Positions 1 to 64,000 of a stretch of 64,000 bases of DNA are shown here, piece by piece. The stretch covers positions 28,382 through 92,381 of the forward strand of contig NZ_JAMXFD010000011.1 of NCBI RefSeq assembly GCF_025370875.1, written 5' to 3'. The notes beneath the pieces were generated by a model. That model was not told the origin of the DNA, did no database searches, and was given only the letters and a program-made list of their open reading frames with translations. The position numbers were made by a program, and so were the translations under genes. This stretch comes from Laspinema palackyanum D2c (GTDB lineage: Bacteria > Cyanobacteriota > Cyanobacteriia > Cyanobacteriales > Laspinemataceae). The first letter of the stretch is position 1. Each line of letters starts with the position of its first letter.

Positions 1-1017
1 GAGTACGCCCAAGCGGAGCAATCCTACCACCAATCTTTAGAAATTAGACGGCAACTTGAAGACAAAGCGGGGGAAGGCAACGCCCTCCTCAGTCTCGGAA
101 ATGTTTACTCTTATCTGGGAGAGTACGCCCAAGCAGAGCAATCCTACCACCAATCCTTAGAAATATCCCGGCAACTCGCAGACAAAGTGGGGGAAGGCAA
201 CACCCTCTACAACCTTGGAAATGTTTACCGTTCTTTGGGAGAGTACGCCCAAGCGGAGCAATCCTACCACCAATCTTTAGAAATTAGACGGCAACTTGAA
301 GACAAAGCGGGGGAAGGAAACACCCTCAACAACCTCGGAAATGTTTACCATTCTCTGGGAGAGTACGCCAAAGCGGAGCAATACTACCGGCAATCTTTAG
401 AGATATCCCGGCAACGGGGGAGTAAAGCGGGGGAAGGCAATACTCTCAACGGTCTCGGAAATGTTTACGGTTCTCTCGGAGAATACACCCAAGCGGAGCA
501 ATACTACCGCCAATCCTTAGAAATATCTCGGCAACTGGGAAACAAAGAGGGGGAAGGAAACACCCTCCTCAACCTCGGAAATGTTTACTATTTTCTGGGA
601 CAGTACGCCCAAGCCGAGCAATTCTACCGCCAATCCTTAGAAATTAGACAGCAACTCGGAAACAAAGAGGGGGAAGTCATGGCCCTCAACAACCTCGGAA
701 ATGTTTACTATTTTCTGGGACAGTACGCCCAAGCCGAGCAATACTGCCGCCAATCCTTAGAAATCTCTCTACAAATTGGAGACAAAGTGGGGGAAAGCAG
801 CACTCTCAGCAACCTCGGAAATATTTACCGTTCTCTGGGAGAGTACGCCCAAGCGGAGCAATTCTACCGCCAATCCTTAGAAATAACCCGGCAACTCGGG
901 GACAAAGCGGGGGAAGGCAACAACCTCATCGGTCTCGGAGTTGTTTACAATTCTCTGGGAGAGTACGCCCAAGCGGAGCAATTCTACCGCCAATCCATTG
1001 AAGTTCAGGAACAATTA
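1..1017 (+). repeat. 120-bp in-frame tandem repeat encoding TPR units
   Basis: About 8.5 head-to-tail copies of a 120-bp unit, each beginning near GAGTACGCCCAAGCGGAGCA. Bases 1-60 and 241-300 are identical, and several other units differ at only a few sites, so the array has been homogenised or amplified recently. Copy number may vary between strains or be misassembled from short reads. Confidence 0.9.
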
Positions 1018-2427
1018 CGTCCAGGGTTGACCGATGAGCAAAAAATCTCCCTGTTTGAACAACAGAAATCAACTTACGAATTCCTGCAAACCGTTCTGAT
1101 TGCTCAAAATAAACTGGATGCGGCCCTGGAAATTTCTGAACGGGGACGTGCCCGTGCTTTTGTGGAATTACTCGCCGATCGCCTCTCGGATAATCGAGAA
1201 ACCCCAGTCACGGTGACCCCGCCCAATCTGCGAGAAATTCAACAAATTGCCGCAGCACAACAGGCTACGATTGTTCAATATTCTTACATTCGTGAACCTT
1301 TCACCTTTGGTAACATGGAGCGATTGTGGGAATCGGAACTGTATATCTGGGTGATTAAACCCACTGGAGAAATCACCTTCCGGCGCACGGACCTCAAACC
1401 GTTAGGGCAAGAGGAAGGCGGTTCCTTAGCCAAAGCGATCGCAGATGCCCGGTGTTTTGATAACTTTGCCTGTCTGAATAACATCACGGTTTCCCAAAGT
1501 CGGGAAGGAAGTACAGAAGTCCGCAGTGCAGGGGGTTTATTTAATTACCAGGCGCAAGATGAGCAAGTTAGTTCAGTTTACCAACAGGAAAATCGGGAGT
1601 TGAAACAACTGTATCAACTGTTAATTGACCCCATCGCCGATTTGCTGCCAACCAACCCGAGCGAACGGGTGATTTTCGTCCCTCACAATGCCTTATTTTT
1701 AGTCCCGTTCCCGGCGTTACAAGATGGCCAGGGTCAGTATTTAATCGAAAAGCATACTATTCTCACCGCGCCTTCGATTCAAGTCTTGGGGTTAACTCGG
1801 GACCAGAAACAGGCTCAGACGGCGGTGAATTCAGAGGTTTTAATTGTGGGCAATCCGACAATGCCGGTGGTGGGAACAGCACAACTGACTGCCTTACCTG
1901 GTGCAGAATTGGAGGCGCGGGAGATTGGGCAATTGCTGAATGTCACTCCCCTGATTGGGGCAACGGCAACTAAAGCGAGTGTCGTGCAGAAGATGCAGTC
2001 TTCACGGATTATTCACCTGGCGACGCATGGCAGTTTTGACCCGAATATTCCCTTAGATAGTTGGTTGGCGCTGACGCCTTCGGGTGCGGATAATGGATTG
2101 CTCACCGCAGCGGAAATTTTTGGGTTGAATCTGAATGCGGAGTTGGTTGTGCTATCGGCTTGTGATACGGGACGGGGGAAAATTACTGGGGATGGGGTGA
2201 TTGGTTTATCTCGGTCCTTTATTTCTGCGGGTGTGCCGAGTGTGTTGGTGTCGTTGTGGAAGGTGCCGGATGATTCTACGGCGTTGTTGATGCGGGAGTT
2301 TTATCAGCTTTGGGAGGAGAGTGGGGATAAGGCGCAGGCGTTGCGGCAGGCGATGTTAACCACGATGCAGCAGTATCCGAATCCGGTGGATTGGGCGGCG
2401 TTTACGTTAATGGGGGAGGCGGAGTGA
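1..2427 (+). CDS. TPR-CHAT protein (caspase-like protease domain), 5' end outside window
   Basis: The reading frame is open from base 1, so the gene starts upstream of the window; the first internal start-like codon is a GTG at 187. The visible part begins with about 8.5 tetratricopeptide repeats of 40 residues each (keywords LGNVY, LGEYAQAEQ, YRQSLEI), followed by a linker and a C-terminal CHAT domain. The CHAT catalytic pair is visible: His in HLATHGSFD (codon 2026-2028) and Cys in LSACDTGRG (codon 2161-2163). CHAT is a clan CD cysteine-protease fold related to caspases and separase; in cyanobacteria TPR-CHAT proteins are common but mostly uncharacterised. TPRs probably bind a partner that gates the protease. 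The TPR units are nearly identical at DNA level, which points to recent expansion. Family assignment is firm; substrate and role are unknown. Confidence 0.9.
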   Translation, partial: EYAQAEQSYHQSLEIRRQLEDKAGEGNALLSLGNVYSYLGEYAQAEQSYHQSLEISRQLADKVGEGNTLYNLGNVYRSLGEYAQAEQSYHQSLEIRRQLEDKAGEGNTLNNLGNVYHSLGEYAKAEQYYRQSLEISRQRGSKAGEGNTLNGLGNVYGSLGEYTQAEQYYRQSLEISRQLGNKEGEGNTLLNLGNVYYFLGQYAQAEQFYRQSLEIRQQLGNKEGEVMALNNLGNVYYFLGQYAQAEQYCRQSLEISLQIGDKVGESSTLSNLGNIYRSLGEYAQAEQFYRQSLEITRQLGDKAGEGNNLIGLGVVYNSLGEYAQAEQFYRQSIEVQEQLRPGLTDEQKISLFEQQKSTYEFLQTVLIAQNKLDAALEISERGRARAFVELLADRLSDNRETPVTVTPPNLREIQQIAAAQQATIVQYSYIREPFTFGNMERLWESELYIWVIKPTGEITFRRTDLKPLGQEEGGSLAKAIADARCFDNFACLNNITVSQSREGSTEVRSAGGLFNYQAQDEQVSSVYQQENRELKQLYQLLIDPIADLLPTNPSERVIFVPHNALFLVPFPALQDGQGQYLIEKHTILTAPSIQVLGLTRDQKQAQTAVNSEVLIVGNPTMPVVGTAQLTALPGAELEAREIGQLLNVTPLIGATATKASVVQKMQSSRIIHLATHGSFDPNIPLDSWLALTPSGADNGLLTAAEIFGLNLNAELVVLSACDTGRGKITGDGVIGLSRSFISAGVPSVLVSLWKVPDDSTALLMREFYQLWEESGDKAQALRQAMLTTMQQYPNPVDWAAFTLMGEAE

Positions 2428-2543
2428 GATTGGATTTTTAACCACTGATTACACTGATTTGCACTGAGGGGGGAGATTTAGGGAGAGGGTTTGAGGGGGT
2501 GAGGGTGGGAGGTTGTTGCTCCCACTCTTACTTTTTGAAGGGT

Positions 2544-4565
2544 TTAAAATTGACAAGGCCCACTTCTGCCATTGGGACAAACTGTGAGGTTATCGGTGGT
2601 AATTCCGATGACTGTTGCTCCGGTGATATCGGCATTGGTTAGCTTTGCTGCGGATAAATTGGCTCCGGTTAAGTCTGCTCCCATTAATTTGGCTCCGCGC
2701 AAGTCGGCATTGATTAGGTTAACTTTTTGCAGGTTGGTTCGTTGCAGATTGGCGTCGATTAAACTGGCATTGTTTAAGTTAAATCCACCCAAGTTTAATC
2801 CGGCTAGTTGTCGGTTTCGTCGGGGCCAATTGACGATTTTCCAATTGAGTAAATCTTCGGAATCAATGCGGGTGGTATTAATATCAATTTGAGTATTCAG
2901 TAAATTCGCACCCCGAAGATTGGCTCCGCTTAAGTTGGCTCGAACTAAATTGGCTCCGCTTAAGTTGGCGAATTCGAGGTTGGCATTGGTGAGGTTGGCC
3001 CAGTCTAAACTGGCGTCGGTTAAGTTGGCATATTTGAGGTTAGCCGATTGCAGACTTGCTCCATTCAGATTGGTCTGTTGGAGGTTAGCGTTGATTAAAC
3101 TAATTTCGGCTAAGTCGGCGTTATTTAAGGTTGAACTGCTGAAGTTGCTGTCATCTAATTGAGCTCCGGCTAAGTTGATTTGACTTAAATTTTTGTGGGT
3201 GGCGGTGGTCAGATATCCTTTGCGTAAGGCAAATCTTAACAAGGGGTCAGAGACTCGGGGATGAAAGAGTAATAAAAATGGGCTTAAAGAGAGCAGGACA
3301 AAGGCAACGCTCATGGCGTTTTTCATGTTTTGTCCAAGGCCGGTATTTCGGGTGAATTGGGAGTTGTAAGTGGCTGAAAGTAAGCGGCTATTTTCTTGGT
3401 TGGCGACTTCGAGTTGCCATTGGGTTTGGGAGAGTTGGGTTTGCAGCAGAACCCGCTCCTCATTGGCTTGTTCCAGTTGAGTTTGGAGTTGATTGCGCTC
3501 ATCGAGTAACCAAGCGGTTCGGGATTCGCTGATGCGGCGTTCTTGCCGTTCTTCGCCGAGTTCGGTTTGGATTAGGGAGAGTTTGGTTTCGAGTTCTGAG
3601 GATTTGGCGGCGTTGGTTTGGAGTTGGGTTTGGAGTTGAGAGCGCTCCTCATGGGAGACCCGGCCTCCATTGTTTTTGTAGTGATGGAGTTCCGATTGAG
3701 TATCGGTGAGTTGGCTTTGCAATTGCCAGTAGGCGGTGGCTGCTTGTTGGAGTTGGTTTTGCAATTCTAGGACTGTTTCTCCATCGCTGGAATGGGAGTG
3801 AGCGGTTTGTTGTAATGTTTTTTCGAGTTCTTCAATCTGACGCTGGAGTTGAGTGGTCCGGGCTTTATGCAGTTTGCTGTCGGACTGGGCTTTGGTGAGT
3901 TCGCTTTGGATGCGATCGCGCTCTTTTTCTTCCTGTTCTAAACGGTCTTGCAAGCGCCAATAAGCTTTAGCCGCTTCGTGAATTTGCGACTTATATTGAG
4001 CACATTCCTGGGTAAATTCTTCCAGTTTAATCTGGCTGGTTTCGAGTTGAGATTTCAGGGATTGCTGGGCTTTTTTGGCGTCTTCTAGCTGGGACTGGGC
4101 CTGTTCTCGGTCTTTTTTGGCGGTTTCTAGTTCAGCGTGGGTGGTTTCTAGTTTGCTATGCAGTTGCCAATAGGCTTCTTCGGTTTGCTCAAACAGGGAT
4201 TGGAGCTGATCTCGTTCCTGATTGGAGAGTTCTAGCTGGGTTTTGAGTTGGGACAACTGCATTTGAGTCTGAGTGACTTGCTCAGAATCAATGGGTTTAG
4301 ACTGAGACTGCGATCGCCAATGGTTGCGGGCCCAACTCAGTTGTGCTCGTTCTTTCCGCAAAAAACTATCCGGGATTCGTCCCAAGGTCAAGGGGTATGG
4401 CGTCAAATCCCAACCACAGGTCGAGCAATTTTTGACCTCGCCCTCAACATAAGTTGCTTGACAAACTGGACACTGTGCCACTGCTCTCTCCCGCATCGAA
4501 ATCAGGACTATGATATTGAAGGAGGGGAACTGGATTTTCTCCTCTGACAGATTATCTCCCAACAT
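2544..4565 (-). CDS. Zinc-ribbon, coiled-coil, transmembrane pentapeptide-repeat protein
   Basis: A 673-residue protein in four parts. Near the N-terminus two CxxC pairs (CPVC, CSTCGW) form a zinc ribbon. Residues about 90-410 are a long Gln/Glu/Leu-rich coiled coil with recurring 'AYWQLQ' phrases. One hydrophobic segment follows (about 415-435, MSVAFVLLSLSPFLLLF). The C-terminal 220 residues are pentapeptide repeats of A(N/D)LxxA type (ANLTNANLEFANLSGANL). The architecture suggests a membrane-anchored scaffold with a right-handed beta-helix on one side and a coiled coil on the other. An internal ATG at 4496 (MRERAVAQCPVC) starts just before the zinc ribbon and may be the true start; neither start has a clear ribosome-binding site. 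Function unknown. Confidence 0.85.
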   Translation of the reverse strand: MLGDNLSEEKIQFPSFNIIVLISMRERAVAQCPVCQATYVEGEVKNCSTCGWDLTPYPLTLGRIPDSFLRKERAQLSWARNHWRSQSQSKPIDSEQVTQTQMQLSQLKTQLELSNQERDQLQSLFEQTEEAYWQLHSKLETTHAELETAKKDREQAQSQLEDAKKAQQSLKSQLETSQIKLEEFTQECAQYKSQIHEAAKAYWRLQDRLEQEEKERDRIQSELTKAQSDSKLHKARTTQLQRQIEELEKTLQQTAHSHSSDGETVLELQNQLQQAATAYWQLQSQLTDTQSELHHYKNNGGRVSHEERSQLQTQLQTNAAKSSELETKLSLIQTELGEERQERRISESRTAWLLDERNQLQTQLEQANEERVLLQTQLSQTQWQLEVANQENSRLLSATYNSQFTRNTGLGQNMKNAMSVAFVLLSLSPFLLLFHPRVSDPLLRFALRKGYLTTATHKNLSQINLAGAQLDDSNFSSSTLNNADLAEISLINANLQQTNLNGASLQSANLKYANLTDASLDWANLTNANLEFANLSGANLVRANLSGANLRGANLLNTQIDINTTRIDSEDLLNWKIVNWPRRNRQLAGLNLGGFNLNNASLIDANLQRTNLQKVNLINADLRGAKLMGADLTGANLSAAKLTNADITGATVIGITTDNLTVCPNGRSGPCQF

Positions 4566-4653
4566 TCGACTTTTGCGATCGCCTCTTTCGGATTTTACCG
4601 GGGAAACTACCCGAGAGGGACCTAACTCTAGGCTATCCGGGGGCCAAATTCTC

Positions 4654-4912
4654 CGGCAACGACCGGCGGGGGATTAATCCCCCGCCTAACAGCTAAAGTC
4701 GGTTGAAACCGACTGAAAACACCACTGTATCAGGCTTGCAGTCGTCTTTAGACGACTTAAGCTATTAGACCGGCGGGGGATTAATCCCCCGCCTAACAGC
4801 TAAAGTCGGTTGAAACCGACTGAAAACACCACTGTATCAGGCTTGCAGTCGTCTTTAGACGACTTAAGCTATTAGGCCGCCAATCGTTTAAACCCCCGCC
4901 GGGTGTTGCCAC
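4654..4912. mobile_element. Nested-palindrome element (MITE-like), two 107-bp units
   Basis: The segment runs from GGCAACGACCGGCGGGGG to CCCCGCCGGGTGTTGCCAC, so its ends are inverted repeats. A 107-bp unit starting at 4661 is repeated head-to-tail at 4768. Each unit holds three small palindromes: GGGGGATTAATCCCCC, AGTCGGTTGAAACCGACT and GTCGTCTTTAGACGAC. The same family occurs at 4920, 19836, 31305, 36301 and 44104. No transposase is present, so if mobile it is non-autonomous. Confidence 0.75.
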
Positions 4913-4919
4913 TGGTGCA

Positions 4920-5027
4920 AGATCTCAGTTGAAACCGACTGAAAACCCCACGGGATAAGACTTGCACTCGTCTTTAGCCGACTTGATTCTATCAGGCTGG
5001 GGATTTATCCCCCATCGGTGTTGAGCC
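4920..5027. mobile_element. Degenerate nested-palindrome element overlapping a gene 3' end
   Basis: A diverged copy of the same family: GTTGAAACCGACTGAAAAC, then a loop, then TCGTCTTTAGCCGACTTGA, then GGGGATTTATCCCCCATC and the eroded end CGGTGTTGAGCC. Its right part overlaps the last dozen codons of the methyltransferase gene that ends at 4992. Confidence 0.6.
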
Positions 5028-5999
5028 GGGTACTGTAGCGGCAACTTGATGTTCAGAAGCGGGTTCTCCCGGACTGCGGATGGCGCGGAACATTCCAAAG
5101 CGGCAGAGTCCCGTGCCAAAGGCTAGACGCATTAACAGAATTGTGGGAACTTCCCGCACAGATTTAATAAATCCAGATACTCCAAATTGCATCCATCCTT
5201 GAGGTCGAATGATGCCTTGCCAAATGGTATCAATCCAGGAGGGGAGGGTTTGTTTGGTCCAGTCATCGGTGGTGACTTCTGCGGCTACTAATCCGGTGGA
5301 TTCTAACAGTTCAGAAAAGCCTTCAATGCTGGAAAAAGCGGGATGAGACCATTGTTCGAGGAGTTGCTGCATCACCGGGCGTTCCCAGAAATTGAGAGGA
5401 GTTTGGCGATCGTCCCGTTGATTCCAGTCGGCAACGACTAGGATACCTCCGGGTTTGAGGACCCGCAATAATTCTTGAGCAAATTGTGCTTTATCTGGCA
5501 TATGCGGTCCGGCTTCAATGGACCAAACGACATCAAAACTGCGATCGCTAAAGGATAAAGCGAGGGCATCATCTAGGGCGAATTTAGCATCTAAATTCGG
5601 GGGGGTCAGTTCTTGTGCCCGCTTGACTTGTTCAGGACTAATGGTAATACCCGTAACTGAAAACCCATAGTCTTTCGCTAAGAGGCGACTGCTTCCGCCA
5701 ATGCCGCAACCCACATCTAAAACTGTCGTTCCTGGGGGTAATTTATCCAATCCTCCCCAACGCACCATTTCATGTACAAAGTCTTCTTTGGCTTGGAGAA
5801 AATCTTTGGATTCTGGGGGAGAACCATAATGCCCGAGATGAATATGTTCTCCCCAGTAATATTCTAAAATCCCGTCTTGAGTCCATTCGTCATAAGAATT
5901 GGCGACAGAATCGGGAGATTGATATTTGCGGGCGCTGCTGAGATACAGAATAAGGCTAACAATAAATAGGGTGAGCGTTAGTCCAAAAATTAAAGTCAT
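4992..5999 (-). CDS. MPBQ/MSBQ methyltransferase (plastoquinone/tocopherol synthesis)
   Basis: A 335-residue SAM-dependent methyltransferase that I recognise as the ortholog of Synechocystis Sll0418, which methylates 2-methyl-6-phytyl- and 2-methyl-6-solanyl-1,4-benzoquinol in tocopherol and plastoquinone synthesis. Visible features are one N-terminal membrane anchor (residues about 3-20), the family phrase 'DGILEYYWGEHIHLGHYG', SAM motif I VLDVGCGIGG (93-102), and the conserved C-terminal stretch 'GFIKSVREVPTILLMRLAFG'. The final residues (PGSTPMGDKSPA) are not family-like: they are encoded inside the palindromic repeat at 4920-5027, which also supplies the TGA stop. The core is complete, so the enzyme should be active. 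It works at the thylakoid or plasma membrane. Confidence 0.93.
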   Translation of the reverse strand: MTLIFGLTLTLFIVSLILYLSSARKYQSPDSVANSYDEWTQDGILEYYWGEHIHLGHYGSPPESKDFLQAKEDFVHEMVRWGGLDKLPPGTTVLDVGCGIGGSSRLLAKDYGFSVTGITISPEQVKRAQELTPPNLDAKFALDDALALSFSDRSFDVVWSIEAGPHMPDKAQFAQELLRVLKPGGILVVADWNQRDDRQTPLNFWERPVMQQLLEQWSHPAFSSIEGFSELLESTGLVAAEVTTDDWTKQTLPSWIDTIWQGIIRPQGWMQFGVSGFIKSVREVPTILLMRLAFGTGLCRFGMFRAIRSPGEPASEHQVAATVPGSTPMGDKSPA

Positions 6000-6081
6000 A
6001 AGCTGATTTGCAAGGTTTAACTAAAAAACAGAGGATTGGCGAGAAGCAGATGATATTAAAACCGGGTTGGGTTAGGTGAGG

Positions 6082-6124
6082 GCCCTCTCCCCCCTAACCC
6101 CCCTCCCCTGAGAGGGGAGGGGGG
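6082..6124. repeat. CCCTAACCCCCCTCCCC palindromic repeat
   Basis: A C-rich stretch followed by CTCCCCTGAGAGGGGAG, giving an imperfect palindrome. Similar copies lie at 17167-17202 and 35815-35848. It lies between the methyltransferase start and the DUF1636 gene; no gene in it. Confidence 0.6.
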
Positions 6125-6207
6125 AATTTTATGGGTCAGAAACCCCCAATTTTTTGGGGGTGATGATAGTCAAAATGAGAGGAGAATTGACGAGGCCATT
6201 TCTGCGG

Positions 6208-6609
6208 TTAAATTGCCGGGGATAAACGGGCTGGAACGGGGAAAGGAGGCAGAACAAATGCTGTGGATTCCCGAATGATGTCCGGACGTTCTTTGTAGGG
6301 AACTTTTCCCTCAGAAGCGGCGGTATATTGTTGACAAAAGGTAGCTAAATCAGGTGCGGATTCTGTTGGAGGCAGTCCACTCAAAACAAAGGTAATTTTA
6401 TCGGCCGCTGTAAGGGTAGCATTGCAAGCATCGCTGCAAGCTGCCATACAGCGCACCGGCTGAAGTTGGATTACCGATTCCAGGTTTTTGGCTTGCAATT
6501 CACTTTGCAATTGCTGAATTAAATACTCTCCCCCCGATAGCCCGTTTTGAGTGGGTTCTTTACGGGAAAATCGGCAGAGGGAACAGACAAATAGGGTAGC
6601 TTGGGTCAT
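6208..6609 (-). CDS. DUF1636 family metal/iron-sulfur-binding-like protein
   Basis: A 133-residue small protein beginning MTQATLFVCSLCRFS, with a first CxxC pair and a second Cys group in RCMAACSDACNATL. This thioredoxin-fold-like ferredoxin pattern is typical of the DUF1636 family. The frame extends to a GTG at 6642, but the ATG at 6609 matches where family members begin, so I chose it. It stands alone between the methyltransferase and gamma-glutamyltransferase genes, with a 200-bp gap on one side and about 600 bp on the other. The cysteines suggest a metal or [2Fe-2S] centre, which is inference; no reaction is known. Confidence 0.8.
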   Translation of the reverse strand: MTQATLFVCSLCRFSRKEPTQNGLSGGEYLIQQLQSELQAKNLESVIQLQPVRCMAACSDACNATLTAADKITFVLSGLPPTESAPDLATFCQQYTAASEGKVPYKERPDIIRESTAFVLPPFPVPARLSPAI

Positions 6610-7230
6610 GGACTCTCTATCAAAGTTGAATGGATGGGACACCCGTAAGGGATTGTGAAGGTTGGCCGATCGCCCGTTTAACGCACTTGGGTCAAACTCG
6701 CGATCGCTGAGTGAATCATGCCCTGAATTCGGCGGCCTGATTGAGACAAAACAGGAATAACAATTCGGCTGTGGTTTGGCTTAAACCCAGACAAATCTTG
6801 ACCCTTTATTCGGTTAGGAACCTTACCCCGTTGAAATCGAGCGTTCTGCCTATCCTACCACAACTCAACTGCAATTGTGCTTAATTTTTAACTCCCTCGC
6901 CCAGAAACAGCCACATCAAGAATAAAAAAAACAGCTTTGATGCAATAGTTTTTGTATTCAAATCAAGATAAAATGAAGAAAGTGGATTAACTTAAAAACC
7001 CCTTTCTTCCTCTTCTCCACCTTCTTCAAAAGGGAAGGGGTTTGGGAGGTTCGTTCACGGTAATTAGGGGATTGCAAAATATAAATCATCCAACCGTTTG
7101 TAGTGACTCCTTCAGGAGTCTTCTTTAAAGAAACCCCTGAAGGGGTTACTACGAACATTTTGGCGGTTTTATTTTTTGGAGTTTCCTGAATGGAGCAACC
7201 ATGATACAATCCCTTTGATATCCGCTAACT
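6610..7230. other. Gene-poor spacer
   Basis: I see no convincing gene in these 600 bases. The left half is upstream sequence for the DUF1636 gene. The right half is AT-rich (6880-6990) and then repeat-derived. A minus-strand frame at 6958-7209 is built from the hairpin repeat at 7096-7156 and has no protein-like features. No riboswitch was recognised. Confidence 0.5.
7096..7156. repeat. GTAGTGAC...GTTACTAC hairpin repeat (single diverged copy)
   Basis: GTTTGTAGTGACTCCTTCAGGAGTC is followed by CCCCTGAAGGGGTTACTACGAAC. It has the layout of the 77-bp units at 48661-49123: outer arms GTAGT/ACTAC and two inner hairpins. The inner stems carry different but self-complementary bases (ACTCC/GGAGT and ACCCC/GGGGT instead of ACGAC/GTCGT), which indicates selection or gene conversion for pairing. 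Confidence 0.65.
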
Positions 7231-9045
7231 TTAATATCCTAATGCTGCACCTGCGGGACGACGGGGGTCGTTTGCTCCCCAGAGGGTGTCTCCTTCTACA
7301 GCAATGGATGAGGCTGCACCCCAATTTGGGAAGGAATCAATGTGATATCCCATTGCGGACAACCGTTCTACAGTCTCTGGAGAGAGTGCCAAAGGTTCAG
7401 TCATCACCCTGTTCGGTAATCCTTGGTAGTGGAAGCGGGGATGGCTGACGGCTTGTGCTACGGTCATGTTACGATCGCTGATATGAGTAATGACTTGTAA
7501 GACGGTGGTGGGAATGGTGGAACCTCCGGGACTGCCGGTAACCAGGAACAATTCATCGTTGCGGGTGACAATGGTTGGACTCATGGAGGAGAGAGGACGT
7601 TTCCCCGGTTCGATGCGATTGACGGTTCCTTGGACTAACCCAAATTGATTGGGAACTCCAGGTTTAGCGGTGAAATCGTCCATTTCATTATTGAGGAAAA
7701 ATCCCGTTCCCGGTGAAATTTCCATTGCCCCAAATAAGGAATTAATGGTATAAGTAACTGAGACGGCATTGCCGTAGCGATCGACGATGGAGTAGTGAGT
7801 GGTATCGGTTCCGGTGGATTCGGGAGTCTGATGGAAAAGCGGTTCCGGGGGAATGGCTTGATTTTCGGGAATTTTGGCGCGAAGTTGTGCGGCATAGTCG
7901 GGAGAGAGTAGCCGATCGCTGGGATGATCCACAAATGCTGGGTCCCCTAAATAAGTATTGCGATCGGCAAAGGCAAACAACATCGCCGATAGCATCAAAT
8001 GCAAGCGGTGGGTTTCACTGCGGTTGAGTTCGGCGATGGAATATCCATCTAGCACATTCAGCATTTGGCAAAGGGTGGTTCCGCCTCCCGGTAGCGGTGC
8101 AGAAATCACCCGATCGCCTCGATAATAACATTCCACGGGGGCGGATTCGGTCACGCTATAGGTGCTAAAATCTTCTAAAGTGAGAATTCCCCCATTTTGT
8201 TCACTGGCATTAACAATTTTCTCGGCAATGGGTCCCGTATAAAAGGCATCCGGTCCTTGATCCGCAATCTGTTGTAAGCTGTTGGCTAAATCCGGTTGGA
8301 TGAGGCGATCGCCAACTTCGTAGGGAGTTTTACCCTCTTTTAAGAAAATTGCTGCAACTTCTGGCTGATCTTGGAATTCTTCTACACTGCGATTGAGAAT
8401 CTCAATGTCACCGGGTTGTAAAATAAATCCATCTTGGGCTAAGGCGATCGCACCAGCCATCACTTGAGCGCGATCAAGCTTACCATACCGAGTTAAGGCG
8501 CGATCGAGTCCCTTCACTGTACCCGGAACCGCAACCGCCAAATATCCCCTCCGACTCAATCCCTCCACGACTTCCCCGGTTTCATCCAGATACATCTCAG
8601 GGGTCGCCGCCAGGGGTGCCGTTTCCCGAAAATCTAGGAACACCTCTTCCCCATTCGCCTGACGAATTAGCATAAATCCACCCCCACCCAAGTTGCCACA
8701 ACAAGGATGAGTAACGGCTAAAGCATACCCCACCGCTACCGCAGCATCCACAGCAGTTCCCCCCGCTTTCAGGATTTCTAACCCCACTTGAGAGGATTCC
8801 CTAGAGGCGGTGACAACCATGCCATTCTTTGCCGCCACCCCTTCGGTGATGGGAACATTGGCGAGGTGACTCTTGCTGGAAAGTTGAGCATTTACAAACT
8901 TCAACCCTTGAGACAGGGGTGGAAACGGACGATCCAGGTTTCTAAAAATCGCCATCTCCACTACAATCGATAAGGGAATGGCGATCGCCGATGCCACCAT
9001 CAAGCGCAACAGTCCAGTTTTCAGGGGTGGGGGAACCCGACGCAT
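7231..9045 (-). CDS. ggt: Gamma-glutamyltransferase (gamma-glutamyltranspeptidase)
   Basis: A 604-residue Ntn-hydrolase precursor that transfers or hydrolyses the gamma-glutamyl group of glutathione. An N-terminal hydrophobic segment (residues about 10-27) suggests a signal anchor and a periplasmic or membrane site. The autocleavage site is visible as DTTHYSIVDRYGNAVS, with the nucleophile Thr415 that becomes the N-terminus of the small subunit. Substrate-site phrases GFFLNNEMDDF, RPLSSMSPTIV and GSPGGSTI are in the expected order. Length is normal for the family. It is transcribed alone; 308 bp separate it from the divergent XRE gene. Confidence 0.95.
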   Translation of the reverse strand: MRRVPPPLKTGLLRLMVASAIAIPLSIVVEMAIFRNLDRPFPPLSQGLKFVNAQLSSKSHLANVPITEGVAAKNGMVVTASRESSQVGLEILKAGGTAVDAAVAVGYALAVTHPCCGNLGGGGFMLIRQANGEEVFLDFRETAPLAATPEMYLDETGEVVEGLSRRGYLAVAVPGTVKGLDRALTRYGKLDRAQVMAGAIALAQDGFILQPGDIEILNRSVEEFQDQPEVAAIFLKEGKTPYEVGDRLIQPDLANSLQQIADQGPDAFYTGPIAEKIVNASEQNGGILTLEDFSTYSVTESAPVECYYRGDRVISAPLPGGGTTLCQMLNVLDGYSIAELNRSETHRLHLMLSAMLFAFADRNTYLGDPAFVDHPSDRLLSPDYAAQLRAKIPENQAIPPEPLFHQTPESTGTDTTHYSIVDRYGNAVSVTYTINSLFGAMEISPGTGFFLNNEMDDFTAKPGVPNQFGLVQGTVNRIEPGKRPLSSMSPTIVTRNDELFLVTGSPGGSTIPTTVLQVITHISDRNMTVAQAVSHPRFHYQGLPNRVMTEPLALSPETVERLSAMGYHIDSFPNWGAASSIAVEGDTLWGANDPRRPAGAALGY

Positions 9046-9320
9046 AAATTCTCGACCCGTTTAAACAGTGAATCTATCTAGTTTAAATCATTCAGGTCTT
9101 CGCCAGATTAAAACAGTCCCTCCATTCGGATGCTTCCCATCCCTGAATCCACACCCGTCGGAACCCTCTGCCTCTGATTCCAATCCTCTGGAATCAGTAG
9201 GGACTAGAAACCGTGGCAATTCCTTCACTTCTCCCTTGCCGGTCATCTTCCATACAGCGTCAGGGGAATTCTGAAATCCTTCTTTAGATAGATAGCCGTT
9301 TCAAGCCTTTGACCGAAAAT
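9046..9320. other. Divergent spacer between ggt and the XRE gene
   Basis: It must hold promoters for both divergent genes, but I cannot place either with confidence. A plus-strand frame at 9068-9274 has no start context or protein-like composition, so I do not call it. Confidence 0.4.
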
Positions 9321-9342
9321 TGATATAACAAATGTTACATCA
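9321..9342. promoter_or_regulatory. 22-bp palindrome, possible operator of the XRE gene
   Basis: TGATATAACA-AA-TGTTACATCA is a near-perfect inverted repeat (one mismatch per arm pair) ending 11 bp before the ATG of the XRE-type regulator. Size and position suit an autoregulatory operator bound by an HTH dimer. This is inference from position only. Confidence 0.4.
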
Positions 9343-9353
9343 ACTGAAAAAAT

Positions 9354-9656
9354 ATGGGGTCTTCCTCCAGAATCACCCCAGGGGCTAACAAAACGTTGCC
9401 CCTGAAGCAACCCCAAGTTGGACATCTGATTCGGGAACTGCGACAGCTTGCGGGATTAACCCAAGAACAGTTTGCATTGAGGTTGGGGGTGGCTTATGCG
9501 ACAATCAATCGCTGGGAAAATGCTCGCGTCCAGCCATCTTCTTTAGCCTTGCAGCAGATTCGAGCAGTGATTGACGAACTCGGGGATTCCCCATCACCCA
9601 AGCTCCGAGAGGGGAGTCGGGACCTGCTGTTGAGCTATTTAGGAATAGAGGATTAG
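9354..9656 (+). CDS. Small XRE-type helix-turn-helix regulator
   Basis: A 100-residue protein. After about 20 N-terminal residues comes an HTH_3 domain: the first helix IRELRQLAGLT, then QEQFALRLGV and the recognition helix AYATINRWENARVQPS. The C-terminus (about 30 residues) is a helical tail. It lies 27 bp upstream of the large hybrid histidine kinase on the same strand, so the two are probably cotranscribed. A 22-bp palindrome precedes its start. It may be a DNA-binding partner or feedback regulator for the kinase operon; that is inference. Confidence 0.85.
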   Translation: MGSSSRITPGANKTLPLKQPQVGHLIRELRQLAGLTQEQFALRLGVAYATINRWENARVQPSSLALQQIRAVIDELGDSPSPKLREGSRDLLLSYLGIED

Positions 9657-9683
9657 AGCTTCGTACCCAAGGAAAGCAAAGTA

Positions 9684-12600
9684 ATGGAAGTGGAGGATAA
9701 TTATTTGACAGTCGGTGGCAAGATGGGTCTGCTGATGGGAAAAATAGACTGGACGGGAACCCCCCTCGGTGCGATGGAAAGTTGGCCGGGGAGTTTGCGG
9801 AATGCGGTCAATTTGAGCTTGACTTCTCCCGTGGCGATCGCCATTTTGTGGGGACCGGATTGGGTCCAATTTTATAATGATGCTTACCATCAGCTACTCC
9901 AAGAAACTCCGCAGTTGCAATTATTCGGTCAGCCTGTGCGGGACTGTTGGATGAGCCATTTTCCGGCAATGGCAAGAGCAGTCGCCTCGGTATTTGCCAC
10001 GGGACAAGCTCAAGAGTTAGAAAATCAATGCTTTGAGTGCGATCGCTGCAATTGTGCTGAGGAAGTAACAATTACCCTCTCTTCTAGTCCGATTTTCGAT
10101 GAACAAGGGGAAGTTGCTGGGATTTTTAATATCATCACCCCCACCCTTGAGACGCCGAAAACTCTGCACCCGGAGCCAGAACCGATAGAGTTGATGGTTT
10201 CATCCGGGCGGAGTCCAGAACCATCCCCAGAGGGTGAGCAATCGTTGAGAATTCTGCCGTTTGAGGAATCGGTGCAATCAGCAACCCACCGGATCTCGAA
10301 TGTTTTAGAAGGCATTCCCGATGGATTTATCGCCTTGGATGGGAATTGGCGGTTTACTTATGTCAATTCCGAAGCTCTCAGGCTGTTGCAGCGATCGTCC
10401 GATGAGTTATTAGGCAAAGCTTTTGGTGAGGAACTCAGTACCGAAGGGAGTCACTTGGAGTGGTTGAATGCTCCAGTGTTACAGCGATCGCAACTCCAGA
10501 GAATTCGGGTAACGGAGGAATATTTTTTATCCGAATCGAATCAGTGGTTAGAGCTCTCGGCGTTTCCCTTAAATGAGGGAATCGGGATTTATATTCGAGA
10601 TATCAGCGATCGCAAGCGGACCCAACAGCGCCAATCGGCTCAATATGCGATCGCCCAGGTGTTAGCTGAAGCCAGCACTTGGGTTGATGCCGTTCCCGCT
10701 ATTTTACAAGCCTTGTGCGAAAGTTTAGGGTGGCAAGTGGGGACGATTTGGATGCTCAATCCCCAGGATAATCGTCTGCACTCCTTCCAAACTTGGCATT
10801 CCCCCGGTTTAGAAGAACTCCAGGAGTTTTTGGACCTCACCGCACAAATTAGCTTTGCGCCCGGGGTCGGACTACCCGGACGAATTTGGGAGAACCGTCA
10901 ACCGGCGTGGATATCAGATTTAGAACTAGATGGGAACTTTCCCCGAGCAGCAGCAGCCATCAAAGCGGGACTGCGGACTGCCTGTGGATTTCCGATTCTG
11001 TTGGGAGATAAACTCTTAGCCGAAATCGAATGCTTTAGCGATCGCCTCCAACCCTTGGACCCGGATTTGCTGGACTTAATGGTAGCCATTGGCTCTCAAA
11101 TTGCCCAATTTATTGAACGCAAACGCACGGAAGATGCCTTGCGCGAGAGTCAAGAATTATTTTCTCACTTCATGAGCCATAGCCCCTTTGCTGCCTTTAT
11201 CAAGGATGCTACCGGACAGATAATTTATGTCAATGGGCCATTAGAGCGATGGTTGCAGCGTCCGAATGCAGAAATTCTCGGCAAAACTGATTTTGAATTA
11301 TTTCCCGTTGAGGTGGCGAGGAATTTGCAAATTAACGATCTCCAGGTGCTAGAGCAAGATATACCCATTCAATTTTTAGAAACAATTGAACGAGAAGACG
11401 AGGAAACCTGTTATTATATGTCCTACAAATTTCCCTTCTGGGATAGCACAGGACAACAGTTTCTCGCGGGGGTATGCCTCGATATTAGCGATCGCATTCG
11501 GGCAGAAGCCGCCCGGGAAGAAAATGAACGGCGGTTATCCCTCGCACTCAGTGCCGCCAATGCCGGAATCTGGGAATGGGACCTCACGACCGATCGCTGG
11601 TTCTGGTCCGATGAAAATTATCGCTTGTTAGGCTATGAACCGGGCGATTGTGAAACCACCTATCAAAACTGGTTGCAAGCGGTGCATCCGGACGATCGCC
11701 AAACCGTTGAGGCATCGGTACAAACCACCCTGAATAGTCCCAGTAACTTTAACTTAGAATATCGAGTCTTGCTACCCAACGGGTCCGTGCGCTGGTTGAG
11801 CAATATTGGAGAGACTCTATTAGATGAGAACGGTCAAATTAAGGGAATGAGCGGCATCCAAATCGATATTACCGATCGCAAGGGAACCGAGGAAGCCTTA
11901 AGAACCAGCGCTCAACGGTTGAGCCTTGCTTTAGAAGCGGCAAAAATGGGAGATTGCCGGTGGGAAATGTCCAGCGATCGCATGACCTTTTCCCCAAAAG
12001 CAGCAGAAATCCTGGGGATTGTCCCCGAAGCAGATCTCACCTGGGCCGAAATCCAGGAAATGTTACCCGAGGAAGATCGCAATCAGGTACAGCAGGCGAT
12101 GGAACGAGCCATTCGCGATCGCCAGGACTATGACATTGAATATCGCATCCGACGTCCCGACGGCAGGCAACGGTGGGTAGCGGTGAAAGGGCTGGCTGAA
12201 TATGATGCCAATGGACAAGTGCTGGGAATCTTAGGGGTGATGCAGGACATTAGCGATCGCAAGCAAGAAGAAGTAGAAAAGCAAGAACTGCTTGATCGCG
12301 TCAGCATGAAGCGAAAACTGCTCAATGCCATCTTAGAACAATTACCCGCTGGGGTGGTTGTCGCCGAAGCTCCCTCGGGAAAAATTCTCTTGTTTAACGA
12401 GCAAATTAAACAAATTTCCCGAATTCCAGACTTAATCCCTGTGGACGACCTGAATCACCCGAGCCTATATGAGGCATTTTATCCCGATGGACGGGCTTAT
12501 CAACGCCAGGACTGGCCGTTATACCGTTCCGTCTATAGCGGGGAAGTGGTGAGAAACGAAGAAATCCATTTTAGTCGGGGAGATGGTACAAGGGGGATTA

Positions 12601-14630
12601 TTCTGGTCAATTCCGCCCCAGTATATGATGAAAATGGCACTATCAGAGCTGGAGTGGTCACCTTTTCTGATATTACCGATCGCTATTTGGCCCAAGAAGC
12701 CATCCGCCAAACCGAAGGCGTATATCGGGCGATCGGGGAAAGCCTAGATTATGGGATCTGGATTTGCGATCGCCAGGGACATCACCTGTATGCAAGCGAT
12801 TCATTTTTGCGTCTAGTCGGCATGACCCTGGAAGAATGGAAGGGTTTAGGTTGGGTACAGGTGTTGGAACCGGAAGCAGCCCAACAGACCCTCGCTGACT
12901 GGACTGCGGGAGCAACAACAGGGGAGTTGTGGGACCGGGAACAACTCGTGCGTGGGGTCGATGGCAACTGGCATCCGATTCTGGTTCGAGGCGTACCTGT
13001 GCGAAATCAAGCCGGAGAAATTATCTGTTGGGCGGGGATTAATTTAGATATTAGCCGTCTCAAACAGGTTGAGGGGGAATTGCGCGAATCAGAGTATCGT
13101 TTCCGGCTGTTGGCGGATAAGGTGCCGATCCAGATTTGGATGCAGGATGAACAAGCCTGCTGTCACTTTGTGAATGAACGGTATCGTGAGTTTACGGGTT
13201 TGTGCCAATCGGATATCACTCAGGATTGGACCGAAAGTTTGCATCCGGATGATTGGGCGGATTATATTAGAGAGTATAGCTTGGCGATCGCCAATCGGAG
13301 TGAGCATCGCTCCGTTGTGAGGATGCGTCGCCATGATGGGGTTTATCGGTGGATGGAAGTGCTAGGGTTGCCCCGGTTTGAAGGCACTCGCTTTGTCGGC
13401 TATGTCGGGTGTAATACCGATATCACTGAGCGTAAACAGGCTGAAGAAGAACGGGAACAACTCCTCGCCCGGGAACGGTCGGCCCGAGAGGAATCGGAAG
13501 CAGCTAACCGGATAAAAGATGAATTTTTGGCCGTCCTTTCTCACGAGTTGCGATCGCCCCTTAATCCAATTTTGGGCTGGTCAAGACTCTTAAGAACTCG
13601 CCAATTTGACAACGCATCTCGCGATCGCGCCTTGGAAACCATTGAGCGCAATGCTCGCTTACTCTCTAAACTGATTGAGGATTTATTAGATGTATCCCGC
13701 ATCCTCCAGGGTAAAATTGCCCTCCATGTCGGTCCCGTCGAGTTAGTCTCCACCCTAGAGTCAGCGTTGGAAACCGTTCAGTTAGCTGCCAGTTCCAAAG
13801 AGATTCAGATTGCTACCCATTTTGAATCGGATATTGGGCTGGTATCTGGCGATCGCGATCGGATTCAGCAGATTATCTGGAACTTATTATCCAATGCCGT
13901 TAAATTTACACCCACCGGAGGACGGGTGGATGTTTACCTGGAACGGAAAGGCCCTTGTGCTGAAATTAGGGTAACCGATACCGGAAAAGGGATTGAGTGC
14001 GAGTTTTTGCCTTATGTCTTTGACTTATTCCGCCAGCAGGATGGGAAAACCACGCGACAATTTGGGGGTCTGGGATTGGGATTGGCGATCGTGCGCTATC
14101 TCACTGAATTGCATGGAGGAACCGTTGCCGTAACCAGTCCCGGCGAAGGACAAGGGGCGACATTTACGATCTGTTTGCCCCTCACTCAGGACCGGGGAAC
14201 CCCTGGGGATAGTCTTGAATGTGATTCGGTGTTGGAACCCGACGCCTCACCTCTGAGGGGAGTTCAAATTCTGTTGGTAGACGATGAGGCGGATATGAGA
14301 GAACTAGCCACAACAATTCTAGCTGAAGCTGGTGCACAGGTCAAGGTTGCAGCCTCGGCAGTCGAAGCCATTAACTGTCTCGATCGCCATAGCTTTGATG
14401 TTCTCGTCAGCGACCTGGGAATGCCCGATATTGATGGATATATGCTGATTCAGCAGGTGAGAAACCGGCCTTCAGAACAGGGGGGCGCGATTCCGGCGAT
14501 CGCCTTGACTGCTTACGCAGGAGAGTCCAATCAGCAAAAAGCACTCCAAGCGGGATTTCAACTGCACCTATCCAAGCCGGTAGAACCTGAAGTCTTAGTC
14601 AAGGCGATCGAGCAGTTAATCCCCGGGTGA
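9684..14630 (+). CDS. Multi-PAS/GAF hybrid sensor histidine kinase with C-terminal receiver
   Basis: A 1648-residue soluble sensor without membrane segments. In order: a PAS-like N-terminus (about 25-145), PAS (205-310), GAF (320-480), PAS (490-610), PAS_3 type (620-745), PAS (755-870), PAS (885-1005), PAS (1015-1130), PAS (1140-1255), then a HisKA domain with the phosphoacceptor His1287 in LSHELRSPL. The HATPase domain shows the N-box NLLSNAVKFT (about 1400), the G1 box DTGKGIE and the G2 box GGLGLGLAIV. The C-terminal receiver has acidic LLVDDEA (about 1530), phosphoacceptor Asp1577 in VSDLGMPDIDGY, and SKP. An AAGGAAAG ribosome-binding site precedes the ATG. The GAF has no obvious bilin-binding Cys. 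Input signal unknown; likely light, redox or a ligand read by several PAS units. Confidence 0.95.
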   Translation: MEVEDNYLTVGGKMGLLMGKIDWTGTPLGAMESWPGSLRNAVNLSLTSPVAIAILWGPDWVQFYNDAYHQLLQETPQLQLFGQPVRDCWMSHFPAMARAVASVFATGQAQELENQCFECDRCNCAEEVTITLSSSPIFDEQGEVAGIFNIITPTLETPKTLHPEPEPIELMVSSGRSPEPSPEGEQSLRILPFEESVQSATHRISNVLEGIPDGFIALDGNWRFTYVNSEALRLLQRSSDELLGKAFGEELSTEGSHLEWLNAPVLQRSQLQRIRVTEEYFLSESNQWLELSAFPLNEGIGIYIRDISDRKRTQQRQSAQYAIAQVLAEASTWVDAVPAILQALCESLGWQVGTIWMLNPQDNRLHSFQTWHSPGLEELQEFLDLTAQISFAPGVGLPGRIWENRQPAWISDLELDGNFPRAAAAIKAGLRTACGFPILLGDKLLAEIECFSDRLQPLDPDLLDLMVAIGSQIAQFIERKRTEDALRESQELFSHFMSHSPFAAFIKDATGQIIYVNGPLERWLQRPNAEILGKTDFELFPVEVARNLQINDLQVLEQDIPIQFLETIEREDEETCYYMSYKFPFWDSTGQQFLAGVCLDISDRIRAEAAREENERRLSLALSAANAGIWEWDLTTDRWFWSDENYRLLGYEPGDCETTYQNWLQAVHPDDRQTVEASVQTTLNSPSNFNLEYRVLLPNGSVRWLSNIGETLLDENGQIKGMSGIQIDITDRKGTEEALRTSAQRLSLALEAAKMGDCRWEMSSDRMTFSPKAAEILGIVPEADLTWAEIQEMLPEEDRNQVQQAMERAIRDRQDYDIEYRIRRPDGRQRWVAVKGLAEYDANGQVLGILGVMQDISDRKQEEVEKQELLDRVSMKRKLLNAILEQLPAGVVVAEAPSGKILLFNEQIKQISRIPDLIPVDDLNHPSLYEAFYPDGRAYQRQDWPLYRSVYSGEVVRNEEIHFSRGDGTRGIILVNSAPVYDENGTIRAGVVTFSDITDRYLAQEAIRQTEGVYRAIGESLDYGIWICDRQGHHLYASDSFLRLVGMTLEEWKGLGWVQVLEPEAAQQTLADWTAGATTGELWDREQLVRGVDGNWHPILVRGVPVRNQAGEIICWAGINLDISRLKQVEGELRESEYRFRLLADKVPIQIWMQDEQACCHFVNERYREFTGLCQSDITQDWTESLHPDDWADYIREYSLAIANRSEHRSVVRMRRHDGVYRWMEVLGLPRFEGTRFVGYVGCNTDITERKQAEEEREQLLARERSAREESEAANRIKDEFLAVLSHELRSPLNPILGWSRLLRTRQFDNASRDRALETIERNARLLSKLIEDLLDVSRILQGKIALHVGPVELVSTLESALETVQLAASSKEIQIATHFESDIGLVSGDRDRIQQIIWNLLSNAVKFTPTGGRVDVYLERKGPCAEIRVTDTGKGIECEFLPYVFDLFRQQDGKTTRQFGGLGLGLAIVRYLTELHGGTVAVTSPGEGQGATFTICLPLTQDRGTPGDSLECDSVLEPDASPLRGVQILLVDDEADMRELATTILAEAGAQVKVAASAVEAINCLDRHSFDVLVSDLGMPDIDGYMLIQQVRNRPSEQGGAIPAIALTAYAGESNQQKALQAGFQLHLSKPVEPEVLVKAIEQLIPG

Positions 14631-15440
14631 TTTTGCTTCATTGGTCATTGGTCCTGGGTGCTTGGATGGGGGATTCTCTCTCCTTTTAAACCAGGGCCTA
14701 AACATCGGTAGGGGAGGGCTTTCGGAATCCCAACCCTGAAAAAGATGCGGAGGGCCCTGTTATTCACCCACCGAATCCTAGTCTGTCCAAAGGTGGATGC
14801 TCCGAGCAGTTGCTCACCCGAATATGATGAATTCTTAATATTTCGGCTTTATCCAAACTTGGGTTTTGAGAGGCGCTACAAATCCCTGAAAACCTTGTAT
14901 ATTAAGTCTTGCACCTGAAACCATCTCAGGGGAGCAGTTTCCCCTTGCCAGGGCTTAAGTCGCCTCAATTCTCTCAATGTTATCGCAAATCCAACCTTCA
15001 GACCCCTAGGAGGATGGAACTTTAGACAGAGTAGCTGCGTCTTGGGCGCGTTTAGATTGACCCAGAGAGTGAAATGGCAACCCAAATGAGCAAATTGTTA
15101 TAAAAATTTAACCTTTTTTGAAGAAAAATGGAATATACTTCTATAGAAACTTTAGTATGATTAGCTATTCACTTGGTCCTTCAGGCTAAAGTGCAATCCA
15201 GTCAATGTGCCGAAGGGATTTTCCCGGGAGAACGCCTGGGAACGAGCAACTGCCTCGGACAGGCAGCGATCGTTGCGATCGGTCCCGGCTTTGCAATCCT
15301 GCTCACCCCGTTAGAGGGGTGGGGTCCCGATCAATGGGGCGATCGCACAGAGGTCCATCGCAACCGACCCTACCGAGACCGGCACCGAGACCCACCGAGG
15401 AAACCCTCTTAATAACATAAAAAAATTTAGGATATAGACC
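14631..15440. other. 810-bp spacer without a supported gene
   Basis: Short frames at 14876-15085 (minus) and 15173-15420 (plus) lack protein-like composition and start signals. The stretch 15090-15170 is AT-rich and could carry the promoter of the gene at 15441, but no -10/-35 pair is convincing. I see no tRNA or riboswitch. Confidence 0.45.
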
Positions 15441-15944
15441 ATGATAGACCTGTATTCCTCCGATGAAAGCGCTCATCCTCACTCCCTATCCCTGAAACGA
15501 TTAGACCGCGCGATTTCTCTGTCCCAAGGTCAATTTTGCCTAATTTTGGCTTGCTGTAACTCCGTTGCTCTGCGATCGCAACTCGTCAAGCAATTACCGA
15601 TTAATTGGTCCGGAGAGATTTACCAACTATCTTTGCAGCCCTCGGTCAAAACCCTTTATACGACCGTGCAACAAACGCTACACAATAAACAGCCCAATGC
15701 TTTAATGATTTTGGGATTAGAATCCGTTATTTCTATTGAACAATTACTGACAGCTACCAACTTTGTCCGGGATGATTTTCGCAAAGACTTCGCCTTTCCC
15801 GTCATCTTGTGGGTGAATGATGAAATCATGCACAAATTAGTTCGGTTAGCCCCCGATTTCAAAAATTGGGCCGCCTCTACCATTCGGTTTCCCATGATAA
15901 ATGAGTCCGTGGCGACACCGGATTTAGCCTATCAATTAATCTAA
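15441..15944 (+). CDS. Stand-alone ATPase-like N-terminal domain (probably truncated)
   Basis: A 167-residue protein. It resembles, from memory, the N-terminal P-loop-like domain found at the start of large cyanobacterial STAND/TPR proteins, with the phrases 'SLKRLDRAISLSQGQFCLIL', PNALMILGLESV at the Walker B position, and FPVILWVNDEIMHKLVRLAP followed by FKNWAASTIRF. No GxxxxGK[ST] P-loop is visible; the equivalent site reads LACCNSVALRSQL. The usual TPR tail is absent: the frame stops right after the domain and no downstream frame continues it. It is therefore either a truncated relic or a free regulatory subunit. A weak AGGA site precedes the ATG. Confidence 0.6.
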   Translation: MIDLYSSDESAHPHSLSLKRLDRAISLSQGQFCLILACCNSVALRSQLVKQLPINWSGEIYQLSLQPSVKTLYTTVQQTLHNKQPNALMILGLESVISIEQLLTATNFVRDDFRKDFAFPVILWVNDEIMHKLVRLAPDFKNWAASTIRFPMINESVATPDLAYQLI

Positions 15945-16032
15945 CAAATCTCCCGAGGGTTCCTCTGTCCCCGAACAGTGAAACTTCCCCAACCAAATTC
16001 CCTAAAGGTGACAAAACGCGGTAACGTAAGCG

Positions 16033-16737
16033 ATGTTAATCCAGTCCGTCGTTACTGTCATGTTAGAGATTCAAACGTTAATTGATGAAATTCAGAAAGA
16101 AGCAAAACGGGCTGAATTTCCCCTAGATGAACCCGTTTATCAAAAAGCCAATGCCGAACCGACTCAACCGATTCTCTATGCGGGGAACTTGCAAAGTCAG
16201 TTATGCGTTTTTGGCCGAGATTTGGGTAAAGATGAAGTCGCAACTCGGCAACCGTTATATGGTGCAGCGGGTTCCCTGGTTCGCAAAGGACTGTATCGGA
16301 CTCTTTTTAACAGCGAGGCAGGGGATAAAACGGAACTAGAAAAGGTGCTGGACCAAGTTTTATTGACCAATACCGTCCCCTACAAACCCCCGGGAAATAA
16401 AGCCTATAGTACAGCGGTTAAACAGCGCTTTCGGCCCTATATTGAGCGCCTCCTCGTCTGCCACTGGCAAGGCGATCGCATCATCACCCTCGGAAACGAT
16501 GCCTTTGACTGGTTTACTCCCTACGCCCCAAAAGGGACCTTGAAAGAATTTTTTCAGCGTGGCGATCGCTACAGTTCTAGCCAACCCATTACCCTTTGCG
16601 CTAAAGACTCTCAAGGTAATCTCCATCAGCGTCCCATCACCTTACTGCCACTCCCTCATCCCTCCCCCCTCAACCAGAGATACTACGCCCAATTTCCCCA
16701 ACTCCTACAGCAACGCCTGAGTGACATTTTTCAGTGA
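16033..16737 (+). CDS. Uracil-DNA glycosylase superfamily protein
   Basis: A 234-residue protein. The UDG-fold motifs are visible: motif A region VFGRDLGKDE with RQPLYGAAGSLVRKGLY, the TNTVPYKPPGNKA loop, ITLGNDAF, and the C-terminal motif LLPLPHPSPLNQRYYAQFP, where the His-Pro-Ser-Pro resembles the leucine-loop motif of UDG families. It likely removes uracil or a related damaged base, or is a non-canonical relative. Motif A has Arg-Asp-Leu-Gly where family 4/5 enzymes carry GEAPG-type sequence, so activity is unproven. A second ATG at 16060 (MLEIQTLIDEI) is an equally good start. Confidence 0.75.
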   Translation: MLIQSVVTVMLEIQTLIDEIQKEAKRAEFPLDEPVYQKANAEPTQPILYAGNLQSQLCVFGRDLGKDEVATRQPLYGAAGSLVRKGLYRTLFNSEAGDKTELEKVLDQVLLTNTVPYKPPGNKAYSTAVKQRFRPYIERLLVCHWQGDRIITLGNDAFDWFTPYAPKGTLKEFFQRGDRYSSSQPITLCAKDSQGNLHQRPITLLPLPHPSPLNQRYYAQFPQLLQQRLSDIFQ

Positions 16738-16949
16738 ATTTATGGAGGAGTTATCGGTGATTTGTCCTGTTTTTGGACGAATCACCGATGATTTGGCTGT
16801 TATGAAGTTTTACGAAGTCCCTCATAAATTTTTCCTAATTAAAGTTGGGTGGTTTCACGGAAGCATTTCGGGGCAACTTTATCATATCTTTATAAATGAG
16901 ATTCAAGAATTCATGAAAAATTTAAACAGCAATTAGCGGAGATATAGTA

Positions 16950-17156
16950 ATGGCAACCTTAAGCTACGGTTTCAACCCCTCCTTCCTCCCCTTGAGCGAT
17001 CGCGATCAAAAAGCCCTCAACTCCATGTTTGAAGGCATTGAAGGCGACCCCCTAGCCGAGCTGGAAACCGTCTTAAACGAATCCTTTGGTGCTAGACCCC
17101 AACAGAGCAATAGAGTCCGCCAATCCTCTCTAGTCCATACCTCCGCATTTAGGTGA
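16950..17156 (+). CDS. Small hypothetical protein
   Basis: A 68-residue frame with an ATG, preceded by GCGGAGA about 8 bp upstream. The product (MATLSYGFNPSFLPLSDRD...) is acidic in the middle (MFEGIEGDPLAELETVL) and basic/polar at the end (RVRQSSLVHTSAFR). It has no membrane segment or cysteines. I do not recognise a family. It follows the glycosylase gene by about 210 bp of AT-rich DNA, in which a further short frame (16721-16936) is not convincing. Confidence 0.5.
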   Translation: MATLSYGFNPSFLPLSDRDQKALNSMFEGIEGDPLAELETVLNESFGARPQQSNRVRQSSLVHTSAFR

Positions 17157-17166
17157 ACTACAAGAA

Positions 17167-17283
17167 CCCCACCCTAACCCTCCCCAAGACACAGGGGAGG
17201 GGACCGGAAATGTAAAAAACCTGCTGTTGTAAGTCCTCCCCATCTCCCCATCTTCCCCAACTCCCCCATCCCCAATCTCCCCT
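17167..17283. repeat. C-rich repeats upstream of mutS2
   Basis: CACCCTAACCCTCCCC with a partial palindromic partner (GGGGAGGGG) at 17167-17202. Then comes a pyrimidine tract of CCCCATCTCCCC-type units at 17234-17283. These are short tandem repeats shared with 19920-20011 and 59612-59679. Confidence 0.6.
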
Positions 17284-17334
17284 AAGCTACGATTAGGATA
17301 TAAATCCCCGAAGTTCCTATTTAGCTTTGAAGCA

Positions 17335-19761
17335 TTGATTCAGTCTGAGACCTTAGAACTCCTAGAATGGCCGCGCCTGTGCCAGCACCTAGCAACATTT
17401 GCTGGGACCAAGCTGGGAGCGATCGCTGCCGGTGACCTCCAAATTCCTGAGACGTTGGAGCAGACACTGGTGCTGCTTGCTCAAACCCAAGAAGTCTATG
17501 AATTAGAAAATCAGGGACTCACTACCCTGTCCTTTGATGGCATCCATGATATTGGGGACTCCTTAGAACGGGCGGACTTGCATGGCATCTTATCTGCGGA
17601 GGAACTGCTGGCGATCGCCACTACCCTCTCCGGTGCCCGACAACTGCGCCGCACCATCGACGATCATCCCCAATTATCCGTTCTCAACCGTTTGGTTGCG
17701 GATCTGCGAACCTATCCAGAAATCGAGCAGGAAATCCATCGATGCATCGACGATCGCGCTCAAGTCGCCGATCGCGCCAGCACCCTATTAGGGGAAATTC
17801 GCCAGCGTCAGCGATCCATCCGCGACCAGATTTATCAGAAATTGCAGAGTATCTTGCAACGGCATAGCAACGCCGTCCAAGAACAACTGATCACCAAACG
17901 GAGCGATCGCTTTGTGATCCCCGTGAAATCTCCCCAAAAAGATGCCATTCCCGGCATTGTTCACGATAGTTCCATGAGTGGGGCGACCCTTTATATAGAA
18001 CCCCATAGCGTCGTTGAACTGAACAACAAGGCGCGGGTCCTGCTGCGCCAAGAAAAAGCCGAAGAAGAAGCAATTTTGCGGGCGCTAACGGCCAAAATTA
18101 CCGAAGTCGTCGAAGATTTAGAGCGATTATTGGCGATCGTCACCATCCTCGATCTGGCAACCGCCCGTGCCCGGTACAGTTACTGGTTAAATGCCAACCC
18201 CCCGACCTTTATTGACCGAGGGGAAGAGGCCCAAACCATTACCCTGCGGCAATTGCGCCATCCCCTGCTCATCTGGCAACAACAGCATGAAGATGGCAAT
18301 GCCGTCGTTCCCATTGATTTAATTGTCCAACCTCAAATTAAAGTTGTTGCCATCACCGGGCCCAACACTGGAGGAAAAACCGTCACCCTGAAAACCTTGG
18401 GGTTAGGGGTACTCATGGCGAAAGTGGGGTTATTTATCCCCGCCAAAGTACCTGTAGAACTGCCTTGGTTTGACTTTGTACTGGCGGATATCGGAGACGA
18501 ACAGTCCCTAGAACAAAGCCTTTCCACCTTTTCCGGCCATATTCGCCGGATTAGCAGGATTTTAGGGAGTTGTACCCCAGACTCCCTGGTGTTACTGGAT
18601 GAAGTAGGGGCTGGAACTGACCCCACCGAAGGCAGTGCCTTGGCGATCGCCCTGTTGCATCATCTGGCGGATTGTTCCCAGTTAACCATCGCCACCACCC
18701 ACTATGGCGAACTCAAGGCCCTCAAATATGAAGACGATCGCTTCGAGAATGCCTCAGTAGAGTTTGATGAAGCCACCTTACAACCCACCTATCGCTTACT
18801 CTGGGGGATTCCGGGCCGTTCTAATGCCTTAACCATTGCGCGCCGTCTCGGGTTGAAGTCTGAAATTGTGGATCAGGCAGCCAACTTAGTCGCACCCACC
18901 GGCACCCAAGACGTAGATCGAGTGATTGCTGGATTAGAAAATCAGCGCAAACAGCAGGAAACCAAGGCGAAAGAAGCGGGTCAATTGCTGGGAGAAACCG
19001 AACGCCTGTATCGGGAAGTGGCGGATAAAGCAAAATCCTTGAAAGAACGGGAACGGCAACTCCAACAGTCCCAAGAACAAGCGGTTGCAGAGGCGATCGC
19101 CGTTGCCAAGCAAGAAATTGCCCAAGTGATTCGCCGCTTGCAACAAGGCAACGTCACAGGACAGGATGCCAATCAAGCAACCCAGGATTTACAGGGAATT
19201 GCCGAAAAACATCTGCCGTCGCGACAGCAAAAAGCCGCCAAACCGAAACCGGGATTTCGTCCCAAAGCGGGCGATCGCGTGCGGATTCCCCAAATTGGAC
19301 AAACCGGCGAAGTATTGGCAGTCGGAGAAGGAGATTTGGAGGTTACGGTGCGGTTTGGATTGATGAAAATGACCATCGGGATTACAGAAATCGAATCCCT
19401 GGATGGTCAAAAAGTGGAACTCCCACCCAAAAAACCAGCCGCTACCCAAACCCCCAAAGTTTCCCCAGCAGCAGAGGCAGCAACGGAAAAAGTGGCAACC
19501 CAAGCCCCCATCGTCCGTACTTCCCGAAATAACCTGGATATCCGAGGGGCCCGAGTTGCCGATGCGGAGATGGAACTAGAACAGGCGATCGCCGAACAAA
19601 TTCCCCTAGGCGGTGCGTTATGGATTGTTCATGGCAAAGGCACGGGTAAATTGCGCCAAGGAGTGCACGACTTTTTGAAACAACATCCCCAAATTAGTCA
19701 CTATGAACTCGCCCCTCAAAATGAGGGCGGTTCCGGTGTTACAATTGCGTATCTTAAATAG
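17335..19761 (+). CDS. mutS2: MutS2 family ATPase/endonuclease
   Basis: An 808-residue protein with the MutS2 layout. Residues 1-300 are the helical lever/clamp region. The ABC-type ATPase domain has Walker A GPNTGGKT (342-349), LSTFSGH signature and Walker B SLVLLDEVGAGTDPTEG. A coiled-coil stretch (about 520-610) is followed by a linker with a KOW-like patch (GDRVRIPQIGQTGEVLA). The C-terminal Smr nuclease domain carries LDIRGARV and VHGKGTGKLRQGV. MutS2 proteins suppress recombination or rescue collided ribosomes (RqcU role in Bacillus); which applies here is unknown. The start is TTG at 17335 with no strong ribosome-binding site. Confidence 0.95.
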   Translation: MIQSETLELLEWPRLCQHLATFAGTKLGAIAAGDLQIPETLEQTLVLLAQTQEVYELENQGLTTLSFDGIHDIGDSLERADLHGILSAEELLAIATTLSGARQLRRTIDDHPQLSVLNRLVADLRTYPEIEQEIHRCIDDRAQVADRASTLLGEIRQRQRSIRDQIYQKLQSILQRHSNAVQEQLITKRSDRFVIPVKSPQKDAIPGIVHDSSMSGATLYIEPHSVVELNNKARVLLRQEKAEEEAILRALTAKITEVVEDLERLLAIVTILDLATARARYSYWLNANPPTFIDRGEEAQTITLRQLRHPLLIWQQQHEDGNAVVPIDLIVQPQIKVVAITGPNTGGKTVTLKTLGLGVLMAKVGLFIPAKVPVELPWFDFVLADIGDEQSLEQSLSTFSGHIRRISRILGSCTPDSLVLLDEVGAGTDPTEGSALAIALLHHLADCSQLTIATTHYGELKALKYEDDRFENASVEFDEATLQPTYRLLWGIPGRSNALTIARRLGLKSEIVDQAANLVAPTGTQDVDRVIAGLENQRKQQETKAKEAGQLLGETERLYREVADKAKSLKERERQLQQSQEQAVAEAIAVAKQEIAQVIRRLQQGNVTGQDANQATQDLQGIAEKHLPSRQQKAAKPKPGFRPKAGDRVRIPQIGQTGEVLAVGEGDLEVTVRFGLMKMTIGITEIESLDGQKVELPPKKPAATQTPKVSPAAEAATEKVATQAPIVRTSRNNLDIRGARVADAEMELEQAIAEQIPLGGALWIVHGKGTGKLRQGVHDFLKQHPQISHYELAPQNEGGSGVTIAYLK

Positions 19762-20011
19762 GGAATGGGATGGGAGATGAGTGAAGATAGGGGAGATAGG
19801 GGAGATGGGGAGGATAGGGGAGACTGGGGAGTAGAAGCGACAACCGGCGGGGGTTTAAACCCCCGCCTAATAGCTAAAGTCGGTTAAAACCGACTAAAAA
19901 ATCTGGGCGGATTAAGGATGTCCCCATCTCTCCCACCCTCCCCATCTCCCCCATCTCCCCCATCTCCCCCACCCTCCCCATCTCCCCCATCTCCCCCATC
20001 TCCCCCACCCA
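19761..20011. repeat. Inverted purine and pyrimidine tracts
   Basis: A purine-rich tract of GGGGAGAT-type units (19761-19832) faces a complementary pyrimidine tract of CCCCATCT-type units (19920-20011) in inverted orientation. The transcript could fold into a long G/C-rich hairpin. The tract ends 12 bp before the ATG of the DUF3038 gene. Confidence 0.7.
19836..19899. mobile_element. Half copy of the nested-palindrome element
   Basis: GCGACAACCGGCGGGGGTTTAAACCCCCGCC followed by TAATAGCTAAAGTCGGTTAAAACCGACT. The right half of the element seen at 31305 and 44104 is missing. It lies in the loop between the purine and pyrimidine tracts. Confidence 0.65.
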
Positions 20012-20023
20012 CAGAGGTTCACG

Positions 20024-20662
20024 ATGCGCCAGACCCTAAAATTAGCTCCCCCGGGTCAACCTAACGGTGTTCCTAACAAAGCGACACCGATCGCTGCTTC
20101 TCCACCTTGGGAGGAAGTAGTGGGTGTGAATGCACCGACCCCGGCACAGTTGGATAACATCAAAACTCAGTTAGATTTAGTCTTGCTGGCCCTGGAATGC
20201 TTGGCGGACATTGGTTCCGAAGCCATTCTGCGAACAGCAGAGGAATTGGGACTTGAATCGGTGGTGGCCGATCGCGTCTCCTTGTGGCGACTGCGCCAGT
20301 CCAATCCCATGCGGAAGAGTCAGGGGGGTCGCAAAAAGCTGGATGTGGAGGAAGCGCGATCGCTGGTGATGATTATTTGTCACCTCGCCAAAACCCACCA
20401 CGAATTAATCCGCCGGGGTGTGGCCCTGCTGGAACAGCTTTCAGAACAAAACCGCCCCCCTCATGAAGCCTCTATGTTAGGGGACTTCATTGATACGTTT
20501 TGCAACACCTACCAAGAACGCATGGAAGATGGAGACACCACCTCCCCGGACCTGCTGACTCACTTAGCCCTCAAACTGCTGATTGATTTACTCTTCTACA
20601 GCGGTCCGGGCGGTCATCGGCGGCTGTGGTTGGCTTTGCTCGATCGCTCAATCAGTCGTTAA
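20024..20662 (+). CDS. DUF3038 domain protein
   Basis: A 212-residue cyanobacterial protein. Residues about 45-150 match what I remember of DUF3038: QLDLVLLALECLADIGSEA, then RVSLWRLRQSNPMRKSQGG and ARSLVMIICHLAKTHHELIRR. It is all-helical and soluble, without a signal peptide. A DUF4335 gene follows after only 37 bp, and these two families are habitual neighbours in cyanobacteria, so they probably act together. The biochemical role is unknown. Its upstream leader is the C-rich tract ending 12 bp before the start. Confidence 0.85.
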   Translation: MRQTLKLAPPGQPNGVPNKATPIAASPPWEEVVGVNAPTPAQLDNIKTQLDLVLLALECLADIGSEAILRTAEELGLESVVADRVSLWRLRQSNPMRKSQGGRKKLDVEEARSLVMIICHLAKTHHELIRRGVALLEQLSEQNRPPHEASMLGDFIDTFCNTYQERMEDGDTTSPDLLTHLALKLLIDLLFYSGPGGHRRLWLALLDRSISR

Positions 20663-20699
20663 CCATTCCTTTAGCACTATACCCCCTCAAAATTTTCTC

Positions 20700-22568
20700 A
20701 TGCCATCGTTCAATTCTGTTATGCGAAGGTACACGCCCCCCACTTGCACCCTAGAGATTGTGGCAAAAAGCTCCCCTCTCTCCAAGTGGATGGGCAAACC
20801 TGTCCTTAAACAATTGCGCTTTCAACTCAGTTTTGATGCGCCGCAATTGCCCGAGGAACAACAAGTTACCATTCGCGGCGACGCCCGAGCACTGGATGCT
20901 TTGTCTCATGCCGTCACAAATTATGTCCAAGACTTCGTGCAGCAGTCGCCCCAACGCCTCAATGCTACTTATTTCGCTGCCGAAGCTGACGCCACCTCTA
21001 CGCCGTCGGAAGTCCAAACGGAGATTACAGAACCCACCACGCGCTTACAATCTCCTCACCCGACCCTAGAGGAAAAACCGATCGCCGGTTTCCCCTCTCC
21101 CCCACCGGATCAAGTCTCCTGGAATTCTCAAACCCTTGAACCCGTTCTGGGTATTTATTTAAAACCTCGGGGGTTACTGGCGCATGAGTTACATTTCGGT
21201 GAACTCGCAACCCCAGAATCGGGTCCCGTGGTGAATTTGGGAACGTTACAATTATTTGACTTAGCCACGGCCCTAGATTATGCGGCAGCGGATGCGATCG
21301 CCTTACCGAATTTAGGCGGAGTCGCCGGATTGTCCAAGACTCCCCCTTGGCTGGCGATCGCAGCAATGGCCCTTTTTACCGTCGGCGTCAGTGCTTCCCT
21401 GTTAAATCTGCTCAATCCCGCTACAGAAGGGGATACGCCCACGGTAGCTCAAAGCCCAGCGGAACCCTTACCTGAGCAGAATGTAGTCCCCGTTCCTCCC
21501 CCAGTCGTCGCCCCTCCGACCGTTCCCCCCGGGACAAATCCGGCCCCAAATGGCGTCCAGACCCCCCCGAACGGTCAACAGCCTTCCGCCTTACCCCCCA
21601 AGGCCCCAACTTCGCCTCCGGTTCCTCCGGCAGCGCCGCCCGTGGGTCAGACGAGTCCTCCTGCTGCTGCACCTCAAGCGGGAGTAAACCGTCCTTCACC
21701 GGCATCGCCTCCAGTGGCACCACCTCCGGCTGCCTCGACACCCAGACCCCTCCCTGAAGGGCGGCAGAGTGGTTTGCAGATGCCACCGCCTGGATCAGCC
21801 CCCCAGCGCCCCCAAGTCGAGTTGGAAATTACTCCGGACGATTCGGACCCGATGCCTCCCATGCGTCCGCTACCGTCCCTCGCCGACGACCCCATCCCAG
21901 AACCCCCGGATTGGGATGAACTGATGGCACAAAGGGGAAATTCTACAACTGCACCGGAACCAAGTTTCCCACCGATGCAACAGACACCGGAACGGGTCCC
22001 GACTCCGGCACCAACCCAACCCGCTTCTCCTCCAGAAACCCGCCAAGAAGGCAATCCCGCCCCAGCATCGCCTAATCGGTCCCCCTTGGATGATGCACCG
22101 CCTCCTTTGCCTAATGTCCGCCTAGATTCTTCGGCAACGGTCCCGGAAGGAGGCGAGGAGAGTTTGGTATCCGAGGCAGAAGGGATGGATGCGATCGCCC
22201 TAAAAGCGCCTCCCACATCGTTCCCAGAGTCGGAATCCAGTGCTGGGGATGTCCCCGCAGAAAGTGCCACCCGCACTCAATCCATCTTTGAGGACCCACC
22301 CCAACTCGCCGAAGCTAAGAGTTATTTCCAAGATACCTGGCAACCCCCCCAAGGGTTTAAGGACAAGTTGGAATATGTCCTCACCCTCAATCCCGATGGT
22401 TCGATTCAGCAAATCGTCCCTCTAGGAATCGCCTCGGGAACCCACATTGATATTAGTGGAGTGCCGTTGCAAGGGACGCCGTTTGTCTCACCCTTACCGG
22501 AGGCCCAGTCTCTGCAAATTCGCGTCGTCCTCGAACCCGATGGTCGGGTCTTGACTTTTGCCCAATAA
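20700..22568 (+). CDS. DUF4335 domain protein with membrane segment and Pro-rich tail
   Basis: A 622-residue protein from the ATG at 20700; a second ATG at 20721 (MRRYTPPTCTLEI) begins exactly where the DUF4335 domain starts and may be the true start. The N-terminal domain (about 8-200) contains LRFQLSFDAPQ and ALDALSHAVTNYVQDFVQ. One hydrophobic segment follows (about 218-238, PWLAIAAMALFTVGVSASLL). Then come about 250 residues very rich in Pro, Ala and Ser, and a conserved C-terminal region with LEYVLTLNPDGSIQQIVPLG. The layout suggests an anchored protein whose Pro-rich arm spans the periplasm. It pairs with the DUF3038 gene just upstream; a strong terminator lies 26 bp after its stop. Confidence 0.85.
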   Translation: MPSFNSVMRRYTPPTCTLEIVAKSSPLSKWMGKPVLKQLRFQLSFDAPQLPEEQQVTIRGDARALDALSHAVTNYVQDFVQQSPQRLNATYFAAEADATSTPSEVQTEITEPTTRLQSPHPTLEEKPIAGFPSPPPDQVSWNSQTLEPVLGIYLKPRGLLAHELHFGELATPESGPVVNLGTLQLFDLATALDYAAADAIALPNLGGVAGLSKTPPWLAIAAMALFTVGVSASLLNLLNPATEGDTPTVAQSPAEPLPEQNVVPVPPPVVAPPTVPPGTNPAPNGVQTPPNGQQPSALPPKAPTSPPVPPAAPPVGQTSPPAAAPQAGVNRPSPASPPVAPPPAASTPRPLPEGRQSGLQMPPPGSAPQRPQVELEITPDDSDPMPPMRPLPSLADDPIPEPPDWDELMAQRGNSTTAPEPSFPPMQQTPERVPTPAPTQPASPPETRQEGNPAPASPNRSPLDDAPPPLPNVRLDSSATVPEGGEESLVSEAEGMDAIALKAPPTSFPESESSAGDVPAESATRTQSIFEDPPQLAEAKSYFQDTWQPPQGFKDKLEYVLTLNPDGSIQQIVPLGIASGTHIDISGVPLQGTPFVSPLPEAQSLQIRVVLEPDGRVLTFAQ

Positions 22569-22593
22569 TTTGGGATAATTAAAGGTTATTTTG

Positions 22594-22639
22594 AAATCGG
22601 GAGATTGACCTCAGTTGGGTCAGTCTCCCGATTTTTTTG
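22594..22639 (+). terminator. Rho-independent terminator of the DUF3038-DUF4335 operon
   Basis: ATCGGGAGATTGACC, a 7-base loop, GGTCAGTCTCCCGAT, then TTTTT. The 15-bp stem has a single mismatch. Confidence 0.9.
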
Positions 22640-22708
22640 GGGAAGGGGAGAATTGATACAAAACTTTACATATATTTAATTTGCAATTTTATTTATACCA
22701 AAATTTAA

Positions 22709-22767
22709 GGAGTGCGAGCATCTTGATCGCTCTTGATAATTAATAGCGAGCAAGATGCTCGCACTCC
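22709..22767. repeat. Perfect 17-bp-arm palindrome
   Basis: GGAGTGCGAGCATCTTG pairs perfectly with CAAGATGCTCGCACTCC. Inner bases CGCT/AGCG extend the stem. There is no U-run, so it is not a simple terminator. Its wording resembles other dispersed palindromes in the window but I found no second copy. Confidence 0.7.
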
Positions 22768-22874
22768 CCAGATGGTGACGCGGCTTCAGCCAGATTACGA
22801 GGAAGTTTAATGCAAATTAAATGTTTAAAAATTCCCAAATTGAAAATTCTTTCAAAAAAACTAGGGGGTGAGGG

Positions 22875-22903
22875 GTGACACCCCCCATCGACCGTGTTAT
22901 ATT
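22875..22903 (+). promoter_or_regulatory. Sigma-70-type promoter candidate
   Basis: GTGACA (22875-22880), a 17-bp spacer, then TATATT (22898-22903). This predicts a start near 22910, only about 50 bases before a canonical terminator. Confidence 0.45.
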
Positions 22904-22909
22904 AAATTC

Positions 22910-22959
22910 TGTAGATGCACCCTGATGGCAAGCGCCCAAGTTTTTGGGCGTTTTTTTTT
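22910..22959 (+). ncRNA. Candidate small RNA of about 50 nt
   Basis: A promoter-like pair and a strong terminator (CGCCCAA-GTTT-TTGGGCG plus nine T, 22933-22959) enclose about 50 bases with no coding frame. The upstream operon already has its own terminator at 22594, so this second one calls for another transcript. The 5' part (GTAGATGCACCCTGATGGCA) would be single-stranded. It does not carry the Yfr1 core motif. Existence of the RNA is inferred, not shown. Confidence 0.4.
22933..22959 (+). terminator. Rho-independent terminator without an obvious upstream gene
   Basis: CGCCCAA, loop GTTT, TTGGGCG, followed by nine T residues. Confidence 0.85.
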
Positions 22960-23086
22960 GTCTAAAATTAGGAAAGGGTAGAGGTAGAGGGGAATCCGGG
23001 AGAGGCGATCGCCCTTTGCGTGACATCAAACAAGCTAAAATCGGGAACCCTCTGAATTAACCCCTGGTTTTATCCCCCGCGATTTT

Positions 23087-24202
23087 ATGATTGCCATTGA
23101 AGAAGTCGTGAATGCACTCGACTGCCAAAACTATCGAGAAGCGGCAAAATTACTCAAAGCGCTGCGTGAAGAATCACCCCAGAATCCTTGGGTGGGGTTT
23201 TATGTGGGTCGATATTATGAAGAAACTGGGAAACTGGATAAGGCAGAGAAGGCGTATCGACGGGTACTGCGAGAGGTAACTAATCCCAAGATTGTGTCTC
23301 AGGCGCGGCAGGGGTTAAAGCGCATTGAAACCCTCCCCAAGGAACGAGTCAAGGAGGCGATCGCCCAAGTCAAGAGTGATCCCTCCCAGCTTAAACCGGG
23401 GTTGCTGGTGATTGAACCGATTGATGTGGCGCAAAGAAGCGAACTGGTGGTCAAGTTTGCGCGGATTATGCAGCTACAACCCTATAACGCCAAACTGTTG
23501 CTGCCAACGAGAACCTGGCGGATGTATCGAACCGGGGCGATCGGGGAATTGCGAGTATTTGTCTCGGAACTGCGACAAGCGGGAATCAATTGTTTTTGTG
23601 CCACTTTAGAGGAAATTAATCAAGTGCGGGTGTTCCGCATCACTCATTTTGAAGCCATTTCTCCCCAGGCGGTGGTCATTTGCAAAGACGAGAGCGATCG
23701 CCTGGGTCAATTAGCCTTTAATTGGTCCGAAGTCAGCCAACAAGTCGAAGGCAACCTCCCCATATTCAAACAAGTCGCCGTCGAAAACCATCGCCGCACC
23801 GAAGTCACTTATAAACAAGAAATGCACGAATATATCGGCATGAAAGACTTGCATATACCCGGGAGAGGCTGCATCCTGCGTCTGTGCGAAGAACATTATG
23901 AATTTGACAAAGGATTTTCCTTCATTCCGGGACAAGAAAACCAGGGAAAAGCGAAAAAATATACCATTGACAGCATGAGTATGCACTTAAAATGGCAAAC
24001 CCTGAGTAAAGTCCTCAAACAACACCTATCAGCAGTCCCCACCTGGTCCGACTTTACCCCCTTCGCCGAAACCACCCTAGCCGAAATCGATATGCTAGAG
24101 CGCATCCCCTCTCACATTCATCTATTTAGAGTGCAACCGAGTGTTTGGGACCCGGCGTTTCATTTGTATAGCAGCCTAGTGTTTCTCAAACCCTATTTGT
24201 AA
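23087..24202 (+). CDS. TPR-containing protein of unknown function
   Basis: A 371-residue soluble protein. The first 90 residues hold two TPR-like units (ALDCQNYREAAKLLKALREE, then YVGRYYEETGKLDKAEKAYR). The remainder is a globular domain I cannot assign, with LLVIEPIDVAQRSELVVKFARI, LLPTRTWRMYRTGAIGEL and a C-terminal YSSLVFLKPYL. No signal peptide or membrane segment. It is monocistronic: a terminator lies upstream and 300 bp of repeats follow. It looks like a conserved cyanobacterial housekeeping-type hypothetical; I have no evidence for a reaction. Confidence 0.8.
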   Translation: MIAIEEVVNALDCQNYREAAKLLKALREESPQNPWVGFYVGRYYEETGKLDKAEKAYRRVLREVTNPKIVSQARQGLKRIETLPKERVKEAIAQVKSDPSQLKPGLLVIEPIDVAQRSELVVKFARIMQLQPYNAKLLLPTRTWRMYRTGAIGELRVFVSELRQAGINCFCATLEEINQVRVFRITHFEAISPQAVVICKDESDRLGQLAFNWSEVSQQVEGNLPIFKQVAVENHRRTEVTYKQEMHEYIGMKDLHIPGRGCILRLCEEHYEFDKGFSFIPGQENQGKAKKYTIDSMSMHLKWQTLSKVLKQHLSAVPTWSDFTPFAETTLAEIDMLERIPSHIHLFRVQPSVWDPAFHLYSSLVFLKPYL

Positions 24203-24511
24203 GCGAAGGACAGATTGAACTCTAGCCTATAAAAAAAACCCCGCAGGCTAAAGCCTGGGGCTATACGGACGAAGCCTGCCTTCGCAGGCTAAAGAGTAAA
24301 ACGAGTTTTACCAACCGGATTTGGGATCAAGATGTATTTGTAGGGGCTTCGAGGCTTGCGCCCTCTACTCGGGCGATTCGCGAATCGCCCCTACAGGGGT
24401 TGAGTCTCCGTTACAGCGCCAGCAAAATTTTTCTGAATGACGGGGTGGCAGGACCGCATCAATCTGATTATGATAGATTAATAAATCAACCCGACCTCGG
24501 CAGGACTCATC
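24203..24511. repeat. Repeat-filled spacer
   Basis: GCAGGCTAAAGCCTGGGGC and a second copy ending TTCGCAGGCTAAAG (24243-24294) form nested hairpins. Next comes GTAGGGGCTTCGAGGCTTGCGCCC with an inverted partner GGGCGATTCGCGAATCGCCCCTAC (24350-24395). These are dispersed palindromes; related ones lie at 40782 and 40963. No gene is seen. Confidence 0.6.
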
Positions 24512-25219
24512 ATGTTAGCCACCACCCCCACTTACACTATCACCTGGGAAAAGTTGCCCGATGATTTTGTGCTGCCTGATGACCCAGTGGATCATATCAA
24601 TCAACCAACTCTTGCGGTTGCCTTAAGCGAAAGCCTACACTTTGCGGGAAAACACCCGAAAACCGCCCTCACCACTACCAACTACGCCATTTGTGCCACC
24701 CTCAATGGCCAATTCGTCGTCAAAGCGCCAGATTGGGCCTACATTCCCCACATTACCGTTGACCTTTCCGAAGTCAATCGCAGTTATACCCCCCGACTGC
24801 AAGGAGAAATTCCCGCCATCGTTCTGGAGTTTTTCTCAGAAATAGAAGGGGAAGAATATTCCATCAAAGAAACCTATCCCCCGGGAAAATTCTACTACTA
24901 CGAGCAGATTTTGCAAGTTCCCAGTTATGGCATTTTTGACATAGAAACAGGGACATTAGAATTGTATCGGTTAGGGGAAAACAAACGCTATAAACTAGAA
25001 TCGGCGAATGAAGGAAGCCGGTTTTGGATACCCGAAATGCAGCTATTTTTGGGAGTATGGCAAGGAAAACGAAACAATTGGCCCGGATACTGGCTACGCT
25101 GGTGGGATGAAGATGGGAATTTACTCTTATGGGGTACAGAACGGCTCGAACAGGAACAGCAACGGGCTGAACGATTAGCGGCTCAACTTCGTGCTGCGGG
25201 AATCGAACCCGAGGAATGA
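24512..25219 (+). CDS. Uma2 family (DUF820) PD-(D/E)XK nuclease-like protein
   Basis: A 235-residue protein with the Uma2 layout. The core shows PDWAYIPH (where many members have PDL/PDV), EIPAIVLEFFSEIEGEEYSIKETYPPGKFYYYEQ and VPSYGIFDIETGTLELYRL. The catalytic pattern D...E-x-x is represented by PDWAY and VLEFFS. A Glu/Arg-rich helical tail (TERLEQEQQRAERLAAQLRAAG) ends the protein, as is common in this family. Uma2 proteins are multicopy in cyanobacteria, often near mobile DNA; their substrate is unknown. A second, unrelated-looking Uma2 lies at 43275-43928. Confidence 0.85.
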   Translation: MLATTPTYTITWEKLPDDFVLPDDPVDHINQPTLAVALSESLHFAGKHPKTALTTTNYAICATLNGQFVVKAPDWAYIPHITVDLSEVNRSYTPRLQGEIPAIVLEFFSEIEGEEYSIKETYPPGKFYYYEQILQVPSYGIFDIETGTLELYRLGENKRYKLESANEGSRFWIPEMQLFLGVWQGKRNNWPGYWLRWWDEDGNLLLWGTERLEQEQQRAERLAAQLRAAGIEPEE

Positions 25220-25318
25220 CCTATTCTGAGAGGACGGAGGGTTAATCTGTCCTCTTCAAAATTAACGCCTTGTCGTCAATACACCCCATTCATAGATTTA
25301 TTCTAGCCCTGAATTTTT

Positions 25319-28300
25319 TTAAATCCTTCCCCTCATCCAATTGACCATATCTGCAAACCAATTCCCTTGACTTGCCGAGAAGGTTTGCAACCCACTGACT
25401 CGCGCCTCAGTCACCACGCAAATTGCCCCCTCAAACTTACTTAAATCCTGGAGGAATCTCTCACTAAATCCTGAGAGTTCCGGTGCAGTTAGAGAGTTGT
25501 AAAATACTAAGGCGATCGGCTGTTCCGATTCTAACGTCAATTCATCCCAATAGGATTGCAGATCCGCCATTGTTCTCGGTGTGCCATCTGCACTTTTGGG
25601 ACAGTTAGCGCGGCGCATTTCGTTGTAGATTTTAGCAGCAGGATTATCTTTATCGATAAACTTGCTGCCATCAATGCAGATTAACTGGAGGCATGAAGAC
25701 AATCCCATTTCTTCCAATTTGGCATGGAGGCGCTGGGGTAAATTGGAGACTGGTTCTGGTTCTACTTCATCCTCCTCACCATGCCAAGCCCGATAAAATT
25801 CAGGATAAGATAGCTTTTGGTCGGAATCCCAAATGAGAGAGTAGCATATCTTAAATAAGTAAGGATTATTCGTACTTACTGGAGTGGTGAAGCAGCGTTT
25901 TAAGCCATAGATAACTTGGGCATAATTCTGATTTGTAGTAACAATTTTCTGTAAACTTTCTGCCCCTTCACTCCGAGTATATTCATCCGTAGCAATTTCT
26001 ATTAGCTGGATTAAAGTAGTAACAGCCTGGTGATTTCCTGTACCAATTTTCCCTAAGCTAGTTACCGCTTGCCTACGGGTATCCTCATCACTGGTAGTTT
26101 TCACCAAGTTTACTAAGCTAGTAATAGCCTGTTGATTGCCAGAGTCAATTTTCCCCAAGCTATATGCTGCTTCCCTACGGTTATACTCTTTAGTAGCAGT
26201 TTTCACTAGGTTTACTAAGGTATTAATAGCCTGTTGATTGCCCGGGTCAATTTTTCCCAAGTTCTCTGCTGCTTCTCTGCGGGTATCCTCATTTGTAGTA
26301 GTTGTCATCCGCTCCACTAATGCTGTTATCGCCTGGTGATTGCCCGGGTCAAATTTTCCCAAGCTCTGTGCTGCTTGCCTGCGGATAGATTCAGATTCAG
26401 ATTTGGCGATTAAATTGACTAATGCCGTGATCGCCTGGTGATTGCCCGGGTCAATTTTTCCCAAGCTATATGCTGCTTGCCTGCGGATAGATTCAGATTC
26501 AGATTTGGCGATTAAATTGACTAATGCCGCAATCGCCTGTTGATTGCCCGCGCCAATTTCCCCTAAACTTGACGCCGATTCCATGCGGATAGATTCAGAT
26601 TCAGAGGTGGCGAGTAAATGAATTAACACCGCGATCGCCTGTGGATTGCCCGCGCCAATTTCCCCCAAACTTGACGCCGCTTGCCTGCGGATAGATTCAG
26701 ATTCAAAGTTGGCGATTAAATTGACTAACGCCGCGATTGCCCGTCGATTGCCTGCGCCAATTTTCCCCAAGCTTTGTGCCGCTTCCATGCGGATATATTC
26801 GGATTCAGAGGTGGCGAGTAAATGGATTAACACCGAGATCGCCTGTGGATTGCCCTGTCCCATTTTCCCCAAGCTTCGTGCCGCTTTCAGGGGTGTATAT
26901 TCAGATTCAGAAGTGGCGACTAAATCGATTAACGTCGCGATTAGCTGTGGATTTTCCGGGCCAATTTCCCTCAACATTTCTGTCGTTATGTTGCTGCTAC
27001 CTACACATTCAGGATCGGCCATTAAATTAACTAACGCCGCGATCGCCTGTGGATTGTCCGGGTCAATTTCATACAAACTTATTGCTGCTTCCCTACGGAT
27101 ATATTCATCGTCAGAGTTGGCGATTAATTTGGCTAACGCGGCGATCACCGTCAGATTGCCCGGGTCAATTCTCCCCAAACTTGATGCCGCTTCCATGCGT
27201 GTATATTCATCTTGCGAGTTAGTGATTAAATTGACTACCACCTCCATCGCCTTGGTTCGTTCTGTTTCTGCCAGAACAGTTATCGCGTTTGATTCTATGG
27301 GAGCGAGAAAAGTCCACCACTCTTGCTTTTCTTCATTAAAGTAACCAAACCCCAACTCCACAATTTGAGGAACAATATCATCAGCCTGATCGCATTCCTT
27401 AAACTCGGCTATTCCCGCAGCAACAAGAAAATAGGCGCGATATTCATAAAACCCGCGATCGCACTTCTCTTGGTTTTCCCATTCTCCGCATCCATCCTCA
27501 AACGTGACTAACCTCTCAATAAACTCCTCTTTCCTTTTCTTCTCTATATCTTTGCGCCCCAACCACAGCAAAATTGTCTGTTTCCACAGGGGGTCAAAGA
27601 TGCGATAGCGCTTTCCCGGAACTGGGCGATCGCAATGTTCTCTAGGCAGAAAAAAATCCCAATCCTCAAGACTTAACGCGGCGAAATATTCCTGAAACGT
27701 GGCGTGATAGAAAGCGTAAACCTTCTCATCGGGGTCTTCTGCTGCGACTCCCACCTGATTTAACCAACCCAGTTGCAGCGCTAAGGCAAACAGAGACTTA
27801 TCATCATCACAATCCCCCAGTACCTCGGCAACTAACTGATGCCGCAGGCGAAACGGAGAGGCGGCATCATCTATTCCTTGCCGCGCCAACTCTCCTAATG
27901 CCTGGTTAAGTTGCTGACGCTGCTGTTCGGTGGTGGGGAAATAGTTCTGTTTCCACTGATAAATTTTCCCCACAAATCGTTTGTAGAGTGCTGCCTGAGT
28001 TTCCGGTAACCCTTCGGAGGTTTGCCAAGTGCTGCACAGCAGGGTCAACCGCAGGGGATTTTTCACCAAATCCTGTAGGCGCTGATATTCCGCTTTGGCT
28101 AATTCCTGGCGCAGGGCTTCCCCGTTAGCGGCATCACTGTGTTCAAACCACTTGCCGATAAACGCTTCCACCTGGGTGGGATAGTTAAAATTCAGCATCC
28201 GATAAGTCTCGAACGCTTCCAAAGCATTGAGATTCGCTTCCCAGACATTAACCCGACAAGTCAGAACCACCCGCGCTGAGGCGATCCAGCCTTTGAGTTG

Positions 28301-29182
28301 AGTGGCGATTTGCTGGAGTGGCAATCCTGCGGTGGCCCTTTCCGTCGCCATCTCATCCACCCCATCCAGCAGCAACCACACCCGCCCTTGTTCCAGTTGC
28401 GCCAAAAAGTCTTCCCGCACCTGTTCACTCAGGCGCGACGGGGGAATCGCTTGTTTCAGCCAAGTTTCCAGCAAATAGTCCCCCAGTTCCCGTCCCTGCA
28501 AGTCAGCTAAAGAAATCCAAATCGGCAAATCCGGGCGTTCCTCTAAAATCCAATCGGCGATTTTTTGCAACTGGGTGGTTTTTCCGGCACCCGGTTCGCC
28601 GATGATGGCAATCTGCCGCCCTTTGGTTTTGCCTTCCCCTTTGCCGAGGATATTATCCAAAAACTGCTGGTGTTCAAAGCGCTGCTTTTCTTCATATCCC
28701 GTGGGTTCGTAGAGTTGCGAACCGTCTTCGGCGCGGGTCTCCCCCGGGCGTTTGTCGCGCTGGCGTCGTTCCACTAGCGCCAGGGGAACGTGAATGTCAT
28801 CGAGGTTAAAGTTGATATCCTCGTTGGCAGTGAGAAGGTTACTGCTGAGTCTGCGGTTGAGCATCGTTTCGCAGACTTCGCGCCAGTCGATAGCGTTGGT
28901 TGTGGGTTCATCCGAAGTTGGGGGGTTCCAGTCGTTGAGGTCCACAACCTCCTTTACGTCTAATCCCAAGGCGGTGCAAATGCTAATAGCTGTCTTCCGT
29001 AGAACACGGTGGCCCCCACAAAAGCGCTCAACAGATTTCTCACTAAACCCTGATTCAACTGCAATATCTAAATCAGTCCAGACGTTTCCGTCACAGTCGC
29101 GTTGAGCAGCTTTTGCTTCTGCGAGTTTTTGGATCCCTTGTTGATGTGCCTGAACCGTATTTTTTTTGCCCTTTTGCCCCAT
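25319..29182 (-). CDS. HTH-NACHT-HEAT-repeat STAND protein (bacterial NLR-like)
   Basis: A 1287-residue protein from the ATG at 29182 (MGQKGKKNTVQAHQQG), chosen because the HTH-like domain starts there; the frame extends to 29281. N-terminus: a small HTH (SEKSVERFCGGHRVLRKTAI). NACHT NTPase: Walker A GEPGAGKT (195-202), Walker B VWLLLDGVDEM (about 265-275), sensor TCRVNVWE. Then comes a winged-helix/helical part, and 12 HEAT-like units of exactly 34 residues, each with the pattern (I/F)xxGNxQAIxxLVxL. The last 150 residues form a separate alpha/beta domain (LQLICIDGSKFID, PIALVFYNS, AICVVTEARVSGLQ). STAND NTPases of this type act as ligand-triggered sensors, and several bacterial NACHT proteins are anti-phage. 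A defence role here is inference. It is divergent from a 62-residue membrane protein. Confidence 0.88.
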   Translation of the reverse strand: MGQKGKKNTVQAHQQGIQKLAEAKAAQRDCDGNVWTDLDIAVESGFSEKSVERFCGGHRVLRKTAISICTALGLDVKEVVDLNDWNPPTSDEPTTNAIDWREVCETMLNRRLSSNLLTANEDINFNLDDIHVPLALVERRQRDKRPGETRAEDGSQLYEPTGYEEKQRFEHQQFLDNILGKGEGKTKGRQIAIIGEPGAGKTTQLQKIADWILEERPDLPIWISLADLQGRELGDYLLETWLKQAIPPSRLSEQVREDFLAQLEQGRVWLLLDGVDEMATERATAGLPLQQIATQLKGWIASARVVLTCRVNVWEANLNALEAFETYRMLNFNYPTQVEAFIGKWFEHSDAANGEALRQELAKAEYQRLQDLVKNPLRLTLLCSTWQTSEGLPETQAALYKRFVGKIYQWKQNYFPTTEQQRQQLNQALGELARQGIDDAASPFRLRHQLVAEVLGDCDDDKSLFALALQLGWLNQVGVAAEDPDEKVYAFYHATFQEYFAALSLEDWDFFLPREHCDRPVPGKRYRIFDPLWKQTILLWLGRKDIEKKRKEEFIERLVTFEDGCGEWENQEKCDRGFYEYRAYFLVAAGIAEFKECDQADDIVPQIVELGFGYFNEEKQEWWTFLAPIESNAITVLAETERTKAMEVVVNLITNSQDEYTRMEAASSLGRIDPGNLTVIAALAKLIANSDDEYIRREAAISLYEIDPDNPQAIAALVNLMADPECVGSSNITTEMLREIGPENPQLIATLIDLVATSESEYTPLKAARSLGKMGQGNPQAISVLIHLLATSESEYIRMEAAQSLGKIGAGNRRAIAALVNLIANFESESIRRQAASSLGEIGAGNPQAIAVLIHLLATSESESIRMESASSLGEIGAGNQQAIAALVNLIAKSESESIRRQAAYSLGKIDPGNHQAITALVNLIAKSESESIRRQAAQSLGKFDPGNHQAITALVERMTTTTNEDTRREAAENLGKIDPGNQQAINTLVNLVKTATKEYNRREAAYSLGKIDSGNQQAITSLVNLVKTTSDEDTRRQAVTSLGKIGTGNHQAVTTLIQLIEIATDEYTRSEGAESLQKIVTTNQNYAQVIYGLKRCFTTPVSTNNPYLFKICYSLIWDSDQKLSYPEFYRAWHGEEDEVEPEPVSNLPQRLHAKLEEMGLSSCLQLICIDGSKFIDKDNPAAKIYNEMRRANCPKSADGTPRTMADLQSYWDELTLESEQPIALVFYNSLTAPELSGFSERFLQDLSKFEGAICVVTEARVSGLQTFSASQGNWFADMVNWMRGRI
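25950..27175 (-). repeat. 102-bp in-frame repeats encoding 12 HEAT units
   Basis: The spacing of recurrent words such as CGCCTGGTGATTGCCCGG is 102 bp (for example 26330 and 26432). Twelve contiguous 34-residue units are encoded. Middle units are much more alike (SESESIRRQAA, SLGK) than outer ones, consistent with recent unit duplication. Confidence 0.85.
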
Positions 29183-29299
29183 GTTGATTATTGGCGCTTT
29201 TGTAGATATCCCCAGTTTAGTCCAACTCGATGATTCCAGGATAATCCAAATCATTGATGCAGGTTCCACTGCTGAAGGCATTTACCGAGGGACAAAAAG

Positions 29300-29317
29300 G
29301 GTCATTTAATTTTGACC
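29300..29317. promoter_or_regulatory. GGTCA-N8-TGACC inverted repeat in a divergent promoter region
   Basis: GGTCATTTAATTTTGACC lies between the NACHT gene and the divergent small gene at 29390. It is a plausible site for a dimeric regulator, possibly the HTH of the NACHT protein itself. This rests on position and symmetry only. Confidence 0.35.
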
Positions 29318-29389
29318 TTTAATGTCCAGCGCTGTCCCTCGCACCCCAATTAGAGTGGTCTCAAACCTACTAAAACAAGGAGACCAAAG

Positions 29390-29578
29390 ATGCCGGAAAA
29401 TCAAGAAATTCGCCAAATTCAACCCATTGAAGAGGTGCCTGTGCCAGAGGAACTCATTCAATGTCCCCATACCTGGAACCAAGATGGAAGCAGTCCCCCC
29501 GACATGATTAACTCACTCGCTTTCTTGATATCTGCGACAGCCGCCCTGATTACAGCAATCAAAGAATGGCGCAAATAG
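29390..29578 (+). CDS. Small single-pass membrane protein divergent from the NACHT gene
   Basis: A 62-residue frame with a very good ribosome-binding site (AAGGAGA, 8 bp before ATG). The first 40 residues are polar and acidic (QEIRQIQPIEEVPVPEEL, CPHTWNQDGSSPPD). The last 22 form a hydrophobic helix ending in charged residues (SLAFLISATAALITAIKEWRK). I recognise no family. Its divergent position to the NACHT-HEAT gene suggests a functional link, for example an effector, an immunity factor or a phage-shock-like membrane peptide. This is conjecture. Confidence 0.65.
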   Translation: MPENQEIRQIQPIEEVPVPEELIQCPHTWNQDGSSPPDMINSLAFLISATAALITAIKEWRK

Positions 29579-29614
29579 CAACCCGCCTCTAGCAGTAATT
29601 TTCCAGGGTCTGGC

Positions 29615-29654
29615 AAGGGTAGGAATTAGAGGGGTGCGATAATTCTCCTACCCT
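29615..29654 (+). terminator. Hairpin after the small membrane-protein gene
   Basis: AAGGGTAGGA pairs with TCCTACCCTT, and inner bases (AATT) extend the stem. No U-run follows, so it may be a stability hairpin rather than a true terminator. Confidence 0.4.
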
Positions 29655-29820
29655 TTAGATGATCAATCTGGTGGTCCATCTGGTGGTGTTGCGGGTTCTG
29701 CGGAAAAAATAGGCAGTGAAGGGGGCATCGGATGAGGATGAATGCGATCGCCCCCTGATGCTTCCATTCAACCGTTAGGGGAAAATAGGATTAATCCTAA
29801 TTCAAAGGCTGAAAATAGGT

Positions 29821-30072
29821 ATGACACCAAAAGCAGATGAACGAGTGAAAACTGTAGAGTTTACAGAAGACTGTCTCCGGGTCGAACTGATGGACTGTCG
29901 CATCATTTCTGTCCCCTTAGCTTGGTATCCTCGGTTATTGCACGCCACGCCGGAACAACTCTCTCAATGGCAGATTTGTGGCGGTGGTTATGGGATTCAT
30001 TGGCAAGCTCTTGAGGAAGATATTAGCACCGAGGGTTTACTTCGGGGTTCTCCTGCACCTGGATATTCCTAA
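29821..30072 (+). CDS. DUF2442 domain protein
   Basis: An 83-residue protein with the DUF2442 pattern: VEFTEDCLRVELMDCRIISVPLAWYPRL, then YGIHWQALEEDISTEGLL. DUF2442 proteins are small beta-rich proteins often encoded beside DUF4160 proteins and considered toxin-antitoxin-like. No DUF4160 gene is seen upstream; instead a second DUF2442-type gene with an HTH follows 65 bp downstream. A plausible antitoxin or phage-derived remnant without its partner. Confidence 0.75.
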   Translation: MTPKADERVKTVEFTEDCLRVELMDCRIISVPLAWYPRLLHATPEQLSQWQICGGGYGIHWQALEEDISTEGLLRGSPAPGYS

Positions 30073-30136
30073 GTCAATGGGTTTTCCATCGATAGTTTGC
30101 GGTTAGGGTTCAACTCATTGGAGGTCGTTACACCTG

Positions 30137-30685
30137 GTGATTTTTTATTCTCATCTCGCTCAACTCAAGCGGATTTTAGCGGCATGGCAAACGGGAGCAT
30201 CGGAGCGATTAATCGCGAAAGCTACGGTGCTTGAAGACCGTTTATTAGTCACGGACTGCGCCTTACAAACCTGGGAAATTCCCTTCCAGCAGTTACCGAT
30301 TTTAGCAAAACTTTCCCCGGAAAACCGAGCGGAATTTGAAATTGATGAAGATGGAAGTTATCTCTATTGGCCGAGTGGCGATATTCACCTGGATATGGAA
30401 GCCCTTCGAGCCATAGTGGATCCGGAATGGCAGACTCGTCTCCGGGTTGAACGGGCAATTTATGACCAATATTTTGGGGAGGCGGTGGCAGCGGTTAGGA
30501 AGGCGCATCATCTCAAACAAACCGATATTCCGGGGGTTTCATCCCGCCAGATTCGGCGTATTGAAAAAGGCGATCGCCCGAAATTGGAAACCCTGAGAAA
30601 ATTATCTCAGGCGCATGGTCTCACGGTCAATGAATATATGGAGGAAATTGCTGCCACTCTATCTCAATGGAGAAGTATTACCTAG
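30137..30685 (+). CDS. DUF2442-like N-terminus fused to an XRE-type HTH
   Basis: A 182-residue protein starting at GTG, with GGAGG 12 bp upstream. Residues about 25-95 repeat the DUF2442 pattern (ATVLEDRLLVTDCALQTWEIPF, YLYWPSGDIHLDMEAL). Residues about 115-170 form an HTH (VAAVRKAHHLKQTDIPGVSS, RQIRRIEKGDRPKLETLRKLSQAHG). This is the layout of a DNA-binding antitoxin. It follows the single-domain DUF2442 gene, probably in one transcript, and faces the convergent gene at 30693. Confidence 0.75.
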   Translation: MIFYSHLAQLKRILAAWQTGASERLIAKATVLEDRLLVTDCALQTWEIPFQQLPILAKLSPENRAEFEIDEDGSYLYWPSGDIHLDMEALRAIVDPEWQTRLRVERAIYDQYFGEAVAAVRKAHHLKQTDIPGVSSRQIRRIEKGDRPKLETLRKLSQAHGLTVNEYMEEIAATLSQWRSIT

Positions 30686-30692
30686 GTAGAAA

Positions 30693-30908
30693 TCAGGAGA
30701 AGAGCCGGTTAATTTCTATGCAATGGTTGGTAGCGATGTCGGCTTCTGCTTTGGCTATCAGTTTATCTAATTTTCCCGAGGCTAAATCCTCTTTCATCTG
30801 CTTATCCCAGGCATCATCTAAATACTGCTGAAGCCATTGGGCCAGTTGACGCACTTCCGCTTCGGGCAATTGGGCGATCGCTGTTTCGATTTCGACTAGG
30901 GTTTTCAT
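30693..30908 (-). CDS. Antitoxin-like small helical protein (no partner toxin)
   Basis: A 71-residue protein: IETAIAQLPEAEVRQLAQWLQQYLDD, then WDKQMKEDLASGKLDKLIAKAEADI. This is the usual wording of a common cyanobacterial antitoxin-like family whose gene normally sits just before a RelE/ParE-type toxin. Here the frame ends in an unusual tail (TNHCIEINRLFS) and only 7 bp separate it from the convergent DUF2442-HTH gene, so the toxin is missing. Confidence 0.7.
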   Translation of the reverse strand: MKTLVEIETAIAQLPEAEVRQLAQWLQQYLDDAWDKQMKEDLASGKLDKLIAKAEADIATNHCIEINRLFS

Positions 30909-31052
30909 CTAGTTTGGTTTGAGAGAAATTACGCTCAATTTTACTGTAATTACCGCTGTAAATCAACAATTATAGGCAAAAATTCATTGATATTTTCCCA
31001 TTCTCCTCCATTCCTGTACCATTAAATTATCCCGAATTGAGGTCTAGTCCAA

Positions 31053-31328
31053 ATGACTCAGCACTTACAAATCCTCTTGCCGGAAGAAACGATTCAACTG
31101 ATTGACCAACTCACGAAACCTGACAATTCTGCTGACGATGCCCTGCATAAGCGCAGCGCTTTGATTAACGAGGCTGTTAAATTTTATATTGCCCAGAAGC
31201 AGCGAAATTCTCTCAAAAAACAGTTACAAGAAGGGGCTACTCGCTGGGCTGAACGAGATTTGGGTTTGGCGGATGAATGGTTCGATATTGAAGAGGAAGT
31301 ATCGGTGGCAACAACCGGCGGGGGATAA
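31053..31328 (+). CDS. Ribbon-helix-helix (MazE/CopG-like) antitoxin, 3' end altered by a repeat
   Basis: A 91-residue protein with an RHH N-terminus (LQILLPEETIQLIDQL, RSALINEAVKFYIAQKQR) and an acidic C-terminus (ERDLGLADEWFDIEEEV) of the kind that wraps a MazF-type toxin. The last eight residues (SVATTGGG) and the TAA stop lie inside the palindromic element starting at 31305. No toxin gene follows. The element probably inserted at the 3' end and the toxin was lost, leaving an orphan antitoxin. Confidence 0.8.
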   Translation: MTQHLQILLPEETIQLIDQLTKPDNSADDALHKRSALINEAVKFYIAQKQRNSLKKQLQEGATRWAERDLGLADEWFDIEEEVSVATTGGG

Positions 31329-31452
31329 ATCCCCCGCCTCATAGCTAAAGTCGTCTAAAGACGACTGAAAGTCTTATCCCGTAGGTTTTTAGTCGGTTTT
31401 AACCGACTTGAGCTATTAGGCGGGGGTTTAAACCCCCGCCGGGTGTTGCCAC
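31305..31452. mobile_element. Complete nested-palindrome element (MITE-like), 148 bp
   Basis: Best-preserved copy. The ends are GTGGCAACAACCGGCGGGGG and CCCCCGCCGGGTGTTGCCAC, a terminal inverted repeat of about 20 bp. Inside are GGGGATAAATCCCC, GTCGTCTAAAGACGAC, a central loop, AGTCGGTTTTAACCGACT and GGGGGTTTAAACCCCC. No open frame. Its left end overlaps the antitoxin gene. Confidence 0.8.
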
Positions 31453-31630
31453 TACCCCAAATCCTCAACAGCCCTTGACAAAACTTGAATTTTATGGTAA
31501 ATCTCCGAGATATGATGCCAGACCCCTGAATTTCTGTGAAGCCATAACCGTTTCCTGGAATTTTTGCCAGTTACACTGAAATAAGCTGTAAGGTCCATGA
31601 AAACCCTTAGTCTTGTTGGAAGGTGGTACT

Positions 31631-32500
31631 GTGCCAAATCGTAATTTTTTGATTCCTCTGTCCATCGCCCTTGGTCTGTTTACGGTGGTTCCACCTGTGA
31701 TGGGACAGGCTTTGTTGCCTCGGACTCTCCAGCTTGATGGGACTCAGTTGGAACAGCAAGGGTTGTTTTTGGCGGAAGAAGCGGCTCAGTTGGCGAGATT
31801 TCAGCAGTTTGAGTTGGCTTTAGCCCGGGCGGAACTGGCGGCGCAGCTTGCGCCGAATGCTCCCCAAACTTGGGGGATTTTAGGGAGTTTGTATTTGCAA
31901 TCGAAGGAGTTGCCGAAGGGGATTGCAGCGTTGGAACGGGCCCGATCGCTGGATCCGGAGAATCATGTGGTGATGTTTGCCCTGGGTTCGGCTTATTTTC
32001 AGCAACAAAATTACCAGCAGGCGATTAACTCCCTGCAAGCGGGATTGAAGTTGCAACCGGATGTACCGGGGGCATTATTCGATTTGGGCAATGCCTACTA
32101 CATGACTAGAGATTATCGGCAGGCGATCGCCCAATATGAACGAGCAGTGGCCCAGGATGAAACATTCTGGCCAGCGATGAACAATATTGGTTTAGCGGAA
32201 TACGAACAAGGGAATGCCTCTGCTGCAATTGAACGCTGGGAAGCAGCACTCAGCATTGACTCGGAAGCTGCGGAACCGATGATGGCGATCGCGGTGGCAA
32301 CCTATGCCAAAGGCAACCGAGAACGGGGTCTGGCCCTCGGAGAAGCGGCATTACAGATTGATCCGCGCTATGGGGAAGTGGAGTTTCTGGTCGAAAATCT
32401 CTGGGGGACTCGTCTGATGGAAGATACCAAAAAATTCTTGGAAACCCCGCGCATTCAAGCGACCCTGGCGCAATTGGCTCCCACGCCACATCAGCATTAA
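31631..32500 (+). CDS. Exported TPR protein
   Basis: A 289-residue protein from the GTG at 31631, preceded by GGAAGGTGG at ideal spacing; a TTG at 31613 is possible but has no such site. A signal peptide is evident (FLIPLSIALGLFTVVPPVMGQA), so the protein is periplasmic or outer-membrane-associated. About five TPR units follow (AWxxLGxxYxQxxxxxxAI type: GILGSLYLQSKELPKGIAAL, FDLGNAYYMTRDYRQAIAQY, NNIGLAEYEQGNASAAIERW). It is probably a scaffold. Monocistronic, convergent with the response-regulator gene. Confidence 0.85.
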   Translation: MPNRNFLIPLSIALGLFTVVPPVMGQALLPRTLQLDGTQLEQQGLFLAEEAAQLARFQQFELALARAELAAQLAPNAPQTWGILGSLYLQSKELPKGIAALERARSLDPENHVVMFALGSAYFQQQNYQQAINSLQAGLKLQPDVPGALFDLGNAYYMTRDYRQAIAQYERAVAQDETFWPAMNNIGLAEYEQGNASAAIERWEAALSIDSEAAEPMMAIAVATYAKGNRERGLALGEAALQIDPRYGEVEFLVENLWGTRLMEDTKKFLETPRIQATLAQLAPTPHQH

Positions 32501-32525
32501 TCGTAGACTGAATCCCATCAAGGTG

Positions 32526-32626
32526 GAAGGATGAAGGATGAAGGATGAAAATCACCCTGTAACTCTATCTTCCATTCCAACAGACCCTATCCCTCATCCC
32601 TCATCCCTCATCTTTCATCCCTCCTC
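32526..32626. repeat. GGATGAA / TCATCCC inverted short repeats between convergent genes
   Basis: GGATGAAGGATGAAGGATGA (from 32527) faces CCCTCATCCCTCATCCCTC (32590-32608), so the transcript can form a hairpin between two convergent genes. Similar tracts occur at 54566-54610 and 59500-59530. Confidence 0.6.
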
Positions 32627-33019
32627 TTTGGGCAGTAGGGCCGCAATCTGGTCAACGAACTCTTGATGATCCACTACGGGTTTAGAAATGTAGCCATCGG
32701 CCCCACTCTGTTCCAGAAAAGATTCCTTATCCCCCGCCATCGCGTGTGCCGTTACCAAAATAATCGGCAAATAGGAGGTTTTGGGGTCAGCTTTGAGCAT
32801 TTGAGTAATTTTGATGCCATCCACTGCCTTGCCTTGGTAAACGCTGCGAGACAGGGACACATCCATTAAAATCACATCTGCCTCACCGGCTTGGGCAATT
32901 TGCATCACCTCTTCCACATTTTCGGTATGCTTGACATTGAGGCCACCCCGCTTGGTGAGGATTTTAGAGAAAACCCTAGCGTTGACCAGATCGTCCTCCA
33001 CAATTAGAACGGTTCTCAT
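32615..33019 (-). CDS. Single-domain CheY-like response regulator
   Basis: A 134-residue receiver domain. It has the acidic pair in VLIVEDD (residues 4-10), phosphoacceptor Asp53 in VILMDVSLS, the switch Thr in LVTAHAMAGD and the Lys of YISKPV. There is no output domain. The insertion SRSVYQGKAVDGI after the phosphorylation site is typical of receivers that act with hybrid kinases in cyanobacteria. No cognate kinase is adjacent; gyrA-like starts 173 bp away on the other strand. Confidence 0.92.
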   Translation of the reverse strand: MRTVLIVEDDLVNARVFSKILTKRGGLNVKHTENVEEVMQIAQAGEADVILMDVSLSRSVYQGKAVDGIKITQMLKADPKTSYLPIILVTAHAMAGDKESFLEQSGADGYISKPVVDHQEFVDQIAALLPKEEG

Positions 33020-33093
33020 ATCCCTTTCCTTTTCATTTAATCAATCGGATGCGCTTTATCGTCAGACTGTCAGGAATGATAGTACGCTGACAA

Positions 33094-33158
33094 AGTGTCC
33101 TCCGATCTTCTTCACTTCGCTAACGATAGCGTTATTGAGCGCAAAAAAGCAGGACACT
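33094..33158. promoter_or_regulatory. Inverted repeat upstream of the topoisomerase gene
   Basis: AGTGTCCT (33094-33101) and AGGACACT (33151-33158) are perfect arms about 50 bp apart, with TAACGATAGCGTTA between them. This lies in the 173-bp divergent region between the response regulator and the topoisomerase subunit. A regulatory role is speculative. Confidence 0.3.
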
Positions 33159-33192
33159 GTTGGAAGTTGGTTTGGTTTAAGGAACGAAACTC

Positions 33193-35793
33193 ATGGCTAA
33201 ACAATTGAACCTACTGTCTACTGGACAGGTTATCCCGACTGCGTTGCACGTTGAAATGCAACAGTCCTACCTTGAATATGCCATGAGTGTGATCGTGGGG
33301 AGGGCGTTACCCGACGTCCGAGATGGCTTAAAGCCTGTCCACCGGCGGATCATGTACGCGATGCATGAATTGGGATTGTCTCCCGATCGCCCTTATCGGA
33401 AATGTGCTCGCGTGGTTGGGGATGTCCTAGGTAAATACCACCCCCACGGCGATCAATCCGTTTATGATGCGATGGTGCGGATGATCCAGGACTTCTCCAG
33501 TCGGTATCCCCTCCTCGCGGGTCATGGCAATTTTGGTTCGGTAGATAACGACCCCCCAGCGGCAATGCGTTACACGGAAACGCGCCTTGCCGAAATTGGC
33601 AGCGATGCCATGCTTCAGGAAATCGGTGAAGCGACGGTTGATTTTATCGGGAATTTCGATAATTCTCAACAAGAACCCATTGTTTTACCGGCACAATTAC
33701 CCATGCTGCTGCTCAATGGCAGTTCGGGAATTGCCGTGGGTATGGCAACCAATGTCCCTCCCCACAATTTAGGGGAGGTGGTGGATGCATTGATTGCTTT
33801 GATTGATAACCCGGATCTGTCTGATGAGAAATTATTTACCCTAATTCCTGGTCCCGATTTCCCCACCGGCGGCGAAATTATTGACACCGAAGGGATTCGA
33901 TCCGCTTACACCACGGGACGGGGAATTATCCCCTTGCGCGGGGTGGCACGAGTGGAGGAAATCCAAGGGGGACGCGGCAAACATCGGCGTCAGGCGATCG
34001 TGGTGACGGAGTTGCCGTATCAGGTGAATAAATCTGCCTGGATTGAAAAAATCGCGGATTTGGTGAATCATGGACGCTTGGAAGGAATTTCCGATCTTCG
34101 TGACGAGAGCGATCGCGATGGGATTCGCGTTGTCATTGAACTCAAACGGGAAATGAACCCGGAAGTAGTTCTGCAACATCTCTACCACCAAACCGCACTG
34201 CAAAATAACTTCGGTGCAATTCTCTTGGCACTGGTAGAGGCACAACCGCGCCAATTATCCCTGCGGCAAATGTTGCAGGAGTTCCTAACCTTCCGGGAAC
34301 AGACGCTGAATCGTCTTTACACCCATGAACTCGAACGCACTCAGCAGCGGTTGGAAATTGTCGAAGGATTACTCAAGGCGCTGAACAACTTAGATGCACT
34401 CATCGAGATTTTGCGGAATGCGCCGGATGGCACGACGGCAAAAGTTGAGTTGCAAACCGAGTTGGAACTCACGGAGAACCAAGCGGATGCGATTTTAGGG
34501 ATGCCGATGCGCCGGATCACGGGATTGGAACGGCAAAAATTGCAGGATGAACGGGACCAACTCAATACCAGGCGGGAGGAGTTGGAACGGTTACTCGGCG
34601 ATCGCCGGGAATTACTCAAAGGGTTGAAGAAAGAGTTGCGATCGCTCAAAAAGAAATATGGCGACCCTAGGCGGACCCGGATTTACAGCGTTTCGCCCGA
34701 TCGCGAGACAGTGCTGGTGGCAACTCCTGACTCCGGGGAAGAAACCAGCAAAACTAAATCCCGCAAAGGCAAAAAGGCAGAGATTTCGGAAGAAGTTGCT
34801 CCCTCTCTCCCCCTATTTGCGACTCCCCCAGAACCAGAAGAAACGGTTCTGGAATTTACTCGACGCGGGTATGTACAACGGTTATCTCCCTCCACTTATG
34901 AGCGTCAGCAACAGAAACAGGAGGAAAATCCCGAGATTCAAACCCTCGAAGCGGGTGCGGATTTTGTAGTAGAAACCCATGTTGCCTTTACGGATCAAGA
35001 TGTCCTGATTTTGACCCGAGATGGCAAGGGATTCTCGATTAAAGTCGGAGATATTCCCGCGAATAAACGAGGCGCAAAAAAAACGCCGTTCGTGAGTTTG
35101 TTTCCCCCGGCAGTGCATGGGAATCCTGATGCGATCGCCACTCAGTTTATCCTCTCAGATTATCCTGAAACTCTGGATTTAATCTTCTTGACGGAACGGG
35201 GAAGAATTAAACGCTTACCGCTGTCAGAATTCGCCAATTTGACAGCAAGAGGATTAACAGCAGTGAAGCTAAAAGAGGGGGATGCATTAGCGTATGCCAA
35301 TTTAGCAACGGTGGGACAAGATATCGCGATCGCCACCTCTGGGGGACGATTACTCCGATTTGCGATCGATGATGAGAATCTGCCGATTACCAGTCGCGCC
35401 TCCATGCCACAACAAGCATTGCGTTTAGGCAAGGGTGAGAATTTGGTCGGATGTGTCGCCCTCAGTCAGCGTGAGAAACTCTTGCTGGTGTCTAAATTGG
35501 GATATGGAAAACGCTTGCCGATGGATTTAGTCCGACTGGCGAAACCGGGGGATTTGGGTACTCAGTCGATGATGTTTAAAAATAAGACTGATGCGCTAGT
35601 AGGAATGGTGGCAGCACTTCCAGATGCGGAGTTGAAGTTACTTACCAGTAGCGATCGCTTCTTGCGGTTGCCGGTTAATTCAGTGAAATCCAAGCGCAAA
35701 GATGACGCAGGCGATCGGTTAATCAAACTCGAACCCAAAGAAACCCTCGTCTATCTGAGTGTTTCCTCTCCCGAACCCGAACAATATGTGTAA
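33193..35793 (+). CDS. gyrA: Type IIA topoisomerase subunit A (GyrA/ParC family)
   Basis: An 866-residue breakage-reunion subunit. The catalytic Tyr127 lies in [31 protein letters not shown] and [18 protein letters not shown] are the QRDR/HPHG region. Residues about 540-860 form the C-terminal beta-pinwheel. The expected GyrA-box (QRRGGKG) is not present; the corresponding site near residues 622-628 reads NKRGAKK. Cyanobacteria carry two GyrA-like paralogs and this one has the [12 protein letters not shown] start of the less canonical copy, so a ParC-like decatenating role is possible. The gene is monocistronic; a palindromic repeat follows the stop by 22 bp. Confidence 0.9.
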
Positions 35794-35814
35794 GGGATTA
35801 GCCCTTTTCCGGTT

Positions 35815-35848
35815 CCCTCCCCTTGGCAAGGGGAGGGTTAGGGTGGGG
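35815..35848. repeat. CCCTCCCC palindrome after the topoisomerase gene
   Basis: CCCTCCCCTTGGCAAGGGGAGGG is a perfect palindrome (35815-35837) followed by TTAGGGTGGGG. It may stabilise or end the topoisomerase transcript. Confidence 0.6.
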
Positions 35849-35929
35849 TCCCCAAGGGTGCGGATTTTCCCAGACTATCAAGACCGGATTCCATACAATA
35901 GTGTTTAAGTCTTTTCATAAGATAACCCT

Positions 35930-36277
35930 ATGAAACTCAATCTAACTGACGATACCTTACAAATTGAATTAGACTTTTGGGAGCAATTCTTGGCATTCAG
36001 CTTTGAGAAAACATTGACAATTCCCCTAAGTCATATTATCAATGTCTCCACCGCCGAACCCACCAGCAACTGGGCGGAAATTCGTGCCCCTGGAACATTT
36101 TTACCCGGAGTCATCAAAGCTGGAACCTACTACAATCCGGGTGGAAAAGAGTTCTGGTATGTCACCCGCGAAAAAGATTATCTCACCCTAGAGTTACGAG
36201 ATGAACCGTTTAAACGGATTGTTTTAACGATAGATAATGCCTTAGATTGGGCGAACCGAATTCAGGGAGAAATTTAG
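35930..36277 (+). CDS. Small PH-like hypothetical protein
   Basis: A 115-residue beta-rich protein (LQIELDFWEQFLAFSFEKTLTIP, IRAPGTFLPGVIKAGTYY, EFWYVTREKDYLTLEL, KRIVLTIDNALDWANRI). The pattern of alternating strands closed by a C-terminal amphipathic helix resembles bacterial PH-like domains. No signal peptide. Monocistronic, ending 24 bp before a palindromic element. Function unknown. Confidence 0.75.
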   Translation: MKLNLTDDTLQIELDFWEQFLAFSFEKTLTIPLSHIINVSTAEPTSNWAEIRAPGTFLPGVIKAGTYYNPGGKEFWYVTREKDYLTLELRDEPFKRIVLTIDNALDWANRIQGEI

Positions 36278-36300
36278 GGTAACCGGCGGTAGGTTCACAG

Positions 36301-36587
36301 CCTAAAAACCGGCGGGGGTTTAAACCCCCGCCTAACAGCTAAAGTCGGTTAAAACCGACTGAAGACTTTAATAGAATTGGATTCAAGTGGGTTTTTAACG
36401 GACGTGGAGATGCAAAATTTAGCATTTATGCAGGCGGAAGATTAGAGGTATTTGAAAGCAGGATTACTAAAATGAGCCTGTTGTCTCAGATAAGTCCTAA
36501 CTAAACAGCGTAACGCACTAAAAAAACAGTCGGTTTTAACCGACTTTAGCTATGAGGCGGGGGTTTAAACCCCCGCCGGTTTTTAGG
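36301..36587. mobile_element. Composite nested-palindrome element with a gene remnant inside
   Basis: Two half-elements in inverted orientation (36301-36366 and 36527-36587) have ends CCTAAAAACCGGCGGGGG and CCCCCGCCGGTTTTTAGG. They enclose about 160 bp. The interior is open from about 36367 to a TAA near 36504 in one plus frame, reading like the end of a protein (GFKWVFNGRGDAKFSIYAGG...SLLSQISPN), without a start codon. It may be a captured or stranded gene tail. Confidence 0.65.
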
Positions 36588-36596
36588 TTGCCTAAA

Positions 36597-36872
36597 TTAA
36601 CCCCCAGCAACAGCAGGAACAATACTCACCTCATCCCCTTCCTTGAGAGGCGTATCAGTCCCCTCTAAAAAGCGGATATCTTCTTCATTAACATACACAT
36701 TCAAAAAGCGCCGCAGTTGTCCTTTTTCATCACAAAGACGCTCTTTAATGCCGGGACAGTTAGCTTCGAGGGAATCTAACAATTCCGCCACATTACTACC
36801 ACTACACTCAACGGTAGCCTTATCGCTAGTAAACTTCTGGAGAGGAGTCGGAATTAAAACTTTAACGGACAT
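36597..36872 (-). CDS. MoaD/ThiS-family sulfur carrier protein next to thrC
   Basis: A 91-residue ubiquitin-fold protein: [21 protein letters not shown], then [34 protein letters not shown]. It ends in the Gly-Gly tail that is activated to a thiocarboxylate. It lies 142 bp downstream of threonine synthase on the same strand. In Mycobacterium a similar carrier (CysO) feeds a PLP enzyme making cysteine, so a role beside ThrC in sulfur or amino-acid metabolism is plausible but unproven. It differs from the shorter MoaD at 38483, so the two are not duplicates. Confidence 0.88.
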
Positions 36873-36902
36873 GATTCGCCAATAAATAGGATAGGGGAGA
36901 CA

Positions 36903-36995
36903 GTTCGTAGTAACGACTTCAGTCGTTCTCTTCGTTCGTAGTAACGACTTCAGTCGTTCTCTTCGTTCGTAGTAACGACTTCAGTCGTTCTCTTC
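36903..36995. repeat. Three 31-bp tandem hairpin repeats
   Basis: Exact units starting GTTCGTAGTAACGACTTCAG at 36903, 36934 and 36965. Each contains AACGACTTCAGTCGTT, a palindrome. It is the same family as the 77-bp units at 48661 and lies in the spacer between thrC and the sulfur-carrier gene. Confidence 0.85.
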
Positions 36996-37014
36996 GTTCT
37001 AAATCAAACCCATA

Positions 37015-38334
37015 TTAAACTAAAACCTGCTGCCATTCCAAGCGATCGAGCGTGCGAGAACGTTCTAACGCCCGTTCAAAGCTCTCTAATTTCGGCTCAA
37101 TGGTCAGGGGTTCACCAATATAACCGTGAACCGCTTCCTGGGTTTTTAATCCATTTCCAGTAATATAAACCACCGTCGTTTCATCCGGGTCAATCTTACC
37201 AGCTTCCAGAGATTTCTTCAGCACAGCAATCGTCGTCCCGCCAGCAGTTTCGGTAAATATTCCTTCCGTTTCTGCCAGCAGCTTCATCCCTTCAATGATT
37301 TCTGCATCAGTGACGGATTCAATATTGCCATTGGTTTTGTGAGCAATTTCTAAAGCATAAACGCCATCAGCAGGATTCCCGATCGCAATGGATTTTGCCA
37401 CCGTATTAGGTTTAACCGGCTTAATAAAGTCCCGTCCTTCCCGGAATGCAGCGGCGATCGGCGAACAACCCTCCGCTTGAGCCCCTGTAAACCGAACCGC
37501 TTTCTCGTCAACCAATCCAACTTCAATAAACTCTTGAAATCCTTTGTAAATCTTGGTGAACAGAGAACCCGAGGCAAGAGGTGCAACAATGCGATCGGGC
37601 AACTGCCAACCCAATTGTTCTGCGACTTCATAAGCGAGGGTTTTAGACCCTTCCGAATAATAAGGCCGCAGATTAATATTAACAAACCCCCAACCATGAG
37701 TATTGGCAACTTCAGAACAGAGGCGGTTTACTTGGTCATAATTCCCTTTAACTGACATCAGGGTTGGATTATAGATGAGGGTTCCCAACACCTTGCCAGC
37801 TTCTAAATCCGAGGGAATAAACACACAACAATCTAACCCCGCATAAGCGGCGATCGCAGCGGTAGAATTCGCCAAATTCCCGGTACTCGCACAAGAAACC
37901 GTGGTAAATCCCAGTTCCTTCGCCCGAGTCAACGCCACCGAAACCACCCGGTCCTTAAAACTCAGGGTCGGCATATTCACCGCATCATTTTTAATATACA
38001 GATTTTTCATCCCCAACCGACGCGCCAAACGGTTGGACTTCACCAAAGGAGTCATCCCCGTTCCCACATCAATCGGGGTATCCGTCATCACCGGCAAAAA
38101 GGGACGATAGCGCCAAATCGAATTAGGACCCGCCTGAATCGTTTCCCGAGTCACCTGACGGCGAATCTCATCGTAATTATATTTAACTTCCAGAGGTCCA
38201 AAACACAATTCACAGACATGAATCGCCTTCGTTTCATACTCCGCACCACATTCTTTACATTTCAGTTGGTCAAACGTGGCCCCACTCGGCGGGGTGTCAT
38301 GACTGTGGTTGTGCAATTCTGTCGCCTGGATCAT
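37015..38334 (-). CDS. thrC: Threonine synthase
   Basis: A 439-residue PLP enzyme converting O-phosphohomoserine to threonine. An N-terminal zinc-ribbon-like region (CKECGAEYETKAIHVCELC) marks the class found in cyanobacteria and plants. The PLP lysine is in PTLSFKDRVVSVA; substrate phrases GTGMTPLVKSNRLARRLG, SCASTGNLANSTAAIAAYAG and ETAGGTTIAVLKK are present. Length is normal. It is followed at 142 bp by a ThiS/MoaD-type carrier and preceded at 148 bp by moaD, all on the minus strand. Confidence 0.94.
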   Translation of the reverse strand: MIQATELHNHSHDTPPSGATFDQLKCKECGAEYETKAIHVCELCFGPLEVKYNYDEIRRQVTRETIQAGPNSIWRYRPFLPVMTDTPIDVGTGMTPLVKSNRLARRLGMKNLYIKNDAVNMPTLSFKDRVVSVALTRAKELGFTTVSCASTGNLANSTAAIAAYAGLDCCVFIPSDLEAGKVLGTLIYNPTLMSVKGNYDQVNRLCSEVANTHGWGFVNINLRPYYSEGSKTLAYEVAEQLGWQLPDRIVAPLASGSLFTKIYKGFQEFIEVGLVDEKAVRFTGAQAEGCSPIAAAFREGRDFIKPVKPNTVAKSIAIGNPADGVYALEIAHKTNGNIESVTDAEIIEGMKLLAETEGIFTETAGGTTIAVLKKSLEAGKIDPDETTVVYITGNGLKTQEAVHGYIGEPLTIEPKLESFERALERSRTLDRLEWQQVLV

Positions 38335-38428
38335 GGTTCAAACCTCTGGACTCTCTAAAAATAGGGGCTTGGAAGTCACCTTCCCTCATCTGTTGGGAAG
38401 ATACTAACACAGCGCAAAATACTCGTCA

Positions 38429-38459
38429 ACCAATCCCGACTGTTTTGGTCGGGATTGGT
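38429..38459 (-). terminator. Perfect hairpin between moaD and thrC
   Basis: ACCAATCCCGAC and GTCGGGATTGGT are 12-bp perfect arms with a 7-base loop. No U-run follows on the minus strand, so it may attenuate or stabilise rather than terminate. Confidence 0.45.
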
Positions 38460-38482
38460 CCTTGACCAACAAGCAACAACTC

Positions 38483-38743
38483 TCACCCCCCACTCACAGG
38501 CGGAATTAACACCACTTCATCCCCCGCTTGTAAGGGAGTCTGGGGGTCAACAAAATCGAGATTGATGCCAAAGCGAGTGATATCGCGCCAGCAGTCGAGT
38601 TCCGGGTGTTCAGCAATCAGGCGATCGCGCACTGCCACCACCGGAGTCCCCGGAGGAAATTCCAAAACTAACTCAGGAACGCCATAAGCTTCTTGATAAG
38701 CAGCGAACAGTTTTACCGTAACGGCGATCGAGGGTTCAGACAT
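38483..38743 (-). CDS. moaD: MoaD/ThiS family protein (molybdopterin synthase small subunit-like)
   Basis: An 86-residue ubiquitin-fold carrier: VTVKLFAAYQEAYGVPELVL, PGTPVVAVRDRLIAEHP, then LQAGDEVVLIPPVSGG with the terminal Gly-Gly. The pattern KLFA...LIPPVSGG is typical of MoaD, which carries sulfur for molybdopterin synthase (with MoaE). No moaE lies nearby. The frame begins at a TTG at 38749; the ATG two codons later (38743) is the better start. Confidence 0.85.
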   Translation of the reverse strand: MSEPSIAVTVKLFAAYQEAYGVPELVLEFPPGTPVVAVRDRLIAEHPELDCWRDITRFGINLDFVDPQTPLQAGDEVVLIPPVSGG

Positions 38744-38888
38744 TATCAAAAAATCACAAAACAGCTAACTCTAATAAAATACCTTGAACTTGTTAACCGG
38801 ACGCAATTCATTTATGATCAGGAAACCTTACAGTTTTCAGACTACCCAAGTCTAAACCTGCAAACCCTGATGTTATCCCATTTTTAAA

Positions 38889-39467
38889 ATGCCAACTCGA
38901 AAAAACCCTGAATCCATCTATCAACTAAAAATTACTCTGAGCAATATCCGACCCCCCATTTGGCGGCGAGTACAAGTGAGTAGCGATTACACCTTGGCAG
39001 ATTTACACGAAGTGATCCAAGTCGTGATGGGTTGGGAAGATTGCCATCTTCATTCATTTACCATTCAAGGGGAAGATTACGGAATGCCAATGGATGATGA
39101 TTTCGGCTTTGGGGGCGTGGAAATGAAGAATGAAACCCGAGTCAAACTCAGCAAAATCATCCCCGGAGAAAAGTTTAAATTCTCATACCTCTACGACTTC
39201 GGCGATTCCTGGGACCATCAAATCCTCGTCGAGAAAGTGCTGCCACCGGATCCGGATGTCAAATATCCGATTTGTATAAAAGCGAAAAGAGCCTGTCCCC
39301 CAGACGACTCTGGCGGTCCTTGGGGATATCCAAATTTCCTAGAAGTGATCCAAAATAAAAAGCATCCGGACCATGAAGAAATGCTCGACTGGGTAGGTGG
39401 CTCTTTTGACCCCGAGGAGGCTAACCTAGATGAGATTAACGCTGATTTGAAGAGAGTTTTTAAATAA
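38889..39467 (+). CDS. Plasmid pRiA4b ORF-3 family protein
   Basis: A 192-residue protein: IYQLKITLSNIRPPIWRRVQV, LADLHEVIQVVMGWEDCHLHSF, FSYLYDFGDSWDHQILVEKV and CPPDDSGGPWGYPNFLEVI are signature phrases of this family (also called IS1096 TnpR-like). Members are named after mobile-element ORFs but have no demonstrated transposition activity. Complete in length. It stands alone beside repeat-rich DNA. Confidence 0.9.
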   Translation: MPTRKNPESIYQLKITLSNIRPPIWRRVQVSSDYTLADLHEVIQVVMGWEDCHLHSFTIQGEDYGMPMDDDFGFGGVEMKNETRVKLSKIIPGEKFKFSYLYDFGDSWDHQILVEKVLPPDPDVKYPICIKAKRACPPDDSGGPWGYPNFLEVIQNKKHPDHEEMLDWVGGSFDPEEANLDEINADLKRVFK

Positions 39468-39891
39468 GATGACTCATCTTCCAAGCTAGAAAATTGTTAC
39501 AGGTTTGAAGAAGCAGGACCAGAAACCGGGTTTTTAGCCAAAATTTTGGAAAATTATTATAAGTTTTGTCACAAAACCCGGTTTCTAACCTTTAAAAAAG
39601 TACAAAGCAAGGAAAATAATAAACTTTTAAACCTCAGTAGAGGCAGGTGAAATATAAAAATTAAGGTTAAAATTTGGTATGATAAAGAATCTGCTTTTTT
39701 AGAAGTTATTTTTTAAGAAAAGCTGGGGTTTATGCGAGAACCCAAGCCTATCAGCTATTATCATACTATAATTGTTATAGGGTGAGTGTCTGGGGAAAAT
39801 CCGGAAGAGGGGAGGGCGATCGCATCCTCGATGAAACAGGCCGCAGGAGTAAACGCCTTGCGCGGATATGCTGGAGGGAAGCCATCTACTG
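39468..39891. repeat. AT-rich spacer with inverted AGAAACCGGGTTT repeats
   Basis: AGAAACCGGGTTTTT (39521-39535) and AAACCCGGTTTCT (39574-39586) are inverted arms about 40 bp apart. The rest is AT-rich with no gene. The same arms occur in pairs at 44382-44429, 58992-59027 and 60698-60735. Confidence 0.6.
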
Positions 39892-40704
39892 ATGAAAACA
39901 GATAGCCTATTTTACCAAATATTTCAGCAGTTTCCTGCAAGTTTTTTTGAAGTTATCAATCGCTCTGCCAGCGATGCAGCCGCTTATCAGTTTACCTCAG
40001 TAGAACTCAAACAAGTGGCGTTTCGGATTGATGGAGTGTTTCTACCCAAACAGGAAGAGTCTACCCAACCATTTTATCTGGTAGAAGTTCAGTTTCAACC
40101 CGATGATAGTTTATATTATCGCCTCTTTGGGGAACTGTTTCTGTATTTAAAACAAAATCAACCACCCCATCCTTGGCGGGTGGTGGTCATTTATCCAAAC
40201 CGCCGCATCGAACGCGCACAAGAGTTACAGTTTGCAGAAATGTTAGAACTCACTCGCGTTTCGCGGATTTATCTGGACGAGTTGAACGACTCAACTGAGT
40301 CCTTGGGAATTCAGGTGTTGCAACTGGTGATTCAAGATACCGAAAGTGCAGCAACAGAAAGAGCGAAACAATTAATTGCTCGCTCTCAATCTCAAATCAC
40401 CTCCGAAGAGGTGCGACGGCAGTTTATCGAGTTAATAGAAACCATCATCGTCTACAAATTACCGCAAAAAAGTCGGGAGGAAATTGAAGCTATGCTGGGA
40501 TTGAGTGAATTAAGACAAACCAAAGTCTATCAAGAAGCCTTTACCGAAGGCAAACTTGAAGGCAAACTTGAAGGCAAACTTGAAGCGATTCCGAAAATGA
40601 TTCAAAAAGGAATTAGCCTGGAGGAAATTGCCAATATTTTAGACTTACCGTTAGAAACAGTTCAGCAAAATACCCCCGATTCTGAAGGGAAATCGCCAAC
40701 TTAA
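39892..40704 (+). CDS. Rpn/DUF2887 family putative nuclease
   Basis: A 270-residue protein from the ATG at 39892 (MKTDSLFYQIFQQFPASFFE), chosen because family members start there; an in-frame ATG at 39868 also exists. The PD-(D/E)XK-like core shows FRIDGVFLP and FYLVEVQFQPDDSLYYRLFGELFLYL, with Asp and Glu-x-Gln at the usual catalytic sites. Downstream phrases are PWRVVVIYPNRRIE and IETIIVYKLPQKSREEIEAML. Three copies of a 12-bp repeat encode GKLE (40553-40588), a slippage-prone tract typical of this group. Related RpnA-type proteins are DNA nucleases; this one is untested. A strong terminator follows at 40782. Confidence 0.85.
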   Translation: MKTDSLFYQIFQQFPASFFEVINRSASDAAAYQFTSVELKQVAFRIDGVFLPKQEESTQPFYLVEVQFQPDDSLYYRLFGELFLYLKQNQPPHPWRVVVIYPNRRIERAQELQFAEMLELTRVSRIYLDELNDSTESLGIQVLQLVIQDTESAATERAKQLIARSQSQITSEEVRRQFIELIETIIVYKLPQKSREEIEAMLGLSELRQTKVYQEAFTEGKLEGKLEGKLEAIPKMIQKGISLEEIANILDLPLETVQQNTPDSEGKSPT

Positions 40705-40781
40705 TGGAATCCCGGGACAATAATACGGAATACGGTACGGATCAGTCTATAAAAACGAGCGGCGTCAAGCTGTATTTGTAG

Positions 40782-40808
40782 GGGCGCAATGCTTGCGCCC
40801 TTTTTTTT
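40782..40808 (+). terminator. Rho-independent terminator after the Rpn-like gene
   Basis: GGGCGCAATGCTTGCGCCC followed by eight T. The stem is perfect. The palindrome belongs to the GGGGCGCAA repeat family also found at 40963-40981. Confidence 0.8.
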
Positions 40809-40962
40809 ATAGACCTTAGTAAGTTCTGTTAAAATCAGTAAAGATCCATCTATTGCCGAAACCCATACCATCATGAAAAATATAGTCTCTCTGCAACAGG
40901 CGATCGAATGCGTAGAATCGCTTTTGATATAGCGGTTCTCTATTGGATGAGGTACACCAGTT

Positions 40963-40981
40963 GGGCGCAAGCATTGCGCCC
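40963..40981. repeat. GGGCGCAAGCATTGCGCCC palindrome
   Basis: An inverted copy of the terminator stem at 40782, 60 bp from the end of the S2-like/GUN4 gene. No U-run on either side. Confidence 0.6.
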
Positions 40982-41043
40982 CTACCAAACTCTTGAATAT
41001 TCTGTACCTCACACGCATGAAAACCGCTATAGATGGGGCCCGA

Positions 41044-42984
41044 CTACGAATCTTCACGGGAGAGGAGGAGACGCAGGCGACTGCCCTGTATGTCTCCTAG
41101 TCCCCAAAAATGCTTCTGATGCCCGAGAACTGCTGGTAAATGACCTTCCGGCGCGTCGGTATCGAACTGAAGATCTGGGTAGTACAGCCAGTTTTCTTCT
41201 TGTTTCCATCCCACTGTTTCGGCGAATTTTGACCAAATTTCTGCCTTATATTCGCCCGTTCCACCTAAACCGTCATAAATACGTTTTTGTCGGGAAAACC
41301 CGAAACGATCATTGCTGTTTGTTTTCCACAGATGATTGATATAACTGAGATGTTGTTGAGAAAACCCGTTGATACTTTTATCATCGAACCACTTTGTACT
41401 TTTGACAACTTCCAACATGACCCGCCTTGTTTCATGATCCGCCTCCTTCCACTTACCATCTTTCAGTAAATTTTCTAACTGACTGTAATCTATGCCCTGT
41501 GGACATTCTATTGGAGGAAATGGTGTAATTTTTGTTCCATTTACTGGATTTTGAGAGGTTTCCGGCTCTGAGCTCTTAGGATTCGTTGAAAATTGTTTGA
41601 TAATTACTTGTGTTAAATCTTCATCATCTTGTACGGTGTACAAATCGTTGCTTCGACTTGCTTCCAAAACTCGCTCAAACTTGGTAGGGTTATCCAAAAG
41701 TGTATCTCCCTCTAATTTTGCTTTGTAAAACAGACGAGCGGCATTGCCCACCGTAAAAATCATTAGGGCTTGAGAAACTGCGCGGATATTTATTTCATCG
41801 AAAAAGTCAACATCGAGCCATCCAATACCGGCATTGATCGCCCTTTTTCCGAGCCAAGCTATACCGAAAGCTGCCAACGCTTCAAACTGTCGTATCGGGC
41901 TGTTCAAATCGAAGTCGTAGATCCCCGCAATTTTAAAAACCATTTCGGCACATTCCTGCGTAATGGTTTTTAAGTCGCATTTGGCTACGCTAGAGATAGC
42001 GGTTTTGATTTCATCTTGAATATCCTCGGGAGCTAGGTCTTCTATGTAACTAATTCCGGCTACTTTAAAAACTGTTTCTTTGATCAGGATGTTGGCAATT
42101 TCGTCGCGAGTATGATTGGGATATTTTGTTTGGAGTTCTGCTACGTGGTTTCTTGCTTGTTCAAAATCAACGTCAAACCAAAGCTCTGCAAGGGGTTCAA
42201 TCGCCCGAGTGATAGATCGTTTTGCTTGACCTAAGAGCCACTGAACTAGCTGATTCCAGGCTGCTGGATTGGCCTCTGATCTTAATTTATTAAGTTGATT
42301 CAGTTCTGGGTTATTCTCGATTTCATCATTGATATTCTCTCGGATCTGGTCTGGGGTTGGCACTTTTTTGGGTTGGGCATTATTGCCGTTGTGATTCGGT
42401 TTTTGTTTTTTATTTTTTGTTTTTTTTGTCTTTGTTTTTATTTTTTGTTTTTTGTTTCCCGGCTCTCGGAGCTGGTTTAGGGAATGAATAACCTCAATTC
42501 CCAGGTCGCGACATTCATCGATTAAAACTTTATATTGCGTTCGCCGGTCGAGGAGAATGACGGCATCTGGAAGCCGAGCCATTCGTTTGATGCCCCTCAA
42601 AGGATTCAACTGACGCTGCAAATGGGCAATCTCTTCCCGTTCAGACTCATCTAGTTTTTCTAGCCTTTCTAATTGTTGCAGCTTCGATAACTTGGTCAGG
42701 ATTTTTCCCGAGTACAGTCGATTTACATAACAGTGCTGTTGACCCGTCTTGTAGCGATAAACTTTCCGACTATTTTTGCAATAAAATATTTTATCTTTGT
42801 AGCACTTTGCTAATTTGTCCACCAGTTCTGATGTCCGTGGTTTTGTTCCGACAATTAGAAAAATTTTTTCCTGGTGGTTGGGTGCTTCTATATACTCGCA
42901 AACCTGTTCCATTAAAGTTCGGGGATATCGGGATTTTTGATTGATTTTTGCCCGGTGTCCGGTGTTTGAGGGCTTCCTTGCCAT
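41044..42984 (-). CDS. Ribosomal-S2-like domain fused to a GUN4 domain
   Basis: A 646-residue protein with an unusual layout. Residues about 39-170 read like ribosomal protein uS2: FLIVGTK (42-48), HCYVNRLYSGKILTKLSKLQ (84-103), GIKRMARLPDAVILLD (131-146) and DLGIEVIHSLN (160-170) match in order the conserved S2 phrases (VGTK, YVN-WLGGMLTN, GGIKxMxxLPD, LGIPxxxxVD). A Lys/Gln-rich low-complexity linker follows (176-205). Residues 236-425 are helical with two hydrophobic stretches, faintly EcsC-like. Residues 498-617 are a GUN4 domain: DYSQLENLLKDGKWKEADHE, NDRFGFSRQKRIYDGLGG, and TDAPEGHLPA. GUN4 binds porphyrins and activates Mg-chelatase in its stand-alone form; fused versions are signalling-type. 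The gene is visibly more A/T-rich than neighbours. Domain calls are by eye. Confidence 0.8.
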   Translation of the reverse strand: MARKPSNTGHRAKINQKSRYPRTLMEQVCEYIEAPNHQEKIFLIVGTKPRTSELVDKLAKCYKDKIFYCKNSRKVYRYKTGQQHCYVNRLYSGKILTKLSKLQQLERLEKLDESEREEIAHLQRQLNPLRGIKRMARLPDAVILLDRRTQYKVLIDECRDLGIEVIHSLNQLREPGNKKQKIKTKTKKTKNKKQKPNHNGNNAQPKKVPTPDQIRENINDEIENNPELNQLNKLRSEANPAAWNQLVQWLLGQAKRSITRAIEPLAELWFDVDFEQARNHVAELQTKYPNHTRDEIANILIKETVFKVAGISYIEDLAPEDIQDEIKTAISSVAKCDLKTITQECAEMVFKIAGIYDFDLNSPIRQFEALAAFGIAWLGKRAINAGIGWLDVDFFDEINIRAVSQALMIFTVGNAARLFYKAKLEGDTLLDNPTKFERVLEASRSNDLYTVQDDEDLTQVIIKQFSTNPKSSEPETSQNPVNGTKITPFPPIECPQGIDYSQLENLLKDGKWKEADHETRRVMLEVVKSTKWFDDKSINGFSQQHLSYINHLWKTNSNDRFGFSRQKRIYDGLGGTGEYKAEIWSKFAETVGWKQEENWLYYPDLQFDTDAPEGHLPAVLGHQKHFWGLGDIQGSRLRLLLSREDS

Positions 42985-43083
42985 GTTCGATTCCTTCCTA
43001 TGTCTAGGGTTGTCACAGTTTTAAGTTTGGCGAGTAGCGAAAAGGTGCTGTTTAGTATCAGAGTGTAACAGAAAGTTGCTTTC
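42985..43083. other. AT-rich upstream region of the S2-like/GUN4 gene
   Basis: It holds the leader of the minus-strand gene. No clear promoter pair or ribosome-binding site was recognised. Confidence 0.35.
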
Positions 43084-43269
43084 AAATAGCGGAAGCAGGC
43101 TTTCTAATAATACTTAGTCATAATGTAGCATAATATTACCAAGATTTCACCTTTGCTTTTAATAAGTGTTCGGAGGCTTTTCCAGGTAATACTCTAAAGT
43201 GAAAATCTGTCTTCTGTCGTTGCTGTGGTTTTGGGGTTGGTACTCATGAGAAAATTTCCTCCAACGATT
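43084..43269 (-). pseudogene. Degenerate duplicate of the Uma2 gene 5' part
   Basis: Aligning by eye with 43763-43950 gives a clear match: CAAATAGCGG, TTTCTAATAAT, GTCATAATGTAG, TTTTAATAAG-GTTCG, CCAGGTAATA and AAAATTT-CTCC-AACGA recur in the same order. The copy covers the start codon region and about 55 codons, with many substitutions and indels. It sits directly downstream of the intact Uma2 gene, so it is a tandem duplicate that has decayed. Confidence 0.7.
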
Positions 43270-43274
43270 ACTTA

Positions 43275-43928
43275 CTAAGCTTCGGGTTTAATTTGCTCTC
43301 TCACCCAGGCGCGAAAGGTTCTGATTAACGTGGTTTCCCCAACGGTTTGGCTTTGTTCTAAAAACTTGGCAACTTCGGTCACGGGTAATACAGGAAACGC
43401 TAGAGAATGCCCTGTTTCTACATAGTTGCCCGATCGCAATTGTAAAAACTGGACCACACCGCGATCGCATCTCCAGATTTCTGGTACTCCCATTGCCGCA
43501 TAAATCCCCTCTCGGTCAATGGAACTGCTGGTGACATCAACTTCGATTACCAAGTCAGGTGGTGGATCGGTTTTTAAGTCGAGGCGTCGCTTTCCTTTGA
43601 TAGAACTCTCATTTTGGATATAAAAACTTGAATCGGGTTCTGAAGCGCGAGCCAAATCTGGGTTCTTCAATGTGGTGGAACCAGCTCTAATGATTTCTAT
43701 ATTTAATTCCTCCGCTAATACACCAACCAGAGCAGAGATTAATTCTTTGGGATTCTCATGTTCAAATAGCGGGGTCATGATTTCTAATAATCCTCGGTCA
43801 TAATGTAGGCGAATATTGCGGTGATCTCCAATTTCATTTAATAAGCGTTCGTAAGTCTCCCAGGTAATATTCTGGAGTAAGACTCTGCCTTCGGTGGGTG
43901 GTTTTGTTTTGGGGGTGGTGGTAGTCAT
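43275..43928 (-). CDS. Uma2 family (DUF820) PD-(D/E)XK nuclease-like protein
   Basis: A 217-residue protein from the ATG at 43928. Core phrases are LNEIGDHRNIRLHYDRGLLEIM, LFEHENPKELISALV, ARASEPDSSFYI, PPPDLVIEVDVTSSSIDR (catalytic Asp and Glu-x-Asp) and MGVPEIWRCDRG. The start ATG overlaps the TAA of an upstream fragment (TAATG), showing that two genes were once translationally coupled. It belongs to a different Uma2 subgroup from the one at 24512 (DPPPDLVIEVD versus PDWAYIPH). A decayed duplicate lies just downstream. Function of the family is unknown. Confidence 0.87.
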   Translation of the reverse strand: MTTTTPKTKPPTEGRVLLQNITWETYERLLNEIGDHRNIRLHYDRGLLEIMTPLFEHENPKELISALVGVLAEELNIEIIRAGSTTLKNPDLARASEPDSSFYIQNESSIKGKRRLDLKTDPPPDLVIEVDVTSSSIDREGIYAAMGVPEIWRCDRGVVQFLQLRSGNYVETGHSLAFPVLPVTEVAKFLEQSQTVGETTLIRTFRAWVREQIKPEA

Positions 43929-44103
43929 TAAAAAATTTGCTCCCAACGACGAAAATCTCGTTCGACTTCCATCCACAGCGATCGCTGGTGTGGATCGATA
44001 CGGAGGGCTTTATTTGAGGATATTATAGCTTGGTCTAGGTCTTTGGGGGCGATCGCATCGCGTTCCCGTTGATAGGCGATCGGCACTACAGACACCCCGT
44101 CAT
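43928..44103 (-). pseudogene. 3' fragment of a gene once coupled to Uma2
   Basis: A minus-strand frame ending at the TAA that overlaps the Uma2 start reads DLDQAIISSNKALRIDP...MEVERDFRRWEQIF. It is protein-like and has good HIP1-type codon context, but upstream it runs straight into the palindromic element at 44104, and no start or further coding sequence is found beyond it. It is the tail of a protein whose 5' part was lost. The family is not recognised, though ALRIDP has a TPR-like flavour. Confidence 0.5.
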
Positions 44104-44246
44104 CCGGCGGGGGATAAATCCCCCGCCTAACAGCTAAAGTCGGTTAAAACCGACTGAAAGTCTTATGGGATAACGTTTTCAGTCGGTTTCAACCGACTTT
44201 AGCTATGAGGCCGCCAATCGATTTATCCCCCGCCGGGTGTTGCCAC
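44104..44246. mobile_element. Nested-palindrome element (MITE-like)
   Basis: CCGGCGGGGGATAAATCCCCCGCC, then AACAGCTAAAGTCGGTTAAAACCGACT, a loop, AGTCGGTTTCAACCGACTTTAGCT and ATCCCCCGCCGGGTGTTGCCAC. The right terminal repeat is intact; the left end is eroded. It separates the gene fragment at 43928 from the rpoC2 terminator. Confidence 0.78.
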
Positions 44247-44263
44247 TTCATCGGAAATGTGAG

Positions 44264-44303
44264 AAAAAAACTCCCCAATCAGAATCAACTTCCAATCGGG
44301 GAG
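44264..44303 (-). terminator. Terminator of the rpoB-rpoC1-rpoC2 operon
   Basis: On the minus strand CTCCCCGATT...AATTGGGGAG-type arms (44271-44303) are followed by TTTTTTT (44264-44270). It lies about 160 bp after the rpoC2 stop. Confidence 0.75.
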
Positions 44304-44381
44304 AATTATTTATTTACCTCACTTAATCACCAACAAGAGAGTCAGAATTGCTCACTTTACCTTGTCGGTATCGAATGGGCT

Positions 44382-44429
44382 AGAAACCGGGTTTCTCACA
44401 ATAGGCTGATTGCTAGAAACCCGGTTTCT
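44382..44429. repeat. AGAAACCGGGTTTCT repeat pair
   Basis: AGAAACCGGGTTTCT (44382-44396) and AGAAACCCGGTTTCT (44415-44429), each nearly palindromic, lie between rpoC2 and its terminator. Confidence 0.65.
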
Positions 44430-44461
44430 GGTTCGATGAGCACTAACCTGGTAGGACAACC

Positions 44462-47400
44462 TTACTCAAAGTCATCCTCAATGTCGTCATCATCATCAAA
44501 ATCATCATCGTCCTCGAAGTCTTCCTCAAGGATAGAGAGCGATCGCACGTCTTTGGCCCCTTTCACACCCAAATCGGGGAGAGCAAACTCATCGTCTGCA
44601 TCTTCATCATCAGGAGTCAAAATCTCCTCTTCTAACTCCATCCCCGTACTCCGGTAAGCCCGGGCGGTATGGTCATCCAGGACGACATCAGGAAACTCCT
44701 CTTCTTCCTCATCCAGCACCCCCTCATAGGCACTATCATCCGGAAGCAGCATCATATCCTCATAAGCATTAAACCCGGTCCCGGCAGGAATCAAACGTCC
44801 GATAATCACGTTTTCCTTCAATCCGCGCAACCAGTCAGACTTGCCCTCGATCGCCGCTTCCGTCAGCACCCGAGTCGTCTCCTGGAAGGAAGCCGCCGAG
44901 ATAAAGCTATCCGTATTCAACGACGCCTTAGTAATCCCCAACAATAGCGGAGTGTACTTCGCAGGCGCACCGCCAGTAATCGACATCGCCTCATTCACCC
45001 GTTCCACCTGTTGCAGTTCAATCAACTCCCCAGGCAGCATCGTGGTATCTCCGCCATCATCGATTCGCACTTTGTTCGTCATCTGACGCACAATCACTTC
45101 AATGTGCTTATCACTAATATCAATCCCTTGGGACAGATATACCGACTGCACCTCACTCACTAAGAACGTCTGCACCTGCTGGAAGCTCAACAGGGTATGC
45201 TCATAATTCCGTTCCCCGGGCAGATTGAAGAAAATCTCCAAAATCTCATGAGGATTGCTCGGTCCATCGGTGAGGGGTTCCCCGGCTTTTACCCGTTGAC
45301 CATCACTTACCAGCAGGGGCTGACCGGGGCCAATTTCATAATCTGTAACCGCCCCGTCATCTTCCACCACCTTCAAGATGACCGTATCATCATCCCCATA
45401 AACCACTTGGGCCACCCCAGGCAACGCGGCCAAAATGCAACCCTCCTTGGGTTTACGGGCCTCCAGCAATTCCTCAATCCGGGGCAACCCTTGAATAATA
45501 TCCCCGGTCTTGGTGCGCTCAAACACCAGCAGCACGAGGTTATCCCCCCGTTGCACTAAGGAGCCATCATCCACATGAAGGACGGCCCCTGGGGACACGC
45601 GGTAAGGACGCGCCAGACGCAATTTCAGGCGGTAATTCCCCTGGGACAAGGCGGAGTCATCGGAAGGCTCCAGGGCCGTCACTTCCACAATCTGACCTGA
45701 ATCGGGCATCCGCAACCCGGGGGCGACTTCGGTGTTCTCCACCACAAAATCCCCCACTTTGACGGTGGGTTCTTCCTTCGCGTCCACGGTAATCACATCA
45801 TCATCCCGGACCACCAGGACCCGGCGAATGGCTTCTGCGCCTTCACGAATCCCGCGAATTTCACCGGCTTCTTTGCCGAGAATCTCAGTACGGGCGACGA
45901 CGGCCCCAGGGGGAATCCGGTCCCCATCTTTGACCAACAGGCGAGTTTGGGTACTGCCTTGGGTGGTATCTGCCACGACATCCCGGCGAATGACTAAGGA
46001 TTCGAGGATCACCAACTGCAAGCGCATGGGCGCACCTTTGGAGGGGTCTAACTCCTCTGAGGAGAGCAGTTCTTCTTCCTCGACGGGCACTAATTCAATA
46101 TCGGCGGCTAATCCGGGGGCATCTTTATCAATTTCCAGGACTAACTGGGTCCGTAGCAATTCCAACCCTTCTACGGATTTGACCCGTTCCCCATCTTTAT
46201 AGGGCAAGCGCTGGACGGCGCGCAGTTGAATCATGGCCTCTTCCCCATTGTTCAGGGATTCCTGAGAGGGAATGGCGGGTTCATCCAAGACGGGATATTC
46301 TACTGCGGGACGCAGCAACAAGGCTGGACCTTCGGGGGTTTCCAGGATTTCGACATAGCGCAATTCCTGGGCGATGAGTCCGGGGATAATTTCTTGACCG
46401 GGATTGACGAGACTGCCATTGGCGATCGCCACTTCCTCGGGGTCCTCAATCATAATCAACTCCCCGGGCTTGATGGTCACTTCCCGGAGAATGTCATTTT
46501 TCTGGGTGACTTCCACCACCCCACTGCTGGCGCATTTGATGTCTTTAACGATTTCCGTCGCCGCTTCCACAAATTGGCCGTCTTCCACCAGCAACAAGGA
46601 AATATCTTTGTTGATTTCGTGGCATTCTTCCGGAATCCACAGTAAGGTGCCGCCTTTGACGACTTCATAGCCTTGTTTGGCTTTGCCCCGTTTCTGGACT
46701 TCCACTCCGGCATATTTGATAATCCCCCCGCTGTGGGTGCGGTAGGTTTCATCAATTAATTCAGCCACCACTTGATGATTCAACACCTTGGTTCCCGGGG
46801 TAGCTTTCAGGGAGAATAACTGTTTGCCAACAGTTTCAATGGTGTAATGGTCCCGACCTCCGGTGGAGGTGGCATAGACGGTGGCGCGGTCCAGAGTGAC
46901 CGATGCGGTGATAATCTCGACTTCCCGAGGCATGGAAGAGGGGCGGTTTTCCATTTCTTCCGGCAGACGAACGATCCCGCCATTGTCGGTGACGAGCTTG
47001 GTTTCGGCGAGGACGCCACCGGGTTGGATGCGATCGCCATTCTTGACCACAGGTTCAGCCCCAGGGGGTAGGTTATAGACCTCACCGGACAAAATCCAGA
47101 CCAGACCCCCCCGGGTGGCGGTGCGGGTGGCATTGCCTTGGCGGTCCTTCTTCTCTTCTGGCATCAAGTCGGCAAAGACCACTTCCCCGGCTAAGTCGGA
47201 GGCGACGTCTTTGGTGGCTTTCTCCGTGGTTCGGCGAGTGCGTCCGGGTAGGGGGACTTCGGCCAGTAGGGTCAACCGTTCCACTTTAGCGCCATCGGGA
47301 ACCAAGAGGACGGTACCTTGGAAGACATCAAAGACTTCCTTGCGGCCCTCGGCTTGTAGGGTAATTTCTGATTTGGCATTTTCCACGACGAAGGCATCTT

Positions 47401-48535
47401 CCCCATGACGAGTCCGGAATCCCCGGGCCCGCATGGTGGGGGAATAATGGACGGTCCCGGAGAAGGTGGCGGTGACAGTCCGGGCGACTTCGGCGGTGAA
47501 GACCCCTCCAGTGTGGAAGGTCCGCATGGTGAGCTGGGTACCGGGTTCGCCAATGGATTGGGCGGCGATAATCCCGACAGCTTCTCCCATATCTACGAGT
47601 TTGCCATGAGCTAGACTCCAGCCATAGCAAAGCTGACAGACGGAACGGGAGGCTTCACAGGTCAGGGGCGATCGCACCATCACCCGTTCCACCCCATGCT
47701 TCATGATGTTTTCGGAAATATCATCATCCATCGGCTGATTGCGCGCGGCAATCACTTCGCCGGTTTTGGGCGAAACCACGTCTTCGGCAGCGACTCGACC
47801 AAAGAGGCGATCGCTCAAAGGAATCAGAATCCGGTCCTCATCCTTCATCGACTCCATCGGAATCCCGCGAGTCGTGCCGCAGTCCACTTCCCGGACAATC
47901 ACATCTTGGGAGACATCCACCAGACGCCGAGTCAAATAGCCGGAATCTGCCGTCCGCAGGGCGGTATCGACTAATCCCTTGCGTGCACCGTAGGAGGAGA
48001 TGATATATTCGGTGACGGTCAGACCTTCGCGGAAATTGGTTTTAATGGGTAAGTCAATAATTTCCCCCTGGGGATTTGCCATCAACCCCCGCATCCCCAC
48101 CAACTGCCGCACCTGAGAGACGTTCCCCCGCGCCCCAGAGAAGGCCATCATATAGACGGAGTTCAGGGGGTCGGTTTCTTTGAAGTGACGCACCACTTCA
48201 TCCTTGAGGGATTCACTGGTACTATTCCAAGTATCAATAACTTTCTGGAAACGCTCGACTTCGGTAATTTCCCCTCGGGCATAGCGGCTTTCCGTTAAGG
48301 TGATTTCGCGTTCCGCCCCCATTAACAGGTCTCGCTTGGAGGGGGGAATCATCAAGTCATCCACACTGATCGAGACCCCGGCTTTGGTGGCATAGCGGAA
48401 TCCCAAATCTTTGAGGCGATCGGCAATTTGTGCACTCCGGGCGGTCCCATGCTGCACAAAAGTTCGGGAAATTAGGCTTTTAATTTGGCCTTTATTAATA
48501 ACTCGGTTGTAGAAAGTGAACTTATTTTTAGTCAT
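44462..48535 (-). CDS. rpoC2: DNA-directed RNA polymerase subunit beta'' (RpoC2)
   Basis: A 1357-residue C-terminal half of the split beta' subunit, characteristic of cyanobacteria and plastids. The N-terminal part contains [20 protein letters not shown] (trigger-loop/bridge region), zinc ligands in SVCQLCYGW, and [22 protein letters not shown] long insertion rich in beta structure (about residues 340-1080, the SI3-type sandwich-barrel hybrid motifs) follows. The C-terminus has [14 protein letters not shown] and a very acidic tail ([15 protein letters not shown]). Third gene of rpoB-rpoC1-rpoC2; separated from rpoC1 by an unusual 630-bp repeat-filled spacer. Confidence 0.97.
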
Positions 48536-48536
48536 T

Positions 48537-48583
48537 AGTCCTTTGTCCTTTGTCCTTTGACTTTAGTCCTTTGTCCTTTGACT
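48537..48583. repeat. GTCCTTT short tandem repeat
   Basis: Seven-base units GTCCTTT/GTCCTTTGACT follow each other just upstream of the rpoC2 start codon. A related tract lies upstream of rpoC1 (51062-51097), so both downstream members of the operon have it at the same relative place. Confidence 0.75.
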
Positions 48584-48660
48584 GATGAGAGGGGATGGGG
48601 GGATTATCCTTCCCTATCTTCCCCTGCTTCCCTATCTTCCCCTGCCTCGAACAATTGCCT

Positions 48661-49123
48661 CAAGTTCTTTGTTCGTAGTGACGTCTTTAGTCGTCATTCT
48701 GGATAACGCCTGAAGGCGTTACTACAAACAATTGCCTCAAGTTCTTCGTTCGTAGTGACGACTTTAGTCGTCATTCCGGATAACGACTGAAGTCGTTACT
48801 ACAAACATTGACCTCAAGTTCTTTGTTCGTAGTGACGTCTTTAGTCGTCATTCCGGATAACGACTGAAGTCGTTACTACAAACATTGGCCTCAAGTTCTT
48901 TGTTCGTAGTGACGACTTTAGTCGTTATCCGGATTAACGCCTGAAGTCGTTACTACAAACATTGACCTCAAGTTTCTTTGTTCGTAGTGACGACTTTAGT
49001 CGTCATTCCGGATAACGACTGAAGGCGTTACTACAAACAATTGCCTCAAGTTCTTCGTTCGTAGTGACGACTGAAGTCGTCATTCCGGATAACGACTGAA
49101 GTCGTTACTACAAACAATTGCCT
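48661..49123. repeat. Six-unit array of 77-bp hairpin repeats in the rpoC1-rpoC2 spacer
   Basis: Units start CAAGTTCTT(T/C)GTTCGTAG at 48661, 48738, 48815, 48892, 48969 and 49047 (period 77, once 78). Each unit has GTAGTGACGACTTTAGTCGTC, then TCCGGATAACGACTGAAGTCG and TTACTACAAAC: two small hairpins nested inside GTAGT/ACTAC outer arms. Unit-to-unit changes in the stems are mostly paired (for example AACGCCTGAAGGCGTT). The array is transcribed as part of the rpo operon mRNA unless a promoter or processing site lies within. Confidence 0.9.
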
Positions 49124-49165
49124 CCATCCTATCTTCCCGAAGCTTCCGGAAGCTTCCCTCTTGCT

Positions 49166-51040
49166 TTAAATCAACACATCGGCAATGGTTTTATTGAAGA
49201 TAATTCGGCCTGCGGTGGTGTGAATATATTGAGACAGGATATTGCCATTGGCATCTTCTCGGATACGGCGATCGGCATAGAGTTTGGTCACAGTTCCATC
49301 GGAATGGCGGGTGATTTCTGGTTCGGTTTCTTTCGTTTCTGAATCAATATCCCAATTCACATCTAGCCGCACCCAAATCAAAGCGTGTAACTCAATCAAC
49401 CCTTGCTCATAGGCAATAATCGCATCCTGCAATGAGGCAAAATAACCCCCAGCACCCTTATGCGCTTTAGGATTATGGGCGGTCAAATAATAACAACCCA
49501 ACACCATATCCTGAGAGGGAGTAACAATAGGCCGTCCCGTTGCCGGAGACATAATATTGTTAGAAGCCAACATCAACAACCGGGCTTCTGCTTGTGCCTC
49601 TAAACCCAGAGGAACGTGCACCGCCATTTGGTCTCCATCAAAGTCAGCATTAAATGCCGGACAAACTAATGGGTGCAATTGAATGGCGCGTCCATCTACC
49701 AAAATTGGCTCAAACGCTTGAATCCCTAAACGGTGGAGAGTCGGTGCGCGGTTTAACAGGACCGGATGGGATTCAATCACCTCTTCCAACACATCCCAAA
49801 CACTGGGATCGGCGCGTTGAATCAGTTTTTTCGCCGCCTTAATATTGTTCACCAAACCTTGACGAATCAAGCGGTGAATCACGAAGGGTTGGAAGAGTTC
49901 GATCGCCATTTCCCGAGGCAATCCGCACTGATGAATCTTCAGTTTCGGACCAACCACAATCACGGAACGTCCGGAATAGTCCACCCGTTTTCCGAGTAAG
50001 TTTTGCCGGAATCGACCTTGTTTACCCTCAATAATGTCAGACAAAGATTTCAGCGGTCGGTTATTCGCACCCACCACAGTCCGTCCCCGACGACCATTAT
50101 CAATTAAGGCATCCACCGCCTCTTGCAACATCCGTTTTTCGTTCCGAATGATGATTTCCGGGGCCAAAATCTCCTGTAATCGGGCCAACCGATTATTCCG
50201 GTTAATCACCCGCCGGTACAAATCATTGAGGTCACTGGTGGCAAACCGTCCCCCATCCAACTGCACCATCGGGCGCAAGTCTGGGGGAATGACGGGAATG
50301 TATTCCAGAACCATCCAATCCGGCTGAGATCCGGTGGCGATAAAGTTATCAATGACCCGCAAACGTTTAATCAGTTTGGCGCGCTTTTGACCTTTAGAGT
50401 TGGCGATTTCTTCGCGTAACTGTTCCGCTTCAGTTTCTAAATCAAGGTCTTGTAATAACCGTTGCAACGCTTCGGCCCCAATTCCGACCTCAATGCCGAT
50501 GAGTTCCGTATCCTCACTGTAGAGTTGGTCCTCAATTTCCATCCAAGCATCTTCACTCAGCAGTTGCTTGTATTGGAGATTATCTGCATTTCCGGGACTG
50601 AGAACACAATAGGCATTGAAGTAGACAATTTGTTCGACATCCCGCAAGGGCATATCGAGGAGAATGGCGATATAGCTGGGAATCCCCTTGAGATACCAAA
50701 CATGAGCAACGGGTGCAGCTAACCGAATAAAGCCCATGCGATGCCGACGCACGCGAGACTCGGTAACTTCTACGCCGCATCTCTCACAAACAATGCCGCG
50801 ATGGCGGACCCGCTTATATTTACCGCAATGACATTCCCAATCTTTCGCCGGACCAAAAATCCGCTCACAAAATAAACCGTCCATTTCCGGTTTTAAGGTG
50901 CGGTAATTAATGGTTTCCGGTTTGGTGACCTCGCCGACAATTTGACCATTCGGCAGAGTTCGTTCACCCCATTGCCGAATTCGGTCTGGGGAGGCGATCG
51001 CAATCTTTACATAATCAAAGCGTTGCTCAATCTTTGGCAT
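49166..51040 (-). CDS. rpoC1: DNA-directed RNA polymerase subunit gamma (RpoC1)
   Basis: A 624-residue N-terminal part of the split beta' subunit. It has a zinc-binding Cys cluster (CHCGKYKR...CERC), the lid/rudder phrase [21 protein letters not shown], and the catalytic Mg-binding loop [12 protein letters not shown]. It ends with [12 protein letters not shown], the normal split point. It follows rpoB by 149 bp containing a GTCCTTG-type tandem repeat. Complete. Confidence 0.97.
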
Positions 51041-51189
51041 TCGATGATATCCCCTTGTAAACTTTGTCCTTGGTCCTTGGTCGTTTGTCCTTGGTCTTAT
51101 GGAATAAAAGGTGGGAAGGAGAAGTAACAGTTTCTAGTAACGACTTCAGTCGTTATCCCCCCTCTCCTTTCCACCTCAATCCGAAGCAG
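51041..51189. repeat. rpoB-rpoC1 spacer with short tandem repeats
   Basis: GTCCTTGGTCCTTGGTCGTTT-type units (51066-51095) precede the rpoC1 start, and a single AGTAACGACTTCAGTCGTTAT hairpin (51136-51156) lies nearer rpoB. It is a smaller version of the rpoC1-rpoC2 spacer. Confidence 0.65.
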
Positions 51190-54100
51190 TTACTCTTCCT
51201 CTTCCTCCTCTAACGCTTCCCGCGAGACAGACTCATACGTTGGCCGAGAGGGGGTGCGCCGATTGGACACATCCGCCATTAAGTCCACTTCGACATCCCG
51301 AGAAGTGCCATCCTCCTGGGTCTGCACTTTATGCACCGCAATATCCAAACACAGCGACTGCAACTCGCGCATCAGCACCTTGAAAGACTCTGGAGTTCCC
51401 GGACGAGGAATCGCTTTTCCTTTGACGATCGCATTCAACGCCTCATTCCGTCCCTGCATATCATCGGACTTAACCGTAAGCAGTTCCTGCAAGGTATAAG
51501 CGGCCCCAAATGCCTCCAATGCCCAAACTTCCATTTCTCCAAACCGCTGGCCCCCTTGTTGCGCTTTACCGCCCAAGGGTTGCTGGGTGACCAAAGAATA
51601 GGGTCCCGTCGAACGGGCGTGAATCTTGTCATCCACCAAATGCACCAGTTTGAGCATATACGCCTTACCCACGGTAATCGGACGGTCAAAGGCCTCTCCG
51701 GTCCGGCCATCATAAACGATGGTTTTCCCGGGGTGGTCTTCATTAAATAACCAATCCTTACCCGTCTTCTGCCGCGCTTCTTGTAACTTGCCATGCACGC
51801 TTTCGCGAGACTTTTCTGGACCGTGCATTTCATCAAACGGCACCACTTTGAACCGGGACCCGAGGTTTTGTCCGGCCCACCCGAGGAGGCACTCAAACAC
51901 CTGGCCCACATTCATCCGCGAAGGCACACCCAAGGGATTCAACACGATATCCAACGGCGTCCCATCGGGCAGATAGGGCATATCTTCTAGGGGCAAAATC
52001 CGGGAAATAATTCCCTTATTCCCGTGACGACCCGCCATCTTGTCTCCGACCTGGATTTTCCGCTTCTGGGCCACATAGACCCGCACGACCATGTTTGCAC
52101 CGGGAGGCAGTTCATCGCCCTGTTCCCGGGTAAACACCCGGACATCCACAACCCGGCCTTTTTCCCCGTTCGGGACTCGCAGGGAGTTATCCCGCACATC
52201 CCGGGCTTTTTCTCCGAAAATCGCCCGCAGGAGTTTCTCTTCTGGCGGTTGGTCGGACTCTCCTTTGGGCGTAACTTTACCCACGAGGATATCCCCGGAT
52301 TCAACCCAGGCCCCAATCCGGATAATTCCCCCTTCATCTAACTGACGCAGGGAATCTTCCCCGACGTTAGGAATTTCTCGGGTAATTTCTTCCGGTCCTA
52401 GCTTGGTTTGGCGGGCCTCAATTTCATATTTTTCAATGTGAATCGAGGTGTAGAGGTCGTCATAAACCAGACGCTCACTAATTAAGATGGCGTCTTCGTA
52501 GTTATAGCCTTCCCAAGGCATATAGGCCACGATAATATTCTGACCCAGGGCCAATTCGCCCCCTTCGGTGGAGGACCCATCTGCCAAGACCTGTCCGGCG
52601 ACCACATCATCCCCTTCAAACACCAGGGGACGCTGGTTCAAGCAGGTGTCTTGGTTGGAACGCTGATATTTCTGTAACTGATACTCCATTTCCCGACCGC
52701 TGGAGTCCTGAACCCGAATCTTGGTGGCATCCACAAAGGTGACGATGCCCTCGGTCCGGGAAACGACGACCATACCGGAGTCACGGGCGGCTTGGGCTTC
52801 CAGGCCGGTTCCAACTAAGGGTCGCTCTGGCAGTAACAGCGGCACGGCTTGCCGCTGCATATTAGACCCCATCAGGGCGCGGTTAGCGTCATCATGTTCC
52901 AGGAAGGGAATCAGAGACGTTGCCACGGAGATAATCTGCACCGGAGAAACCGCCACATAGTCCACTTGGTCCGGGGTGGTGGTGGTGAAGTCTTGGCGAT
53001 AGCGCACAGGTACGGTTTCACCCTGGATATAGCCGCCTTCATCTACGGTAATATCCCCCGGAGCAACCCGCAGGTCATCTTCCTCATCGGCGGTCATAAA
53101 CAAGGCACCCCGTTCCCGCAAGACGCGACCATTTTCTACGGGATAAAATGGGGTTTCGATAAATCCGTAGGGGTTGACGCGGGCGTGAGTGGCTAAGGAA
53201 CCAATTAATCCGGCGTTAGGACCTTCTGGAGTCTCGATCGGGCAGATCCGGCCATAGTGGGAGGGGTGAATATCTCGAACTGCAAATCCAGCCCGTTCCC
53301 GGGTTAAACCGCCTGGACCCAAGGCGCTCAAGCGGCGTTTGTGGGTCAGTTCCGCTAAGGGGTTGGTCTGGTCCATAAACTGGGAAAGCTGGGAGGACCC
53401 GAAGAATTCCTTGATGGCGGCGACAAGGGGTTTGGGGTTAACCAAGGAGGCGGGGGTCAGGGAATCAGCATCAGAAACGGTCATCCGTTCCCGGATGATC
53501 CGTTCTAAGCGGTTGAGTCCGACTCGAACTTGGTTTTGCAAGAGTTCACCGACCGATCGCACCCGGCGATTGCCTAAGTGGTCAATGTCGTCGCTTTGTC
53601 CCACGTCGAATTCCAGGTTAATCAGGTAATCGATCGCCGTCAGAATATCCTGGGGCGTTAACACCCGAACGTTATCAGGAACCGACAGGCGCAATTTTTT
53701 ATTCAGCTTATAGCGGCCCACCCGTCCCAAATCGTACCGTTTCGGGTCAAAGAAGCGTGAATCCAGAAGCTGGCTGCCTCCAGATACGGTAGGAGGTTCC
53801 CCGGGACGCAGCTTCTTGTAGAGCTCCATCAGGGCTTCTTCTTCCGTGAATTCCCCTTCTTTTTCAATGGTTTTTTGAAAATATTCCGGGTGGCGCAGGG
53901 CATCGAAAATCTCGTTATTGCTGAGTCCCAGGGCTTTAAGCAGCACTTGGGCGCTCAATTTCCGGGTTTTGTCAATGCGGACCCAAACTAAATCATTTTT
54001 GTCCGTCTCAAATTTCAGCCATGCCCCTCGGTTGGGGATCAGGCTGGCATTGTAGGTCCGTCGGCCATTTTTGTCCGTCTCGGATTTGTAGTAAACTCCG

Positions 54101-54495
54101 GGAGAACGAACAATTTGGTTGACGATGACTCGTTCGGCCCCGTTAATGATGAAGGTTCCCCGTTCGGTCATTAAGGGTAAGTCGCCGATGAAGACTTCTT
54201 GCTCTTTGATTTCGCCGGTTTCTTTGTTGATGAGTCGGGTGGGGACATACATTTGCACCGCGTAGGTACTGTCCCGGCGTTTCGCGTCATCGACATCGTA
54301 TTTCGGACGCTTAAGTTTGTAGTCCTTCCCTATAAAATGTAATTCTAGTTTTCCCGTATAGTCAGTGATGGGGGAAAAGCTGTCGAGTTCTTCAATCAGT
54401 CCTAATTCAAGAAACCAACGGAAACTTGCCCTTTGAATCTCGACGAGATCGGGGAGGGTAAATGCCGTTGCTGCTGGGTAGGTCGGATTATTCAT
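51190..54495 (-). CDS. rpoB: DNA-directed RNA polymerase subunit beta (RpoB)
   Basis: A 1101-residue beta subunit of cyanobacterial length. Recognisable phrases are [20 protein letters not shown] (protrusion), [20 protein letters not shown] (rifampicin pocket with the normal residues), [49 protein letters not shown] and [19 protein letters not shown] near the clamp. First gene of the rpo operon. About 480 bp separate it from tatD upstream, which should contain its promoter. Confidence 0.98.
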
Positions 54496-54976
54496 TTGTG
54501 TCGATCGCCTCTACGCTGTGAATTCTACGCAAGTTTAGGGAAGGAGAAAATAAAGACCTGTGACGGAAGGATGAACCGAGGGATGAAGGATGAAGGATGA
54601 AGGATGAAGAATTTTCATCTGGGCTTTCAACCTTCCGCCTTCCTGCTTCCTTATATTCATTCTTCAAGCTTCGTCCTTTGGTGTTTTTGTTTCAAAGAAT
54701 GCTTTTGGGTGACGCAGTTTGGGTTAAACTCCCGTTTTGGCTTGGCACAGTTCTCGGGTCAAAGATAGGTTTTTTTCTAGCAACTTTATGGCTCTCCCAA
54801 TCAACGATTTAAGCTATCCATCAAGGGATAGCTACTGCGGTGAAATTCAGATTTAGGCAATTTTTGCATTTTTTTCAGGTAACCCATTATTATAGCTTCG
54901 TTCGTTTTTAGCGTCAAGAAATGGTCTAGTTTTCAGGTGCGATCGCAGAGGGAGATGTTCTATTTTCAGGCTCAAC
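54496..54976. other. Spacer between tatD and rpoB
   Basis: It probably carries the rpoB promoter and leader on the minus strand, but I could not place a -10/-35 pair with confidence. GGATGAA units form a short tandem repeat at 54566-54610. A plus-strand frame at 54597-54812 is not protein-like. Confidence 0.45.
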
Positions 54977-55759
54977 TCATCCGAGGGTGAGTTGAAAGAG
55001 GCGACAGGCATTGTCTGTGGTTTGGGCGGCTAAGGTTTTTAAGGAAACCCCCCGCAGGGTCGCCACTTGTTCCGCCACGTAGCGAACGTAGGCGGGTTCA
55101 TTGCGTTTGCCGCGTTTGGGAACCGGGGCCAAAAACGGGCAGTCAGTTTCGACCAGGAGGCGATCGCTGGGAACGAGACGAGCGGACTCTTGAATGGTTT
55201 GAGCATTCTTGAAGGTGACAATCCCGCTAAAGCTAATATAAAAGCCTAAGTCGAGAAACCATTGGGTCTCTTCGGGAGTTCCGCCCCAACAATGCATGAC
55301 CCCAGGAACGGGCCCGCGATCGCGCCAGAAACTCCGCAAGAGTTCAGCCATCTCCTCGGACGCATCCCGACAATGGATGATCACCGCCTTATTCAGCCGT
55401 TGGGCTATTTCTAGCTGGGCGATAAAGGCTTCTTGTTGCTGCTGTTGATTTTCGGCCTTATAAAAGTCTAGCCCAGTTTCTCCAATGGCGACCACTCGCG
55501 CCTCGGATGCGGCTAATTCTTCAATGCGATCGCCAAGCTGGGAGGACCATTGATGGGCCTCCAAAGGATGCAAACCGACGGCGAAGGAAATTTCCCCAAA
55601 CCGATTGGCGAGTCCTTGAATGGTACCAAATTCTTCAGGCGTGACGCAGGAATGCACAAGATGCACGACCCCGGCTTCATGCCAACGCTCGCGGACCGCC
55701 TCTAAATCGCAGTCAAACCGCTCAAAATTAATGTGAACGTGGGTATCTATCAATTGCAT
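54977..55759 (-). CDS. tatD: TatD family metal-dependent hydrolase (DNase)
   Basis: A 260-residue TIM-barrel amidohydrolase-type protein. Metal ligands are visible: His-x-His in DTHVHINF near the N-terminus, Glu in [11 protein letters not shown], His in IIHCRDA, His in VMHCWGGT and Asp in [13 protein letters not shown]. TatD enzymes are 3'-5' exonucleases or AP-site/repair DNases. It sits between rpsT and rpoB on the same strand, a neighbourhood often kept in cyanobacteria. Complete, normal length. Confidence 0.94.
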
Positions 55760-55870
55760 CGGAATCGACGCGCTCTTGGGATGGAAAGATTTACCCGATC
55801 AAAGCCGCGAGGGTTCGCGTCTTTAAATAAGGGACGGAAAACGGTTGAAAAAATAAGCAGGGAGAATGGG

Positions 55871-55904
55871 GTTGGACTAGGGCTTTGAGGGCTTTTAGTC
55901 CAAC
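55871..55904 (-). terminator. Hairpin between rpsT and tatD
   Basis: GTTGGACTA and TAGTCCAAC arms surround a 16-base loop. It lacks a clear U-run and may be a processing or attenuation hairpin in the 209-bp spacer. Confidence 0.4.
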
Positions 55905-55968
55905 CGACAAGGACGCCCTCGGTTTCCCGATGTCGTCCAGGATCGCAACCCTGCATTGTTGGTCATCC

Positions 55969-56274
55969 CTACGAGGCAGACGATTGCGCCAATACCTGTT
56001 GTTTAACAACTCTGGCTAAATTGGATTTTTTGCGTGCGCCGTTGTTGGGATGAAGAACGCCGCATTTTACTGCTTTGTCGATCTTGCTGTAAGCGGCATT
56101 GAGCCGATTATGGATCTCTTCCTTCAACTCCGGTGTGGGATTGCTGCCGTATTGCTCGGCAGAGGTTACACATTTCTTGATCAGGGTTTTGACCGCTGAT
56201 TTATAAGATTTGTTACGCAAGCGATTGCGTTCGGCGATTTGGACGCGCTTGATAGCAGACTTAATGTTAGCCAC
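55969..56274 (-). CDS. rpsT: 30S ribosomal protein S20
   Basis: A 101-residue basic, helical protein binding 16S r[23 protein letters not shown] at the N-terminus and [19 protein letters not shown] near the C-terminus are family signatures. First gene of the minus-strand block rpsT-tatD-rpoB-rpoC1-rpoC2. Its 600-bp upstream region is shared with the divergent hisD gene. Confidence 0.97.
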
Positions 56275-56880
56275 AGTCGATAAGCCCAGAACTCAATACG
56301 GGAACAATTTTGACGATTCTCCACCCTAAAGCAGCGGAGATTCTTGGGCTGAATGGGGCCTCCACTGAGAGATCCAGTTTCGGTCTGACCCGTTCATGTC
56401 TAGCCAGAACAGATGTTTTCACATCGTCCAATTAAAGGCTACTCCCCAAGCTTGACTTCGCGTGCGCCCCACGCTAGTGGATTTTTTCCGTGCTGACCGC
56501 AGGGTCTCCAAGTTGTTTACGGATAGTGACGGTTCGGCTTTCCAAGTTGCGGAATAGGACGTTAACCCTGTTTCCTCGCGCCTTGGCTGGTCAGCGACCC
56601 AATAGATTTTAACACAGAAAGGAATTTTAACACATAAAGCAAGTTAAGGCGCAAGAGTTTGGCTCATCCTAGAAGAATGAGAGTTTTCTAGCGTCATGTT
56701 TTTGAGAAAACACTATACCACTGAATCAAGGGGAAAATGCATTTCCGTTGAAGAAAATCCAGGTTAAGCTAGAGAGGACGGGGACGGGTAAGCCAAAGCA
56801 AAAGCATCGGTAGTCGCGGTTGATGTGGCGAGCGACCCGTTCTCCTCAAGGGCAATACCTGTCGATTATCTCCTAACTCC
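56275..56880. other. Divergent spacer between rpsT and hisD
   Basis: About 600 bp without a gene. It must hold both promoters and a leader for rpsT. GATTCTCCACC...GGAGATTC (about 56314-56343) can pair in the rpsT leader. I saw no tRNA, riboswitch or conserved sRNA motif. Confidence 0.45.
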
Positions 56881-58182
56881 ATGCTGCGAATCATTACACA
56901 GCGGGCTGAGGCACAAGCTGAACTCCGGCGCATCTGCGATCGCACCCACGACGACCAAGTTGTCCATAAAGAGGCAACGGTTCGGGAAGTGCTCCAAGCG
57001 GTCAAACGCCAAGGCGATCGCTCACTCTTGCATTATACGGCTGAGTTCGACGGGCAATCCTTAAAGCCCGAAGACCTGCGCGTGAGCGGCTCCGAATTGG
57101 ATGCCGCCTATCAGCAGGTGTCAAAAGAACTCCTAGACGCCATTATTTTGGCAAAGCAAAACATTGAAGCGTTCCATCGTCAGCGCGTCCCCAAATCTTG
57201 GGTTCAATTTGGGGAAGATGAGGTGGTGCTGGGTAAACGTTATACCCCCGTCGATCGCGCGGGGCTTTACGTTCCGGGGGGGCGAGCCGCCTACCCCAGT
57301 ACCGTGCTGATGAATGCCATTCCGGCTCAGGTGGCTGGGGTCCCCCGGATTGTGATTTGTACCCCTCCGGGACCAGAAAAAACCGTGAACCCAGCGGTCC
57401 TGGTGGCGGCCCAGGAAGCGGGAATCGAGGAAATTTATCGGGTGGGGGGCGCTCAGGCGATCGCCGCCTTGGCTTATGGTACGGAAACCATCCCTAAAGT
57501 GGATGTGATTACCGGCCCGGGTAACATTTATGTCACCCTGGCGAAAAAGCAGGTCTTTGGCACCGTGGGAATTGACTCCTTAGCCGGTCCCTCGGAAGTC
57601 CTGATTATTGCCGATTCCCAAGGCAATCCGGCTCATATCGCCACGGATTTACTGGCGCAAGCTGAACATGACCCCCTCGCCGCCGCCATTCTGATTACCA
57701 CCGATGCTCAGATTGCTCGCAAGGTTGTCGCTGAAGTCGAGGACCAACTGATTGATCACCCACGTCGGACCCTCACCGAAAAGGCGATCGCCCATTACGG
57801 TGTCGTCATTGTGGTTGATTCCCTGCAAATTGCCGCCGAACTCTCCAATGAATTTGCCCCAGAACACCTAGAACTCGAAGTCAGCGACCCTTGGGATTTA
57901 CTGGAGTCGATTCGTCATGCTGGTGCCATCTTCCTCGGAAACTCCACCCCTGAAGCTGTCGGCGATTACCTCGCAGGCCCTAACCATACCCTTCCCACTT
58001 CGGGATCGGCTCGTTATGCCTCAGCTTTGGGGGTGGAAACCTTTATGAAACACTCCAGTTTGATTCAATATTCTCCCAAGGCACTGCAAAAGGTCGCCGG
58101 TGCGATTGATGTGCTCACGAAAGCTGAAGGTTTACCCTCTCATGGGGATTCGGTCCGCAAGCGCATCAAAGATGGCCTTTAA
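56881..58182 (+). CDS. hisD: Histidinol dehydrogenase
   Basis: A 433-residue zinc-dependent, NAD-linked enzyme for the last two steps of histidine synthesis (histidinol to histidine). Visible family phrases are [23 protein letters not shown] split across the N-terminal domain, [40 protein letters not shown], the zinc/catalytic region [10 protein letters not shown] and [10 protein letters not shown], and [20 protein letters not shown]. Length is normal. Monocistronic, followed by a good terminator 100 bp downstream. Confidence 0.97.
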
Positions 58183-58283
58183 TTTTTCTCGTCGATGGTT
58201 TTCACCCAAACCCCAGGGGCGATCGCCTCTGGATAACCCGAACCATCGACTCTATATCTTTTAGATCCTTTAGATAATTTTCT

Positions 58284-58309
58284 GCCGACCTTGACAGGTC
58301 GGCTTTTTT
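58284..58309 (+). terminator. Rho-independent terminator after hisD
   Basis: GCCGACC, loop TTGACA, GGTCGGC, followed by TTTTTT. The stem is perfect. Confidence 0.85.
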
Positions 58310-58548
58310 ATGGTGTAGACCTCCCGAACCCTAGGCGATCGGCCCAAGTCTTCAGGCGATCGCGCAAACCTCCCCAGATGACCGGGCTCTTAAAAAAAAT
58401 TCCAATGGTTTCGGACTAAGCATTCCCACTCTAATGCCGCTAAACTAAGCGTTGAGGCCATTTTCTCCAGGAAATAGTTTTTCCCGTAGGATTGAAGCCG
58501 GTTGCCCAAACTTGAAGGCTGCGAATAGCGAATTAGGAGATCGGCATT
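58310..58548. other. Upstream region of the universal stress gene
   Basis: About 240 bp with HIP1 sites but no gene. No convincing promoter found. Confidence 0.35.
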
Positions 58549-58992
58549 GTGATTAATACCATTCTTGTAGCACTTGATGGCTCGGATTTATCAGAGCAAG
58601 TGATTGCCACCTTGCATAACCTGAAGCTCGAAACCATGACTCAAGTCATTCTGGCTCATGTCATATCCAAACCCACATCGGATTTAGATGTGGTGGCGGA
58701 TAGACCCCAAGTCGAGACGGAAGATATCCCGTATCGGGCTATTGAAAAAAAACTTCAATCCTATCAAGAAAAAATTCCTTGTAAAACTGAACTCGAAATT
58801 GTCACCGGCGATCCGTCCGAAGAAATTGTGCGCTTGGCTAATATTTATCAAGCTGATTTAATTTTAATTGGCAGCCGAGGCTTAACCGGAATGAAGCGAA
58901 TTTTACAGGGTTCGGTAAGTTCTCAAGTGGTAACGGATGCCTGTTGTTCTGTTCTAGTTGTTAAGCCAGTCTTACCTGCTCAGGAAAAATAA
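58549..58992 (+). CDS. Universal stress protein (UspA family)
   Basis: A 147-residue alpha/beta protein starting at GTG with AGGAGA 10 bp upstream. NTILVALDGSDLSEQVI at the N-terminus and the ATP-binding loop LIGSRGLTGMKRILQGSVS (G-2x-G-9x-G-S) followed by CCSVLVVKP place it in the ATP-binding UspA group. It likely acts as a nucleotide-binding stress modulator in the cytoplasm. It stands alone; a CCGGTTTCT repeat lies directly after the stop. Confidence 0.93.
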   Translation: MINTILVALDGSDLSEQVIATLHNLKLETMTQVILAHVISKPTSDLDVVADRPQVETEDIPYRAIEKKLQSYQEKIPCKTELEIVTGDPSEEIVRLANIYQADLILIGSRGLTGMKRILQGSVSSQVVTDACCSVLVVKPVLPAQEK

Positions 58993-59027
58993 GAAACCGG
59001 ATTTCTTGCCCAGAAACCCGGTTTCTG
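58992..59027. repeat. AGAAACCGGATTTCT repeat pair
   Basis: AGAAACCGGATTTCT (58992-59006) and AGAAACCCGGTTTCT (59012-59026) lie between convergent genes and can act as a bidirectional stem. The first arm overlaps the last base of the stress-protein stop. Confidence 0.6.
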
Positions 59028-59046
59028 GGAGGACTAAAAGGAGGGT

Positions 59047-59442
59047 TTAGGGGGAAACAGCCTTAGTCTGAGCGACAAACTCTCGCAGACGCAATAAATT
59101 CATGGTATGGCTTAAATTCAGTGGGAGTAAAGAGACTCCTTCGAGGCGGGACTGTACCCACCCCTCCCCCCAGTACCATTCGTGGAATCCATCAATGCTG
59201 CCACTTAATAACAGTCGCAGACAATTCGAGTCAGCACGTTCTACTTGATGTCGAACCGCCAAGGGACCCACAGAAATGGTAAAGGTGGTACCGGAGTGCA
59301 ACTCTTCCGGCAGGGGTGTAGAGAAGCGTTGGGTCCATAACCATTGTTGGAGGCGATCGCGACGCAGGAGACTGTCACGAATCACTGTTTCTGGTGCATC
59401 GACTTCGATTCTCAGATGAGCTTGTTGAAAACTGCCTAACAT
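59047..59442 (-). CDS. SRPBCC-like hypothetical protein
   Basis: A 131-residue protein from the ATG at 59442 (MLGSFQQAHLRIEVDAPETV). The frame continues to 59574, but that extra part is translated from the GGATGAA repeats, so it is rejected. Alternating strands and a long C-terminal helix, with phrases RRDRLQQWLWTQRF, GTTFTISVGPLAVRHQVE, WYWGEGWVQSRLEG and LLRLREFV, suit a START/SRPBCC-type cavity protein. Tail-to-tail with the stress gene and divergent from hslO. Function unknown. Confidence 0.75.
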   Translation of the reverse strand: MLGSFQQAHLRIEVDAPETVIRDSLLRRDRLQQWLWTQRFSTPLPEELHSGTTFTISVGPLAVRHQVERADSNCLRLLLSGSIDGFHEWYWGEGWVQSRLEGVSLLPLNLSHTMNLLRLREFVAQTKAVSP

Positions 59443-59499
59443 AGTTGAGGTTGAGTGCCTGTGGTGGTTTTCCCTTTCAGTATGGCAGACCAGTTGAGG

Positions 59500-59679
59500 G
59501 AAGGATGAGGGATGAAGGATGAAGGATGAACAAGCAAGGGAGGGGATAACGACTGAAGTCGTTACTACAAACATCGGAGGATTGCCAACTCGCTTAAAAC
59601 ATTAAACTGATACCCCATCTTCCCCATCTACCCCATCTACCCCATCTTCCCCATCTCCCCCATCCTCCCCATCTCCCTT
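59500..59679. repeat. Mixed repeats upstream of hslO
   Basis: GGATGAA units (59500-59530), one ATAACGACTGAAGTCGTTAC hairpin (59546-59572) and a pyrimidine tract of CCCCATCT/CCCCATCTA units (59612-59679). Three of the window's repeat families meet here, within 50 bp of the hslO start. Confidence 0.7.
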
Positions 59680-59725
59680 TTACAATAAAGTTTAGATGAG
59701 TTGTTAAGAATTGTAAGGTTTTGGC

Positions 59726-60622
59726 ATGGTAGATCAACTGATTAGAGCAACGGCAGCGGATGGAGGGATTAGAGCAGTTGGGGTGATTACGACGCGGTTG
59801 ACGGAAGAGGCGCGTCAGCGGCATGGTCTCTCTTATGTGGCAACGGCGGCCCTAGGACGTACTTTGTCATCAGGATTACTCCTGGCTTCCAGTATGAAGC
59901 GACCGGGATCGCGAGTGAATATTCGGGTTAAAGGCAATGGACCTTTAGGCGGCATTCTGGTGGATGCGGGATTAGATGGAACAGTGCGCGGGTATGTGGA
60001 TAATCCCGAGATAGAATTACCTCCGAATGCGATCGGGAAATTGGATGTAGGGGGGGCAGTCGGGAATGATGGCTATCTCTACATTGTCCGTGATGTGGGA
60101 TATGGTTACCCCTATTCCAGTACCGTGGAACTGGTTTCGGGTGAAATCGGGGATGATATTGCTCATTATCTGGTGACTTCAGAGCAGACGCCTTCGGCCC
60201 TAGTGGTGGGGGTCTTTGTAGAGGCGGCAGGGGTCCAAGCATCCGGGGGGATTTTGTTGCAGGTGATGCCGAAAGCGGCAACGGATGAGGAACTTGTGGC
60301 GCTGTTGGAATCGCGGGTGGCCAGTTTGTCGGGATTTACACCGTTATTACAAGCGGGTAAATCCCTGCCAGATATTTTCGAGCAACTGCTGGGAGATATG
60401 GGATTGAATATTTTACCGGAGAGACAACTGGTGCGCTTCCACTGCGGATGCTCTCATCAACGGATGTTAGGGGCGTTGAAGTTGCTTGGTGAAGACGAAC
60501 TGCTGGACATGATCGAGAAAGATGATGGTGCCGAGGCGATTTGTCACTTCTGTGGGGAAGTTTACACAGCCAGTCGCGATCAACTTACAGAACTGATTGG
60601 GTCCTTGCAAGCGGAGTCGTAA
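59726..60622 (+). CDS. hslO: Hsp33 redox-regulated chaperone
   Basis: A 298-residue holdase chaperone that is switched on by disulfide formation. The N-terminal core shows ATAALGRTLSSGLLLASSMK, VKGNGPLGGILVDAGLDGTV and PYSSTVELVSGEIGDDIAHY. The C-terminal redox zinc centre has its four cysteines as HCGC and CHFC. The downstream residues are complete. It protects unfolding proteins during oxidative stress in the cytoplasm. Preceded by the repeat cluster at 59500-59679. Confidence 0.96.
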   Translation: MVDQLIRATAADGGIRAVGVITTRLTEEARQRHGLSYVATAALGRTLSSGLLLASSMKRPGSRVNIRVKGNGPLGGILVDAGLDGTVRGYVDNPEIELPPNAIGKLDVGGAVGNDGYLYIVRDVGYGYPYSSTVELVSGEIGDDIAHYLVTSEQTPSALVVGVFVEAAGVQASGGILLQVMPKAATDEELVALLESRVASLSGFTPLLQAGKSLPDIFEQLLGDMGLNILPERQLVRFHCGCSHQRMLGALKLLGEDELLDMIEKDDGAEAICHFCGEVYTASRDQLTELIGSLQAES

Positions 60623-61225
60623 AAGGGGCGATCGCCTAATCATTACTAGACCCCCATCCATCAACCTCATGGCGAGTATGGGGGTCCAGTAACGGTGAGA
60701 AACGGGGTTTTTTGACAGAACCTGGGTTTCTAACCTCTAGAGAATGCAGTCCTAGGGGGAAGTTTTTTTAAAAGTGGGGATCGCCACTGAAAATAACATG
60801 AGAAGATAAGAAGCAAGGAATCAATCTGATTACCCACTCCACAGTAGAATTGATTGTTCTTCCTTGTGGGATGCGCTAACTCTCAAAACCTGGAATAAGC
60901 TGTTTTCCAGGATTCGATCTACTGTGTTAAGGTATCGGGGTGCTGGGAATCTACAGATTGTCAAGGACAAGAAGGATAGAGAAAACCGGAAAGGCGGGGG
61001 GTGCAGATGTAGATCCGCCTAGAAGGAAACGGTAGATCAGCGAACGGCGTTGCCAAAAAAGCTCTAGCACTCTTAACCTAAACAATTCTTGGTGCTAGAT
61101 TTAGGAAAATATAACCGGCTCTTGTCGAACCTAATACTTAGGTTTTGGAACTGTGGCCGAATTGTTAAACCTGTCTTTCTAAAACAGCCAAGCAAGACTG
61201 ACGCAAGAGTGTTTTCGGGTGGGCT
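60623..61225. other. 600-bp spacer between hslO and the repeat-protein gene
   Basis: It contains ACCCCCAT...ATGGGGGT arms (about 60650-60686), an AGAAACGGGG/CCTGGGTTTCT repeat pair (60698-60735), CCTGGAATAAGCTGTTTTCCAGG (about 60890-60913) and AT-rich DNA. I see no coding frame, tRNA or recognised sRNA, though its length and hairpins leave room for one. Confidence 0.45.
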
Positions 61226-63535
61226 ATGACTAAAGATCGCAAATTTCCAGAGCAGTGGCCTAAAGCCCAGCCGTCGGAGTCGGGACAATCGGACTCGTCG
61301 GCGAAAATGCCTGCATCGTCCCTGTCTGGGTTCCGCAGGAGTGCTGCTGGGGCGGGTTCGCGGCAGGGTTCGGGTCTGCACCTGCCGTCTTCGAGATCGG
61401 ATGTATTTTCCACAGGAGCCGCAACCGATCGCCCGGGATCTGGCAACCAGAAGCGCTTCAGACAGAGTAAGAGGGCAGACGAAATGTTAAATCCACAGGT
61501 TCGAGATAGTAGGTCGGGCGATCGCAGTCTGCATGGGTGGCTCAAATGGCTAACGAATTGGCAACTCTGGGCGCTGGTTACGTTTCTGTTGACGGGAGGA
61601 CTGGGAGCAACAGCGTTACTGACGTTATTGCGCCTTCCCGAAACGCCCAATTGTGGAGAGAGTGCCTGGACTTCGGGTTCGGAACATCTGTACTGTGCTC
61701 AACAAGCAGCGAGTGAGCGAACGGTAGATGGGTTGTTGCGGGCGATCGCTGAGGTCCATCAACTTCCTGAAGACCACCCCTTACGTCCGGAAATCAATCG
61801 TCAGATTGAAAAATGGGCAGGACAGCTACTGGATTTGGCTGAGAAAATCTTTAATGAAGGCAAGCTCACCGAAGCGATCGCCTCCGCCCGTCAGATCCCC
61901 AGCAATACGACTGCTGCCGGTTTAGTCCAAGAGCGAATTACTCGCTGGCAGTCCATCTGGAATGAGGCGGAAAAGCTATATAAAAATGCTGAGTCTGAGT
62001 TAGAAAAGGAAAATTGGAACCAAGCTCTGGGCTATATGCGACAACTGCTTTCCGTGGAAAATACTTACTGGGAAACGGTGCGCTATGATAGCCTGAATGA
62101 ACTGATCCGGGTGACTCAGCAAGAAGGTCAAACCTTGAACAAAGCCCGCAGTTTAGCGGAACAAGGAGAACTCAAAAATATCACCGAAGCGATCGCCCTG
62201 GTCGATAAAATTGAACCCCAGAGCAAGTTATATAAAAAATCTCGGTCTTTAGCCACTGACTTTTCCAAGCAAATGCTGGCATTAGCTCGCAAAAATGGTG
62301 AGGAGCAAAAGTGGGAAGATGCCATTTACATTGCTCGCCAAGTTCCCGGCAACAGTTCGGTTAAAAAAGAAGCAGAAGATTTCATCGAACTGACTCGGGC
62401 AAGATCCATTGCTACTCGGGTAACGGTCCGCTCTTTGGAAGATGCGATCGCTAAAGCCCAAGTGATTGGCCCCGATCGCCCTCTGCACTTGGAAGCCAAA
62501 CGGTTAATCTCTCAGTGGCAAGATAGCATCAAAGATGTGGCCTACCTAGAACAGGCACGGAATCTGGCGATGGCGGGGAATGTTAACAATTTGCGCTCGG
62601 CGATCGCGCAAGCTCAACTGGTCAGTCGCACCAATCTGGTCTGGGATCGAGCGCAGGAAGAAATTAACGATTGGCAAAGTCGGATTGAGGAGACCGAAGA
62701 CGGGCCCTATCTACGACAGGCTGACCAACTTGCCAGTTATGGCGATCGGGCTTCGTTGCAAGCCGCGATTGATACCGCTAGGAAGGTGGGGTCAGGGCGG
62801 GCCTTGTATGATGAAGCCCAGGAGAAAATTCAGGAGTGGAATCAGGAAATTCAACGACTTGAAGACCAGCCTATCTTAGACCGCGCCTGGAATTTGGCAC
62901 AATGGGGAAATATCAATGGGGCGATCGCTACAGCCCAAGGCATTCGTCCCGGTCGATTGCTGTACAGTGAGGCCCAGTCGGCGATTCAAACCTGGCAGCA
63001 GGAAGGTCGCGATCGCCAACTCCTGGACCGCGCCTATCAGCTTGGAGATGTTTCTCAAAGCCCGGAACGGTTGATTCAGGCAATGGATTTGGCAAATCAA
63101 GTCTCTTCTAAGTCTAATTTACGCTTTAGCGCCGATGCAGCGATTCAAGACTGGAGTCAACGGATTTTGGCCCTGGCTCAACAACGGTCTTTGGAGAATC
63201 TTCCGCAGGCGATCGAAATGGCTCGGATGATTCCATTTTATTCCAATCTATATAACCAGGCACGGCGAGAAGTTGAGGCATGGGAAACCATTCTGAATCC
63301 GCCTCCGGTGCAAGTCCAGGAACCGAGTCCGGCGGCGACGGGCCCCAGTCCCACTCCTACGCCCTTCCCCCAAGAAAGGCCGACAGATTCGGTAAATCCG
63401 CCCGTCTCCCCCTCGGAACCTACAACGACCCCAAATGGTTTCCCGGCCACTTCTGCGCCACCTATACCCATCGAACCCATTGAGGCCCTGGGGAGAGATT
63501 CTCAGAATCCGCCCCTAATCCAACGAATAGAGTAA
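61226..63535 (+). CDS. Membrane-anchored helical-repeat protein
   Basis: A 769-residue protein. Residues 1-105 are polar and Ser/Arg-rich (cytoplasmic). One transmembrane helix follows (113-136, LWALVTFLLTGGLGATALL). Residues about 150-690 are repeated helical hairpins with the pattern A-xx-LA-xxG...AI-xxA-xx-I...LYxEA-xx-xI-xxW (for example RPLHLEAKRLISQWQ, RALYDEAQEKIQEWNQE, RLLYSEAQSAIQTWQQE). The last 75 residues are Pro/Thr/Ser-rich. Relatives are sometimes labelled 'chromosome segregation ATPase', but no NTP-binding motif is visible, so I do not support that name. Probably a periplasm-facing or envelope scaffold. Confidence 0.8.
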   Translation: MTKDRKFPEQWPKAQPSESGQSDSSAKMPASSLSGFRRSAAGAGSRQGSGLHLPSSRSDVFSTGAATDRPGSGNQKRFRQSKRADEMLNPQVRDSRSGDRSLHGWLKWLTNWQLWALVTFLLTGGLGATALLTLLRLPETPNCGESAWTSGSEHLYCAQQAASERTVDGLLRAIAEVHQLPEDHPLRPEINRQIEKWAGQLLDLAEKIFNEGKLTEAIASARQIPSNTTAAGLVQERITRWQSIWNEAEKLYKNAESELEKENWNQALGYMRQLLSVENTYWETVRYDSLNELIRVTQQEGQTLNKARSLAEQGELKNITEAIALVDKIEPQSKLYKKSRSLATDFSKQMLALARKNGEEQKWEDAIYIARQVPGNSSVKKEAEDFIELTRARSIATRVTVRSLEDAIAKAQVIGPDRPLHLEAKRLISQWQDSIKDVAYLEQARNLAMAGNVNNLRSAIAQAQLVSRTNLVWDRAQEEINDWQSRIEETEDGPYLRQADQLASYGDRASLQAAIDTARKVGSGRALYDEAQEKIQEWNQEIQRLEDQPILDRAWNLAQWGNINGAIATAQGIRPGRLLYSEAQSAIQTWQQEGRDRQLLDRAYQLGDVSQSPERLIQAMDLANQVSSKSNLRFSADAAIQDWSQRILALAQQRSLENLPQAIEMARMIPFYSNLYNQARREVEAWETILNPPPVQVQEPSPAATGPSPTPTPFPQERPTDSVNPPVSPSEPTTTPNGFPATSAPPIPIEPIEALGRDSQNPPLIQRIE

Positions 63536-63921
63536 TTAATCCATGAGGATGGGGTTACTTGTGGTCCTCTTCCCCCTATACAGGGGAGAGGAGCGCAAGT
63601 TGTTCGGGGCAGAAAAACCCACACCCATCCCGGGTGGAGGCTCAGAGGACTTCCTTCGTCCCACGGAGGCGATCGGGCGCTCTCCTGCCTCAGTGGGGGA
63701 ATAGGGGTTTTCAATGCTTCCGGAGCTTTAAAAATTCTTTACAATAAAATTGAGAGTTAAATCGGTAAACTCGGGTATAATATTAAGATTATAGATAGCA
63801 AATTTACGGTTAAAATCTCACCTAAAAATCATAATGCCGCAGGTTGAATCAGTTAGAAAGCCTGCGGATTTTGCGATATAAAAAATAGGGGTGCTTCCGG
63901 TGGTGATACAGGGAGAGAAAT
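63536..63921. other. Spacer with a CCGCAGG hairpin
   Basis: No supported gene. TATAAT at 63776-63781 lacks a good -35. CCGCAGG (63838-63844) and CCTGCGG (63861-63867) form a hairpin followed by ATTTTGCG, which could end a transcript. Small frames at 63502-63747 are not protein-like. Confidence 0.4.
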
Positions 63922-64000
63922 CTAGTCCAGCTTAGGGGGATGTCGCTCATGTTGCAGCAGTTGGATAATAACGGTCTGGGGCTTTTCCACGGAAGAAGGC
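63922..64000 (-). CDS. Possible 3' end of a minus-strand gene (partial)
   Basis: From the right edge a minus frame reads SSVEKPQTVIIQLLQHERHPPKLD and then stops (TAG at 63922-63924). It looks protein-like but is only 25 codons. A competing plus frame (ATG at 63940 or 63949, LMLQQLDNNGLGLFHG) also runs off the edge. I slightly prefer the minus frame. Confidence 0.3.
   Translation of the reverse strand, partial: PSSVEKPQTVIIQLLQHERHPPKLD

Follow-up and report, generated by a model that had tools for sequence, protein, structure and literature searches.

Kaur et al. (2020, 2021) describe GUN4 as a cyanobacteria-specific effector or sensor domain of conflict systems that probably senses photosynthesis status (PMC7159879, PMC8195603). 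For GUN4-bearing orthocaspases, domain swapping has been suggested (PMC5756287), and a GUN4-kinase gene appears as a table entry, which is weak evidence, among the genes changed in a phage-resistant substrain (PMC10811720). The LxNxLR motif is needed for bilin binding by GUN4 (PMC10156173), and porphyrin binding depends on other residues too (PMC8967248). Within the window, the 64,000-nucleotide stretch of Laspinema palackyanum D2c DNA analyzed here, one gene joins a uS2-like segment to a GUN4 domain. To our knowledge, universal ribosomal proteins have rarely been turned into part of another protein.

The gene occupies 41044..42984 on the minus strand, the strand having been missed by the first-pass annotation. 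Its reading frame is intact, begins with ATG, and comprises 646 codons plus a stop, an extent that agrees with full-length orthologues. Pfam Ribosomal_S2 (PF00318) matched residues 24–169 (profile positions 41–179 of 216) at 45.5 bits against a cut-off of 26.1 (E 6.8e-12), and Pfam GUN4 matched residues 496–619 at 126.9 bits against a gathering score of 29.2 (E 8.1e-37). The S2-GUN4 fusion that had been read from the letters alone is therefore confirmed, including the uS2 similarity of its N terminus. Searched with phmmer against PDB chains, the 646-residue protein found GUN4 at E 2e-13 and, as its best uS2 match, chloroplast uS2 at E 1e-7; the Pfam scan found no kinase, caspase, or TIR domain. 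The predicted structure of the whole protein had a mean pLDDT of 35. Scanning genome contigs, we found full-length relatives in Phormidium pseudopriestleyi FRX01 and Oscillatoria sp. HE19RPO 292; these two are G388:C38 and G390:C225 and not additional genomes. The orthologues lie at L058:9347-11191 and L059:9391-11259, and are 80% (G390) and 86% (G388) identical to the window protein. Because two other genomes carry the gene at full length, the fusion is neither a product of chance nor an assembly chimera.

The protein divides into five parts and a tail, all encoded on the minus strand. The basic uS2-like head (residues 24–170, profile 41–179; 42475..42915) was delimited by PF00318 and an alignment with 61 cyanobacterial rpsB sequences. 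It is followed by a Lys-rich, indel-prone linker (residues 171–235; 42280..42474), seen in the orthologue comparison and a charge count, and by an EcsC-like helical domain (residues 236–430; 41695..42279), delimited by its relatives, profile–profile comparison, and hydropathy. A second, variable linker (residues 431–490; 41515..41694, orthologue comparison) leads to a GUN4-paralogue domain that lacks the LxNxLR motif (residues 491–622; 41119..41514; Pfam, phmmer, and alignment). The C-terminal tail (41047..41118), with its SRED- or ER-[DE]W-like end, is alignable in the seven family members of the core profile A2 described below. Upstream of the gene, the region 42985..43234 (minus strand) could be aligned in three of three orthologous loci, and a AGGAAGGA-like stretch, read by eye, precedes the ATG.

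To compare the head with ordinary uS2, we defined conserved columns from the 61 cyanobacterial rpsB sequences, leaving out three outgroup rpsB of the 64. All three heads cover 83 of the 141 columns conserved to 90% or more, and 32 columns are identical in all three. What the heads retain is the coiled-coil hairpin, the GIKxMxxLPD segment, and the order of the uS2 segments. What is missing is profile positions 1–40 and 180–216, with the first (HFGHQ..WNPKM) and last (DTNCDP..NDDAIRS) uS2 blocks; the RWLGG motif has degenerated to RLYSG or RRYSG, the coiled coil is ~11 residues (7 + 4) shorter than in uS2, and a hairpin-like segment is inserted. The orthologue heads scored 55.7 and 65.3 bits with Ribosomal_S2, and the rpsB equivalog model (NCBIfam TIGR01011, cut-off 76.3) was missed by the window protein (41.1 bits) and by the orthologue L059 (55.8 bits). 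Identity is 36–40% to the closest cyanobacterial rpsB and 26–34% to those of E. coli, Rhizobium, and Bacillus; at 32–35%, the rpsB of the window genome itself is more distant than the closest one. In a tree the three heads form one clade (support 1.0), whose position among cyanobacterial rpsB has a support of 0.166 and a stem of 1.67, so that the tree does not fix the source rpsB. The heads carry 35 K+R against 20 D+E (170 residues), and 37 against 15 and 44 against 17 (165 residues each), compared with 26 against 20 in 145 residues of rpsB from the window genome; they are thus more basic than the compared rpsB stretch, which differs in length.

An AlphaFold model of the head, whose alignment included uS2 rows, had a mean pLDDT of 66, with ten-residue blocks at 73–89 over residues 21–60 and 91–170 but at 41–51 over 61–90. 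The best 50 Foldseek rows were all ribosomal entries, and because their TM-scores were only ~0.35–0.43 with an rmsd of 6–11, the model and search support a uS2 fold weakly. A normal rpsB is present elsewhere in the window genome (L057:1016-1822), followed by an ORF that we take to be EF-Ts, as the first-pass annotation had anticipated; beside the gene at 41044-42984, no tsf-like ORF was recognized. The proposal that the uS2 fold has been reused outside its ordinary context also held, in the form of a shortened uS2-like head on an EcsC-GUN4 protein; a core fold of the ribosome has apparently found a use beyond it.

The first-pass annotation had further tied the protein to tetrapyrrole status. 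In alignments, all four defined positions of LxNxLR differ in the window protein, and the motif is absent from it and from six aligned relatives (seven family members; the later-found genes of G687, G734, and G786 lie outside this alignment), whereas the stand-alone GUN4 proteins of the same three genomes (G000, the window genome, G390, and G388) keep it intact as LSNQLR, in a separately encoded protein of 246 aa. Because the bilin motif is absent, the link to tetrapyrroles is unsupported.

The middle domain had been guessed to resemble EcsC (residues 236–425), and this guess stands through relatives, although the window protein itself gave no direct Pfam EcsC match. Residues 266–428 match 441-aa cyanobacterial proteins at 35%; of two relatives of this type, L062 passes Pfam EcsC (38.9 against 30.4 bits) and L055 falls below it (25.5 bits), and hhalign aligned the middle domain with the family A5, which includes L062, at a probability of 99.9% over 207 columns. 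Three further relatives (L122, L124, and L125) scored 24.9, 23.5, and 21.8 bits, also below 30.4. The best 19-residue hydropathy mean was 1.1–1.3 in the three orthologues against 1.6–2.1 in five stand-alone EcsC-like proteins; this low value is not family-wide, since the relatives in G646 and G129 reach 1.9 and 1.5. Among the EcsC-like proteins, those at L061 form a tandem pair, and the C terminus of L055 has a weak Pfam TerB match below the cut-off.

A search with the middle domain found matches in at least 198 of 388 genomes of the order (up to six of the best first-look candidates scored per genome) and uncovered proteins that share both the middle domain and GUN4. From seven of these proteins we built the core profile A2, which gave full-length matches of 590–661 bits in at least eight of the 388 genomes, the next match being 155 bits; up to four candidates were scored per genome, which makes eight a lower bound. 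Repeating the core search in 61 genomes of G129's family with up to 31 candidates scored returned the same four and left the count unchanged, and in at least four of 192 genomes of G646's family (up to nine candidates) it found the core, three of them new (G687, G734, and G786). G687 carries two core genes, and the cores of G734 (324 bits) and G786 (253 bits) are more divergent. In total, the EcsC-GUN4 core occurs in at least 11 genomes and 12 genes.

The N-terminal head on this core varies. It is uS2-derived in G000, G388, and G390 (Pfam); a ~58-residue segment in G129, G336, and G605 (L122:2155-2328, L125:1261-1440, and L124:1081-1260), for which Pfam gave no match at E up to 10 in L122 and L125; WD40 in G646 (Pfam) and in both G687 copies (by eye); a Cys-rich, zinc-ribbon-like segment in G734 (by eye); and a short basic, low-complexity segment in G786 (by eye). 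The G647 gene meets the contig start and contains an internal TGA, so that its head cannot be seen. Because the same EcsC-GUN4 half occurs behind different heads in 11 genomes, uS2 is one swappable head, a feature that the first-pass annotation had missed. In a further G687 gene, which lacks GUN4, WD40 repeats flank an EcsC-like part. Judged by eye, the ORF beside the G734 family gene (L204:3109-3804) resembles a REP-associated transposase, and the one beside the G605 gene (L124:2761-3564) a tyrosine recombinase.

The uS2-headed form is rare. Among 14 family genomes the gene was found only in G000, G388, and G390, all within the genus (eight genomes). Over the 388 order genomes, PF00318 gave more than one match in at least 12, these three included (up to seven candidates scored per genome), and, with six of the other nine multi-match genomes reinspected, a second uS2-like gene of the head type was found in these three only. 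The extra matches in G400, G411, G502, G548, G588, and G598, and the inspected single match in G494, proved to be split, broken, or truncated rpsB pieces, those of G502 and G548 adjoining a nearly or fully complete rpsB. The multiple matches in G635, G640, and G651, the best of which have E values of 6e-68, 2e-74, and 9e-61, look like split rpsB. The head as a query matched in 353 of 386 genomes of the phylum; among the matches listed, the window gene scored 391.8 bits and the next 50, and all others lay in rpsB-sized frames of 240–351 aa. A phage, viral, or plasmid origin was considered and rejected: a peptide-pattern search of viral contigs returned no relatives, nor did searches of phage records and PHROGs. 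Six plasmid records matched the head, five of them annotated as rpsB and the sixth lacking an annotation there. None of the 31 plasmid records matched by a family member covered more than 80% of that protein, and in these searches no full fusion was found on plasmids.

The gene lies in a variable accessory-gene site with Uma2 genes, in line with the Uma2 debris described earlier, and the cargo differs across the eight genus genomes. Within the reach of the contigs, the site runs from dnaJ or rpoC2 through one or two Uma2 genes, a cargo, DUF2887 (not in all genomes), PRiA4, and a MoaD-like ORF to a threonine-synthase-like ORF, where dnaJ, rpoC2, MoaD, and threonine synthase are names that we presume. 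In the window the left border is a Uma2-family gene (43275..43976, minus strand; Pfam Uma2 E 1.3e-20), the right border a DUF2887 protein (39868..40704, plus strand; Pfam E 2e-78), and the conserved right flank a PRiA4_ORF3-like protein (38889..39467, plus strand; Pfam E 8e-72) with the MoaD-like ORF. The window genome has one Uma2 copy at the border, and the other genomes in which that side is visible have two. Both borders fall on one contig in five of the eight genomes (G000, G386, G387, G390, and G391), the site is split over two contigs in G388 and G392, and G389 was seen on the right flank only. DUF2887 had no match in G391, G389, and G392 and is shortened in G387.

The cargo is the window-type gene in three of the eight genomes (G000, G388, and G390) and a giant protein with WD40 and Ig-like repeats, judged by eye, in G387, G389, and G392 (L108:2566-8568, L114:2928-8000, L116, and L112). 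Other signaling or defense-like genes also occur there. In G386 the cargo comprises an NB-ARC ATPase and a TerY-P triad of TerY, PP2C, and a kinase (L109:4361-10388; NB-ARC, Pfam E 3e-10; PADLOC TerY E 5e-75, PP2C E 2e-29, STK_OB E 1e-61), of which PP2C and the kinase are below Pfam's own cut-offs, and in G391 a TPR-like protein (by eye). Where the cargo is a different one, similarity to G390 on the Uma2 side runs through the second Uma2 gene and stops there, except for weak ~180-base matches to Uma2-like remnants upstream of the window-type gene. The Uma2 side adjoins dnaJ in G386, G387, G388, and G390 and rpoC2 in G000, G391, and G392, a rearrangement within the genus. At the Uma2 border of L116 lies a dnaJ-tail-like fragment (67%), as if marking a breakpoint (compare window:43275-46000 and L110). 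A repeated element occurs around the site in several genomes (L058:13846-14181, L112:8312-8671, and L109:3489-3770), its translations sharing RTRNRVSAT and KYKGQVKI or close variants. In a non-systematic look at the short flanks seen, no partner gene was recognized.

To determine how the parts have been selected, we calculated dN/dS by NG86 over three orthologue pairs with bootstrap intervals, dropping gapped codons. The core (EcsC-like and GUN4 domains) had a dN/dS of 0.45 (0.30–0.66), the head 0.96 (0.52–1.95), and the linkers 1.40 and 1.96 with wide intervals, while neighbor genes other than Uma2 gave 0.04–0.24 and Uma2 0.16–0.26. The head exceeded the core in 98% of bootstraps. We conclude that the core is under purifying selection and that none is detected on the head. 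No stop codon interrupts any of the three genes, whereas random placement of the same substitutions gave means of 6.4–7.9 stops, with 1, 0, and 1 of 1000 runs free of them. Changes among the three heads fell on 20 of 83 uS2-conserved columns and 20 of 82 others (p = 1). Changes thus do not spare uS2-conserved positions, and there is no sign that the heads retain RNA contacts of the uS2 type.

Synonymous divergence of the gene (dS 0.093–0.185) is lower than that of neighbors other than Uma2 (0.165–0.315) in most pairings, but not in all: for G000–G390 the clpA-like gene gave 0.165 and the gene 0.185. The lower dS allows, and does not show, more recent exchange. GC3 was 0.40 for the gene against 0.61 for the single comparison gene, rpoC2-like. 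Horizontal transfer, raised in the first-pass annotation, is no more than suggested by the AT-rich gene and its patchy distribution.

We tentatively favor, at a probability of roughly 0.4, a modular cyanobacterial signaling or conflict protein, in which an EcsC-GUN4 core would carry an interchangeable recognition head that is here derived from uS2; most likely, the window protein is neither a ribosomal subunit protein nor a Mg-chelatase cofactor. A recognition module mounted on a shared output core is consistent with head exchange, the variable site, the PADLOC part similarities described below, and the lack of constraint on the head, with the caveat that the PADLOC matches are confined to the GUN4 or EcsC portions, both of them frequent domains in these genomes, and that a head dN/dS near 1, with its wide interval, is equally expected from relaxed constraint. 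That last point leads to an unlikely but serious rival, that the head is a captured rpsB fragment drifting as a vestige while function resides in the EcsC-GUN4 core only. Besides the dN/dS of 0.96, the even spread of changes over uS2-conserved sites and the loss of conserved uS2 blocks at both ends speak for drift. Yet the head has no stop codon in three genomes, stops in the whole gene are far below random expectation, and the uS2 segment order is retained; the stop argument is weaker for the head alone because an N-terminal stop or frameshift would destroy the core too. A specialized ribosomal paralogue that replaces or competes with uS2 on some 30S subunits is very improbable: its clear uS2 homology, including the shortened coiled coil and GIKxMxxLPD, is set against the missing profile positions 1–40 and 180–216, the degenerate RWLGG, the loss of ~11 coiled-coil residues, and the missed rpsB equivalog cut-off.

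We also consider it improbable that, as the first-pass annotation proposed, the protein is a sensor coupling tetrapyrrole or chlorophyll status to translation. GUN4 fusions have been proposed as photosynthesis-status sensors (PMC7159879), and the GUN4 domain matches at E 8e-37; however, LxNxLR is lost from the window protein and six family members and kept in stand-alone GUN4, and a patchy distribution (three of eight genus genomes) is ill-suited to a core chlorophyll–translation link. Plant immune receptors carry integrated decoys, and by analogy the uS2 head might be a decoy or bait, a ribosomal-protein mimic mounted on a sensor that would detect invader factors directed against uS2, bS1, or the 30S platform; head exchange would then track changing targets. 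We regard this reading as improbable too.

In the signaling or conflict protein that we favor, the basic uS2-derived head would bind RNA or some ribosomal partner, such as 16S rRNA or bS1, a suggestion that comes from its homology to uS2 and its charge; in uS2 itself, both the coiled coil and the globular domain touch 16S rRNA, and bS1 binding requires uS2 (PMC10931766). Binding at the head might be relayed through the EcsC-like domain to the GUN4 domain, which would serve as a protein- or ligand-binding regulator, and the output could be part of a stress or anti-invader response. The three natural orthologues and the other-headed genes on the same core form a natural comparison set, and because of these orthologues and head variants, both a non-ribosomal use of uS2 and the roles of the many GUN4-paralogue proteins of filamentous cyanobacteria are testable.

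Compared with known systems, the window protein resembles several in part. It shares with bacterial uS2 (rpsB) the homologous residues 24–170, with the coiled-coil hairpin and GIKxMxxLPD, but both ends are gone, RWLGG is degenerate, and there is an extra hairpin. Its GUN4 domain is GUN4 by sequence, matching 4ykb, 1y6i, and 1z3x, but unlike the Mg-chelatase cofactor it lacks LxNxLR, and a motif-bearing GUN4 is encoded separately. The middle domain aligns with cyanobacterial EcsC and EcsC-TerB-like proteins (207 columns, 99.9%), a group that touches PADLOC PDC-S29 through the EcsC-like relative L055 (E 4e-8), but in the three orthologues it lacks the equally hydrophobic segment of stand-alone EcsC-like proteins. 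Its GUN4 part (residues 489–621) matches positions 300–427 of one model of the anti-phage kinase PD-T4-6 (PADLOC, E 2e-32), but neither Pfam nor PADLOC found a kinase domain in the window protein. A literature search, with most subscription journals and all preprints outside its scope, found no paper on GUN4 with EcsC and none on a ribosomal protein S2 domain; the one paper on the EcsC family in cyanobacteria is unrelated, judging from its title. Among the best-ranked papers on GUN4 with an effector-associated domain, ribosomal protein S2, EcsC, zinc ribbon, or WD40, no title or abstract opening describes the architecture seen here. In the consulted parts of PMC7159879, PMC8195603, and PMC5756287, uS2 and EcsC-like partners are not named, and the main text of the first two does not contain the word "EcsC". 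The closest likeness is to the cyanobacterial multidomain GUN4 proteins with kinase, caspase, trypsin, or TIR partners, which are common in the same genomes and combine a C-terminal GUN4 paralogue with variable domains; the window protein is a multidomain GUN4 paralogue of this kind, a GUN4-paralogue domain fused to variable domains.
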